Shown in pieces: positions 1 to 64,000 of a stretch of DNA of 64,000 nt. Each line of letters begins with the position of its first letter. The stretch's first letter is position 1. Source of the stretch: Dolomedes plantarius (lineage: Eukaryota > Arthropoda > Arachnida > Araneae > Dolomedidae); contig OU015491.1 in assembly GCA_907164885.2 (NCBI GenBank), positions 117,697,431-117,761,430 on the forward strand. The letters are read 5' to 3'. Made by a program: the position numbers and the translations under genes. The notes under the pieces are model-generated. The model ran no database searches. It worked only from the letters and a program-made list of their open reading frames with translations, and was not told the DNA's origin.

Positions 1-211
1 TATATATATACTGAGAAACAGCATAAACAGAAATACTTTCTCTCTGTAAGATAGCTCTAGGGTTGAATTTACAGTGAGTTCTCTATAAAAAGTTTCTGTT
101 AAAATAAATAGTTTCAAGCACCTTTAAAGCAAAACAAAAGTTTAAAGACATTTTAAACATATGTAGTACAACTTGTATCACATTATACAATAATTTTAAT
201 CGTAACTAACG

Positions 212-372
<161 letters not shown>

Positions 373-682
373 ACACATACATAATACATGAATATAAAGT
401 AATAAATGCTAAAGAATGTATAAAGGTTTATATTCTCGATTGGAAGAAACGTTTTCAAACTGCAAATTCCTGAAGACCAGATTACGTAATAACGCAAGCA
501 TACATGCGTAAAAACGTTTTTATGCAGAAGAGCAGTTTAGGGCTACAAGCATGTAGCAATACCTTAATAGCGAAAATTAGACAAAAATGTCGGTAGAAAT
601 TATTGAATACTTTTGGTAGATCAAAGTACTTTGCCACAGCCAACTGTTTGAGTGAAAAGAGTTTTTGGAGATTTCAGCAAAA

Positions 683-718
<36 letters not shown>

Positions 719-835
719 GTGTAGTGAATTTAATTCCCGTATAGTAGTACTCTTAAAACTGGGGTGAAATTTACAGAAAAAAATTAAAACGGACCAAAAA
801 AAAATTTTGAATTCAAAAGTAACATAATTATATAC
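373..835. other. AT-rich sequence, no gene seen
   Basis: No supported gene. The only structure is an (AAT)n trinucleotide microsatellite at about 681-717. Confidence 0.6.
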
Positions 836-1138
836 CTCTGATTAGACAAAGAATGCAAAGCTGAGCTGAAGTCTTCCATTGTTTCATGTACGGTTACTAG
901 TAAATTTTCAAACAGTCTGGGAAGTATTATCACGTGCCGATACTGAGCAAAGCGGTTATTTATGCAAGGTATCAGGAACTGTCCGTTTCGCTCATCCAAT
1001 GCGAACTGTCGAAAATAGTCGTTAAAGTCATCGGGAACTACTATGTGGTAGCTGAAATCCATATTTGAGCCGCCATATGACTCAGGACTAAAAGCAACTG
1101 CTAAAGAAGAATATATGAGTCTCCTCATAGCCATTTTC
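836..1138 (-). CDS. Candidate host exon, unrecognised protein
   Basis: The minus strand has an open stretch of 101 codon-equivalents (303 nt) bounded by good splice signals. A pyrimidine tract runs into an AG acceptor at 1139-1140, and AG|GTATAT forms a donor at 835-834. Exon length is a multiple of three. An ATG in good context lies four bases inside the exon (1134-1132), so it could be the first coding exon behind a 5' UTR exon, or an internal phase 2-2 exon. The peptide begins MAMRRLIYSSLAVAFSPES and is of mixed composition (PDDFNDYFRQF, VTVHETMEDF), unlike the transposon proteins nearby. I do not recognise the family and assign no function. It is the only stretch in the window with both host-like composition and clean splice borders. 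Confidence 0.5.
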
Positions 1139-1140
1139 CT

Positions 1141-2460
1141 ATAAAGAGAAGAAAAAAATACACTTTAATTGGTCATGAATCATATTATGTATAAATTCGA
1201 ACTCCGAATTATCTGTGGTAATTATTTCTCAAAACACGGGAAACCAGAACAGATGTATTAATTTTTAAAAAAATCTGCATACTATTAAAAAAAATAAGTT
1301 TGGAGATCTTAAAAAAATTACAGATACTGTTTTTAACTTATTTTAACCAAATTAAAATACCAGACCTACATAGATAATTGAATAAATTTTGTTTTTGATT
1401 TTTTAACGTAGGAGTACGTTCCTCAATAACGGTCCTTCGGAGAGAAAAAAAATTTTCCGGCGTCACGAGTTATAATTTTAGCAGTGCAGCAAATCCAGTA
1501 ACAGTAAACAGTTAAACAGAAAAGTACCAAAATGCGTTTATTTAAAAGGAAGAAAAAAAAGAGGGGTGGGGGAATAGCTTGTATTGTTGATAGCAACTTA
1601 TATAAGTTTTGAGATATCAGAATTTTTTCGAAACCATTTTTCAGGAGAAACTTGTCCTTTTGAAGTTTTATAGCCCCTTACTCAGAGTACTGTCATCTAA
1701 TTGTTCAATATGCTGTGTTAAAATTTTATTCTGAAGGATTATAAACAGGAGCACTGAAAGAGAAAAATATTTTTTTGGATTACAAAAATAAAATAATTTC
1801 ACCGGATTTTGTTAAAATTCTTTTTAAGTCTTTGTTTAATTAGGTATAAACTCAATAGGTTATTAATGAATTAATTTAAGAATATAACTAACTTGTCGAC
1901 GATTTAGTATATATTGATATATATATACATACATACGTACATATATATAGATACATATATACAACACACATACATACATACTATATACATACAAAACAGG
2001 TAAGGAACGATAAGTAATCCTACGTTAATAACCCGTTAGTTTCGTTAGAAGAGACTACCTGAAATTTTGTTTTAAATACAAAACGCCCGTGTTCCTGTGT
2101 TTGTGAATAATGCTTACAGCACGCCCTGAGCTTTGTTTCTATCAGCACTTATTTCTCGTTCGTTGTGCACAAGTGTGAGAAATTCAAAGGTATTTCTTTT
2201 CTTTTGGAACAGGGCTGATGTTTTCGAATATATATCAAACACGTACTGAGTATAAACATTCAGTTTTTATTGATATTTTGTACCAAAACTTGTGTTTTTA
2301 GCAAAATCACGCAAAATCGGAATTAGAAGTTGTACTCCTGCCTGAAACCCAATACACGATGGACCACCCTCCCCAACCGAAAAACAGTCAATAAAATGTG
2401 TGATGAAAGGGGGGGGGGTGTTGCCTAAAATAGAACTTTATTAGTCATTTTGGGGTAAAG
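1141..2460. other. AT-rich intergenic or intronic DNA
   Basis: No gene or transposon motif recognised. A short TATA/CATA microsatellite lies at about 1911-1995. If the exon at 836-1138 is real, this is probably its upstream intron. Confidence 0.5.
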
Positions 2461-2486
2461 GGAATAATATATAGATAAATAAATAA

Positions 2487-2537
<51 letters not shown>
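2461..2537. repeat. (TAAA)n/(TA)n microsatellite
   Basis: Short TAAA units run into a long TA tract that abuts the interspersed repeat beginning near 2538. Confidence 0.95.
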
Positions 2538-2540
<3 letters not shown>

Positions 2541-3660
2541 TAGCGGACCCGACAGACATTGTCCTGTTCAAACGTTATAATTCTAGCTGAAGTTCCCGGC
2601 GATGCCCGGGATTTTAAGAATGTTTGTTAACCAAAATCAATTTAAAAATTAACACAGTATAAATAACATGGAAAAAAAAGCATACGAAATGTTATACATA
2701 TTAATAATATGAAAACCCAATTAAAAATGTATAAATGTATAATAAACTCCTCAGATTTCAGCTATAATCGGTATTTCGTCATAAAAAAGCTGAAAAAAAT
2801 AAAAATAAATAAAAATAATAATTTTAAAAAATAATAATTTTTAGAAATTAAAATAAAAAAATAATAAAAAAAATTAAAATAATAATTAAATAATTAAAAA
2901 ATAATAAAATAAAAGCTGAAATAAAAAAGCCTTAAAAAAAAAGCTGAAATAACAGGTCTAGAAACTGCGGATTCGAACCCGGGTCGAGAGCATGGTACTT
3001 TCCAAATTGGCGACCTTCCGAATGCGCCACGATAACATGGTGTTTTAGTGGGTAAAGTGAAACATATTCGCTATTGGAAAGTTGTTGTGGGCTGGTGATT
3101 ATACATGTCAGAAGAGTTTTTAGTCAGAAATAAGTTAGCAGGATAGAAGCTTAGTCTTTAGCTCTTCAATAGACACAAAGATATAGGCGAGGAGGATTGC
3201 AGAAGCGATTAAAAAAGATCTCGTGTCACTTGACGTGGTTGATTCGAATTTATCGAGAGTATCAATATGCCGTTGGATCTGATCCATTTTAGAGTATAAA
3301 ATCTGACTTGAGAGATTATTATTTTCATTTATTATTCTGGTTTAATATACGTCTTGAAAATTTTTGATTTTATTTATTTTTATTTTTTCGCTCGCTGTTT
3401 GCTAACTAAACCTAACGTGGACGCCATTATCTAGAGGGGTGATTTCACAAACTGTAACAGCTTCCATTTACCGGACGCATCCCCATATAGATTGTTGTTT
3501 TTTTATTAATTAATTAAAAATATAAAAACATATTCTATCGGATCAAATTGTGAATCTAAACCATTCTCGGATCAACTTCATCGCACACACAAAATTTCAT
3601 TAAAATCAGTCCAGTCGTTTAGGAGGAGTTCAGTTACATACACACGGACAGAAGAAATAT
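2538..3660 (+). mobile_element. Microsatellite-associated interspersed repeat, copy 1
   Basis: The repeat starts with ACTAGCGGACCCGACAGA, then AGCTGAAGTTCCCGGCGATG, and ends with a conserved tail (AAATTTCATTAAAATCAGTC and a run of ACATACACACGGACAG) directly against a TA microsatellite. TA tracts flank both sides. This head and tail resemble the mini-me/MINE-2 class of arthropod elements that seed microsatellites (from memory). Related copies lie at 51241-52560 and 54970-56265, sharing segments such as TTTGTTAACCAAAATCAA and GTTAGCAGGATAGAAGCTTA. The centre is A-rich, with an embedded tRNA-like segment on the opposite strand. No protein is encoded. Confidence 0.7.
2965..3035 (-). other. tRNA-like (pol III A/B box) segment
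   Basis: Read on the minus strand, TGGCGCATTCGG (3029-3018) matches an A box and GGGTTCGAAT (2980-2971) a B box at tRNA-like spacing. No convincing acceptor stem is formed, so this is a tRNA-derived module inside the repeat, not a tRNA gene. Confidence 0.55.
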
Positions 3661-3673
3661 ATATATAAGAATA

Positions 3674-3732
<59 letters not shown>

Positions 3733-3745
3733 CATACATACATGT
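3661..3745. repeat. (TA)n(CATA)n microsatellite
   Basis: A long TA tract passes into CATA units, directly at the 3' end of the preceding interspersed repeat. Confidence 0.95.
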
Positions 3746-4284
3746 TTATGTGTGTTTTACCGTAAAATCTTGACTATAATACGCACCCGTGTTTAATACG
3801 CATGCTTGATATTGCGCGAAATTTTCGGAAAAAATTAAAATTCGACTATAATACGCACCCACAACTTTTCATTATTTTATTTAAAAATTGCACAAATACT
3901 TATAACATAAATAAAATTTGTAATAAAAATAAATGAAAACGTCAAATTCGGTTGAAAAAACTTAAATTTTTAATTTAAAAAAAAACAATACTGTCATACA
4001 GAAGGTCGTTCGCACTTTATGGAAACGATTTTGTAATTTATTTTTGGCTTTTGCATTTTGAGATAAAAATTTGGCAACTTCAGAATAATCGTCTGCTACT
4101 GTTTTGTTTTCACTGGAATGTAAAATAAAAGATTTATTTTGAAAATGGTTCCTAAAATTGATAAATGACACGAAGGTTACGAAACTCTGCTTTCCGAGGA
4201 GAAATATTCGTATTAACAAATTATAAAGCGGTGTAAAAATTGCGGTTGCGCATTTCAAAAAAAAAAGGAATTTATAATAAATTA
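3746..4284. other. Possible pogo-like terminal repeats, otherwise unassigned
   Basis: The word GACTATAATACGCACCC occurs twice in direct orientation (about 3772-3789 and 3844-3860). It resembles subterminal repeats of pogo/Tigger-type transposons, but the other end was not found. The remaining AT-rich stretch has no supported gene. Confidence 0.3.
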
Positions 4285-5972
4285 AATTTGAAAGGAAAAA
4301 AACGTCTAACTGAAAGTAAAAATAAAAACATGACCACTAAATCTCATCCTAAGACTGTTCAAACGCAGGTGAATATCAAGAAAATGAAGTCTCTGATCCT
4401 AAAAGAAAATCCGCCGACTCAAAGATGCCTTAAATCGAAATTAGGAATGTCTTCTGATAAAGAAAATCATTCATAAAGATTTGAAGTTAAAAATGATTCT
4501 TAAACTTAAAGTTCATCTGCTTTTTCTAAAGCATATAGCTGAAAGAAAAACAAATTGTAGAAAATTATATGAAAAACACCTAGATGCTTAAAAATGGAAC
4601 TTTTTGGTAACACTCGATGAGGCATGAGTGTACCGGGTGGTCATAAAGAAACTTTGCCGATATATGGACCTATAGTGGCCATTCCGTTCAACCTATGGAG
4701 ATGAGATTTCAGATATAGTTATTCAGAGATATGAGTTAGGGATTCTGAGAACGGCAACACAATGACTCTCACGGTTACGGTTATAGGTATAGAAACTCGA
4801 AATTTTCAAAAGGCAACGCCCACTTTTTCCCGTCGCAAAATGCTCAGCGCATGCGAAAATCCTAAAAAGCGTTGGAACGGTACGTGTGTCACAAAAAACG
4901 GACGCGTTATGCACGCACAAAAAACAGCTCTGCGAACGGCCAACAAAGATACGATCGGGGCGTACGGAGGAAATTTTCATATGACAGAGGCTAGAAACCA
5001 ATCACAGAATGCCGTTCACCAGATATTCAGCATAGAAAACCGATATAAAGCTCTCTGATCATGTTTTTGTTAGCCATTCGCAGAGCTGTTTTTTTGTGCA
5101 TGCATAACGCGTCCGTTTTTTTGTGATACACGTACCGTTCCAACGCTTTTTAGGGTTTTCTCATGCGCTGAGCATTTTGCGACGGGAAAATGTGGGCATT
5201 GCCGTTTGAAAATTTCGAGTTTCTATACCTATTACAGTAACCGTGAACGTCACTGTGTTGCCGTTCTCAGAATCCCGAGCTCATGCATCTGAAAAACTAT
5301 ATTTGAAATCTCATCTCAATAGGCAGAATGGAATGGCCGCTAGAGGCCTATATATCGTTTTTGTAGGCCGTTAGCAGAGCTGTTTTTTTTTTTTTTTTTG
5401 TGCGTGCATAACGCGTCCGTTTTTTGTGTTACACGTATCGTTCCAACGCTCTTTAGGGTTTTCGCATGCGCTGAGCATTTTGCGATGGGGAAAAATGAGT
5501 GTTGTCATTTGAAAATTTCGAGTTTCTGTACCTATAACCGTAACCGCGGGCGGAACTTGGTTGCCGTTCACAGAATCCCGAGTTCATACCTTTGAATAAC
5601 TATACCTGAAATCTCATCTCGATCGGTTGAACGGAACAGCCGCTAGAGGTCCATATATCGGCAGTTTCTTTATGACCACCCTGTATTTAAGTGACTGTAA
5701 TAAAAAAACATCAATTTTCTATTGCTCAATTGACGGAAATGACCTTAATAAATGACTTCGTCAGTGTACAGAAAAGTTCCCAAAGGGATTCATGATAGTT
5801 GCAGGATTTTGTTACAACGGTAAATCAAATATTAAAAAAGTCTCATCTAAAGCCAAAATTAATTCACTCTACTATCAGCAGAATGTTTTAGAACCAAATT
5901 TTGTAGAAGAAATTTCATCCTTATACGGAAAGGACATTGATGAAGTGTTTCACCCCCCGTTTCGCCGACACT
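4285..5972 (+). pseudogene. Mariner-like transposase, degenerate and interrupted
   Basis: This is a decayed relative of the mariner transposase at 15977-17105. The left part (4285-4632) carries LKGKKR, LKENPPTQR and IAERKTNCRKLYEKHL followed by TLDEA, matching LKENPPSQR, IAERRTRCRIIYEKHL and TIDES of the better copy. The right part (5686-5972) carries CNKKTSIFY and MIVAGFCYNGKSNIKKV, matching the same protein downstream. A 1,051 bp fold-back element separates the halves. Frameshifts and stops occur throughout, and the catalytic centre after EEISSLYGKD is missing because the copy is truncated near 5972. It cannot encode an active transposase. Confidence 0.8.
4633..5683. mobile_element. Fold-back MITE inserted in mariner transposase
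   Basis: Left end CCGGGTGGTCATAAAGAAAC pairs with right end GTTTCTTTATGACCACCCTG as a terminal inverted repeat of more than 30 bp, and a TA target duplication flanks it (4631-4632 and 5684-5685). The interior is unusual. The left arm (about 4633-4940) is followed by two tandem inverted versions of itself (about 5085-5359 and 5375-5683); the first lacks the outermost bases. Transcripts would fold into a long hairpin. Removing the element joins two halves of a mariner transposase at a TA, as in the paralogue near 16460. Ends and TA duplication fit a Tc1/mariner-mobilised non-autonomous element. Confidence 0.9.
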
Positions 5973-6068
5973 GAAATTTCCTTCCCCCTCTCGTTGGAAA
6001 AATCCCCAAAAAGAGGAAAATCACCACCCCCGTTTCGCCGACACAAAAATACCCTCCTCCTTCTCGTT
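5945..6068. repeat. Two-unit tandem repeat of about 73 bp
   Basis: Two units share CCCCCGTTTCGCCGACAC (5953-5971 and 6026-6044) followed by a pyrimidine-rich stretch and TCTCGTTG. It lies at the boundary between the mariner remnant and the PIN-like pseudogene. Confidence 0.7.
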
Positions 6069-6427
6069 GACAAATGTCAACGGAACAAAACCAAGCTAAT
6101 TACTATGTTAGTTCAGGCCTTGGGTTGCAACAGGTATACAGTCTACTACAGCCAAAGGAGATGCTGACTGCAGTATTGTCAGAGGTGGGTGGCAAAACAC
6201 CTCTCATTCAACTGTGGTGATAGTAGATAGGTAAGACCTGCTCGTCTTACTTGTGGCACTCACCCCACGATACACGAATGCAGTGGCGTACCTAGACCAT
6301 TTGGGGCCGGGGGCGGATTTATTTTTGGCCCCCCCCCAAAAAATGTTAATTTTTAACTTTTTCTAATGACAGCTAGCCTTTCTTTGCCTTAATCAGACAG
6401 TCTCCTCAGGCTATTGACCTGTGCAGA

Positions 6428-7125
6428 CAGTGGCGTGCTCAGGATTTTGTTCTGGGGGGGGGGGGGTCAAGACCTCCATGTGCTAGGGGTCATCCATTTC
6501 CCTGACGACCTATTATCAGGGTGGACTAGAAGAGGGTGTCTTCCGGGAGGTCTGGGGGGCATGGGATACCCCCAGCCGAAGAGGGGGGGATCCGGGGGTC
6601 CTCCCCCGGAAAATTTTGAAAATTAGGTGTTAAATAGTGCCATTTTAGGCTATCTAGAGTACTAGATGGCACTTCTTAAAAATCATATGTCTATGAATTC
6701 GGATAAAATATTTAAAGCGACGCCCCCGTCATTATTGGAATGAAAATCTAACAAGATGAGCTTTTTAAAGCAGATACGCGACGAAACAGTGCGTGCGTGC
6801 CCTGTTGAAAAAAAGACGCCTTCAATACTTTGATAGGCAAGGGTTCGGTTCACTCTCGCGGATAGTACTGTAGAAGTGTATAAACAGCGCTCGGCACTTG
6901 ACTTTAGAAATACTGTTTCTGGCACTGTATAGCGCTAAAATTGTAACAATAAAGATCGCTAAAAATGTAAGTGCAATAAAGATCGTAATGGTAAAGAATA
7001 AATAACACAATTACTATTAGGCCTATACGAAATATTTTTTCATTACTTTGTAATTTAAAAAATTTATTTTATCTCTGTGGGGGGGGGTCATGTCCCGCTC
7101 CCCCCCCCCCGTCGGCACGAACCTG
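6428..7125. mobile_element. Non-autonomous hAT element, 698 bp
   Basis: Starts CAGTGGCGTGCTCAGG, ends CGTCGGCACGAACCTG, with long G and C homopolymers just inside each end. A perfect 8-bp duplication TGTGCAGA lies at 6420-6427 and 7126-7133. There is no transposase. It is nested near the left end of the larger hAT. Confidence 0.9.
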
Positions 7126-7209
7126 TGTGCAGAGAAAAAAATTGACGGAATAAGTGCAGTACGAGGTGAGCAATGATCATTACTGTTTAAGCGTTAAATT
7201 AATAAAAAA

Positions 7210-7312
7210 GGTCTTACGTTCGAGCCTGGGTTCGAGCAATCGAACCAATGATGTACCGCCCGGCACAGCTCCAAGACCAACGTTCTAACCGCCTGGGCCA
7301 TGACCTCGCTAA
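7210..7312 (-). repeat. tRNA-derived SINE head
   Basis: On the minus strand TGGCCCAGGCGG (7300-7289, A box) and GGTTCGATTGC (7247-7237, B box) form a pol III promoter at tRNA-like spacing. No acceptor stem closes, so this is a SINE head and not a tRNA gene. Confidence 0.65.
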
Positions 7313-7824
7313 CTTACTGTTCGGTACATGGTTAAAATCAATTGTACGGCGCTGATTTTCGTTGTATGAATTTTTCGTCAGGCCAAGGTGAATGGTAAAA
7401 GGCTTGGCCGTTTGATTAATAAAAGCGATAATAGTTAAAGACAAAATTCATATTAAAAAGAAAAGGAGCCATTTTGGCGCCAATACTTACTTTTAATATT
7501 CAGGTAGCTTTAAGGAAAACCAAAGAAATACCTCACTTTGATCTACGCTAACTTTATTGGTAATTCAACTTTAAAAATTTTTACTTTTCACAAGGCAATA
7601 CACATTCACAGTATCAGTATGAAAAAAATAGAATGGGAATACATCACCTAGAAAATGCCGTGTTGTGTGAAAACATGTTATATGAGACCCAGGGACATTT
7701 CCAAAAAGGGGGGGGGGGGGTTGCGTTCTGAAAACTTATTAAAAACAAACATTTTTTAAAAATTTCATATAAGCAAGTTAAATTAAGAATTCTGTATTAA
7801 TTTCAAATAGGTAAAAGCCTCCTT

Positions 7825-8533
7825 TTAAAATTGTCTTTTTCTAACTTTTGCATCAGAAAATTGTCTAATTGTCTCATGAAAGTTTGTTTTCATAGCCAAC
7901 TTGATCTCGATGGATAACATTGCTAGGCCATTTAGTCTGATTTGGCTCATTGTTGAGCGCAAATAGTTTTTGATGACTTTCAATTTCGAAAAACTTCTTT
8001 CACAAGTTGCGACTGAAATGCAAATCGTCAAAAACTAAAAAAATCGTCGTAAAAAAAAATATTTATTAGATTTCTTCAGAAAATATAACAAGAGAGCAGT
8101 GCAATGAAATATAATAACTATGTTAATCATTCATGTAAAAAAATTTTAAGTATGAGTAACTTAATTTGAATGTGTGTTTTCGTCTCTTTGCATTTTTTAT
8201 TTTTTTGGGGCCCCCAACAGAAGTTTGCCCCAGGCCCCGTAAAGTCTCTGGGTGGCCCTGGAACATGAACCTCCTTAGTTCTTCTTGTAAAGATAAACGC
8301 TCATCTTTAGCTTTTTCACCCGACATCATCTTTTTCGATCTTTTTCTGCCTCTCTTTTCAATAGCAATTCCCATTTCTTCACATTTCTGGGAAGCGAAGT
8401 CCAAAGCATCACTAACTAAAGATTCTCTGCTTTCCTTAATAAAAAGTTCCAATGCTCTTAGTTTATTTAAAGCCTTGTCCAAGGAAATCCCCTGAATTTG
8501 CAGGTAGTGTTGAGTGTGGTTGATTTCCTCCAA
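7825..8533 (-). pseudogene. hAT transposase remnant (ZMYM1/ZNF862-like)
   Basis: Two minus-strand pieces remain. The upstream piece (8533 to about 8265) contains LQGISLDKAL-like sequence (LQIQGISLDKALNKLRALE), LVSDALDFASQKCEEMGI, EKRGRKR and GEKAKDERLSLQEE, typical of the middle of long ZMYM1-like hAT transposases. The downstream piece (8031-7825) gives SVATCERSFSKLKVIKNYL and RLNGLAMLSIE, the C-terminal hAT dimerisation region. Between them a hAT-type end (CAGGGCCACCCAGAGAC, reading left from 8262) shows that another copy or deletion joined the two. The N-terminal zinc finger and most of the catalytic core are absent. It is probably the degraded transposase of the surrounding hAT element. 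Confidence 0.8.
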
Positions 8534-8808
8534 AATGTCTGACTACAGGCGTATAAACGCTATAAACTTAAAATCGCAAGCATTTGTCATTATAATCTGA
8601 GTTTATCCTCTTGTATCTAGGCATCGATCAATTTTCCTAATTTTCCAAACCACACAACATTATTCAAAATTTTACGCCAAAGCCAGAATCTGACACAAAG
8701 AATCGGCTTACCTGTAATTTCCAGGCCCATCGTCGTCATCCGTCAGTCTATCCTCAACCTAATGCTTAAATCAGGACTTCTGACACCAGAAAACTAACCA
8801 GTCTATAA

Positions 8809-9311
8809 CAGGGCCCGATTTAGAAAATTCTTGACTTTAGGCACAACTCGGGATGGGGCGATGGGGGCCCCCTAACAGTGATGTGGGGGTAAAATTTCCA
8901 AAATTGACACACACAAAAAATAATCATGAATCATTGTGAAAGTATCATTTTACCGAGAATGGGCTATTTGAAGCGTAGAAGCCTAGAGTATTATCAAATA
9001 ACAAAACGCAATACAACATATTAACTTCTTCATTAAATTAAAACACCAATACAATGCAACCAGAAAAGCTTATCAAACCCTTATATACACTATAACATAC
9101 ATATGATGAACTAAACATATAACTATACATATGATGAACCAATCAATCAAATTTGAAAGTATATATAAAAAAATTGATATTGAAAAAGGTAAAATAAAAA
9201 AAAAACTGAATTGGATATTTTCTTTTTTTTTTCTTCTTTTAAAATAAGTTTTTTGGGGCCTCCAACATTCGGGGTCCCCTAGGGCCGGGCCTAATGGAAA
9301 ATCAGGGTCTG
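8809..9311. mobile_element. hAT MITE family B, copy 1 (503 bp)
   Basis: Starts CAGGGCCCGATTTAGAAAA and ends with a C/G-rich arm closing in CAGGGTCTG. The 8-bp duplication GTCTATAA is perfect (8801-8808 and 9312-9319). A second copy at 57531-59458 shares interior words such as ACATACATATGATGAAC and GAAGCCTAGA. No coding capacity. Confidence 0.9.
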
Positions 9312-10555
9312 GTCTATAAGGACTTTGCCTAAAATAAAGACTATCAGCCTATTTAATGATTTTCATGCGTTTATTGCACTTCTAGGATAAATACGGTTAC
9401 GTACAAAAATTTAAAATACATCAAGAAAAGTTCGTGGGTTCTGGAATATTATGAAGAATGTCGGGCGATTCTCAGCAACTCAGCGTCAGCTCTATGGCAT
9501 CTCTCAGCACCTTAGGCGTAGCGTGCTTCTAACTTTTCTTTTTTTCTTTTTTTTTGGGGGGGGGGGGGGGCACGAATTGAATTCAGTTAGGGCCCTCCTC
9601 AGCGCTTTGACTACCGGACGGTCCTTAAAATATGAAATATTGGGATTTTTTTAAATTGCATAAAAATAGAATTGATGTTTGAGTAGTTAGTTATACAATG
9701 AGAAAAATAAATATAATATTAATAAAATCAGAAAAAAATATAGCATCGAATTTATGCTATGGATCATATCATTGTTAAAATCTATGTTAAGGCTGAAGAC
9801 ATAATCGGAATCTTCAGTTTCACAGTTTGAAAAGGCGGCAAAAACCCCAACTTTCTTAAAAGTTTTCTACAATTTTATAGTTTTAACTAAACTTCTATTA
9901 ACGTTTTCATTTATTTCAAGTTAAATTGGGGTGGGGGGGGGCACGTGAAATGTTGGAAGTCGCTAAAATATGCAAGTGTAATATTTTATAAAGACAATAA
10001 CGTTCTTGTCTGATTTTTTTTTAAAAATTAAAAATGTAATTTTTTGTAGTAAAGTTATCATTCAATTTTAAAAACGGCCCCTGTCGTGGGGCCCCCTTAG
10101 TAAGTGGGGCCCGGGGCGGACCGCCCCCCCTTTGGTCCGCCACTGCACGAATGTGTTTTTTATGAAGACCGGACTGGGCAACACAGAAGACAGGCTCTAC
10201 TCTTCCCAACATCTTCAGGTCTTATCATTCAGCCAGTACATTCTCTTCATCCATAGTTTCTCAGGATGGGACACCACGTCAGCGATTTATGGTAAAAGCA
10301 AAGCAGCAATAGTACAATGTTTCCAGCGGTATGCCAATGAAACAGCAAACATCGCCAAAATGTTTTATGACTCCAAATCTTCACCAGGAGACATTGCTGG
10401 AGCTGAGGAACGAATGTTCCTGCTAATGTTCCAGACCCCGCCAAATGAGCATGATCTCAATCACCACAGGTACCTTTCATTTTTCTTTGCTCGTACTGAC
10501 CCCATTAAGTAAATTTAATAATTTATATAATTCATTAATATTCAATAATACGTTA

Positions 10556-10776
10556 TACACTATCTGGCCAAAAGTATCCGGACACCCCCCTAAAGAAGTG
10601 GATCTAGCAGGTGACGTAATTTGATGCGTAACCGAAAGCTATAAAAGTATTGGTAGTGGTTTGTCAGGTCATATTTATGCGTTTGTGAGACGATGAGTAA
10701 GTCAAAGGAGCTTAGTTACTTTGATCGTGGCATTATAGTGGGATGCCACCTTTGTGGGAAATCAGTTCGGGAAAAT
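10556..10776 (+). mobile_element. 5' end of a Tc1-like transposon, truncated
   Basis: TACACTATCTGGCCAAAAGT is a characteristic Tc1-type terminal repeat next to TA. An ATG at 10693 opens MSKSKELSYFDRGIIVG, the start of a Tc1 transposase DNA-binding domain. The similarity stops abruptly near 10776, after about 28 codons, and no catalytic region or right end follows. It is a dead 5' fragment next to the PIN-like pseudogene. Confidence 0.85.
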
Positions 10777-11471
10777 TCGGACATTCTATAGAAGCTAAAA
10801 TGATAGTGAAGACTTGTTTGAAAATTTTTCCAAAGTATCAGATTGACGGATTTTAATATATAGGAAAGCAGTTGATGAAATAAATTGTATATAATATATT
10901 TAATGTAAGTAACTGTTGTTTGAATCTACTTGATAACCATTTTTTGATTATATGAACAACTTTTATACATTTTTGTTTGTTTTCTTACTTCCTCCTTTGT
11001 ACTACAAGTGTTCTTCTGTATATTACGAGATATATATTATACGTACAGGTATACATAATTTATTATTTATATGGATTATGAATACTATACGTATCTAATT
11101 AAACAGCATACAAAGTGATTAAGAGAGTTACAGACCATGGAAATGAAACTTGAGGGACGAGCATTTTACAAGCAAAATGTTGAAAAGTACCCCTAAACTT
11201 CAAAACGCTCTAACTATTTACCTGGTGAAGATAAATTAGCATAATTATATACATTTTTGAAGGAAATTTTTCGCTCTACAATTTTCTCTATCACGAGTTT
11301 TCTGAGAAATGGAAGGGGAAGAGTTAGAAGACGAAGTTTGACGAGATACCTGAACCGCTACCACTTCTTTTGAAAATTTTTCATATTCAACGGCTCATAT
11401 TACGAAAACAGTAACACTTGGGTACAAACATGGATATGCCATTTGGAAGGGAATTTTATAAGCTTTAATTT
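10777..11471. other. AT-rich DNA, nothing recognised
   Basis: No coding signal or transposon end recognised. Confidence 0.5.
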
Positions 11472-11744
11472 TTAGATTTGACAATTTTCTGTGCGATGAA
11501 CCGTGTTCGAGATAAACGCCAAAATCTGAAAAAAGTGATCTTTGGGTATTACTTCTTCTAGTAATGGAATGTTATTTTCAATAGGTGAAAATTCAATTAC
11601 TAGAAGTTCATAGCAGTTTTCTAGTTGTTTACCTATTTCTCCTCCAAATTCATTTGGACCTTTAGTTTTCCCATCTAGGAAACAAAATAGGTGACGTAGG
11701 GGTAGTTCATTTAAATTATTGACTTTAACAACATTCCATGTCAC
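11472..11744 (-). pseudogene. Fragment of an unnamed multicopy protein
   Basis: The minus-strand frame gives TWNVVKVNNLNELPLRHLF, then DGKTKGPNEFGGEIGKQL and VIEFSPIE. I recall this LPLRHLF...DGKT.GP..F.G.IGK pattern from unnamed repeated proteins of ticks, spiders and wasps, probably encoded by a transposon. The frame covers about 90 codons and ends at a stop after TENCQI, without its expected continuation. No catalytic motif is visible and I assign no function. It lies about 1 kb from the PIN-like pseudogene and could belong to the same mobile unit, but nothing directly links them. Confidence 0.45.
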
Positions 11745-12373
11745 ACAAGTAGTAGAAAGGATTTTTAAATTAATTACCTGGTCATTCTTGTTAGTTCGTG
11801 GTACTTCTGCAAGACATGCATTGATAAAAACAAAAATACATTCTCAAAAGATAGTGCCAAAATTTGAAACGAAAAAACAATTCAATGTGTCAGTGAAATA
11901 AGTAATGGAAACCATGTGTGATTAATATGGACTTTTGAAACACATGAATATTTCTTTCAAAATAACGTCTTGCCTTAATAGACATTACATTGATATTTTT
12001 CTAAATAAGTGTGATTTGTTTATTTTAACCAAGGTCAGTCAATTAAAAATTGTTTTTCGTTCATTCCAATGTGTATTTTAAGAATATGCTACTGTAAAAT
12101 TAATATGATGAAAATCGCGAAATTCCACAAAATCAGTTCTGTTATGGCATCTAAAAATTAGAAATACTTAGAATATGCAAGTTTTTTGTCAAAATATCAT
12201 ATTTTGAATATTTTACTTACAGAAAATATACATTATTTTAATATACTATAAAAGAAATTAACAAAAAAATACAAATTTAATCACTTTTTCATAAAAATAT
12301 TCATTTTGAAGCCCTTTGAGGCACTAGAAAATATTTTAATAGAGCAGAAAGATTTTATATTCTTAATTTTAAT

Positions 12374-12783
12374 TTTAAAAGACAACTTTTGAAAACTAGA
12401 GCATATTGAAATTCAGAAAAAATTTTTTTTCGTTCCACCGTGATGTCCGAGTGTCTTTTAAGTGCTTTCATGTGTACTACTTTTATGAAGTAAAACGTAT
12501 TATATAATCAGTTTAGCAGGTCTCCTGCCTAAAAGGAATGTTTAAATTACATATTTTGCTACTTTTTTGTACTACAAGTGTATTCAATTTCAAAATAATT
12601 GCGAAATTTGTCAAAAATTTAACAAAAACCAATAGTTTGCCCTTCTTGCGCCAACTCAAAACATACACCAATTACGCTAATATTTAATTTCCGTCTTTAT
12701 TTTGTTAAAAGGCAACTTTTTGAAAACTACAGCATATTGAAATTCAAAAAAAAAAAATTTTTCGTTGCACCCTATTGGACACC
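12374..12783. repeat. Dispersed direct repeat, two copies
   Basis: About 80 bp recurs at 12374-12452 and 12704-12783, including GCATATTGAAATTCA, an A/T homopolymer block and TTCGTT(C/G)CACC. The flanking DNA is AT-rich and not otherwise recognised. Confidence 0.65.
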
Positions 12784-13964
12784 CCTGCCTGAGGGCTTTC
12801 TAAGAGTGGGGGAAACCCTGTTCCTGAAGCATGTTAGGGATGATTTACGGCTAATATGCAGACCTTGCGTGTCACTAAAAACACTCAGACAATTTCTTTC
12901 ATTGTGCATTCATATCAGCGGTGATACCCACAAAAGGATTTTGATTTTCGTGTAATAGAAAATAAAGAATTCTCCATTAGTTTCATCAGAATTTTTTTCT
13001 AGTGCCCATTGAATTAGGTGACAATCTGAATCTTGAAATCGAATTTTAATTAAGTATAATATATTGAAAAAATGTGGATTAAAAAATTGACGATGTCATA
13101 AAAAAATGATTTAAGCTCGTTTTAAGCACTACGATATTATAAACATATTTATATATATATGATAATTAAAATTGGCAATTAACATGTAAATGTCTCCAAA
13201 ACTTATTTGATTAAAATGGAGCATTTTTTTATAATGGGATAAAGGTTAAAAACACAAGGATTCAGTCATGCTTTTAAATTTAGAATCTCACAGTTTCAAA
13301 TTCAATAGCTTAGATTCTAATTTATAATTAAGAGATTTTAATGGATTCAGATCACATACACAGAAGTATCACTTGAACAAATATAAATAGACCAAAAAAA
13401 AACATTTTACAGGATTTATTTTAATATTTAATTATTTTCTTGGCTATTTATTTAGAAATAACAGTTCAATTATATTCAGTGTTTTGTGCTTTCGCGATTC
13501 AAAATTTTCATATCGGTTGAAATACCGTAAAATATAATTTGGACCGTTGCGATTAGATTCAATATTTTTAAGTCAGAATCATTTCTATCGAAAATATGTA
13601 AATTATAAAAAACTATTTGATTTAATAGACATTTTGGAATTAGCATAACAATATGGGATTAACAGATAAATTAATAAGTAAACAGTGAATAAATATTTCA
13701 GATCTGAAAGATATAAAATATAAATTTATAGAATTTTTTTGGCTTCCTCTCTTTATTTCTAGATTACGATCACGACATCCTAAACATTTCTAAAATAAAA
13801 TTAATTTTATTGAATTCAATATTTTCTGATTAAATATATAAACATATAATTTAGGAGAAAAATCAGTAACTATAAATCTTATTATAATCAAATTTTCATT
13901 CGACAGTTATTATAAGATACTGAAATTTTCAAATTCAGATGGTATAGTTTTACACACACATTTC
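12784..13964. other. AT-rich DNA, nothing recognised
   Basis: More than 70 percent A+T by eye, without coding or transposon signals. Confidence 0.5.
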
Positions 13965-13983
13965 TATCTATCTATCTATATCT

Positions 13984-14019
<36 letters not shown>

Positions 14020-14186
14020 TACTGGATTAAACATATAGTAACACAATATATAGAATTACTTAAAAAGATAGACCATTTGGCACCCCTCTGCGAGTGGTGC
14101 ACGGAGCATGATAGACCCCCTTGCCCCCCCCTCGCTTCGCCACTGGATTATATAAAGGGAGCGGAAGAAAGGACGTTCCAAGGGTG

Positions 14187-14218
<32 letters not shown>

Positions 14219-14250
14219 AAATAATTAAATAATAAATAAATAAATAAATT
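13965..14250. repeat. Microsatellites around a hAT terminus
   Basis: A TATC/CA/TA microsatellite (13965-14020) is followed by a hAT-type right end at about 14063-14146. On the minus strand that end reads CAGTGGCGAAGCGAGGGGG and then a G-rich subterminal tract. A (TAAA)n array follows at 14188-14250. No matching left end was found. Confidence 0.7.
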
Positions 14251-14491
14251 TTTAGGTATAAAAGATTTCTTTCTCTATTTTGCTTTGTATTTTTGTTATT
14301 TACGTTCCAAATCAGAAGGTACTTTCTGCCGCACCCTGAAGTTCAAAATTATCGGAATTTTCTCATACGCTCGCCACTAATAGAAGAGACTTCTTCAACG
14401 GAGATCGCTTATTTTTAATCCAGTAGCTTTCATCAATAATAGAATTATTATATCAATAAAAATTAAACTGGAAACATAATAGTCTACTTAC

Positions 14492-14549
14492 CTTGGGAAA
14501 GTATTACTGAAATGCTGAGGTACTCGTAGAATCGTGTAGACGCTCAACT
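14492..14549 (-). promoter_or_regulatory. Candidate TSS and 5' UTR exon with splice donor
   Basis: On the minus strand, CCCAAG|GTAAGT at 14492/14491 is a consensus 5' splice site. About 57 nt upstream lies TCAGT, the arthropod initiator word, with its A at 14549. An ATAAAA-like word sits 34-39 nt further upstream (14588-14583), slightly far for a TATA box. The stretch between is GC-richer than its surroundings and lacks an ATG. If spliced to the acceptor at 1139 it would supply the leader for the candidate coding exon at 836-1138, with an intron of about 13.3 kb. This is an inference from signals alone. Confidence 0.25.
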
Positions 14550-14592
14550 GACGATTGTACGTACTGGACAGTCACACGAGGTTTTATTCACA

Positions 14593-15493
14593 ACAGCAAT
14601 CGGTGAACATTCAGTGTAAGAAATTTCCCTCTAGGTTTTGCATGAACTAGAGTAGCAAGCAAGGCCAGTCTAATAGCCAGATATGCAGAATAACGCTGAT
14701 CTGTTAGTTCCAGTCCATGTGACAAATCACGTGGTAGCTACAACTTACTGGTCAGGTGCAAAGCTAACAATGAGGTATTCAATATAATTCTCCTGGGAGA
14801 TAACAAACTGTCTAAAAATGTCTGTCAAAGGTATTGCAAGAGTGGGGGTGAAAAGTTCTAGGTATTTCAGACACTATAATTCACTCCAAGACATGGCATG
14901 TTTCAGAATAACGCGCGGTTTAGAAATAAATTCTGGAATACTGTTAATCGTATGATAACGATAACAAAAGATGTAATTCTGGTCTATGAAAAATCGTAAT
15001 TTGACAACAAAAGACAGAAACGGAGGAAAATTCCCACAAATTTAGTCAAGCATCAAACGAGAAGCTACAACTGTTTTATAGATCTTCAATCGTTAGCCAG
15101 TCTAAATATTATACTTCTGAAATAACGAAATCAATATACAAAATGAATTAATGTATTTGCCTGATTAAATGTGAAACTAGAGGTCTGTGAAATTTTGAAG
15201 CGGCACCTTTTTTATTGCACATTTAAAAAGAGATAGTGATTTCCTTGTATGCTAGAAATTATATACTAGTTTTATTTCGTTTTAGAGAGTGACGAAAAGG
15301 TAATTGGTTATTAATCTACTAAGGTAATCCAGCTTCCATTTATTGGACATGATATTCCAAAATGAGAGCAGTAAATAGGGGGGAATGAAAAGTTAATTTG
15401 AATTTCGCTTGACTACAAACCTTGTTTCAAAAAGTTTCAGCAATAATAAAGTATACGAATATTGTTCGCGAGCCCGTGCTTGTGCTTGGAATA
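14593..15493. other. Unassigned non-coding DNA
   Basis: No gene, transposon end or tandem repeat recognised. Confidence 0.5.
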
Positions 15494-15619
15494 TACAGGG
15501 TGTCCGGGCAGAAAGTATCCAAAAGTTATGGCTTATTTTTACGGAACTACCCATTAGAATATAAAAAAAAATTATTTAAATACAAAGAACATCCCACCAA
15601 GTTTTAATATCAACCATAG

Positions 15620-15765
15620 ATTATTATACCAATTGCTTGAATGATACGCCTCTTCAAGTCATCCACAGTTTCAATTTTTTGTTTTATACACAAAGAATTT
15701 AATGAATCCCCATGCAAAAAAGTCTAATAACTCCTGATTGGCTACGGACCACTTGGGGAGAACTT
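15620..15765 (-). pseudogene. C-terminal remnant of mariner transposase
   Basis: The minus strand reads LLDFFAWGFIKFFVYKTK and, after a one-base shift, IETVDDLKRRIIQAIG. These match the end of many mariner transposases (LDFFLWG...VY and a final helix). The catalytic part is gone. It belongs to the outer mariner at 15496-17272. Confidence 0.7.
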
Positions 15766-15832
15766 GATTACCATATAGACGTTAGTCGTGCTACAAAATC
15801 TATGATACTATGATCGAAATCTATCATTAATA

Positions 15833-17159
15833 CAGAGGCTGTTCGCACATTTTTTAGACGATTTTGGTAAGCGGTAATAAAAAATCAATTGCTGCAAAAG
15901 AAATAATTGCAATTGTACTATGTCTTTAAAAGTCAAAATTATCATCTGCGGCTTGAAAGTTTTGTTTTTATTCAAAATGACGTTTTTAACAAAGCAGTGG
16001 CTCGAAGGCTACATTTATTCTCTTTACGAACAGAAATATGCATACTCCGTTATCCAAAAACGATGTGAGAGTCATGGTTTTGTGATATCTTAAGCGTCGA
16101 TAGGTAATATCGTCAACAAGAAAGGAAAAAAACGTCAAATAGGAGCCTCAAGTGGGACAAAAATTCCAAACAAGTATCCAAGGAAAAAACGGATATCTTC
16201 GACTATTGCAAAGGTACGTTGTTTAATGTTAAAAGAAAATCCCCCTAGTCAAAGGATAGTTGCAAAATCATTAAAATGCTCGGTGTCCACTGTAAACAAA
16301 ATGATAAACGGCGATTTAAATCTTAAGAAAGCGAAAAAACGCAATGTGCATCGTCTTCTTCCAAATCATATCGCTGAACGCAGGACACGCTGCAGGATTA
16401 TATATGAGAAACACTTATCCAAAGAAAAATGGAAAACAATTGTCACAATAGATGAATCATGGGTGTATTTAAATGATTGCAACAAAAAAAGAGCCATTTA
16501 TTATCATAAAAGGGGAGAAAAAAATTTAAGTACATGGTTCAAAGAGTCAAAAGAAAATTTTTCTAAGGTATTCATGATTGTTGCTGGTTTTTCTTATAAT
16601 GGCAAGTTAAAAATAAAGAGAGTGGAAAAAAATGTCAAGATTAACTCCAAATACTATCAGGAAGATATTTTATCTCCAATTTTTCTGAATGAAATATCAT
16701 CGCTTTACGCAAGCCATCAAGTGCCATCAATCATACAAGTGCCATCAATCTGTGAGACTCCATCAGGACAAAGCTAGCAGTCACACATCAAAATCCACTG
16801 TAAATTTCCTAAAAGAAATGGAACAAAAAACTAGTATCAAGGTCATACCCTTCACTGATATCCCTACTAAATCTCCCGATGTATCACCTATGGATTTTTG
16901 TGCTTTCGGACTTTTAAAATCTGCATTATCCAAACGTCGTCCCAAAACCCTTACAGGACTCTGGAAATCTGTTCAGGAGGAATGGGATAGAATACCTCTT
17001 CTGACACTTCAAAAGGCATTATTATCCTGGAAATTGCGGTATCGAAAGATAGTTCAGAATAAGGGATGTCAAATAGAACATTTAAAACACAAGAATTTTA
17101 TGTAATTTAGTTTTGTGAATACAATATACATCGTCTAAAAAATGTGTGAACGGCCTCTG
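15833..17159 (+). mobile_element. DD41D mariner-like transposon, nearly complete
   Basis: Starts CAGAGGCTGTTCGCACATTT and ends AAATGTGTGAACGGCCTCTG, an inverted repeat of about 28 bp with two mismatches. TA duplications lie at 15831-15832 and 17160-17161. The 1,327 bp element carries one transposase gene on the plus strand and sits inside an older mariner. Confidence 0.92.
15977..17105 (+). pseudogene. Mariner transposase (DD41D type)
   Basis: This is a cut-and-paste transposase, about 375 codons from the ATG at 15977, the usual size. The N-terminal part has two helix-turn-helix-like regions, including NPPSQRIVAKSLKCSVSTV. Catalytic Asp 1 is in TIDESWVYL, Asp 2 in HQDKASSH and Asp 3 in SPDVSPMDF. 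I count 41 residues between the last two, as in the rosa/Visitor-type DD41D group rather than DD34D mariners. Two lesions disable it: an in-frame TAA at 16091-16093 (codon 39), and a frameshift within a short duplicated segment (AAGTGCCATCAATC, near 16718-16750). The two frames otherwise join smoothly. An older relative is at 4285-5972. Confidence 0.9.
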
Positions 17160-17274
17160 TATTAAAACTTGGTGAGATATTCTTTCTATTTACATTTTTT
17201 TTTTAAAATTCTAATGGGTAGTTCCGTAAAAATAAGTCATAACTTTTGGACACTTTTAGCCTGGACACCCTGTA

Positions 17275-17942
17275 TTTAGTTCCATCATAACCCCGACAAT
17301 CTGCGACTCTAGCTCTAGATTGATTTCGTGAGCCCACCCCCACCCCATACTCATTTTCCTAGTAGAAAAAAAAATTGTAGCATTTTTAGCGATATAAATA
17401 TTTTTACACATATAAAAAGAAATGGTTTTAAAAAAGCTGTTATTTACTTTTTCTTCATAATTATACACAATCAACAGTTTGTGCATATGTTTTAATTAAA
17501 GAATTTTTTTTAAATCGAATTTAGACATATTTGAATGATAAACTTTCTCAATTATATGAAAAGACTGAAGATTTTCATTATAATGAATTTCAGGGGTCCA
17601 ATTGATATGTTCATTGTGACTATATGATGCATAAACAAAATTTTGGAATGGGAAGGTCGTTAAGGTATGCAAATGACGAATTAGTTTATGAAACCAAAAC
17701 TCATTAAAATGGTTTATGAAGATTTAGGTTAATTCACATTTTATAAAGTTAAATATAAATAAATAATTAAGTTTGACCACGATATTTCGACTCAATTATT
17801 AGATGATTTGGGTGTTATTAGGCGTGCGCTTTATGGGTCTGGATACTTATCGTGGTCTGAGTATCGCTACAAATGTGTGATGTATTGGGGGAGTGAAATT
17901 ATTTCATTTCCAAAGGCGGAGATAAGACAATACTGCCCTTGA
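17275..17942. other. AT-rich DNA, nothing recognised
   Basis: No gene or transposon end recognised between the mariner and the hAT MITE. Confidence 0.5.
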
Positions 17943-17950
17943 GTTACAGC

Positions 17951-18552
17951 CAGGCCCAGATTTCCGCATGGGCAAGTGGGGCACTTGCCCAGGGCCCCCA
18001 AAATTATGGGGCCCCCTAATTTAGTATAAAGTTGTACATAGTTTTGAGAATTTGTTTTTTGGTTAATATAGTAAAGGGGTGTAGTGGCGGATAAAGAAAA
18101 AAATCCTGGGTGGAGCACAGTGCACCCACTATAGTGAAAGCATGCTTACGTCCATAAGCGTTTCTGGTTTAATTTTTTTTTTTTTTTGGGGGGGGGGGGT
18201 GAGGGGGGAGTTGTAATAACTCCAAACTGTGATTTATTTTGAATTTCAAACGAAAATTTCATGAATTTATTTATTAACATTAAAAGTATTTATTTATTAA
18301 CATTAACAGTAAATTAATTAATTAACACTTCTTATTAATATTTATTATTTTCTTCAAATTTTTGACTTGCCGGTCGAAATTTTTTTTGAATTTCTGGTCC
18401 CGATTTAAGGGAGGCCTGGGTGAGTGTCCCACATGTTCATGTGGAAATCTGGTCCTGAAGAGGGGGGACATGCCCCCCTCTGAATCTGTCCTTGAAGGGG
18501 GCCCCCAAAGTCTGCTTTGCCCAGGGCCCCATTGTGTCAAAGTCGGTCCCTG
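17951..18552 (+). mobile_element. hAT MITE family A, copy 1 (602 bp)
   Basis: Starts CAGGCCCAGATTTCCGCATG and ends GTCGGTCCCTG. The 8-bp duplication GTTACAGC is perfect (17943-17950 and 18553-18560). GGGCCC-rich arms flank an AT-rich centre with a T/G homopolymer. No coding capacity. The inverted second copy is at 23032-23537. Confidence 0.93.
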
Positions 18553-18818
18553 GTTACAGCCACAAAATGTATTATCATGCTATGGCTGCATATCAAGCTC
18601 TATTCTAATAAAGGCTTTTCTTATTTTTGGCACAAGAATCTAAATGATCGCTTTTGAACGGTTTTCTCCTACACGCCCATACCCCTTTTTCCTCTTTTCC
18701 ATACTCATTCTTTGTGTTGTAAAAGAAAGAGACCATTTCAGTTTGTGAAACGCAAATAAGTTTCTACCATTCTTATTTTTCGGACGAAGCTTATGGCTCT
18801 TATTTGCTATTGAAGACA

Positions 18819-19406
18819 TCTATATATTTAAGTTGCTAAGCCGACTTTTTGGGCAGTCCGTGAGAGAAAACTACTGCATCAATTTACTTCATTTTGGTCT
18901 TAGACGAAAGATTGTAATCTGTAGATTTGTCAAATTTGATTTTTGTAACCGCAATTTCAATTAATTAGCGATAGTTTACAATTAAAAGTTGATTTCTGTG
19001 CATGCCCAGGGGCATGTTTAAATCTGGCTTTAGAAACTCACTGTTTTTGCGCATTTTCAGAGACATGTTTTAATGATAAATACGTTTATTCCGAGGAATA
19101 AACGTGTGCCATTTTTATTTTTATGATAATTATGTTTGTGAAATATAAGATTAAACATGATGGAAATTGTTTATTTCGCAATGTTTAATTAGCGATAATT
19201 TACAATTAAAAATTGCTTTCTGCGCATGCTCAGTGACATTTTTAAATCTGGCTTTAGATACTAAGCACAAGGCCGCTTAAACACATTAATTTGTTTCTGC
19301 GCATTATTATGATTTTCAAAATTTGGCAATGATGTGTTGAGTATAATTTATGCATTAGTACATTTATTTACTATCTAGCCGTCATGTTTTGACGGGTACC
19401 AACTAG
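18819..19406 (+). mobile_element. Non-autonomous Helitron, copy 1
   Basis: Starts TCTATATATTTAAGTTGC after A and ends CTAG before T. A perfect hairpin (CCGTCA...TGACGG) lies about 10 nt from the 3' end, which is the Helitron signature. There are no inverted repeats or target duplication. It includes a short OTU-protease-like peptide, MFVKYKIKHDGNCLFRN (19132-19188). A further copy follows head to tail with no spacer. Confidence 0.85.
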
Positions 19407-19562
19407 TCTGTATATTTAAGTTGCTAAGCCGACTTTTTGGGCAGTCCGTGAGAGAAAACTACTGCATCAATTTACTTCATTTTGATCTTAAACAAAAGAT
19501 TTGAATCTGTCGATCTGTCAGATTTGGTTTTTGTAACCGCATTTTCTATTAATTATTGATAA
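19407..19562 (+). mobile_element. Helitron 5' segment, partial copy 2
   Basis: Begins TCTGTATATTTAAGTTGC immediately after the CTAG of copy 1 and matches the first 155 bp of the family. It is then replaced by the start of copy 3. Head-to-tail joining fits rolling-circle replication. Confidence 0.8.
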
Positions 19563-20172
19563 TCTATATATTTAAGTTGCTAAGCCGACTTTTTGGACAG
19601 TCCATGAGAGAAAACTACTGCATCAATTTACTTCATTTTGATCTTAAACGAAAGATTGTAATCTGTAGATTTGTCAGATTTGGGTTTTTTGTAACCGCCA
19701 TTTCTATTAATTAGTGATAATTTACAATTAAAAATTTATTTCTGTGCATGCTCAGTGGCATATTTAAATCTGGCTTTAGAAACTCACTGTTTTTGAGCAC
19801 GCTCAGTGACGTTTTAATGATAAACACGTTTATTCCGAGGAGTCTCTCTAGATCTCTCTCTGCCATTTTTATTTTTATGATAATTATGTTTGTGAAATAT
19901 AAGATTAAACCCGATGGAAATTGTTTATTTCGCGCTATTTGATTAGCGATAATTCACAACTTTTAAAAAAAAAATTGCTTTCTGCGCATGCTCAGTGACA
20001 TTTTTAAATCTGGCTTTAGATACTCACTAAGAACGAGGCAGCTTAAACACATTAATTTGTTTCTGCGCATTATTATGATTTTCAAAATTTGACAATGATG
20101 TGTTTAGTCTAATTTGTGTATTAGTACATTTATTTGCTATCTAGCCGTCATGTTTTGACGGGTAACAACTAG
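19563..20172 (+). mobile_element. Non-autonomous Helitron, copy 3
   Basis: Starts TCTATATATTTAAGTTGC after A and ends CTAG before T at 20173, with the CCGTCA/TGACGG hairpin just upstream. Its 610 bp match copy 1 along their length, including the OTU-like segment. Confidence 0.87.
19886..19942 (+). pseudogene. N-terminal scrap of an OTU cysteine protease
   Basis: The frame reads MFVKYKIKPDGNCLFRAI and then a stop. DGNCLFRA is the catalytic-cysteine motif of OTU deubiquitinase-like proteases, with the nucleophile in DGNC. Large autonomous Helitrons of several animals carry an OTU domain beside the Rep-helicase (from memory). The same scrap recurs at 19132-19188 (HDGNCLFRN) and on the minus strand at 20771-20712 (PDVNCLFRAVV, catalytic-loop Gly lost). 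The remaining ~100 residues, with the catalytic His, are absent in all copies. It is a relic from the parent element and not a functional protease. Confidence 0.7.
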
Positions 20173-20645
20173 TAAATATGTATGTTCAAAAGCTCTCGAG
20201 AACAGGTGGGTATCCAGATGGGTAAGAACGCAATGTGCTAGTCCTCCCCTTTCTCCTCTCAGTCTGAATAATTCTCAAAAACCAGAGATCCATAAATTTA
20301 AATTCTTAGGGCTGCTGTGTACTAATCCTATTGGATTCGCTCACCTCAATGTTAGCCTATGGAGAAAATTTGTCTAAGGACTGCCGACTTAGATTTTAAA
20401 AGAAAATGTTTTTATTGTACTCCGTAATAAAGAAAGAAATTTTACATCTTGGTACAAGAAAAAATATGCAAATACTATTTTAAAATTTAAATTATTCGGG
20501 AGAAAAATATGATATAGTGTGTTTTAAACGTCTACTAGTTAGTACCCTCCAAAACATGACGGCTTGATAGCAAATAAATATACTAATACGCTCATTATAC
20601 TCAACACATCATTCCCAAATGTTGAAAATCATAATATTAAGAATA

Positions 20646-20679
20646 TTCTTAAAACGTACGTCGACGTACGTTTTAAGAA
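20646..20679. repeat. Perfect 34-bp palindrome
   Basis: The 17-bp left arm TTCTTAAAACGTACGTC is followed without spacer by its exact reverse complement. It is absent from the sister Helitrons. Confidence 0.95.
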
Positions 20680-20773
20680 ATTACTATTGAACCCAATAAA
20701 AAGAAATATGTTTACACAACAGCACGAAATAAGCAGTTTACGTCAGGTTTAATTCTATATTTCACAAACATAA

Positions 20774-21464
20774 TCTCTATATATAAAACGCGTAGGTATG
20801 CGGCACAAAAATAGACGATATTTCTACACTCCGAATGGCAACGGCTACAACTACCGGATGTAAACATTAGCGGCCGTCCCAGCACGTGTGTGTAGTGGTT
20901 CGACGATAGCACGTAATTTGGTACAATTTAATTGCTGTATTTTACTCTCGAATAATTTTAATTTATTCATTTGATATGATTAAGTGGAGATATCTGAATT
21001 GCGAACAGAGAGTACATACAGAGAGTGATGTAATCTACACTATATTTTAGTACTTGCTGAAATTTTACTCCTTTCTATAAGTGAAGAAATTTTCCCAACA
21101 ATTTATTATTTGACGTAATGATAAAGTGTAGATATCTTCATTTTGAAAAATAGTACATACAGAGAGGGATGTAATTTTTAAAATCATTGATGTCGGGTTT
21201 CTCAGTCTTATCTTTAACTCTGTTCTGAAGTAATGGAAATTCACATTTGTTAATCATGATGTTTTAGAATCAGCCTTATAGTGAATTTAGCAATGATTAT
21301 AAATTTTTTGTCTAAACTCCCACTAATGACTCCCACTGATGAACAACGTAAATTTATGTTGACAAGTAATGGTAACATTCCTTACATATGTTACGTTTAG
21401 TTGAATTGTTTTGCAAAAGAATATATATAACTAAAAGTGACCATGTTGGTCGCGCAGCGGCTAG
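20774..21464 (+). mobile_element. Second Helitron family, nested in the first
   Basis: Starts TCTCTATATATAAAACGCG after A and ends CTAG before T. The hairpin GACCATGTTGGTC lies 9 nt from the 3' end. Flanks ...ACAAACATA and TTAAAAATAAAAATGGC rejoin, apart from a few bases, the sequence of the uninterrupted sister Helitrons, confirming both borders. No coding capacity recognised. Confidence 0.85.
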
Positions 21465-21482
21465 TTAAAAATAAAAATGGCG

Positions 21483-21513
<31 letters not shown>

Positions 21514-22276
21514 AGTTAGAGAGATTCCTCGGGGAAAAAAAAAATTAATGTGTTTAAGCGGTCTCGTGCTTAGTAAGTATCTAAAGCCAGATTTAAACAT
21601 ATCACTGAGCAAGCGAATTAATGAATCAGAAAAGAATTAATCAGAAACGAATTAATGTGTTTATGCAGTCTCGTGCTCAGCGAGTGCCGAAAGCCAGATT
21701 TAAACTTGTTACTGAGCATGCGCAGAAAGCAATTTTTAACTGTAAATTATCACTCATTAATAGAAATTGCGGTTACAAAAATCAAATTTGACAAATCTAC
21801 AATTTACAATCTTTCGTTCAAGACCCAAATGAAGCAAACTGATGCAGTAGTTTTCTGTCACGGACTACCCAAAGAATCGGCTTAGCAACTTAAATATATA
21901 GATAAATTCCCTTGGACGAAATTTATAAAATGAATCCTGTTGCAAGGTGCAAAAAAGTTCAGGCTATCTGAAAATACCATTTTTATTGGATTATCAGCAT
22001 TTATGTAGCTGTAAAGGGTAGACAAATTTTCTCCATAGTTAAGGTGAGCGAATCCAATGGAGTTAGTACACAGCAGCCTTACAGTCTTCATTACACAGTT
22101 ACAGCCTTCAGTACTCATCGCATAATATATTTTAAATGCATAGATTTATAACGAATGTTTAGAGAGGTATCAGAGATTTCTGCTGATTAATTTCCATTCA
22201 CAGTTTCCCCTGAAGGTTGAAGCTATTATCAAGTTTTATTTTTCTTTTGAAATGGACACTATTCATAGCACCCATT

Positions 22277-23916
22277 CAGGGGCGTGCTTAAGGTTTTAGC
22301 GGCCCTGGGCGAAACACATTTACTGGCAATCAAATTTCTTCTACGTACTGACTGATGGATCTTGTAAGACAACCCCGATCCCCCCCCCCCCCCGCCCGAT
22401 AAAAAACTGCATCCACTACTTATTTTACTAATTATTACTTTTAATGCTTTACGTTTCGATACTAAAAACCTACATTCTAGCTACGTAAAAGAAAATTATA
22501 CATCAAATTACAGTTCGTCCACTAAAATATAAAATTAATCAATTTGTATGAATAATGAAATAATGGAAAAATTATTTACACGATTTAGAAAATGTAAACT
22601 GTTGGTTATAAAGCAATTTTTCTTGCTTTCTGAGCAGGCAGCAAAATTGTCTCTTATAAGTGAAAAGTCAAAAGATGATGAGAGATCATTTTCATTAGAA
22701 ATAAGTGAAAAGGATAACAGGCGTACAATCCGTATTCAAAGCATACTGATTGCACACCTGCTTTGTAACATTTTCCATTCTTCGAGAAGTAGGAAATTTA
22801 GTGATAGAGAGAACAAGTAAAAGCCATTTTTCATTTACCCCACTCCTTCAGACCTCAGATCCCTTTCTTCCCAACAGGTTTGGAACGCATTTACTTACTT
22901 TCCTAACTCCCTGGAGAAATGTCTTCTCTGTTGTTTGCTTTGAATAGACCAAACATTTCTCCAAATAGTGTTAGTATTCGTTCACAAAGATATGTTCACG
23001 CTTTTCTCAGTTTGCAACTATTCCGTGAAGACAGGTCCCGACTTTGACCCAATGGGGCCCTGGGCAAAGTAGACTTCGGGGGCCCCCTCCAAGGATAGAT
23101 TCAGAAGGGGGCATGTACCTCCCCAGAACCAGATTTCAACATGAACATCTGGGGCACTCACCCACCGGAAATTCAAAAAAAATTTTGACCCACAAGTCAA
23201 AAATTTTAAAATTAATAATAATAATAATAATAAGTGTTGATTTATTAATTTACTTTTTAATGTTAATAAATAAATTCATGAAATTTTCATTTGAAATTCA
23301 AAATAGATCACAGTCTAAAGTTATTACACTCCCCAAAAAATATTAAACCAGAAACGCTTATGGATATAAGTATGCTTTCACTATAGTGGGTGCACTGTAT
23401 TATCTGCCTCCATTTACTGTATTAACCCAAAACGAAATTTTCAAAAATATCTACAACTTATACTAAATTAGGGGGCCTCCATAATTTTGGGGGCCCTGGG
23501 CAACTGCCCCACTTGCCCATGCGGAAATCTGGGCTTGCGTGAAGACGGACAACAAAACGGATTCCAACGAAACGGTTTATAATTCTTCAAATGACTGTAT
23601 GTAGTGACTGACAGATAGTAGAAACTGATATTGAAAAAAGGGATTGATAATCAAGGTTTTACTACAACTGAACTGAAGATAAATCATGTTTTTCTAACCG
23701 AGAAATTTCTCGAACCAAAAGGGTAGTTTGTCAATTACGATTCTTTAGAAAAAATCGAAACATATTTTTTTTATAAGTTGAATTATAGAAACCGCGAAAA
23801 ATTAGGGATTTCTTAAAAAACCCGTAACGTTTAGAAAAGTGTTGCGATGAGGAATAAAAATAGCGGCCCTAAATTTTTAGCTGCCCTGGGCGGTTGCCCA
23901 CTACGCCCCCCCCCCC
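22277..23916. mobile_element. hAT-type element arms around MITE family A
   Basis: CAGGGGCGTGCTTAAGG at 22277 begins a hAT-like end followed by TTTTAGCGGCCCTGGGCG. The matching arm with GCTGCCCTGGGCGGTTGCC runs to a C homopolymer at 23916, where a TTAA MITE is inserted. MITE family A copy 2 lies inside. No supported transposase was found; the open frame at 22548-22820 resembles nothing I know. Confidence 0.6.
23032..23537 (-). mobile_element. hAT MITE family A, copy 2 (506 bp)
   Basis: This is an inverted relative of the element at 17951-18552. It begins CAGGTCCCGACTTTGAC and ends GCGGAAATCTGGGCTTG. The perfect 8-bp duplication CGTGAAGA lies at 23024-23031 and 23538-23545. Confidence 0.93.
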
Positions 23917-23920
23917 TTAA

Positions 23921-24282
23921 GGCTGCTATGTACAAACCCCATTGGATTCGCTCACCTCAATGTTAACCTATGGAGAAAATTTGTCCACGGATTCCCGACT
24001 TCGATTCAAAGATTTTTTTTTTAAATTGTACTCCGTCATAGAGAAAGAAATTTTACATATGTGTACCTTTTTCGTTTTTTTAAAAAAATGCAATTAATAT
24101 TTTAAAATTTAAATTATTCGGGGAAAAAATCTGCATAGTGTGTTTTAAACGCTCATAAATTCCTGCGGTGGACGAAATTTATAAAATGAATCCTGTAGAG
24201 TATTGCAGAAAAGTTTAGGCTATCTGACAATACCAATTTTATTTAATTATCAGCATTTATGTAGCTGTAAATAGTTGACAAA
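23921..24282 (+). mobile_element. TTAA-type MITE, truncated at 3' end
   Basis: TTAA (23917-23920) precedes GGCTGCTATGTAC, and the sequence follows the family to CAGCATTTATGTAGCTGTAA. It stops near 24282 before the terminal arm. It is inserted at the right arm of the surrounding hAT. Confidence 0.85.
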
Positions 24283-25031
24283 AAAAGATAAAAAAAAAAA
24301 ATTTGCTGAGAATTTCGTCTGTTGGGGGGGGGGGGGGAATGATTGATAACTTTGAGGGGACCGCCCATCACAGCGAGGGCTAGCGCTCCCGACTTGCCAC
24401 CCGCGAGTGAGGGGGAAATTATCGTCAGGGTTTCTGAAACCCCGAACTTAGGAAAACAGGAACACGGGACAAACAAACAGAAAATCTCTGGGATTAATTT
24501 ATGTAACTCTTAAATGAATATCAGAAATAACTCCCCTCATGTTGGGCTAGTTGTCATATCCTAGCCGTCTCATTTTTTTTTTAACAGATAACCAAAGTAA
24601 ATATTCTTTCAAGTTCATCCTTAATTATAAGTAAAATTAAGAACGGATAAATGGAGATCGTAAATGTAAACTTCAAATCATTAAACTGATAAAGTAAAAC
24701 AAAGAAACAGAACATAGCATTTGAGAATGATTTTTAATATGAATGAGCAATTTAAAAACACAATTTAATCGAATGTTACGCGCATACCTATTCCGAATGT
24801 AAACATTATAAAAAGAAGTCAAACTGCAAGTTTCTGTAGAATGGGTAAGATTACGAAAGATTTAAAAAAAAAGTGACACATATCACCGTATAAACAAAAC
24901 AATATTTCGAATCACAATTTAAATTTTGCAAACTTCAAATCATAAAACTGACAAAGCAAAATAAAGAAACGGAACATAGCATTTGAGAATGAGTTATGCC
25001 ATTTGTAAAAGAGCTATGAGCATTTCATTTT
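24283..25031. repeat. Unassigned DNA with an 80-bp direct repeat
   Basis: AACTTCAAATCAT.AAACTGA and ATAGCATTTGAGAATGA recur at about 24665-24745 and 24920-25000. A G run and a GC-richer patch lie at 24318-24480. No gene recognised. Confidence 0.55.
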
Positions 25032-25100
25032 TTGGCGAGAAGAACACCTAGCCCTCAGAACCGAAAACCAGCGCGCTGTACCACAAGGCCGCCACGGCCT
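25032..25100 (-). repeat. SINE fragment
   Basis: AACCAGCGCGCTGTACCACA and GGCCGCCA match the tRNA-like head of the SINEs at 28076-28525, on the minus strand. A TA/CATA microsatellite follows (25101-25202). Confidence 0.6.
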
Positions 25101-25117
25101 ATTTATATATACATACA

Positions 25118-25204
<87 letters not shown>

Positions 25205-25349
25205 TTCCTCAAAAAAGTGGCCGTTTGGAGGGGTGACCAAAAAGAGATATCGTTCATAACATTCATAACATTGGCTCAATCGATTCTTGAACCGGTTCCA
25301 AACAAAATAGGACCGTTTAGAGAGGTTTTACTTACTTACTTTCTCTCTC

Positions 25350-25421
<72 letters not shown>

Positions 25422-25820
25422 GTGGAATATCGATCGATCATTCTCCGAATCATCGTTTACCCGTTTGTGTCGTTTATTTCACCCAGTCCCGATGATCATA
25501 TTGCTTTGTTATGTTCCCATATCTATCGTTTTCCCGCATTTCTCGTTCAGTTCTGTCGGTCGCTTGAAAAACGATATATATATATATATATATATATACA
25601 GAGAGAGAGAGAGAGAGATACAATAAAATTTCTCTATGGCGGCCAGCGATGGTTCCTCAAAAAAGTGGTCGTTTAGAGGGGTGACCGAAAGGAGATTTCG
25701 TTCATAACATTGGCTCCATGGATTCTTGAACCTGTTGTAAACAAAACAGGACTGTTTAGAGAAGTTTTACTCTGTCTCTGTGTGTGTGTGTGTATATATA
25801 TATAAATATATGTATATATA
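25101..25820. repeat. Microsatellite-flanked direct repeat, two copies
   Basis: A unit of about 140 bp starting GGTTCCTCAAAAAAGTGG and containing GATTCTTGAACC recurs at 25203-25345 and 25649-25775. The copies are separated and flanked by TA, TATC, TC, GA and TG microsatellites (25101-25202, 25341-25423, 25574-25620, 25776-25820). A mutated relative (GGCCACTTTTTTTAACCATG) follows the Tc1 element at about 27160-27210, so Tc1 probably landed in a third copy. Confidence 0.75.
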
Positions 25821-27153
25821 CACTCATGGACAAAAGAATTAGCGCACCAAGAAATAATTGCGGGATCGTAACGAAACTTGCAATGAAGGTACATGTCGGG
25901 GAGATATGCAAATGATTAGAAATGCAGCATGATTGCGCATTACGCATAGCCGGTAGAGGGCGTTGAACATCGTACTCTATGGAGTATAAAACAGGTAACC
26001 AAAGCTTATTTGAGTGTGCTGAATCATTTACAAAGGAAGAGCTGAGATAGACATGCCATTACGCCGTGTTCGAAGACAATATAAGCAGTTGTCGCAGTTT
26101 GAGAGGGGGGGGGGAATCGTTGGGATGATGGAAGCTGGGTGGTCAGCTAGGCGAGTAGCTCGTCAATTAGGCCGCTCTGATTGTGTTGTGAGGAGGTGTT
26201 GGGACCAGTGGACCCGAGAGATGTCTTGTACACGAAGACCAGGATCAGGACACCCTCGACAGACCAGTCGTCGAGAAGACCGCCACATCGTAAGAAATGC
26301 AAGCGTACAGCCAACTGCTTCATCGGCCTCCATCCAGGCACAGGTAGCACCTTCACTAGGGGCCTCTGTGTCTTCTCTAACCATACGAAGGCGCCTGGCT
26401 GAAGGACAGTTGATATCGCGGCGCCCATTACGTGTGCTGCCCCACCCATCGACACCTCCGTTTGGAGTTTTGCTGCGCACGAGGAAACTGGACTGCAGCG
26501 GAATGGAACCAGGTCGTCTTTAGCGACAAATCCAGATTCAATCTCGGCAGTGATGACAATCGTGTGTGATGGTATGGGGTGCCATTGCCTACAATACACG
26601 GTCACCCCTCGTATTGTTCCGTGGCACCATGACAGCCCAGCGGTATGTTCATGAAATCCTGCAACCACATGTGTTACCACTCATGCAACGGCTCCCAGGA
26701 GCCATTTTCCAACAAGACAATGCTCGGCCTCATACGGCAAGGGTGTCACAAGACTGTCTCCGCACTGTTACTACCCTTCCTTGGCCTGCCCGATCCCCAG
26801 ATTTGTCTCCAATCGAGCATATCTGGGATCATTTGGGACGACGAGTTGGGCATCCCACGAGTTTGAACGAACTAGAGGCAAGGTTACAGCAAATATGGAA
26901 CGAAATGTCTCAAGACATCTTACAGAACTTGTATGACTCAATGCCCGATCGTATCGCATCGTGCATTCGCGCTAGAGGGGGGTCCAACGGAGTATTAACT
27001 CCTCCGTTCTTTTGCTTTTTTCTCTGAAATAAATTATCCTTTTTCTTTGATTTTCTTATCATTTACTTATATCAAAGTAGTCATTACGTATCTAAAATTT
27101 CGTTTCATTTTGACGACTCCTTCTTGGTGCGCTAATTTTTTTGTCCATGAGTG
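25821..27153 (+). mobile_element. Tc1-like transposon, both ends present
   Basis: Starts CACTCATGGACAAAAGAATT and ends AATTTTTTTGTCCATGAGTG, inverted repeats of about 33 bp. TA lies at both borders (25819-25820 and 27154-27155). Its 1,333 bp carry one broken transposase gene. Confidence 0.93.
26053..27027 (+). pseudogene. Tc1-like transposase, frameshifted
   Basis: The first frame (26053-26523) gives the paired-like DNA-binding region, SQFERGGGIVGMMEAGWSAR, VARQLGRSDCVVRRCWDQW and a basic GSGHPRQTSRRED linker. After a frameshift near 26450, another frame carries WNQVVFSDKSRFNL with the first catalytic Asp. About 30 codons are then missing, and 26566-27027 continues with MVWGAIAYNTRSPLVLFRG, QQDNARPHTA (second Asp) and RSPDLSPIEHIWD (catalytic Glu). 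I count only 32 residues between the second Asp and the Glu. Frameshift and deletion make it inactive. It is the sole gene of the transposon at 25821-27153. Confidence 0.9.
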
Positions 27154-27155
27154 TA

Positions 27156-28075
27156 TATTTGACGGCCACTTTTTTTAACCATGACTGGCAGCCATAGAGA
27201 AGTTTCACCATATATATATATATATGTGTGTGGGTTTGTGTTTGTTCCAGCATCACTCTGGAACGCTTCGAGCAATTTCAACCAAACTATTCAACCAAGC
27301 AACAGCCAAGCAATTTCAACCATTATATACTGTTTTATACCATAATGATTTTACAGTTTTAAATCCTCAAAATTGATCTTTAGAACGCAAGTAATAATAA
27401 ATGGGTGCACGGCTCTGCACCCATTTATAGCTAAGAAACATCCGCACAAATAAAATACAATTGTTGCTTTTTCTTCAGTTTTGTTTCGATCTGTTTTTCG
27501 TTTTTTTTTCTTCTAATTCATGCCTGGAATCCACTATTAAAAAAAAATATAAGTATTATTCAATTAAAAAAACAACTGTTTAAACGCAATTCATTGATTT
27601 TGAAGAGAATCAATCGAGGATACTTCACGATACCCACTTCACGCAAGGCCTCGAAGACCACACAAACCTTCCCCTAGAAAACTTTCTCGGAGCTCTCGGA
27701 CGTCAACGCAACGCCAAAGTTGTCAAAAACTCTTGGAAGGCATCAAAATTATTCTTTTAATATTGCGGATTTCACTTTTAAATCTACTTAAGATTCTTGA
27801 AGAAGGTTAATAGGAATATGAAAACAGTCAAAAGTAATTGGTTTCATGGTTTTATTGGAAGATATTTTACAGAATCCGTTACTTTTGAAGGACTGTCATG
27901 GCGTGTTTTTCTAGATAAAATATCTAACACTATTTCATCAGTATTAGCTTGCATATAGAAATATGGAAAATTTACAAATTGTGAGTCATTTTGCAGAATA
28001 TTTCATAGTGCCTCCATATTAGCTGACAGGAGAAATTATCGTTGAAACAAAATTTGTTTTTCCCAATGCCCTGTC
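27156..28075. other. Unassigned DNA with short microsatellite
   Basis: A TA/TG tract near 27212-27234 precedes GTTCCAGCATCACTCTGG, which looks repetitive. A GC-richer patch at 27638-27760 is open for about 45 codons (LPLENFLGALGRQRNAKVV, then a stop). I do not recognise it. Confidence 0.4.
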
Positions 28076-28290
28076 CCTTTAAACATTCCCCTATTATCAC
28101 CGCGGTTTTGCTGTCCTCTTTATTATGGGGGCACCATATAGGTGGACCAGCATCGTCCCCTATAAAGGGACGATAAAAACGGTGGCATTTTCGTGGAGCG
28201 ACGCCGGGTTTCGATCCGATCACCCTCAGCACCGAAAAGCAGCGCGCTGCACCACAGGACCGCCACAAGCCCTCAAAACAAAACTTTTTT
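28076..28290 (-). repeat. tRNA-derived SINE, copy 1 of a tandem pair
   Basis: On the minus strand TGGCGGTCCTGTGG (28265-28252) and GGATCGAAACC (28217-28207) resemble A and B boxes. The body contains CCCCTATAAAGGGACGA and TTATTATGGGGGCACCATAT. Confidence 0.65.
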
Positions 28291-28313
28291 TTCTTAAGCG
28301 GAGGCACGTGCCA

Positions 28314-28525
28314 TCAAACATTCGCCTATACTACGCTTCAATTGACTGTCCATTTTATTATGGGGGCATCATATAGGCGGGCAGCGTTGCCCCCTATGAA
28401 GGGACGACTCGAACATAGTCCTTGAGTCATTTCTCGTGGAGCGACGGTGGGATTCGATCCGAGCACCCTCAACACTAAAAACCAGCGCGCTGTACCTCAC
28501 TGCCGCCACAAGCCCCAAAAGAAAA
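28314..28525 (-). repeat. tRNA-derived SINE, copy 2 of a tandem pair
   Basis: Diverged repeat of the preceding SINE in the same orientation: GGATCGAATCC B box (28460-28450), CCCCTATGAAGGGACGA and TTATTATGGGGGCATCATAT. Confidence 0.65.
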
Positions 28526-29501
28526 CTATATATGCAGAAATCCTCTACAAAAATTAACCCTGTTAGCTGAATGTTTTGACATTTTCCAGAGCTAGGAAAA
28601 TATTTGGACAACATTTATTAGCATAAAAGTTCAAAAGTTTGCCAACCCTGAGATTGACAAGAGATTTTTGGCAAATTTCAGACTTTTAATATGTAAGCTA
28701 CTTCCATGAGCATAAAATAAAAAAAAAATAAACATGATTTCGAATTTCAACTTAGTTTTAGCATTTTCATACTATTATTGTATAACGGAAAGTAAAAATA
28801 AGAAAAGCATTCTTGCTTCGAATCTAGAGCTTTCCTCTTTCCAATTCTCTACACACTTCAGACGGAGTATCAATAGAACTTGCATATCGTAAAATCCCAT
28901 GGCAGAATGTCTTTTCTAATTAAGTGTCCCAATAGTACATGTTTGAATTTTGTTTTCGGCATTTGAAAGTAAACTTTTAAAAAATACATGACGTTTTTGC
29001 ATTAAAAAATTAAAAATATTTTAAATTAATTATACTTTCGAAATTTCGAAACGACAGACATAACTTGCTAAAATGTTGTGTAAAAACATTACAAAAATGC
29101 TTTCAAAATTTAGAATACTAAGCGCAGATCTTGACATTTAACGCTTTTGAATTTATTTTATGTAGTAATTATAAATTAGCAGTGTAATTATAAATACCTT
29201 GTTTCAAATTCAAAGACGCCTGCCTGCTTTAGGATTTCTCCCCGCACCGTATTTTGAGGAGGATATCATAAAGGGAGTAACTCTTGATATGCATTAGATA
29301 GAGAGAAGGTTGAACATTGTAGGGGGTGAGGGGTAAAGGCATTACTAGAGTATGCTAAATTTAGTTGGAGGAATTTAAGTGTTTCCCTTCCCTTTATTGT
29401 ACCCTGTTCGTATTCCAAATTACTTGGAATCCAAAGCAAAATTAGTTAGATGTTCAAGTTATTCATCATTCTTACTTACACACACACACGCACACACACA
29501 T
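28526..29501. other. AT-rich DNA, nothing recognised
   Basis: No coding or transposon signal. A short CA microsatellite at about 29479-29500 ends the stretch. Confidence 0.5.
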
Positions 29502-29502
29502 A

Positions 29503-30628
29503 CTGGTCAAATTTATCATGACCACCTACTCAGTATATTGCTGGAATTATCGTTGGCATGGACTCTACGAGATTTAACTTGAGATGGTTTGATGAATCTG
29601 AGATCTTATCGAAAAAACTGCCCTTCCCAGTTCTCTAAGATCTGATGTTTCTGGATCCAGCTACCTGATACCCCTTTCGACCTCATACCACAAATTCTCA
29701 ACTGGATTGAATTCCGGTGATTATGGAGCGGAATTAAGCAAGGTAAAGTCTCCTTCGTACTCCTCAAAACATCCGGGGGCAGTGTAAACCTTGATATTCC
29801 CTTAGTCAGCGACATTGTTTAAATGCCTTTTGGGATTCAGACGTTTATCCACGCAAATTAAAAGACCCAAACAATGCCAGGAAAACCTCCCTCAAACTAT
29901 AACATTGCATTCACCAGCTTAAAGCGTTGGGGCAATGCACTTAGGGTCAATGATTTCGTGCTGTTTCCTCCATGTTTGCACTCAGCCATCTACATGGTAT
30001 AGTTTAAAATGGGATTCATTGGACAACATTACTCTTTTCCATTAATTTACTGTCCAATCCTTGTGATCCTGAGCGAACTGGAGACTTTTAATCTTGTCAG
30101 CTGCAGACGGAGGTCTTTTGTGCAGGTCCTTGGCTTCCATACCGGATATACGGCGTAATGTGCGGCAAACAGTACTCTTCGAAGCCATCGAAGTTGGCCC
30201 TTTATTAAGATTAGCTGCAATTGGGCGTACTGTTACCCTTTTATTGGGCTGCATAAGTCAGGAAACTTTCCTTTCATCTCGAACATCCAGTATTCGGTGA
30301 TGACGACACACCAAAATATGACCAGGAGTTTTGTTTCTTAGCTAACTCTTTGTAAACATTAACAAAAACAGCTGCTCTCGAACACTTTCTAAGAAAATAA
30401 GTTTCGATGATACTAGCCACTGCATCTAGTATCCAGAATTATTCTCCATTTAAAGTCTTTTTACTCGCGTCTTTCATCTTTCCTTCACTATCAATATACT
30501 TCAAATGTGTTTAGAATCATTCAGCAATCTCTTTTTATATCAATTTCATCCTATACCAGCAACAGCGGGATGCCATAGCTGATTTGCATAAAATTATCAG
30601 GTGGTCATAACAAATAAGCCCCTCACTG
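29503..30628 (-). mobile_element. Tc1-like transposon, second family, degenerate
   Basis: The right end ...GGGGCTTATTTGTTATGACC (read from 30628 on the minus strand after CAGTGA) and the left end CTGGTCAAATTTATCATGAC share TATGACCACCT/CATGACCACCT as diverged inverted repeats next to TA. The minus strand carries decayed transposase: VTVRPIAANLNKGPTSMASK and STVCRTLRRISGMEAK (30254-30042), then WKRVMLSNESHFKL, a Gln-Trp-Arg-Lys block, and SPEFNPVENLWYEVERGIR near 29720-29660. The first catalytic Asp is Asn in LSNESHF, the QQDNAPCH-type block is missing and several stops occur. It is unrelated at family level to the Tc1 at 25821. Confidence 0.8.
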
Positions 30629-30629
30629 T

Positions 30630-31035
30630 ATATAACAAAAATTACAATTTTGGGGAGATTCTTAATATACAAATAATACCCACAATCCACCTGTATTTAA
30701 TCTTACAAATGATCTATTTTTCCTCCGACATTTTTTTATTTAAAGTGAAAAAAATAGAGAATGTCTGCCCTAATTTCTCATTGTTTATTTTAATGTATAT
30801 GCAAATAAGGTTTGGTTGCGGAATTTTCTATTCTCTTTCGTGATTACAGCACATTTTCGTACTTAATTTTCATAAAGATTTATGAAGTATGAGGTTTCAT
30901 CTACAGGAAGTTAATCACTAGTTATCCAAAACTAAATTGATATTATAAAGTGTCGTTCCTACCTGTAATGAATAGCACATTAATGTAAGATAATAAATTT
31001 TTTTTGAAATAACAATATGAAACAACACACAGTAC
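30630..31035. other. AT-rich DNA, nothing recognised
   Basis: No supported feature between the Tc1 and the TTAA MITE. Confidence 0.5.
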
Positions 31036-31039
31036 TTAA

Positions 31040-31450
31040 GGCTGCTGTGTACTTACCGCATTGGTTTTTCCCACCTCAGTGTTAACCTATGGAGAAATGT
31101 GTCTTCTATTTACAGCTACATAAATGCTGATAACCAAAAAAATGGTATTTTCAGGTAGCCTGACTTTCCTACACCTTACAACAGGATTCATTTTATAAAT
31201 TTCGTCCACTAAAGGAATTAAGGTGCATTTAAATCACACCACCAGATTTTTCCCCAAATAATTTAAATTTTAACATATTATTTGCATTTAAAAAAAGAAA
31301 ATGTCCCAAGGTGTAAAATTTCTTTCTCTATTATGGAGTACAATTTTTTTAAAAAAGAAAAAAATCTTTAAATCTAAGTTGGCAAACCTTGGACAAATTT
31401 TCTCCATAGGTTAACACAAAGGTGGCCGAATCCAGAAGTACACAACAGCC
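31040..31450. mobile_element. Complete TTAA-type MITE (411 bp)
   Basis: GGCTGCTGTGTACTT at the left and AAGTACACAACAGCC-type arm at the right form inverted repeats of about 55 bp, including TTAACCTATGGAGAAA on each arm. TTAA lies at 31036-31039 and 31451-31454. TTAA duplication is the piggyBac hallmark, but the ends do not match the piggyBac at 52895-54353, so another transposase mobilised it. Relatives are at 20310-22078 and 23921-24282. Confidence 0.9.
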
Positions 31451-31510
31451 TTAACTTTTTCCTTACGGGGTGGGATAGCATGTATCTCCAGAATACCGGC
31501 CCAAGAAGGA

Positions 31511-31635
<125 letters not shown>

Positions 31636-31681
31636 AATTGGCTTTCTTCGTTGAATATTGAACACATCTGTTTACATTAAC

Positions 31682-32224
31682 ATTGATTTATTATCGACGA
31701 GTCACAGGACAAAAAAACAATTACAATTATCATAAATTACACACCATTTTACGTGTTTACGGAGCCGTCTGCTAGCACGTTATATTTTGATAACCTCTTT
31801 CTTTCGTGGCGTCTTTCTCTCTGTCTGTCGTCATGCGTTTTGCGCAGTTTGCCGAGGATCTCCGTTAGGCGGGAACACCTCTGATTTATCCCTTGCTGTC
31901 GCCACAGCTCTCTCTCTATATATCGCACTCGGGCATCCTGGCACGACAGGTCCTCCTGTCGACGGGGAAATCCAAAGGAACCAAACCTAAAAAAAAACAA
32001 GAAAGGAGAAAAACAAAACAAAAACATGCATGGTCGTCTTAAAGCTATACATTATCGTCGTTGTATAGCAATTGCTCGTCATAGGTGCCATAGTCTTTGC
32101 CGTCATTGAAAGATCATACAAAACAAAGAAAAGAAAAAAGTCATTAAAAATAGTTCAGAATCATGATAGAATATCCATTGTTCAAGTTTAAGTCGTCGTC
32201 GTAAAGGAATTGTATGTACCGTCA
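31682..32224 (-). mobile_element. Probable 3' non-coding region and LTR of gypsy
   Basis: This lies directly downstream (minus strand) of the integrase C-terminus. It is non-coding and contains a purine-rich stretch and GC-richer DNA with AATAAA near its far end (about 31687-31692). That is where a 3' LTR should lie, but with no second copy in the window the borders cannot be fixed. Confidence 0.4.
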
Positions 32225-32540
32225 CTAGGTGTTTGGACAACTTTTAAGTTGATCAGCGGCTGTAGATGTCAAGTTTGGACTATCGTGCAGACCAACTTTT
32301 CGGACGTCATATCTGTCACGTGATCGAGCCTTTATGATTTCGTAAGGACCAAAGAATTTAGGGCGCAATTTGAGCCCAGAACCAAATTGGTTACGTTGAA
32401 TTGCTACATGATAGGCAGTTGCTTGTTTCCGACGTTTGCGGTACTGTCTCTTGTTTTGCTCTTGTAATTTCAAAATGCTTTTGGCGTCGTTGCGAAGGTG
32501 ATTAGTGGCTTGAAATGTCATGTTGATAAACTCGTCTTTT
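32225..32540 (-). pseudogene. Ty3/gypsy integrase C-terminus
   Basis: The minus strand reads LKLQEQNKRQYRKRRKQA, then IQRNQFGSGLKLRPKFFGPY, YDVRKVG and NLTSTAADQLK. Tyr/Arg-rich sequence followed by a GPY/F module (LRPKFFGPYEI) is diagnostic of the C-terminal part of Ty3/gypsy integrases of arthropods. Zinc finger and catalytic DDE core are absent. Instead, the sequence directly upstream is myosin tail. It ends at a stop after KSCPNT. It is the 3' coding end of the gypsy copy that also includes the protease scrap (33492-33575) and probably the gag remnant (40201-40569). Confidence 0.88.
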
Positions 32541-33491
32541 AAGTCACGAACCTGCTTTTCATAGGTTATCGTTTTTCTTCATTTTGTTCATCTCGAGCTG
32601 GCAAGTCTCTTTCTAATTGAGTCTTTAGTGTTTGCATATTCAATTTAGTGTCTCAGTGCTTTAGTGTGCTTTAGTGTGTGTAATCAGTCTTTAGTTTTTG
32701 CATATCTAAACGTAATTTGGAATCGTCAGTTAACTGAAATTCATCTTCAAGTTCTTCAATTTGGTTGTCTAATTCGATGTTAAGATCTTCAACCTCTGAC
32801 TATAATTTTTTCTTTGATTTATCCAGTTTTTCATGAACCTTTTGTAATTCATCTAATTTGTGCTGCAGTATATCAATATCTTTCGACATCGTCTTCTTTT
32901 GTTCTTCTAACAAAGCAGAAGCATGTGCTTCCTCTTCAGCTTTCTTTTTATATTCTGCAACCTAGACATTGGCAATAGCTAATTTTTTCTCTAAGTTTTT
33001 CCGTGCTTCTTCCTCTTCAACTACTTGCTCTTGTACACTTTCACATTCTTATTCAAGATTGCGCTTAGTCTTCTCTAAAGCATTTTAGCTTTTTGCACTG
33101 AATCTAACTGTTCATTTATTTTTTCAGTGGCTACTGTAGGTTTCTGGTTTAAATCACGAATCTGGTTTTGATGTGCAGCAGTTTCGTCTTCCAAGTTCCT
33201 CTTTAAAATATTGAGTTCTTCCTCTATTTTAGTTCTCAATGCTTGTTTTGCAGCTGTTGAATCCATAGAATCAAGAAGTTTATTCCTCAAAGCTTCTAAC
33301 TCCTCATTTAAGTTTCTTTTCTGCTTTTCAGACATTGCTAAATCTTCTTGTAAGTGAATCAATTCAGATTCCAAAGCTTTCTGTTTCGTTTCAGCTTCTT
33401 TGGCTTGATCATTCAGTTTATTCTTAACTAACCGAGATTCTTCCACTTCTCGCTGAAAATCTTTCAACTGACTCTGCAATTTTTTGAGTTG
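32541..33491 (-). pseudogene. Non-muscle myosin II tail, rearranged, inside gypsy
   Basis: The minus strand encodes coiled-coil sequence with clear non-muscle/smooth myosin heavy-chain landmarks. In reading order: QLKKLQSQLKDFQREVEESR with LIHLQEDLAMSE (late tail); LDSMDSTAAKQALRTKIEEE with LNILKRNLEDE (early tail); EEEEARKNLEKKLA and VHEKLDKSKKKL with LNIELDNQ (middle); and ELEDEFQLTDDSKLRLDMQ with RDEQNEEKR and VRDLKDE (shortly before the late block). Compared with intact myosin the late block comes first, so the order is circularly permuted. About 110 residues are missing at each of two joins. There are no introns, but at least three in-frame stops and a frameshift. It is a dead mRNA-derived copy. 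Protease lies directly upstream, integrase directly downstream. Confidence 0.85.
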
Positions 33492-33575
33492 GTGGGTTTG
33501 GTCAGTGATCATTGTAGTCTCGCTACCTGAATCGTGAAGCCCATGAAGATCAACATTGTTTATCTTTATTGGATA
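33492..33575 (-). pseudogene. Ty3/gypsy aspartic protease fragment
   Basis: The minus strand reads PIKINNVDLHGLHDSGSETT and then MITDQT before the myosin frame begins. DSG is the catalytic Asp motif of retroviral-type proteases, in the usual setting of a hydrophobic strand and a following Thr/Ser. The upstream part is cut off by a hAT end at 33576. The frame runs without break into the myosin segment, so a chimeric polyprotein was once possible. Confidence 0.75.
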
Positions 33576-34683
33576 CAGTGGCGTAGCTAGAACTTTTGCC
33601 GCCCTTTCTAAGTCAATCAATTGGTGGTTTTTATAAATTAATAAACATAAATAAATAATTGTAATTGAGACAAACTATAGGTGGGGAACTTTTTTACCAT
33701 TGGATGCCATATTTAAATTAGGCAGTAATAAAGGATGCCGCTTAAGTTGATATACCTATAAATGCAATTTTTATAAAGACCACAAGAAACTTACGGAGGT
33801 CGCAATTTCCCCACCTATGAGACAAAACATATACCTAATTTATAAAAAAAAATTCCATAAAATGCTTTATTTTATATTTTTATATTTATAAATAAAAATA
33901 AATAATTTCATTTCTTTTGGATAAACAAACAAATTGTATACACATGTGTATGTAAACAAAACATATTTATATATTTACTCTTCTAACTTTCATAGTAGAA
34001 AAATCGTGTATAATGCTCTCAAAATTTATATTATTTGTAATTTCTTGTTCTATAGACAATATTGCAAGATTTTGTAGTTTTAAATCTCTCATTGTGGAAC
34101 GAAGATAATTTTTTATCAACTTCAATTTAAAGAAGCTCCTTTCGCAACTAGCGACACTAATAGCAATTGTTAAAAAATATTCTTAGCAAAATTACAATGT
34201 TGGGTACAGAATTTTCCAATCTATACTGTTGAATAAATTTTAGTAGATTAAGAGGGCCTTCCTTCCCGTCTTTCCAACGTTTTGCGTTTTCTTGTAGTAC
34301 AGGTACAGCCATAAAAACCTGGATCCTTTTTCTTTCAATATAAACTGTTCTTTATCAATGTCAATAAAGTCATTTATTTGACATTCAAATTCTTCATTTA
34401 GTAGGTTACATGGTATTACACACGAATATTTTCTTTCAAGGACATGCAACTGATCAAATTACAATTTTATAAGGGACTCAGATGGAAAAAGAGTTTTCGT
34501 CACGAATGGTTACAAAATTACGATTGGTTAGCTTCTTCCAGTAAACTTAAGGGTGGACTTTGTAAAACTTGTGTTACATTTCGACCAAATTTAAGAAGAG
34601 GGATTTTTGGATCTTTCATTGTAAAACCTTTCAAGAATTACAAAGACTTCCATGAAAATGCAAAAGAACATATGTGTTTTTAG
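33576..34683. mobile_element. hAT element pieces in opposing orientations
   Basis: CAGTGGCGTAGCTAGAAC at 33576 is a hAT end. The minus strand at about 34180-33978 gives SVASCERSFFKLKLIKNYLR and LAILSIEQE, the hAT dimerisation region of a ZMYM1-like transposase. On the plus strand, 34444-34683 gives FRHEWLQNYDWLASSSKLKG and LCKTCVTFRP, the N-terminal TTF-type zinc finger of the same class. The two ends of one transposase are therefore present but head to head, implying an inversion or two copies. The LINE begins directly after 34683. A 144-bp MITE is nested inside. Confidence 0.75.
33675..33818. mobile_element. Short hAT MITE, family C (144 bp)
   Basis: Ends CTATAGGTGGGGAA and TTTCCCCACCTAT, with a perfect 8-bp duplication GAGACAAA (33667-33674 and 33819-33826). 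It shares TAAATTAGG.AGTAATAAAG and GTTGAT.TACCTATAAATGCA with the longer element at 57791-59232. Confidence 0.9.
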
Positions 34684-34972
34684 TGGCATCGTTCATGTAT
34701 ATGAACGGGTAGCCGCTGAATAAACAGAGTTTGGTTAGTGACACGTGGCAGTCGGTTGCGTTTCTTGTTGTTCTATCTTGCTTTTTCGCTGCTTTTTGGT
34801 AGGCGTTCTTCGTGTACCGTTTGTGTTTTGTTTCCTGTGTTGCGTTGTGCTTCTTGTGGCTGCTTTTCGTGTGGGTTTCTGATTTTTTCCTCGGTTTTGT
34901 TTGTCGCGTTGGTTCTGCTGCTGCCGGTGACGGAGTATGCGGTAAGTGGTTTCTGAATTTTTCTTTTCTGGT

Positions 34973-36232
34973 ATGGAGGAGTCGCCGGCTGACGACAACT
35001 TCTTCTGGTCTGCTAAGCTCCAGCCGCATGAATTTTTGAATGAAGCTTTGGGTCAAGGTGTAGGAACTTTAACAATTTTTCTTGAAACTCCTGCAGGGGC
35101 TATCCCAATTTCACACCCCAAAAAACTGAAAGATGAGCTGGTCAGTCGCGTCGGTCCCAAGATATGTTTAAGTTTTTTAAAGGCCACACGTAATGGAAAA
35201 ATCGTTTGTGTCACGGAAGATAACAATACTGCCATCCAATTGTTAAAAATTAATGAAATATTGTCGGTACCTATCGTGCCCAGATTAAATCCGGATACAC
35301 TTACGTCAAAGTTTTTACTTTATGATATCCCGCTAAATGTCACCTGCAATGAAGTTGCGGAAGAACTGTAAGAGAATGGCATTCCGGTTTTTGAAGTCCG
35401 TCATTTTCAGAAGCTGACGGGAGGTAATCGTGTTCCGCTTAAAACCATGCTGGTAACAAAAATTGGTCAACAACTCCCTGACAAGATTCACTTGTGGTTC
35501 GAAGAAATACGCATACGGCCTTTTATCGATAGACCCCGGCAGTGTAACAATTGTTTCCAATTCTCACATTCGACTAGGGCATGTAAAAACGCTGTGGTAT
35601 GCTATAAGTGTGGAGAAGAACATGCTACTCAATCGTGCCAGGCTGATAAAGTGAAATGTAGCAACTGTGGCGAGGGCCATGAAGCAATCAGCAAAAGTTG
35701 CAGCGCATATATCCGAGAAGCGGAAATAAATAAATTCAAATGCCTTAACCATTTAACGATCACAGAAGCTCGGCGTCGTTATGCACAGAATAATAACAAT
35801 AGGAAGGCACCTTCCTATGCGGGGGTTGCGTCTCCCAGCTATAGGGAGGAAAAGATTAATCTACAGGAGGTAACCACGAATTTTGAAAAGAGCATGGAAA
35901 GATTCGAGGCTAAGTTTGAGGAAACCCTCCAGAATTTTTTAAGTACTCAAGTCGAAACTTTCAACAGAGTCATCGAAATAATGACATCATCCTTTACGAA
36001 CATGTTACAAAAATTTCTCCCCCCGACGCTGTCGGGTGCTCCGCAAACTAGAGAAAAAATAAAGAAAAAACAGAGACTGTCACAAGCTAATTCGCCATCG
36101 CCCCTGTCCTCTACTGCTGGGGACTTCGGTTCGATGGATTTCTTCGGGACCACCGATCTTGATAATCCCAGTCCTCCGCCTGGGCCGCCCCTGTTTTTTG
36201 AGGGGGCCTTTCCTGACTCCCCTCCCCTCTAG
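34973..36232 (+). pseudogene. LINE ORF1 (gag-like, three zinc knuckles)
   Basis: Nucleic-acid-binding ORF1 protein, about 420 codons from the ATG at 34973, which opens MEESPADDNFFW. One TAA at 35369-35371 interrupts the frame (EEL-stop-ENGI); otherwise it is open. The N-terminal 170 residues have an RRM-like layout. Three CCHC knuckles follow: CNNCFQFSHSTRAC, CYKCGEEHATQSC and CSNCGEGHEAISKSC, the typical I/Jockey-type trio. The C-terminal part has a predicted amphipathic stretch (FEKSMERFEAKFEETLQ) and a basic block KIKKKQR, then a Pro-rich end. In LINEs this protein coats the RNA and is needed for retrotransposition. ORF2 overlaps its last bases in another frame. Confidence 0.92.
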
Positions 36233-39200
36233 GGGGGTGGGCTGTCTGGCGGCCTTCTTTTGGTTTGTCCGTGTTCCTTTTTGTTTTTGGTCTGGCTTCT
36301 TTTTCTGTTGTGTCGTGGAACGTTCGTGGTGTTCGGGCCAGGGCCGCTTGGCTCCGGTGTCCGGTTTTTGCTTCTGTTCCTGTTTTGCTTACTCAAGAAA
36401 CCTTCCTTACTCCGGCTCTTTCTTTCGCTGTCAATCAGAAAGTCCTTTATCGTAGAGATAGACCTGGAGGCGGTGGGGGTGGCGTCCTCACCGCGATCCA
36501 GCGTAATGTTACTTCCATCGACCTGTCTCTCCCCATTCAACATCCTTTCATCGAGTATGTGGCTGTTAAATTATGGGTCAACAATACTCCTCTCACCATT
36601 GTAAATATCTACAATCCCAGATGCAGTTTTGACCTTGGCTTTTTCGTTTCTCTTCTTGATAATATTGAACCACCTTTTATTATCATGGGGGACCTAAATT
36701 TAAATTTACTAAAACGGGGTACTCAAGGTCTGGCCCCGGTGAATCAGTTTCTCGACTGGGTTGCTAGAAATGATCTTTGCATTGTTAACAGGGATATTCC
36801 TACCCGTTTCATGGCTAACAATTCACCTTCTGTACTCGATCTTGCTATCATTTCTCCAGACTTATTCCCTATTGTAAAATTTTATATCCACCCTGATAGC
36901 TTTGACTCGGATCATTGTCCAATGTTCTTACAGCTTTATGGCCCTTACACTCAGGGTGTTACTACTACCTTTCGACTTCGGACCAATTGGACTAGGGCTG
37001 GCCGAGATTTAAATAATAGCATGAATTGCCATAACATTCTTTCCTTCTCGGATCTTATGTCTTCAAGTAAACAGGCTATCTCAGATAATAATCACTCTCA
37101 AAGAATTACTGGGACGTCCTACCCACAGTGGTGGAACTCGAGGTGCTCTTGGATCTTGGGACAGAAAAGGAAGTATCTTCGGCTGGCTAAACGGACTTTT
37201 TCGCGTGATTACTGGTTACAGTATAAAAAATTTTCAAGTCTTTTACGGCGTCATATAAAATGCAGCATTCGTAGCTTTTGGAACAAGCTCTGTAATAGTC
37301 AAAACAGTATGCAGACCATCTATCGCATTCTTAAGAAGCAATCTACCCTACAGGCTTCTGGGGGGACTTTGCTTTATCGGGGTGTTTGTATCAATTGCCC
37401 CTATCGTCAAGCTATCCTTTTCGGCCAGAACCTTTACCCTACTTCACACCACCCTCCCCTTCCGCACGCTCTTACCAATGTAATGGAGGATTTTAACAAC
37501 CCTATTTCTACTCTGGAGCTCCAGCTTGCGATCAAGGCTACTAGACCCACCACTCCCGGGGAAGACGGCATCTCGGCAAAGCTAATCAAGCAAATTGATC
37601 CTAATAACCTCTGCAAGATTGGTGGCATTTTTAATAATCTCCTTGATACGGCCAGTGTCCCGAGTCAGTGGCGCTCTGCCATTATTCTTCCCATTCTGAA
37701 ACCCAAGAAGCCCAGTACCCTGATTTCTTCGTATCGCCCGATTGCTCTTACTTCGGTTTGGAGTAAAATTTTTGAACGCATTATTCTCCATCGTCTCACT
37801 CGCTGGTCTATCAGCCACAATGTTTTTCCTCCCGGCCTCGGTGGCTGTCTCCCCAATCGGGACAGCCAATCTGTCTTGGCCAAGATGTACCTTGATATCC
37901 AGGAAGCTCGCCTGAACAAAAAATATATTCTCCTTGTTAACCTAGACATTGAAAAGGCGTACGATTCCGTTTGGATCGATGGGTTGATTTACAAGCTGGC
38001 TTCCGTTGGTGTTGGTGGAAACGTTTTATTATGGATTTCTAAGTGGCTACAGGATAGGAACATTAAAGTGAAATGGCACAATCACATTTCCCCCCCTCAA
38101 AAGGTTACGTCTGGTATTCCTCAGGGTAGCGTTCTGTCCCCTTTTCTTTTCTCTATGTATATGCTTGATATTTTTGAAACGACCCCGTCCAGGGTTACTG
38201 TGCTGACTTACGTTGATGACATTTTTGTATATGCTATTGGTGATGATCCTGCTACCACTTGCAATGATTTGCAAACAGCTTTTGATAACATTCTAAAGTG
38301 GTGTAATTATTGGAAGTTTTCTCTCTCCCCATCGAAGAGCACGGCTATAAATTTTTCAAGGGGTAGGTCTCCCTGCCCTGAAAGCCGTATCGCTGGCCAT
38401 CCTATTCCGTGGAGTAAAAAGATCAAAATTCTGGGTTGCGTCCTGTCGTCAACCATGTCCACCGCGCCTCAGGTTCAGTATCTGCGTGAAAAAACTCACC
38501 GTCGGCTAAACATGCTAAAAGGTTTGGTGTATAAAACTCGTGGCGCCACTAGCCGGACTCTTATCCCAGTCGTCAATGCGGTTATACGCAGTGTTTTTGA
38601 CTATTGTGGTTTCCTGTATTCCCAGATTTCAAAGAGTGACGCTAATACCATGGAGGCCTTATACTCCATTGCCCTCCGTCTGGCCACTGGTCTCCCCCGG
38701 TGGACGCCGATCCCTGTTCTTCGGGCTGAGGTTCACCAAAACAGCATTGCATGCCGCATTCAGCACCTTAATAAATGTTTTCTTATTAAACACCTGTCGC
38801 TCCATACCAAATCTTTTCTTTATAGTAACCTTCATAGGTGTGTTTCGGGAAACTCATCCAATATCCCTGATTTGCTGCGTACCATGAATATCACTATGGA
38901 TACGTACTGTCTGGGCTCAAGCTTTTTCCTTGACCCTGGCCGCACTTTTCTTTCTCATCAGGTGGAGATTGTTACGCAGGGTCTCCCCTTTCAAATTAAA
39001 GATCTCCCGAACTCTGTGATTTCAGCTTTATGGGCTGAGTTCATCAATAATTAGCAGCCAAAGTGCGTTTTGATCGCCACTGACGCCTCCAAGACCGACG
39101 ACAAAGTGGCGATTGCGGCCTTAAACCACTCGACTAATTCTGGGAAAGCCATGTTAACCCATCGCCTGAACTCAATCTTTACCGCGGAAGCTCTAGCTAT

Positions 39201-39903
39201 CGTTCTGGCTATTGATATGTGTGGCCAGGAGGTTGATCACGTTTTAATTGCTTCTGACAGCCTCTCCGTTCTCTCGGCGCTTCATATGGCTCATTCGAAG
39301 TCCCCAGCGGTCATCCTTTTGCTGCATAGTAAAATTACTAACGCTCTTGAGAGAATCAATTCCATTCGGCTGGTCTGGACCCCTGGTCATCGGGGCATCT
39401 ATCCAAATGAGGTGGCCGATGAGATGTGTAGACATGGCCCTTTCACTACGGACCAACTTAATGTGGTTAGCCCGGAAGACATCATTAGAAGAATCAAAAG
39501 TGACATGTACGCTGCCGGGGAGGATGAATGGAATAGAAGCATTTATCGTCAGCGGTATGGTGCTATTAACCTCAAGAATCAAACGCATCGTAGGTGGATT
39601 TACCATCGTCAGATTGATGTTCTGGTTGCCCGCTGGCGTACCAAAACGATTCAGTGCAACCATCTTTGGCATAAGTTGAATATGGCTCGTTCCCCTCTGT
39701 GCGACACGTGTAATGAAAATGATACGCCAGATCACATTTTTCTCAGCTGCTCCAAGTTCCGGGTGCAGCGTTGTGCTTTATTTAATTCTCTTGGGATTAG
39801 AGATAACCCTTCTTATGATTCTGTTATTAATTCGGCTACGAGTTCGTGGCGTGGGCTGGTTGCCCTGGCTTGTTTTACGCTTCGCTCCCTTGGTTGGGGG
39901 TGA
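36217..39903 (+). pseudogene. LINE ORF2: endonuclease, RT and RNase H
   Basis: The protein nicks target DNA and reverse-transcribes the LINE RNA. The frame opens after a stop at 36214-36216, overlaps the end of ORF1 by 16 nt in the -1 frame, and lacks any ATG near its start, so coupling to ORF1 by frameshift or reinitiation is likely. APE-like endonuclease: SWNVRGVR, LTQETF, GDLNLN, SVLDLAIISPDL, DSDHCPMF. RT: SSYRPIALTSVWSKIFER, LDIEKAYDSVW, SGIPQGSVLSPFLFSMY and catalytic YVDD. RNase H: IATDASK, TAEALAI, ASDSLSVL and HRGIYPNEVADEM carry all four acidic residues. A CCHC-type CDTCN...DHIFLSC follows. One in-frame TAG (39052-39054) separates RT from RNase H; all else is open over about 1,220 codons. 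Confidence 0.93.
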
Positions 39904-40200
39904 TCTCTGTTTTTGTTCGTGTGTGTGTTGTTTTGTGTCTGTTGTTTGTCGTTGGTTTGCGGTGTCTACGTGGTTCTTCTCCCCCGTGGTTTGTTTTTGT
40001 GGTCCCGGGTGGGGCTTCTCGCCGCTTTCCTTCTCCCATGTTCGAAGCTTATGTTTCAAAGTTTCTCCGTGCTAGTTGGTCTAGTGTCTGCCCGTCCATG
40101 TTTTTCCTTTTCGGTTCGCTATGTAGAGACAAAGCCGGCCGCCTGGCTGTAGCATAAGTCTCACAAATCTTGAACTCAATTCAATTCAATTCAATTCAAC

Positions 40201-40569
40201 AGAGTTTTCAAAATATCATCAGATATTTGATTTCCAGCTAAAGACCTCATTTCATGCAAGAGCTGAGTGGGTTTTTTAATCACCCAAATGCAATTCTTGT
40301 AACATAGTTCTTAATCGCGAACTCTCAGATATTGAAAAATGTTTTATAATGCGCTTCTTAAGCATTCTGTATGAGTCTTCTGTGGGTGACTTTTCAGCAA
40401 TATCCCTAACATATGATAGGATTTCTATGTCAAGAGAAGTCACAATGCAATGAAATTTAGTGCATTCGTCCTTAATACCCGCCATTCCAAAACTAGATTC
40501 AACTTGAAGGAACCATAAGTTTGTCAGTTTTCCAGAGCGGGGGGGGGGGGGGGGGTGCACGAAATGCAA
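40201..40569 (-). pseudogene. Ty3/gypsy gag fragment
   Basis: The minus strand reads NLWFLQVESSFGMAGIKDE, then VTSLDIEILSYVRDI, SSRLRTMLQELHLGD, and after a frameshift and stop, KPTQLLHEMRSLAGNQIS. This is the conserved gag core of arachnid-type gypsy elements (WF.QVE.QF...., LRTLLQELELGD, QLLREM). The upstream end dissolves in a C homopolymer, and the downstream end is cut by the 3' tail of the LINE. Orientation and order fit the protease and integrase pieces at 33575-32225, so all are probably parts of one gypsy copy split by hAT and LINE. Confidence 0.82.
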
Positions 40570-41159
40570 CGCGTGCTATTTCGGTTCCAGCCGTGTTTTC
40601 CATAATGCGTATGTGAGGTAAAACAAATTAAATTGTTTTTAAAGTATATAAAATCCCTAATGCATCATGTTAGTAAAAATTTTAAATCTACAAAAGGCTA
40701 GATGAATTTAAAAAATAAAATTTTAAATACCCATGCAAACAGCACGTGCACAAATTCCAACGCGAAAAATCATGGACTAGAAAAGAAGTACTTACTTGCG
40801 TAACACAGCTTTAAAGTTTAACGAGTAGAAGATTCGCTCAGTAGTCTCGAGGTCACCATTTTGTAGTCCCGAGTTCTGTAGTGATAAGTATACTATTTGA
40901 GGAAACAGACTTATTCGACTCCAATCTTGTTTATTTTTCAAGATTTAAAAATAAAAAACAAAAGTTGCATTCTAACTACTTGTTAAAAGGAAATTAAAAC
41001 ATAATAAACTTATTCAAAGTATTTAGACATGCGGCCAAGAAAACTGCCGGCACGAGTACGGCGTGCAAAAAGCGGGGAAGTAGCTGAGCTGCTGTGGACT
41101 GCGGCTGCTAGCTTATATTACCGTTGAGTACGTGACGTCGAATGAGCGGCGTTACAAAT
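40570..41159. other. Unassigned DNA
   Basis: Includes a GC-richer stretch at about 41025-41130 but no recognised gene, LTR or transposon end. Confidence 0.45.
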
Positions 41160-43500
41160 TTGAATAAAGAGCAAACCCTCAGTGCCACATGTTCTTTAGT
41201 TAATTTATAATTTCCTGTGATTTCATTCAGTGTTGTCGCTTGTTTAGCTGCAGCGTCTACCATCGCATTTTCATTAATCCCACAGTGGGCTTTAACCCAG
41301 TGTAGGTTTACTGCTATCTCATGACTTTATATTAGGTTTTTTATATTTTCAATCCTATCTCCCTTAAAATAATATGCACATATAGCTTGCAGTGTACTTC
41401 TAGAATCACTGTATATATCGATTTCCTGTATTCCTTTACTTATAGCATCAGTGATGGCCATGTCAATGTCTTCAACTTCGGCGCTATAGAATGATGCATT
41501 ATTAGGTAGACGTTTACGTATTGTTTGTTCTATAACATTAAGGTTGCAACGTATACACGCCGCACCAACCCCTTTGTTGGTTTTTGAGCCATCAGTGTAG
41601 TATTTAATGTTCGATTTTGATTCCATGTTATATGTCCATTCATGTTTCCTCATTTCACTTACTTTCTTTAGAGGTCGGCTTTTTGTTTCGCCATTCTGCG
41701 CGTTCAGTACGATGTCTCTTAATTTTATTTCTGATCCTTTATTGTAGATTTCATAGATATTCTTTTCAATTTTAGCTGTTAAGTCTAATGGTATGCATCC
41801 TGATAAAACGTGGAGTGCATCAGTCGAAACTGTTCTGTAACATTTAGTCAACATTATTAAGAATGGTTGTTGTATCTGTCTTAATTTTAAATTCACTGTA
41901 TATTTACCATTATACCATGACAGCCGTCCATGCATTAGTATATTTTCTATTATAGTTAAATATAACTTTTTGACAATCTCAGGTTTCAAACTCCACGTAC
42001 TCTTACTGACTCTATTGATACTGTGTTGAAATTTTAATGCCTTATCTCTAATATTATTCATATGAAAGTTAAAATTTAACTTCTAGTCTAAGTAAACTCC
42101 TAAGTATTTAATATGCTCATTGTATTTGATGTTCTGCCCTTTAAACTTAATCGTGGGTCTCCTTGTAACTTATCCTTTGTGTGGTATTATTATGTAGTTG
42201 GATTTTTCAACACTAAATTGTAGTTGGTTTTTATCGGCCCAGTTCGAACATTTTTCCATTATTGCTCTCGCTGTCTCTGTAAATCTATATATAACTTTAC
42301 TCCTAAGCAGTATTACAATGTCATCCGCAAATGCCTGTATTTTGTTGCCATCGCCCACATCCTTTAATAGCAACTCGTTAATAATTAGTAACCACAGGAT
42401 TGGTCCAATGGACGTACCCTGTGGTACGCCAATATTATATTCCCACTCTTGTTCTTAATTTATAATTACGGTATGGTCTTTCAGGTAATCCATTATTATT
42501 TTCCTCAAGTTAGTATCCATTTCAGTTTTGTCAAGTTCTTCCTTTATTCTTTTTATTCTAACTGAATTAAATGCATTTTTCACATCCAGTGCAATTAAGC
42601 ACGTATGGTAGCCATTCTCTTTGTTTTCTTTAATTTTATCAAAAACACTATTCAACACTTCTACTACTCCCCTATTCCTCCTAAAGCCAATTTGATTTTC
42701 AGACAATAAACCCATACTTTCAAGATTTTCAATCTGTTGGAGAGGATTTTATCAAAAACTTTCCCCAAAATGGGGAGTACACATATCGGTCTGTAAGAAC
42801 TAGGATTTGAGGATCTTTGCCATCTTTGTGTATGTATACCACGCTAGCTTTTTTCCATTTACTAATGAAGCGGATTGCAACATTAAAATTCTGGCTGTGG
42901 CTCAAAGCATGACTATTAGGCAAATCACTAACTCCCCATGGTATTTTCGTAATGTTGACATTTATAGGGAGATAAATCTCCCCACTATTAAAATTATCTC
43001 AAAGATCTTGCTATTAATTTCCATAAAGATTTACCAAATGATCTTATTAAAAATCTTGCCGATTACGACCCTGCTGACCCAGCTAACAAGAAACGGCCCC
43101 GTGCCATTCTTGCTCGTAACTTTTTTAATTCTTTGTCCTATTTGTTCGCCCTGTTTCTTAAATCAAAAATAGGCTATCTATATTCGTGATCTGTTGAACT
43201 ATACTCTGCGTAAATCCGCCCAAACCCGGGGCTTTTTCAGGCTTCAATTCTTGTATTACTTTTTCCACTTCAATATTTGTAATTAATTGCTCATCCTCAG
43301 AATTTACATAATCATAATTTATATGCTCGTCTTCTCGTTGAAAATGATATGCCGCTAGAATTATTTTTATTTCTTCTTCTTTATACTTAATATTTCCTTC
43401 ATTATCTTTTAATATATTTATTCTCCTACATACTGTCACGGCTCCCTTAAATTTACCTGGATCTATATTTTTCTGCACCGTTAGTCTCGATTCAATGGAT
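41160..43500 (-). pseudogene. Degenerate LINE ORF2 (RT and RNase H)
   Basis: In minus-strand order: EEVEKVIQELKPEKAPG-like sequence (IEVEKVIQELKPEKAPGLGG, 43478-43166); then, after a reversed insertion, WKKASVVYIHKDGKDPQ; SENQIGFRRNRGVVEVLN; IALDVKNAFNSV; GVPQGTSIGPILW; catalytic FADD in IQAFADDIVIL (42373-42170); thumb region; and RNase H with YYTDGSKTNKG, FYSAEVEDIDMAI, IYSDSRSTLQAI and HWVKAHCGINENAMVDAA. All four RNase H acidic residues can be found, but frames shift several times. The LINE is of the RNase H-bearing group yet differs from the plus-strand LINE at 34.7-40.2 kb. ORF1 remains lie further upstream, split by an LTR retrotransposon. Confidence 0.85.
42867..43165 (+). pseudogene. 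LINE ORF2 C-terminal fragment, reversed insertion
   Basis: Plus-strand sequence reads KILAVAQSMTIRQITNSPWY, FRNVDIYREINLPTI and, after a frameshift, INFHKDLPNDLIKNLADYDP and ANKKRPRAIL. The NSPWY.RN..I...L..PTI pattern is typical of the C-terminus of Jockey-like LINE polyproteins. It interrupts the minus-strand LINE exactly between its LKPEKAPG and WKKASVV blocks. As a 3'-end fragment, it is a normal 5'-truncated LINE insertion. Confidence 0.75.
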
Positions 43501-43646
43501 GTTTGTTCTGTTTTTGGATATATTGCAATTATGTGCTTTTCTTTTTCCTGTTTTTCCTAGGTTTGGACCTTGATCTTCATCTAGGTTTTTGTTTGACTAC
43601 CTCTGCGTATGTTTCACCAACTTCCCTCGACTTTTTCCTCTCATAT

Positions 43647-43756
43647 AATATTAATACATGACTAAAACTACATTATTATTTAGTTTTAGTCTTGTATTAA
43701 TATTACACGAGATGTTAACATTACATTAGAGGATGTTAACTAAACATCCTCTAATG
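43647..43756. repeat. Two adjacent hairpin-forming inverted repeats
   Basis: Hairpin 1 (43647-43713): arms of about 23 bp (AATATTAATACATGACTAAAAC against its near-perfect complement) around a 10-nt loop. Hairpin 2 (43724-43756): perfect 14-bp arms CATTAGAGGATGTT/AACATCCTCTAATG around a 5-nt loop. Confidence 0.85.
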
Positions 43757-43800
43757 ATTTGTGTGTGTGTTTGTTGTTTCTTAAAGAGGGTGACCAATGT

Positions 43801-43941
43801 ATTAATGTCTATCAACATCCTTTCTTTTTCCTGTGGTTCCAAATTGCTCAAAGCGATAGCTATCTGTAAACTCTCATGAATATATTTACTGTTTGTTCCC
43901 CGCATGCATACGTCGAATCATAATATTTCTGCTCCTTTTAC
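43801..43941 (-). pseudogene. LINE ORF1 remnant, downstream part
   Basis: The minus strand reads LQIAIALSNLEPQEKERMLI and DINTLVTLFKKQQTHTQ. It is in line with the ORF1 scrap at 48147-48330 once the LTR retrotransposon is removed, and belongs to the minus-strand LINE whose RT follows at 43478. The endonuclease is largely deleted between here and the RT. Confidence 0.5.
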
Positions 43942-43945
43942 CTAT

Positions 43946-44494
43946 TGTGGCGTCACTGTAAGGCTTATAAACTCTCTGAGGCATTTTGAAGAAATTTCAC
44001 AACTATTGATCCATACCAAGAAAGACAGAGTTCTAATTAACAAACGAAGGCCAAATTTTTAAAACAAAAATTCAACAATTTATTAACAAAAAAATTAAAC
44101 ATTAGACATTGTCGACATATTCACTTAATTTACGTGCAGATTTACAGTGCGCGCTCTAGGGCCCATTCCGGCCCAAAAAAACAGGAGCCTCACAAAAACA
44201 CAACCGCTCGGGTCGATGTTCTACGCCGCTCTTCCCAATGTCTGGATTTTTAAGAAGGAGTGGAGGGCCGGCAGATTATCGGCTGACAGTTTCTTCTTAC
44301 ACGCCGAACTTTACTACATTTCAGAACGTTAAGATGACAGCTTTAGTGGCTGCCTCTGTGAGGAAAACAGTTTTTAATCCCCCCACGTGTTCCGAACTGG
44401 TGGAACCGAACAACACATTTCTTGAAAAATACGCAGCTGTGTTTCAGCCCTTGTGGGGTCTCGGGAAAAAAAACCATATTTCCAGTACGCTACA
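43946..44494 (-). repeat. LTR (3' in coding sense)
   Basis: Direct repeat partner of 47595-48146, with TG...CA borders when read on either strand. Confidence 0.93.
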
Positions 44495-44929
44495 GCTCCT
44501 CCACGCTCCAGGAAACTTTTTCTTCGCAGAAGAAAAAGTTTGTCCGTCTACCACACCTACACCACCAATAGCACAGTTTGTGCACCGGCATACAGACGAG
44601 TTGAAAGAAAAACACATAGCCAGCACCACCTTTAACACTCAAGTTGCAACCAAAATTTAACAAAGCACATAACCAAAATTTTGAAAATTTAATAACCTAT
44701 TAAATTCGCGTTCAGTGCATTTATTTTGTACGGGATGTCATTTTCAATAAAATCACTTAATTTCCATAAATCAATATTCATTCACTGATAAGCAATAAAA
44801 ATAATTCTAATAAACACATAAATACCCATACCAAAATACAACAATCCTATACCTTTCTATTGCATGACAAAAAAAAATCAATTTAATAACAGATACAAGC
44901 AATACAAGGTAAATCAACCTCCTGTGTAT

Positions 44930-45433
44930 TTAATCTGGATTTTCAACATGAGCTATCCACTTACTAATAATTAAAAAATACAAAAACGTGATGCCCATGT
45001 GAACCACAGGTAGATGCATAGTGCAACTCATTCCAGGCTTACCACCCGAAACGAAATACAAGTCAATCAAATTCTCTCCCGACTGATCTACCTCCGAAAT
45101 CCACTTTTTACTCTTTCTCATCACCTCTCGCGACGCAAGATGTTTACTTCCTAACCCGAAAGAAAAACTGGAACTCTCAGGATTGGACAATTTGGCCCTT
45201 GCAGGTAACCCTGATCTCGTAACCGAAATTTCAGCTTCTAAAACGACCACTGAATTTGCCATCTCTATCTCTATAGCTATCTCCTCTCTCACATTCCTTT
45301 CCAAACTTAACACCCTTTTACCCTCATGCTCTTCACCTTCTCTCATATCCATTACCCCTTTTTCAATTCCGAACTTTCCTAACTCTCCCGGGATCACTAA
45401 CAATCCTCCTAAGTCTTCGTTCTTATCTTTCAA
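44930..45433 (-). pseudogene. Downstream open stretch of gag-only retroelement
   Basis: Open for about 165 codons on the minus strand (GGLLVIPGELGKFGIEKG, EEIAIEIEMANSVVVLEAE), without recognised motifs. It probably continues the gag frame from 45472-46137 after a frameshift. A hydrophobic stretch (GITFLYFLIIS) lies near the end. No protease, RT or integrase motif is present. Confidence 0.4.
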
Positions 45434-45471
45434 ACGTGAGTCGTGTTCCTCAGGTTCATCGACCTCCTGCC

Positions 45472-46137
45472 CTAACAGTAACTCTTTCTTCCCATCCCCA
45501 CAACTCGGCTGGCCTTTCTCAGATGCCCCCGAATGTTTTCAAAACACGGCAAGGTTACTCCCTCATTTTCCTCTGTCGTAATTTTTCCCGACTCAACTAG
45601 ACTTTCCCCTTTCGTCTCCACCCAAGTTCGCGGAGCAGGGTCCGCTCTCCGACTGTTTTCACAGCAAAAATCTACCTCTTTCTTCTCGGACTGAGAACCT
45701 ATTTTTCCCCTGGACGGCTTTTCCGCTTGCGGAATATCCGCAGAGTCTACTTGAGTCTTCTTCCCCTCTTCCATTTGCTCAGAATCATAATTCACTGTTT
45801 CCCTTACCGTATTCTGGGGATATTCTGGGGTCGCCAAACGGGCTTGAGATATAATTCGCGATTTTTCCAATTCGAAAATCCTATATATTTCAGCTTTCTC
45901 CATAGCAAAAATCCTATCTCTTTCCGCCTCTTCCCGTACCCTAGCCGCTTTTTCCTGTCGTAATCTATCTTGCATAATGGTTTCAAGAAGTCCCCTAACA
46001 AAATTCTCCTCGTAATTTGGACTACTCTCTATTAATTTTTTTAGATGGATTATTAATGCATCTGGGGCGGGCTGTTGACCCAACCTCATCGCCAAAATTT
46101 TCAAATCTGCCTTTCTCCCTTTACTGAGGTAAGCCAT
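45472..46137 (-). pseudogene. Gypsy-type gag N-terminus
   Basis: The minus-strand ATG at 46137 opens MAYLSKGRKADLKILAMRLG, then QPAPDALIIHLKKLIESSP, YEENFVRGLLETIMQ and a charged coiled-coil region (RVREEAERDRIF, FELEKSRIIS). This matches the N-terminal pattern of gag proteins from spider gypsy elements as I remember them: a short helical domain, then a Glu/Arg-rich FELEKLR helix. The usual capsid core with its QL..LL.G.A motif does not follow; the frame continues in low-complexity acidic sequence. The element is thus gag-derived and probably non-autonomous. Whether this frame is intact for its family cannot be judged here. Confidence 0.7.
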
Positions 46138-47594
46138 TTTTATACACCGAAATCAAACACAAATTTATAGGCACAGGTAAGGAAAATTTAAAAAAAAACT
46201 CAAAATAACTAAAACACCTTCAATTAAATTTTCTTCATGAAACCATGTATTTTACAATGGGATCATACACATAAACAAACAAAATAGCAAAAATTTCATA
46301 TATAACACTTTAGCTTAACTTTTCCAAATTGCAATAATAACTTTTTCAAAATCAAAACATTAGATTAACCTTTTTTAACATTCGATAACACACAAAAACA
46401 ATACTTCTACATAGCAAGTCGTTGAATTATCGTTTATCCCGCTACTATAATTGAGATATGCAGCTTGTATATTTTCCACAAAGGCACTAGTTTAGTCAAC
46501 CTTTTATTTAAAAAAAACTCAATTAATAACCAAGTAGCAAACGTTAATCAACACTTATACCGCTACAAGCATTAACCGGAATATACAGTTTGTATATCCA
46601 ACCCACAAAGGCACTAGCTTAGTTAACCTTTGAAAACAATTAGAACCTTCTAATTAACAACGTTAGTTAACGTACAAAAACTCTCAATACATGCTTTAAA
46701 AAAATTATCGAGAGAAACAAAAAAAATACCACTGTATTTATTTTTTTAAAACAAACAGTTTGTGACAGGTAGCTTACCCAAAAATAACAAAAAACTCAAA
46801 TAATAACTGTTTCAAAAAATTATTGAGAAAAAAATACCGCTTGTATCTATTTTTTTAAAAAACATTTTAGGCAACGCAACCAGGGTAGTTTTTACCCTCC
46901 ACAAGAATTTCAACCACTTTTTGCATCATAGCTAGTTTAGCCATTCACACGTTACATATAAATACTACGGTTGCAAAATACACTACGTTTCCCACAAAAC
47001 AATTGCACTGATATGTACTTTTCAAGCAATTCATCACAACTTAAAACTTAAAACTATTTCCGAAAAATACCTATCCAAAAAAAAAAAAAAAACAATGCAA
47101 TTTTGAGTATCTAAAAGCAGTACTTACAGCTTTTTGCAGGAAACAGCGCAAGGGTCATCTCACAACACAGCTCACACTGTTGACACTTTCACTTCCAGAA
47201 AATCTTGACCGCAACACGAATCCACACAAAAACGAAACTGCATTAGACGCCGAAACACTCAATTTCACTGCACAGTCGAAAACACGGGGGTCAAAAAACC
47301 CCTGAAAACACCCCTTTTCTTGACCGCACCATGAAAAACACAGGAGCACAGAGGTACTATCGCGATTCCCCTACTGCGAAGATGGGTCGATAACCTCTTA
47401 ACTTTCGCGGAGCACTGCTATTCTTCAAAAATCACTCCTTCGAAAAGGGGAGGTTTTCCTCTGAACACTCCCCGCTACGGCGGCGTATTAAAATCTGTAC
47501 ATTCTATGGGTCCGAGAAAAATGACCCGCAATTTGGCATACTGACTCTGCTTTCAAAACCGGGTACGGATCCAACCGCTGATCACCAATTAAGC
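46138..47594. other. Leader region of gag-only LTR retrotransposon
   Basis: About 1.45 kb between the gag ATG and the 5' LTR, without a supported gene. Two related blocks contain GCACTAG.TTAG.(C/T)AACCTTT (about 46485 and 46610), and two contain AACAAAAAACTCAAATAATAA-like sequence near 46790. Such long repetitive leaders are common in non-autonomous LTR elements. Confidence 0.6.
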
Positions 47595-48146
47595 TGTGGC
47601 GTCACTGTAAGGCTGATAAACTCTCTGAGGCATTTTGAAGAAATTTCACAACTATTGATCCATACCAAGAAAGACAGAGTTCTAATTAACAAACGAAGGC
47701 CAAATTTTTAAAACAAAAATTCAACAATTTATTAACAAAAAAATTAAACATTAGACATTTTCGACATATTCACTTAATTTACGTGCAGATTTACAGTGCG
47801 TGCTCCAGGGCCCATTCCGGCCCAAAAAAAACAGGAGCCTTACAAATACACAACCGCTCGGGTCGATGTTCTACGCCGCTCTTCCCAATGTCTGGATTTT
47901 TCAGAAGGGGTGGAGGGTCGGCAGATTATCGGCTGACAGTTTCTTCTTACACGCCGAACTTTACTACATTTCAGAACGTTAAGATGACAGCTTTAGTGGC
48001 TGCCTCTGTGAGGAAAACGGTTTTTAATCCCCCCCACGTGTTCCGAACTGGTGGAACCGAACAACACATTTCTTGAAAAACACGCAGCTGTGTTTCAGCC
48101 CTTGTGGGGTCTCGGGAAAAAAAAACCATATTTCCAGTACGCTACA
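47595..48146 (-). repeat. LTR (5' in coding sense)
   Basis: Direct repeat partner of 43946-44494. CTAT follows at 48147-48150 as target duplication. Confidence 0.93.
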
Positions 48147-48330
48147 CTATACATAACCTCTTCCCTATCGCTCGTACTTGGTTTTAATATATCTTTATCT
48201 TTTTCCCTTTCCTCCTCTTCTTTACGAATCGTTCCTGGTGTTAACACTTCCATATTTTTAATAACTGTTTTTGTTTTTGATTTGGGAAAAGCCGATTTAG
48301 ACGCTGCCCTAGGGGGAATTGCTCCTTACT
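48147..48330 (-). pseudogene. LINE ORF1 remnant, upstream part
   Basis: The minus strand reads ASKSAFPKSKTKTVIKNM, EVLTPGTIRKEEEE and REKDKDILKPSTSDREEVM. It is a Lys/Glu-rich stretch open up to the LTR border and probably part of the ORF1 of the LINE that continues at 43941. Confidence 0.45.
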
Positions 48331-48884
48331 TATTGCAAACCTTAAATCAATGTTGAAAAATAAATCAACTATGTCGTATGAACAGGATATGTCGTTCATA
48401 CAGGATATACAATATATTAGCACCTTAAAATATAATTAACACAAAATGCATTACACAAATAGATTTCTAAACAGCTGCACAAAAAGACACTGCTCAGTCA
48501 GCATTTAAAAGCAGCAACATATGCGACAATCAAATAAACTAACAAATAAATAAACCGCCTACATTGACTGTACTTAACCAAAAAAGGCTCGTAAGCTACT
48601 AGCTTATTCAAAATAAGAATTTCACAATCACTGAAATGTTCTTGAGTCTTATTTAGTAATGCAAATTATATCTTCTGCCTGAAGAATCCACAGTTCCCAT
48701 GGAGCCCAACAGTAGCACTAGGCCTCACTCCTTGCCGGCGCTCGCCGAGGGTGTCCGCTTGGTCGACGGCTGCAAGCTCCGGTACGCCGTACAAGTTAGG
48801 CCTACCCGAACTTTATAGTCTAAGTGCTGTTATTTTCAATTTTATCAATTTTTAACAATAATTTTTATATAGGCGTGTAGGCTG
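48331..48884. other. Unassigned DNA
   Basis: No recognised feature apart from a GC-rich patch at about 48727-48800. Confidence 0.45.
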
Positions 48885-48972
48885 CATCCCAAAATCCCCT
48901 GGGACCAAAATTTTCGTTCGTTATATCCTTGAGTTCGTTATATACCGGGTTCGCTATAACGGGGTTCGACTG
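48885..48972. mobile_element. pogo/Tigger-like terminal repeat
   Basis: The minus strand reads CAGTCGAACCCCGTTATAGC then GAACCCGGTATATAACGAA, next to TA at 48973-48974. Such CAGTCGAACC...TATA.CGAA ends are typical of pogo/Tigger-type transposons. The partner end was not found. Confidence 0.65.
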
Positions 48973-49092
48973 TACAACTAAACAAGACCACTCAATTTTT
49001 GCTGGATATTGTAGGCACAGAAGATCTTGAGAATGACTTCACACATTTTTTTCACATATTTTTGAATATGTATTTTAAGTTTATTTCTGTAT

Positions 49093-49435
49093 GCGCAGTA
49101 GCCCAGTTGGCAAGAGCAGCGGGCCAGTGATCTGAACGTCGCTGGTTCAATGCTCGTCGCTGCAAATCTACCGCTGTGTTCACTAATGGTGGCCGGGGCA
49201 CGTAAAATAGGGCGGGGCTACAATGTCCTCCAAGTTCTCAAATTTACCTCTGGAGGTGCGGGGTCAAGTGTTCCGGTCTCATCACTTGACTCAGTTCAAA
49301 ATTACGGGACCGGTCATTTAGCCAAGTCGGACTCCGACCCTTGTGGTGCTAATTCAAAACAGGAACCGCACATTTATCGCCCATAGCCTTCGGGACTTGA
49401 TCTGATGTCTACTGTCGGTCAAGGGGCATAAGCAA
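49093..49435 (+). repeat. tRNA-derived SINE
   Basis: TAGCCCAGTTGG (A box, 49099-49110) and GGTTCAATGCT (B box, 49144-49154) form a pol III promoter, followed by a GC-rich body to about 49435 (GTGGCCGGGGCACGTAAAAT and others). No acceptor stem closes, so it is a SINE and not a tRNA gene. Confidence 0.85.
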
Positions 49436-49440
49436 CAAGT

Positions 49441-51240
49441 TTACTTCTGTCTCTAGTCATTAGTGAAAGAAAAATAGAAATCATTGCAAATTACTATAGA
49501 TCTGTATGCAAAAGCCTGCAAAATTTTACTTTTGAACAGAAAGTTTACTCATACTTGTTGAAATCTGAGAGAAAACCCCAAATTACACATGTAGTCTGAA
49601 TCATGTTATTTAATTCCTTTCATTCAAATTAATTCACTTCTGCATATCATAACACACAAAAAGATATGTGCGGATGAATTTGAAAGTAGACATAAATGTA
49701 TCAGTTTATTCAATTTTAAAAAAATCTAACACAATACAACATAACTTAATATTTCCAATTGTATCATAAACATACATACAAGGAAGATGTTCATAATAAA
49801 ACCATTTCACTTGATAAGTCATATAAAGACACACTTCTGATTTTACATGAACATAGTGGTAAAGAATAAGTTGAAATACATTTTAGAGCTGTACAAAATT
49901 GCTAGATTACAGATAAAGTATATTTTCAAAAAAGTAATTGCATGCATACTAAAGATAATTTATCGAAAGGAAAAAATTTCTGGCATGCATTCTCTACTTA
50001 TTGCATATTACAATCAAACCACGATCAAAACATATTTATTTAGATAGGAAAAATTTTAAGTGTGTTGATAAATGCTGTGAAAACTCGAAAACATACATAA
50101 ACCGTCACAAAGAGGGCCAAAGGATAATTTAAGATTGCCTCCAAATATCCAACGACAGATGGATTATTAAATACGAAACATCGCAAGCAAAACATGCACA
50201 GTCACAAAAATACACACTTGCACCGAAACTTGTAACATTATCTGTTGTGAATGCCTCAGCATATGAAAGAACATGTCATGATTTTTTAATTTTAAATAAA
50301 AATGTGCAAACATATTCATGATATTAAAAAAATATAAGGAACATACACCACACTCTGATCCTCTTCATGCAACACCCTCCCCACAAATAACAAAAAGCAC
50401 AATTATTGATCACAAACATAATTCTGAAATAAATAAAGCATTTTAAATAAAATAAATATGATACATGCAAAAATTAACTCAAAAACATCAATAAACCCTT
50501 TAGTAGCTCAACAAGTTATGAATTTCTCTAAATATGGTGGAAAATTTACTTAATATTAGTATACCCAAAACTTACTTCCTAAAGACTCAAGAACCTGCCA
50601 ACAAGAAAATAGTGCCACAAAAAAGGTTTTTTTCAACAAAAAACAGAGATTAAGCAAGCCACCTAGAGAGGAACAACTGATATCCACGAATTCTGTATTA
50701 AATAAACCTTTTATATGTATAAATACTCAAAATAATCACAGTTATATTGCCTTGGATAAATAAAAAAATAACCATTCATCATAAATATATACATAACTTT
50801 GCCTAAAAGTCATTGCGACTAACTCCATGTAAAATATATACTTCCTTATAACAACAAATTTTATAAACAAACAATTAAACATGTAACTTATCCGACAGAA
50901 AACTCATCCTTCCCATTATTATGAAAATCATAAAAAAAAAAAATCTTTTACTTAGCATTCAAGTTTGAGTTTAAACATTAGGAGATGAGCCATAAGTTCT
51001 GTTTATGCACAGATAGTACAAATAGTTGTTTTATGTTTGTTTAATTTTTATTTTATTTTGTGTTATTTATACACTATTTCATGTATTAAATTAAAATTTT
51101 AATTTTATTGTTTGTTTCTATTATATGAACAACTGTGACAACAAAAAATTGTTTCATTTATTAAATACTTCTATTTCTAGCTCTTATAAGTTCTAATTTT
51201 AACATTTACCGGTTTTAATTAACTTATTTTTAATATCTAC
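49441..51240. other. AT-rich DNA, nothing recognised
   Basis: 1.8 kb without a supported gene, transposon end or tandem repeat. Confidence 0.5.
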
Positions 51241-52560
51241 TAGCTGAAGTACCCGTCATTGCCCGGGATTTTAATTATATTTGTTAACCAAAATCAACAC
51301 AGTATAAATAACATAGAAAAAGTATATGTGAAATGTTATACACATCTCAGAATTCAGGAATTTCAGCCTTTCATCATTGTAGCATTAAAATCTGAAAAGT
51401 AAAAAAGTCAAATTGTCTAATGTTTGCTAACCAAAATTAATTTAAAACTAAACACGTTATAAATAACATAGAAAAAAACATGTGAAATCACATGTGAAAT
51501 CACACATGAATAAAATGAAAACCCAATAAAAAATATATAAAATTATAATAAACTCCTCAGAATTCAGCTAGATTTAGCCTTTTATCATTTGGGCAAAAAA
51601 AGAAGCTGAAATTACAGGTTTAGCAGAAATTTCCAATAGAACCATGATATGACTCTAGCGTTGCCTCTTAAAAAATGAAGTGTTTGATTGAGGGCTGCAA
51701 ACCATTCAACTCCTCTCCACATTAAACTCCTATAAACATCCTCTACATATTAAATTCCTTTTCTCTCCATAATAAACTCCTCAGAATTTTGGTAGATTCA
51801 GCCTTTCATCATAGTACCACTAAAACCTGAAACATCCTCTCCAGAAATATAAATTTATTAATTACAATAATTAAACTCACGCAAATGTATGAATTACATA
51901 AGTTTTTTAACCAACATTTGAATAATTCGTAAATGAAAAAGCATATGAAAATAAAGATAATAAGAACTTCCGGAATCGAAATTAATTACCCTTAATTTTT
52001 ATTTAATAAAAAACCAACATAATATGAATAAAAACGATAGTTGTTTAAAAGCATATGAAAATAAAGCTATTATAAAGATAATAATAAAAAAAGCATATGA
52101 AAATAATGCTCGCGTATGAAGTTAACTTTATGATATAAAGATAGTAATAATAATATAAACCGCGTGCATAAAATATTTAGCTTTTCAAGCGAAATAAATT
52201 AATTTTTAGAAAAAAAATACTTTTAATCGAGAAATTAAATACATTGCACAAAATTTTGATTTTACCAACTTTCTACACTACAATTTACACTCTACTTCTT
52301 TGAAGTTGGGTGTTGAAACATCCTCTTTGAAAAATTTACACCCTACTTCTTTTAAATAGGGTGTAAATATAAAGTTTTAAAAGCGAATTGAATGCCAATT
52401 AAAAATTATTGTTGTTTAAAATCATATGAAAATTACGCTATTATAAAGATAAAAAAAGGCATAGGAAAATAATGCGTGCGCATGAAGTTAACGTTACGAT
52501 ATAAAGATAGTAATAATAATATATATATATATATATATATAAAACAGTTCCGTAACTAAC
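51241..52560 (+). mobile_element. Microsatellite-associated repeat, copy 2
   Basis: Starts TAGCTGAAGTACCCGTCATT then GCCCGGGATTTTAATTAT and TTGTTAACCAAAATCAACAC, matching 2577-2650. Internal segments (AATAAACTCCTCAGAATT) recur several times. It ends in a TA tract (52517-52541) followed by GTTCCGTAACTAACTGACTG, another widespread arthropod repeat motif. Confidence 0.7.
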
Positions 52561-52890
52561 TGACTGACTGATTGACTGACTGACATACAACGTACAGACC
52601 AAACCGCGGGAAATAAAAGGGCTGAAATTTTGCATGGCGATTCTTCTTATAGTGTAGGAGTGCACTAAGAAAGATTTTTGAAAAATTCTTCTTAGATTTT
52701 TTTAAAATTAAATTTTTGAGTTGTTTTAGTAACTTTTTTTAAGTTTGCATTTAAAATAATAATAATTTGAGGGTTATAAAATTTATATCACGAAAAAGAT
52801 CATAAAAATTCCTTCAATATGAAATCTTTTTCGAATCTTTACCTCCATTTTATGATTTTTGGTGAATTTTTAAAGATTAATTTTTAGAAT
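52561..52890. other. Repeat tail and AT-rich DNA
   Basis: ACTGACTGA-type units, then GGGCTGAAATTTTGCATGGC, a common end of microsatellite-associated repeats, then AT-rich DNA. Confidence 0.5.
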
Positions 52891-52894
52891 TTAA

Positions 52895-54353
52895 CCTTTT
52901 ACATGCCACACTATGATCAAGGAATAAAGTACCATATTTTGCTGCGTAACTTTGGTCGATAACTTCCAGGAAGTCGGTCCAACAGGTGTACTCCACTCAT
53001 TCCTTTATTATATAATTTTATAATGTAAGGTTAAGGTAAATCAACTTTTATTTTAGCTCGGACATATCTTTTTGCTCTTCTTAATGGTTCGTGAGTGATA
53101 AAATTTGATGTAATAGTTACAACAAAACTATCGTTCCAATGGCACATATAAACTTCTCCATCGCATCGGTAATCAAACTCTCCACGTTGAAATTTCGATA
53201 TTTCTTTTGCTGTTTTAAGAGAACATTGTCCCGTTCTGGAATCTCGCACTGTGCCGATTGCCTTAAAGCCTTTGTTAGATAAATCTGTCAGCAGACTGTA
53301 CGATGTAAAAAAAGTTATCGAAAAATATTTTGCGTTTCTCTGGATTGTCAATAAAAGATAATAGTTCGGAGACAACTTTTGATCCAAGTGGCAAATTTTC
53401 ATTTTTCGAACTTTTTCCACCGTAGATAGACATAGCATAAGGATAACCATTTGCTGAGCAGATCATCCAAACTTTGAAACCAAAGCGAATTGGCTTTCCA
53501 CGTATGAACACCTTAGCCGAACGATGTCCATAACACGGAACCATGGATTCATCGATACTCATATTTTCATGAAAAAATCCAAATTGACGAAAATTTTTTC
53601 CAACCTCTTTATAAAAGGAAGAAATTTTTCCTAATTTATCGCCTGGTTCCAATTTACTATTATCAACAATGTGGAAATACCTTTTTAACATCCGAAATTT
53701 ATTTCTGGGCATTGTATTGTTAACAATTAGGATATGCAAATCTTCCTGTGAGCTCCAATATGTATTTTCATCAGGTACTGAGTGGTAGCCACTAAACAAC
53801 AGTAATCCAAGAAACTGCCGAATGTCATTTGCGTCGACGTCTAAATAGTCTCCTTTTTGTAGGGCACACAGCTTTGTAAGTTCGGCTGAATTTTCTAAGT
53901 AATCAGACGGCAGAATCACTGATTGACGGCAGAATCACTGATCACGTGTGATATCACTGCTTTTGTATATCGTTACATGCCAATGTTCCTTTTTTGGAAC
54001 ATTGCATTTTTACGCAGTCTTGAGGAAATATTTCTTGTTATTATTTTAATTTATTTTATTAACTCGTTAAACTTGTCCTTTGGAAGTACGATGGGGAAAT
54101 TTTTGGGTGGATTTGAATTTTAAAAGGAATTTTATAAAAATTTTTTTCTTACGTACTGTAAAAATTGTGAAAAAAGCTGATTTTTAGAAATTTTTCTACG
54201 CTAAAATATTCATATTTGAAAAAAAAAAGTCAAAAAATCAATCATACCTTCTATAATATACGGTAATTTTTTCAAACTGACAGATATCACAGTTTATTTT
54301 TAAAAAAATATTAAACATGGTGTTCCAAAAAAGGAACATTGGCGTGTAAAAGG
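52895..54353 (-). mobile_element. piggyBac-like transposon, both ends present
   Basis: Perfect TTAA lies at both borders (52891-52894 and 54354-54357). Terminal inverted repeats CCTTTTACATGCCA (left) and TGGCGTGTAAAAGG (right) match except for one base. A further copy of the end motif, TTACATGCCAATGTTCC, lies internally near 53974, as expected of subterminal repeats. The 1,459 bp carry a broken transposase on the minus strand. Confidence 0.93.
53031..53919 (-). pseudogene. piggyBac transposase, truncated and frameshifted
   Basis: Cut-and-paste transposase of the piggyBac (PGBD) group. The first frame (53919-53275) has DIRQFLGLLLFSGYHSVPDE, MPRNKFRMLKRYFH, the catalytic block MSIDESMVPCYGHRSAKVFI (first Asp in IDES) and KIFFDNFF (second Asp). 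After a frameshift near 53305 the second frame continues TSYSLLTDLSNKGFKAIGT, GTVRDSRTG and YMCHWNDSFVVTITSN (third Asp in WND). The N-terminal ~100 residues and the C-terminal Cys-rich domain are missing, and about 300 codons remain instead of 500-600. It is a dead copy in its own transposon. Confidence 0.9.
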
Positions 54354-54688
54354 TTAATTTATTAAACGCTGATCACGCGATTTCTTTTTTTGTTACTTTA
54401 AATAAATTTATCTTCACATAACAGCGAAATAGGCAAAAAAATACTTTTTTTCTTGCAAATGCGGCAGACGATTGGACATTATTAAAAAAAAATATTAAAA
54501 TAATGTAAAAGATATGTTCCTCAAACTGTACTACATTAACTGTACTATATTCTTTAGTATGTTCTATGAGATTTAATTTGAATATTTTCTTCTACATTAT
54601 TTTGTCTATAAAAATATCCCTTACAATTTTTTTATTAATATATTTTTTTGTTTTTTTTACATCAATCGTATACATCGATCGTCGTATT

Positions 54689-54692
<4 letters not shown>

Positions 54693-54775
<83 letters not shown>
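54693..54775. repeat. (TA)n microsatellite
   Basis: Uninterrupted TA tract. Confidence 0.97.
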
Positions 54776-54776
<1 letters not shown>

Positions 54777-54969
54777 ACATACACTGACATTGTATTTAAT
54801 TTGAATGTACCGTTCGTTTAGGAACACCTCCTAAACGAACGTTTAGCAGGTGTTAGTTTATGGAATACTAAAAGTTTAAAATAGTGGTGCCATCTATTGC
54901 TCTTCTGTGAATCGAGAATCGCATACTTCAAAAATTGTTGGTTATCGTAATTGTTAGCAATACAATGCC

Positions 54970-56265
54970 CAGAAATAAATTATTGATGAATGTTTGTTAA
55001 CCAAAATCAATTTTAAAACTAAACACAGTATAAATAACATAGAAAGGATTTAGCTTTATCATTGGAGCAAAAAATCCTGGAAAGTAAAACATAAAATATA
55101 TAAATTTATAATAAACCTACCAAAATCCATTAAAAAACTAAGCACAGTATAAATAACATAGAAAAAAAGCATACGAAATGTTATACACATTAATAATATG
55201 AAAACCAATTAAAAATATATAAATGTATAATAAACTCCTCAGATTTCAGCTATATTCGGTCTTTCATCATAAAAAAGCTGAAAAAAAAATAAAAATAATT
55301 TTAAAAAATAATAAAATAAAATAAAAATAATAAAATAAAATAAAGATAATAATTAAAAAAATAATAAAATAAAAGCTTTCATCATAAAAAAGCTGAAAAA
55401 AAATAAAAATAATTTTAAAAAATAATAAAATAAAATAAAAATAATAATTTAAAAAATAATAAAATAAAATAAAGATAATAATTAAAAAAAATAATAAAAT
55501 AAAAGCTGAAATAAAAAAGCCTTCATAAAAAAGCTGAAAATACAGGTTTAGCAAAATTTGCACGATCCCATACTCGAACCCGAGTCTTACGGGGTACCAA
55601 ATGAACCGTTTTAACGAAAGCGCCATGATTATATACAACACTGTTGAGTAAAGTAAAAAATATACGCAATGAGTTTTTTGGAAAGTTGCTATGGGTTGGT
55701 GAATTACATACATTTATGGAGTAAGAGGAGTTTTAAGTGAGAAATAAGTTAGCAGGATAGAAGCTTAGTCTTTAACTCTTCAATAGACACAAAGACATAA
55801 GCTAGGGGGATTGCAGTAGCGATTAAAAAAGATCGTGACACTTAGCGTTGTTGATTCGAATTTTCCATCGCGTGTGATAGTGTCAATATGCCATTGGTTC
55901 CGATTTATTTTAGAGTATAAAATCTGACTTGAAAGATTATTATTTACATTTATTATTCTGGTTTAATATATAACTTGAAACTTTTTTATTTAATTTATTT
56001 TTATCTTTTCGCTCGCTGTTTGCCAGCTAACCCTAACGTGGACGCCATATTCAGAAGGGTGATTCCACAAAGTGTAACAGCTTAAAAATTGTTGGTTTTT
56101 TATTAATTAAAAATCAACGGTAATTAATTTCGATTTTTGAAGTTCTTCAGACCCTCGGCTGTTTTTAAAGACGCCTGTATGTAAAATTTCACGACCGTTG
56201 CTCATAAACTGTGGATTTCTATACAATTACAGAGAGACAAACATTCATTTTTATATATTAGATAA
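54970..56265 (+). mobile_element. Microsatellite-associated repeat, copy 3
   Basis: Shares TTTGTTAACCAAAATCAA, GTTATACACATTAATAATAT, GTTAGCAGGATAGAAGCTTA and the CGCTCGCTGTTTGCCAGCTA segment with copy 1 (2538-3660). An AAAAT-rich simple stretch at 55270-55530 contains tandem AAAAAGCTGAAA-type units. The end is ACATTCATTTTTATATATTA. Confidence 0.75.
55555..55640 (-). other. tRNA-like (pol III A/B box) segment
   Basis: On the minus strand ATGGCGCTTTCGT (55625-55613) and GGTTCGAGTA (55580-55571) correspond to the A and B boxes seen at the same relative place in copy 1 (2965-3035). Confidence 0.55.
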
Positions 56266-57522
56266 GTACTTTATAACTTGAAGTTTTACATTTAGTTAAA
56301 GAAAAAAATCATTTTGGAAGAATGTTCTGACAAAAGAGGTTGCTAAAAGTTTATCTTTGCAATACAGGATTAGTACTAAAATAAGGAGAGGAAAAATTGC
56401 TAAAAATAAATTCTAAAGAAGCTTATTGTTAATATTTCACGAACATTCAAGCTATACACGTGAGCAAGAAATTAGTGTTCACGTATCAGAAGTTAACATT
56501 GAAAGTCATGAATTTGCTTGAGTAAAGAAGTTAAAAAAAAAAAAACCACGCAGAACCACCGTATACCTCTAACAGCGGAATAATGAACGTATTATAACTA
56601 CATTCAAAGTTACTATAATGGTACCAAAATTTTGAAAGTCTCAATTTTTTTAAATCGTTTATTTAAACACAGTGCAATCACGCATAATTTTGTCCAAAAA
56701 AAAAAAAACCTTATAAACTTGCATTCACCTCCATTACCCGTTCAATTTAAATTAATAAATATAATATATTCATCATATGGTTCGTCTTAGAAATCATGTG
56801 TGAATAACCATAGTCACAAATTACTCATATTTAAATTACTCAGCGGTACCATATTTAAAGGGACGAAAACAACGTCAAGTGAGCGGCTCCGCCCATTGAT
56901 CAATCAGAGTCCGAGTGCGTATTGTCGAAGGGCAGATTCTAGTGGCCTGTGCAACTTCCGACCAGGGATCATTAGGAGCAACAACAACAACAGCACCTAC
57001 TTTTGCAAGAAATACGCCAGTTGCAAGATAATACTTCTAGATATACACTGAAAATAAAAACAATCGCTAAAATTTTAAAACGAAATGCTTAGAATCAACA
57101 ATAACACATTAAAATTGGCGTTCTACCTGTCACCTCAACATATGTAGTAATGCCCGGGCAAGATACTGATCGCCAAAAATAGAGATAAATCCATAATAGT
57201 TTAAGTCCTGAATATTTCTTTGAAACTCCTTCTGAATTCCAGAACTTGATAAGATCAGGAACTGCATACATATATGTATTTTCTATATAGGAAGAGAGAT
57301 TCGGGTATACCCAAATCTCTCTTCCTATATAGAAAATTCAAGCCTTACAAGCAATGACAGTTGATTATGGGTACTATAGGAAGTCAAAAAAATTATATCA
57401 GTTTAGATAAGCTTTCTTTTGACAGAAATGCTACAGGAAATGGAAACTTTATATCTTGCTATATACATTACATAAGAATGAAGTTACTGAATCGATATGA
57501 ACATTTTTTTATACTAGATATA
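56266..57522. other. Unassigned DNA around a long palindrome
   Basis: AT-rich, no recognised gene. An open frame at 56800-57051 has mixed composition but no recognisable motif and no splice support. Confidence 0.45.
57278..57337. repeat. 60-bp palindrome with one mismatch
   Basis: Left arm begins ATTTTCTATATAGGAAGAGA and the right arm is its reverse complement, without spacer. One of 30 base pairs is mismatched. The centre is GGGTATACCC. Confidence 0.95.
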
Positions 57523-58137
57523 TATATAAGCAGGGCCCGATTTAGAGAATTCTTGACTATAGGCATAACTCGGGATTGAGGCCCCCTAACACTGATGTGG
57601 GCATAAATTTTCTAAAATTGACACACACGCAAAATAATCATGAATTATTGTGAAAGTATCATTTTACCAAGAATTGGCCATTTGAAGCATAGAAGCCTAG
57701 AACATTATCAAATAACAAAAAGCAATACAACATATTAACACCAATACAATGCAACCAGAAAAACTTATTAATCCCTTAGATACACTATAGCAAAGGTGTG
57801 GAACCTTTTCACCTTTAGAGGCCACATCTAAATTAGGTAGTAATAAAGGAGGCCGTATAGTTGATGTACCTATAAATGCAACTTTTATGAAATTATTATA
57901 GTTAGGTATAGTTTTAACAATTTGGTGCATTATATAGAAAAATATTGAAAAAAAATTAAGTCCTTATTTATTTATTATTTGACATAAAAATTTAAAATAT
58001 AAATTATTTTTGTATGCACATAAGGGTAAAAACTTGTTACTACATTAATCATTAATTATTTTTTTATAAAATTATTAGATTCATAGATACCGCTGTAAAT
58101 TTTTATATTTCACTGTTGGTATTTTTATTTATCTAAG

Positions 58138-58271
<134 letters not shown>

Positions 58272-58529
58272 TTCATCCAGATTTTTAAATTTTAATAAAC
58301 AACTACATATTTAAATACCATTTCAAATAAAAATAATAAAGTAGAAGTATTTTTAAATAATTTTAACATTATAAAGAAATACAATAGAAAAATAATAGTA
58401 TTAAATTATAAATGACTGACACAACAACAATTCCTAAAATAATTTTAAAATCCGATGAAAATTTAAGTTAGTGGGATATTTGCATTTGTTTCTTGCTTGA
58501 AAGTAATTGAATATTTGGATCAAGCTTTC

Positions 58530-58733
58530 TTAACGGGAAGTCTTAATTGTGTCCTCTAAATGAGCACTTGTGATTTGCGTTCTTAAACTAGTTTTAATTT
58601 TTGTCATGAGAGAAAATATTGACTCGTAACAGTAAGCACTTCCAAAGCAGGAAAGTAAACGGCGTGCATGCTCTCGTAGGTATGGATATTCAACAGCATT
58701 TTTCCAGATTTCTGTTGGATCCTTTTTAGCGTC
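58530..58733 (-). pseudogene. hAT transposase C-terminal dimerisation domain
   Basis: The minus strand reads DPTEIWKNAVEYPYLREHAR, LLSCFGSAYCYESIFSLMTK, IKTSLRTQITSAHLEDTI and a stop. The pattern (FW...V.EYP.L...A...L..FGS.Y..ES.FS.M..IK...R..LT..HL) is the hAT C-terminal dimerisation domain of the SCAND3/EPM2AIP1-related group. The rest of the transposase is missing. It shows that the long family C copy derives from an autonomous element; it differs from the ZMYM1-like transposases at 7.8 and 34 kb. Confidence 0.88.
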
Positions 58734-59466
58734 AAAAAGGCTTCCGTTTTTAAAAGAACAGCATTCATTTATTTAAATTAAAAACAAAACAATTCCAAAA
58801 AAACCCGAACTCAAATCTTCCTGTTGCCATTCGTGCAGAAAAAATAATACTTTTAACGTACATGGAGTCAGTCACAACAATAATAGTAAGAAAATAGTTT
58901 TTGTGTAGAGATCATAAAACATGTCTGGTAGTATTGCTAAGAAACTCTGAGCATTAAATTACATATAAAGTGTAGTTAAAATTATCATCATACAATCAAG
59001 GTAAACGAAGCTCATTTGGATAAATATACAATTGTAGCGACTTTAGACAACTATTTCAAAACGTCAACTTTATTTTGGCCAACACTGTACATACATTCAT
59101 GCCGTTCTTTATTTAATTCCATTGATTTGCAAATTGTTGTAATCTATGTATTTAAATATTAATTAATACAAGTGCTAGCTTTTATGAAGGCCGCACAAGA
59201 AGATCACGCAGGTCGCGCGTTCCCCACCTCTGCACTATAACATACATATGATGAACCAATCAAATTTGAAAGGATATATAAAAAAATTGCTATTAAAAGA
59301 GGTAAAATAATAAAAAAAAATTTGAATTGGGAATTTTTTCTTTTTCCTTCTTTTAAAATAAATTTTTTTTTTTTTTTTTTTGGGGGGGGGGGGCTGCTTC
59401 CAACATTTGGGGGCCCCTAGGCCCGGGCCTACTGGGCCTAATGGAAAATAAGGGCCTGTATATAAG

Positions 59467-62081
<2,615 letters not shown>

Positions 62082-62474
62082 GTAATAATACACAAAATGA
62101 AGGAGACTCAGTCATGGAGCAGAATAACATAGACCAAGCACTGTTACAGATCTTCGAAAGATTTTATTTCACATGTCCACTGGATGGAGATAGACTTAGG
62201 CAAAACTCACATAAGAATGGTGATACACAAATCGAGACGGATTAGCAGTCGTGGATACAGAAAAAGTACTTTGGCGGACATAGACGGAAAGCGAAGAGAG
62301 AGAAATCAACGCCAAGGGCTCGTTTACAAATCAACACTCTTAGATCAAGAGAGCGTGAGTTTACACGATGGCTGCTAGGCTGAGAGAGAAAAAAAATGGA
62401 ATGCTTTCAGATGTACATAAAATGGACATTTTCCTCCTCGACCACCAGAGGTTAGAATTTTTTTAATTGGTTAG

Positions 62475-62530
62475 AGCAGCGGTTTCCAACCGGTGGGTCG
62501 CGACTCGATTTTAAAACTATCAGAAAAATC
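62475..62530 (+). mobile_element. hAT (Charlie-like) terminus
   Basis: CAGCGGTTTCCAACCGGTGG then GTCGCGACTCG is the classic Charlie/hAT end (CAGTGGTTCTCAACC...GGGTCGCGACC). No second end or duplication was found. The following DNA to 62990 is unassigned. Confidence 0.75.
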
Positions 62531-62991
62531 GAATAAACCATCAGAAAAGATAAGAAAAATCGAAACAAATCGAATAGTGTTTTGATTGTTTTCTTGGTTC
62601 TTGATTTTTGGCATCTGGGGCAGACAACAGAACCACTACATTCCTCCCAGATGACTCACACAGTCACACGGGTGGTGCACACTCTGGCAACGCCGCTCTC
62701 CCTCCCGTTCTACCGCCACACTGTCGAAGGTCACGCCACTTGAGCACTATTTTTTTACTAACCTCAGTCCCTCAGTCTTACTGAGGACATCGTGCAGTGA
62801 CCACTTGTTGCATATATTGCAAACATATATCTATTGTTAAATAAATAACTGTTTTGCCACAAAGTGCTTATATTTTGTCAACCATTTTCAAATCAGAACA
62901 CAAATCAATAATCATTTGTATCTTCAATAATCAATTATCAATAATCAATGTTTATCAATAATCAATTTGTATCTTCAAAAAAGCATATACA

Positions 62992-64000
62992 GTCAAACCT
63001 CGATATCTCGAACTTGAAGGGAGAGACAAAAAAATTCGAAATATCGAAAATTCGAATTATCAAAAAACGCATGTTATCAATAGTAGAAGAGAGAATAAAC
63101 GATTTTTTACATACCTTTTTAAAAATTAATCCATTTTTTTTATCTTAATGTTTAATGTTTTAATCCATTTTAACACTATTTACAAAATTATTTGAAAAAA
63201 AGATTCAGTTGTTGTTCGCTTAGAGAAGAGTATGGAATTTTATCTATTGCAGTTTCTAAGAGGGCAATGACTTTAAATGTGTCCTCCGGCATATTTGGCT
63301 GACTTTCAACATATCTCCTCATAGTGTCCACTGCAAAAAGTGCTTCTTTGTTTGTCCCATTTGGTGGCAAATGAAGGATTTGGATGATGCCCTAGTCAAA
63401 TGGTTGAATTTTTGATGTAGTATTCGGGGGAGGAATTCAATTCTTACGTTTTCTCTTTTAGGTATGGTATTGTGTCCCGTACAATTATCAATGAAAACCA
63501 CTATTTTCCGCTTTTTCTTTTCATTTTTTTTATTTAATTTCTTGAGCCAATTTTCAAAAAGGTTAGATATCATCCGAGCTTTTCGGTTAGCTTCGTAATC
63601 CAAAGAAAAAGATTTTTTTCGCTAAAACACATTGGTTTTTACGGTTTCCCTATTATTAACGGTTTTAATTTCTCTGTTCCATTCATATTCACGTAAAACA
63701 ATAAAGTTAAACACTCTTTACTCCTCTTCCCTCCATGATATGCTTCATCCTTTACATGCATGGTTTTGTCTGAAGTGCATTTAAAAAAAGTCCAGTTTCA
63801 TCCGCATTGAACACATCTTTTTTGTCTTAATCTTTCAGTATCAAACTTACTTTCTTTCTAATTTCTGCACAAACATCTTTATCTACTTTAGCACTTTCAC
63901 CACACATTTTCAAAAATGTAATGTTGTTTCGTTTTTAAAATTTTCAAACCAACCATTACTGCCTTTGAAATTTAAATAACCTAATTCTTTTGCAAAAGAT
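62992..64000 (-). mobile_element. pogo/Tigger transposon, running off the window
   Basis: Left end CAGTCAAACCTCGATATCTC then GAACTTGAAGG, next to TA, followed by AAATTCGAAATATCG-type subterminal repeats. This is the typical end of pogo/Tigger elements. The minus strand carries the transposase, whose N-terminal part lies beyond 64000. Confidence 0.88.
63188..63830 (-). pseudogene. pogo/Tigger transposase (DDE superfamily)
   Basis: Minus-strand order: DKKDVFNADETGLF (first catalytic Asp in NADETG, near 63825-63785), HVKDEAYHGG and LTLLFYVNMNGTE with shifts, then ARMISNLFENWLKKLNKKNE and KRKIVVFIDNCTGHNTIPKR (second Asp in IDNC, 63500-63460), NVRIEFLP, and a damaged QPMDQG-like region near 63400. 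The tail (63370-63188) reads ETAIDKIPYSSLSEQQL. Frames change at least twice, and the region of the third acidic residue is scrambled, so the copy is dead. Length of the visible part fits the C-terminal two thirds of a 500-residue transposase. Confidence 0.88.

What the first reader, a model, noticed from the sequence alone, without database searches (positions are those of the whole stretch)
32225..33575. Gypsy element with non-muscle myosin tail in place of reverse transcriptase
On one strand, within 1.35 kb, lie a gypsy protease fragment (DSGSETT), about 950 bp of intronless myosin II tail, and a gypsy integrase end (LKLRPKFFGPY). The protease frame runs without a break into the myosin frame. 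Pol normally has RT, RNase H and the integrase core here. This looks like template switching onto a host mRNA during reverse transcription, or gene capture by the retroelement. Host gene capture between gag-pol domains is rare in animal gypsy elements.
Basis: partly seen in the sequence, partly recalled or inferred. Interest (0 to 1): 0.82.

Follow-up and report, generated by a model that had tools for sequence, protein, structure and literature searches.

The report
Retrotransposon carrying a captured myosin tail
A virus-like jumping element in this animal's genome has swapped its copying enzymes for a shuffled piece of one of the animal's own myosin genes, and this hybrid has itself been copied to many places with its reading frame largely kept open.

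Summary
The window copy is a decayed member of an amplified LTR retrotransposon family of about 4 kb. At least 45 places in the 2.78 Gb genome carry the myosin part; the true number is unknown because searches were capped. LTRs are about 292 bp. At least three fetched copies keep open frames of 593-765 aa from within Gag, through a CCHC knuckle, a protease stub and about 303 residues of non-muscle myosin II tail, to the integrase GPY/F end. RT, RNase H and integrase core are absent. A relative that has them is in the same genome, as is the closest-matching myosin gene (contig C7). The myosin part is spliced, so it came from mRNA, but it is reordered: host order B-C-D-A, element order A-B-C-D. 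Three breaks read against the donor lie mid-exon, with 5-6 bases shared by the two templates. Among copies myosin amino acids drift almost neutrally, while stop codons are depleted. Best reading: repeated template switching made a helper-dependent Gag-myosin element, like a defective transducing retrovirus or maize Bs1. A processed-pseudogene insertion, a local misjoin and a circular-RNA template are not supported.

The parts
31632..31927 (-). 3' LTR of the element (starts TGCGATAT at 31927, ends TTCACA at about 31632)
   Evidence: Aligns to both LTRs of other copies; ends read by me
31511..31631 (.). (TA)n(TG)n microsatellite abutting the LTR; the printed ends of 13 other copies are also TA/TG/CA-rich, least clearly in L019
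31928..32224 (-). Untranslated stretch between the integrase end and the 3' LTR
32225..32530 (-). Integrase C-terminal (GPY/F) end, open in frame
   Evidence: full integrase of a relative
32531..32760 (-). Myosin piece D (Myosin-10 chain 9z3w about 1547-1604; host exons e7 and start of e8), with a 40-base local duplication 32646-32685
   Evidence: block edges read by me
32761..33048 (-). Myosin piece C (Myosin-11 chain 9fu2 about 1354-1438; host exons e4 end, e5, e6 start)
33049..33326 (-). Myosin piece B (Myosin-11 chain 9fu2 about 1138-1236; host exons e1 end, e2, e3 start; e1 and e2 seen only in the C2 paralog)
33327..33491 (-). Myosin piece A (Myosin-11 chain 9fu2 about 1644-1697; host exons e8 end and e9)
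33492..33575 (-). N-terminal stub of a retroelement aspartic protease (DSGSETT)
   Evidence: (gag-asp_proteas E 0.11, below cut-off)
33576..34458 (-). Inserted sequence between gag and protease stub; among the 19 other loci compared, shared only with the duplicate L010
34459..40075 (+). Non-LTR (LINE) element with endonuclease and RT next to the broken end of the copy
   Evidence: outer limits approximate

Best explanation
It is a non-autonomous Ty3/gypsy-type LTR retrotransposon family. In one ancestral reverse-transcription event or a short series, a gypsy RNA and a spliced non-muscle myosin II mRNA (from the C7 gene) packaged together were copied into a single cDNA. The growing strand switched template several times at short homologies: integrase end, then myosin exons e8/e7, e6-e4, e3-e1, then e9/e8, then a retroelement protease start and gag. 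The product lacks RT, RNase H and integrase core but keeps LTRs, gag and an open Gag-protease stub-myosin-integrase end frame. It was then amplified to at least 45 places, most likely in trans by autonomous relatives. Shown: structure, spliced origin, closest donor gene, a relative with pol, amplification, stop depletion. Inferred: template switching as the act of capture, trans mobilisation, and the reason for frame keeping (making the fusion protein, or stability of the RNA).
For: Recurrence: 40 of 40 scored places carry the myosin, 38 with a strong integrase-end match; five more loci outside that list (L031-L034, L036). LTR pairs in 16 of 20 fetched loci, K2P 0.011-0.108. Open frames of 765, 699 and 593 aa printed in full. 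Pfam on the 765-aa frame: Ty3_capsid E 1.8e-5 (24.7 bits, cut-off 29.1), CCHC above cut-off, Myosin_tail_1 E 3.1e-66; no RT, RNase H or integrase core reported. Piece positions in smooth/non-muscle myosin chains: A 1644-1697, B 1138-1236, C 1354-1438, D 1547-1604. Donor: aligned stretches 80-90% identical in DNA to the C7 gene against 66-72% for the C2 paralog. Splice e8|e9 exact, the two exons about 11 kb apart in the donor. The two templates share AGTGA at B>C, ACCAAA at C>D and ACGAG at D>integrase. Relative with RVT_1, RNase H, H2C2 and rve, 92.5% identical to the hybrid over 5' region and gag. Host-copy difference 11.3% (24 copies) against copy-copy 7.2% (276 pairs) over 141 bases. Stops in myosin 15 against 32.9 expected, 18 copies, none of 2000 shuffles as low.
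Against: The protease stub does not come from the relative found (VDTGSQATL), so a third source is needed and was not located. Both autonomous loci read are themselves interrupted by stops, so a working helper today was not seen; mobilisation in trans was not tested. No polypurine tract was recognised before the 3' LTR and no tRNA primer assigned. Target duplications mostly cannot be read in the repeat flanks. The A>B switch was compared only with the C2 paralog's exon e1. Whether 5-6 shared bases exceed chance in a repetitive coiled-coil message was not tested, and at B>C the copies themselves mostly read CGTGA. Myosin amino-acid change is near neutral (relative N/S 1.02 for all variants, 0.81 for shared), which argues against a sequence-specific myosin function. 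Constraint in gag and integrase end could be imported by recombination with autonomous relatives.
Confidence: 0.87

Rival explanations
1. The template was a circular RNA of myosin exons about e1-e9; one lap gives A-B-C-D, with exon skips for the gaps.
For: The order is a circular permutation of host order. circRNA-derived retrocopies with LTRs in the flanks are reported, as cited in a review (PMC5408686, passages seen).
Against: A ends mid-exon in e9 of the donor. B>C lies inside e3 and e4 of the donor and C>D inside e6 and e7, not at exon edges. In the C2 paralog B also starts nine residues before the end of e1.
Confidence: 0.04
2. The frame is kept only because transcripts with early stops are degraded, or because the integrase end downstream is needed; the myosin itself is a neutral spacer.
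For: Myosin amino acids drift near neutrally (relative N/S 1.02 all, 0.81 shared) while stops are depleted and shared variants of the integrase end are constrained (0.50). Changes to proline or glycine are not significantly depleted.
Against: Variants in four or more copies show no loss of core hydrophobic residues (0 against 3.5 expected, P 0.02, one of 18 tests), and the best heptad phase is the same across the A/B switch, though it shifts further on.
Confidence: 0.45
3. Processed myosin pseudogene dropped by LINE machinery into one gypsy copy, or an assembly misjoin.
For: The myosin part is intronless.
Against: Myosin-integrase junction in 38 of 40 scored places on many contigs; no poly-A tract in the printed junctions; pieces out of order; LTRs around the whole in 16 of 20 loci.
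Confidence: 0.01

Closest known systems
Maize Bs1 LTR retroelement
   Same: LTR element with captured segments of host genes in a hybrid frame (PMC13317346 passages and cited titles; fusion with gag recalled)
   Different: Bs1 took segments of three genes and, as recalled, has few copies; here one gene, reordered, in an animal, in at least 45 places
Defective acutely transforming retroviruses with Gag-cellular protein fusions (recalled)
   Same: Gag fused to host sequence in place of pol, helper-dependent
   Different: No known cell growth effect, germline amplified family, coiled coil rather than a signalling gene
LTR-mediated retrocopies in metazoans (Tan et al. 2016, seen only as cited in PMC5408686)
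   Same: mRNA joined to LTR-element sequence by switching at microsimilarities
   Different: As recalled mostly single or polymorphic copies; here the chimera became a multiplying family with an open fusion frame
Ty3/gypsy elements of spiders and insects (Trichonephila, Araneus, Lasius entries)
   Same: The relative's integrase is 46-66% identical to the 120 listed of 900 hits, best ones from an ant and orb-weaver spiders
   Different: By listed domains none of 15 hits of the 765-aa frame and none of 5 hits of the 593-aa frame is a Gag-myosin fusion (about 8,000 candidates scored each)

Membership tests
Ty3/gypsy LTR retrotransposon (as a derivative) | Paired LTRs with TG...CA ends | tested here: met
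   Pairs in 16 of 20 loci; ends printed for 13, a few with base changes
Ty3/gypsy LTR retrotransposon (as a derivative) | Gag with CCHC knuckle | tested here: met
   zf-CCHC above cut-off, Ty3_capsid E 1.8e-5 but below cut-off
Ty3/gypsy LTR retrotransposon (as a derivative) | Own PR, RT, RNase H and integrase core | tested here: not met
   Not found in the frames tested; present in the relative L037-L040. So it is a non-autonomous derivative, not a full member
Ty3/gypsy LTR retrotransposon (as a derivative) | Target duplication, PBS and PPT | tested here: inconclusive
   Repeat flanks hide the duplication (a plausible 4-base TGTA in L019); no clear PPT
Transducing LTR retroelement (Bs1-like) | Spliced host sequence inside LTRs, fused in frame with gag | tested here: met
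Transducing LTR retroelement (Bs1-like) | Moves with helper proteins supplied in trans | not testable with these tools
   Inferred from absent pol, many copies and the relative
circRNA-derived retrocopy | Back-splice between exon end and exon start | tested here: not met
   A ends inside e9 of the donor; B>C and C>D also mid-exon
Non-muscle/smooth myosin II tail | Closer to non-muscle/smooth than striated heavy chains | tested here: met

The most novel reading that the evidence does not exclude
The Gag-myosin fusion protein is made and useful to the element: its coiled coil joins host non-muscle myosin II filaments or stabilises mixed Gag particles, giving a helper-dependent element a transport or packaging advantage over its autonomous parent.
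Probability: 0.2. Interest if true: 0.92.

Novelty: new variant of a known kind. Interest (0 to 1): 0.74.

Why it matters
Host-gene capture by LTR elements is proposed as the route by which retroviruses gain cellular genes. [quoted passage not shown] Here the closest donor gene, a pol-bearing relative and many hybrid copies lie in one animal genome, so the capture steps, the switch points and the later selection can be read directly. It also raises the question of why a parasite would keep an open frame through a host cytoskeletal coiled coil.

Tried and rejected
Circular-RNA template: attractive because of the permuted order, rejected on exon positions. Processed pseudogene and misjoin: rejected by recurrence. 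Foreign myosin acquired horizontally: not needed, since the host's own C7 gene matches better than its C2 paralog. Strong purifying selection on myosin residues: not supported (relative N/S 1.02 all, 0.81 shared); the raw Nei-Gojobori dN/dS of 0.62 has no correction for mutation spectrum.

Frameshift indels: 1 in 15.5 kb of myosin against 41 in 5.4 kb of 3' untranslated sequence across 17 copies picked by DNA similarity, but that set is biased because the query held the myosin. In six copies picked on the integrase end (one of them, L035, is also a place): 4 in about 5.1 kb of myosin, 3 in 1.4 kb of gag, 13 in 1.9 kb of 3' untranslated sequence (my tally); the untranslated stretch has indel hotspots, so it is an imperfect control. 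I lean on stop depletion instead.

Copy number: a junction-pattern count was asked for repeatedly and never answered; at least 45 is 40 plus five loci. Literature: the listings of 8 searches show no gypsy-myosin hybrid; for broad ones only the top 8-12 titles were seen (one search listed 10 of 2,207). Three papers were seen in passages only (PMC13317346, PMC5408686, PMC7264820).

Full report
What is in the window. On the minus strand the region reads, from 33575 to 32225, a retroelement protease stub, a non-muscle myosin II tail and an integrase C-terminal end. One open frame (33674-33075, 199 aa) crosses from stub to myosin. Pfam finds Myosin_tail_1 at E 1.3e-33 and the best solved-structure matches are smooth or non-muscle myosin II. 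A 3' LTR lies at 31632-31927, next to a TA/TG microsatellite. The window copy is decayed: 4 stops in 299 myosin codons, two one-base deletions, a 40-base local duplication, and no gag or 5' LTR found in the window. It has a close duplicate about 0.5 Mb away (L010, 95-97% over 28534-34458), which still has gag and a 5' LTR match. A LINE lies beyond 34458.

It is a family. In the window's own assembly (2.78 Gb, 390 contigs) 40 of 40 scored places, out of 368 candidates of which only 40 were scored, carry the myosin stretch at 88-100% identity. Of these, 38 have a strong match to the integrase end beside it and one more a weak match. Five further loci found through the integrase end also carry the myosin (L031, L032, L033, L034, L036; the sixth, L035, is a place already). 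Of 20 fetched loci, 16 have a pair of LTRs, two of them only partly aligned; full LTRs are about 292 bp. Their 5'-3' K2P distances run from 0.011 to 0.108, so insertions span recent to old. In 13 loci whose ends were printed the flanks are TA-, TG- or CA-rich repeats, least clearly so in L019.

Anatomy. Three copies whose frames were printed in full read 765 aa (L021), 699 aa (L028) and 593 aa (L019): from within Gag through a CCHC knuckle, a protease stub ending DSGSEATMITDQTH, about 303 residues of myosin, and the integrase GPY/F end. Frames of 502-658 aa occur in other copies. Pfam reports no RT, RNase H or integrase core in the 765- and 593-aa frames. A relative that has them is in the same genome: L037/L039 and L038/L040, read in pieces, hold gag, RT, RNase H, H2C2 and rve integrase and the same integrase end, and L040 a protease with VDTGSQATL. 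Both loci are interrupted by stops. The hybrid's 5' region and gag match L040 at 92.5% over element positions 154-1931, and the integrase end matches at about 78%. The protease stub does not match that relative, so it comes from another source.

Where the myosin came from. The assembly has two genes of this myosin type, on C2 and C7. The C7 gene is the closer: piece A 88-90% and piece D 85% identical in DNA, parts of B and C 80% over 44 bases and 83% over 93, against 66-72% for the C2 gene. The element's myosin is spliced. The e8|e9 join is exact although the two exons lie about 11 kb apart in the donor, and the join before e6 falls exactly at the donor's e6 start. So the template was mRNA.

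The order is scrambled. By the numbering of smooth/non-muscle chains in the PDB the element reads A 1644-1697, B 1138-1236, C 1354-1438, D 1547-1604. That is a circular permutation of host order with gaps. I therefore tested a circular-RNA template: breaks should fall at exon edges. They do not. A ends inside e9, B>C joins the inside of e3 to the inside of e4, and C>D the inside of e6 to the inside of e7. At three breaks the two templates could be compared. They share AGTGA at B>C, ACCAAA at C>D and ACGAG at D>integrase. The copies themselves mostly read CGTGA at the first, and at the third a 12-base piece of e8 is missing beside the break. This fits repeated template switching by reverse transcriptase in a repetitive coiled-coil message, although I did not test the shared bases against chance. 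The A>B break could be compared only with the C2 paralog's e1, and the stub>A break has no known retroelement partner.

Age. Over the same 141 bases the donor exon differs from copies by 11.3% on average (24 copies) and copies differ from each other by 7.2% (276 pairs). The capture thus probably predates the sampled insertions and happened in this host lineage or a near one. Donor divergence is likely an underestimate of neutral distance because the gene is presumably constrained.

Selection. I classed variants among copies against random placement of the same base changes. With 26 copies: variants shared by two or more copies have relative N/S of 0.56 in gag, 0.54 in the knuckle-stub part, 0.55 in the integrase end and 0.85 in myosin (P for myosin 0.10). 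Stops in myosin were 4 against 13.3 expected among shared variants (P 0.001) and 17 against 30.6 among singletons (P 0.0025). With 18 copies chosen by DNA similarity, leaving out the window copy, its duplicate and the six loci picked by protein match: myosin stops 15 against 32.9 (0 of 2000 shuffles as low), relative N/S 1.02. Stops are not depleted in the integrase end (7 against 7.3) and only weakly in gag (6 against 11.3, P 0.06). So the frame through myosin is kept while residues drift. Among variants in four or more copies none removes a core hydrophobic residue (0 against 3.5 expected, P 0.02, one of 18 tests), and changes to proline or glycine are not significantly depleted. I read this as selection to keep the polyprotein or RNA intact, with at best loose selection for a coiled coil. 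Recombination with autonomous relatives could explain the constraint on gag and the integrase end but not the stop depletion inside myosin.

How it most likely works. The element keeps LTRs and gag and lacks the enzymes, so its movement must be in trans; pol-bearing relatives are the obvious suppliers (inference). Its RNA would be packaged with Gag or the Gag-myosin fusion, reverse transcribed by supplied RT and integrated by supplied integrase. This is how defective transducing retroviruses and, in outline, Bs1 behave (recalled; Bs1's captured segments in PMC13317346 passages).

Known relatives and novelty. Template switching between packaged mRNA and an LTR element at microsimilarities is a described mechanism (PMC5408686 passages). 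Bs1 is the classic plant case. By listed domains, none of 15 hits for the 765-aa frame and none of 5 for the 593-aa frame is a Gag-myosin fusion (only about 8,000 candidates scored each), and the listings of eight literature searches show none. I rate it a new variant of a known kind: capture by an LTR element, unusual as far as these searches go in its amplification in an animal, its scrambled order and its kept fusion frame.

Changes made on checking. The shared run at C>D is six bases, not five; the identity range for the donor is 80-90%; and the three printed frames are not the three longest. None of this moves my odds.

Noticed in passing
13 loci among L011-L028, ends of the element; window 31511-31631: Copies sit in (TA)n/(TG)n/(CA)n repeats: TG repeats often abut the TGTG start and CA repeats the CACA end of the LTR, as if insertion into TA tracts were followed by slippage growth from the LTR tips.
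   Followed up: partly
about 17-33 bases before the 3' LTR in 14 of 16 copies printed: No polypurine tract is seen where one is expected; instead a recurrent small palindrome (GACAGGAGGACCTGTC, with variants) and GGATGCCCGAG precede the LTR.
   Followed up: no
window 28534-34458 and C2:117217000-117226000: A stretch of about 6 kb including the hybrid element is duplicated about 0.5 Mb away on the same contig at 95-97% identity.
   Followed up: partly
C2 about 11.127-11.140 Mb and C7 about 169.88-169.91 Mb: Two myosin II genes of this type in the genome; the C7 one is clearly the closer match to the element.
   Followed up: partly
L021 and other copies, integrase end: Copies read lack GDKV before AIQ (or AVQ), which the autonomous relative has; L021 lacks a further 11 residues present in all 8 loci, so the family seems to have subfamilies.
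   Followed up: no
window 53275-53934, 26557-27027, 36217-39054: Other mobile elements: DDE_Tnp_1_7 transposase (piggyBac type), a DDE_3 transposase (Tc1-like) and a LINE with endonuclease and RT (type names recalled).
   Followed up: no
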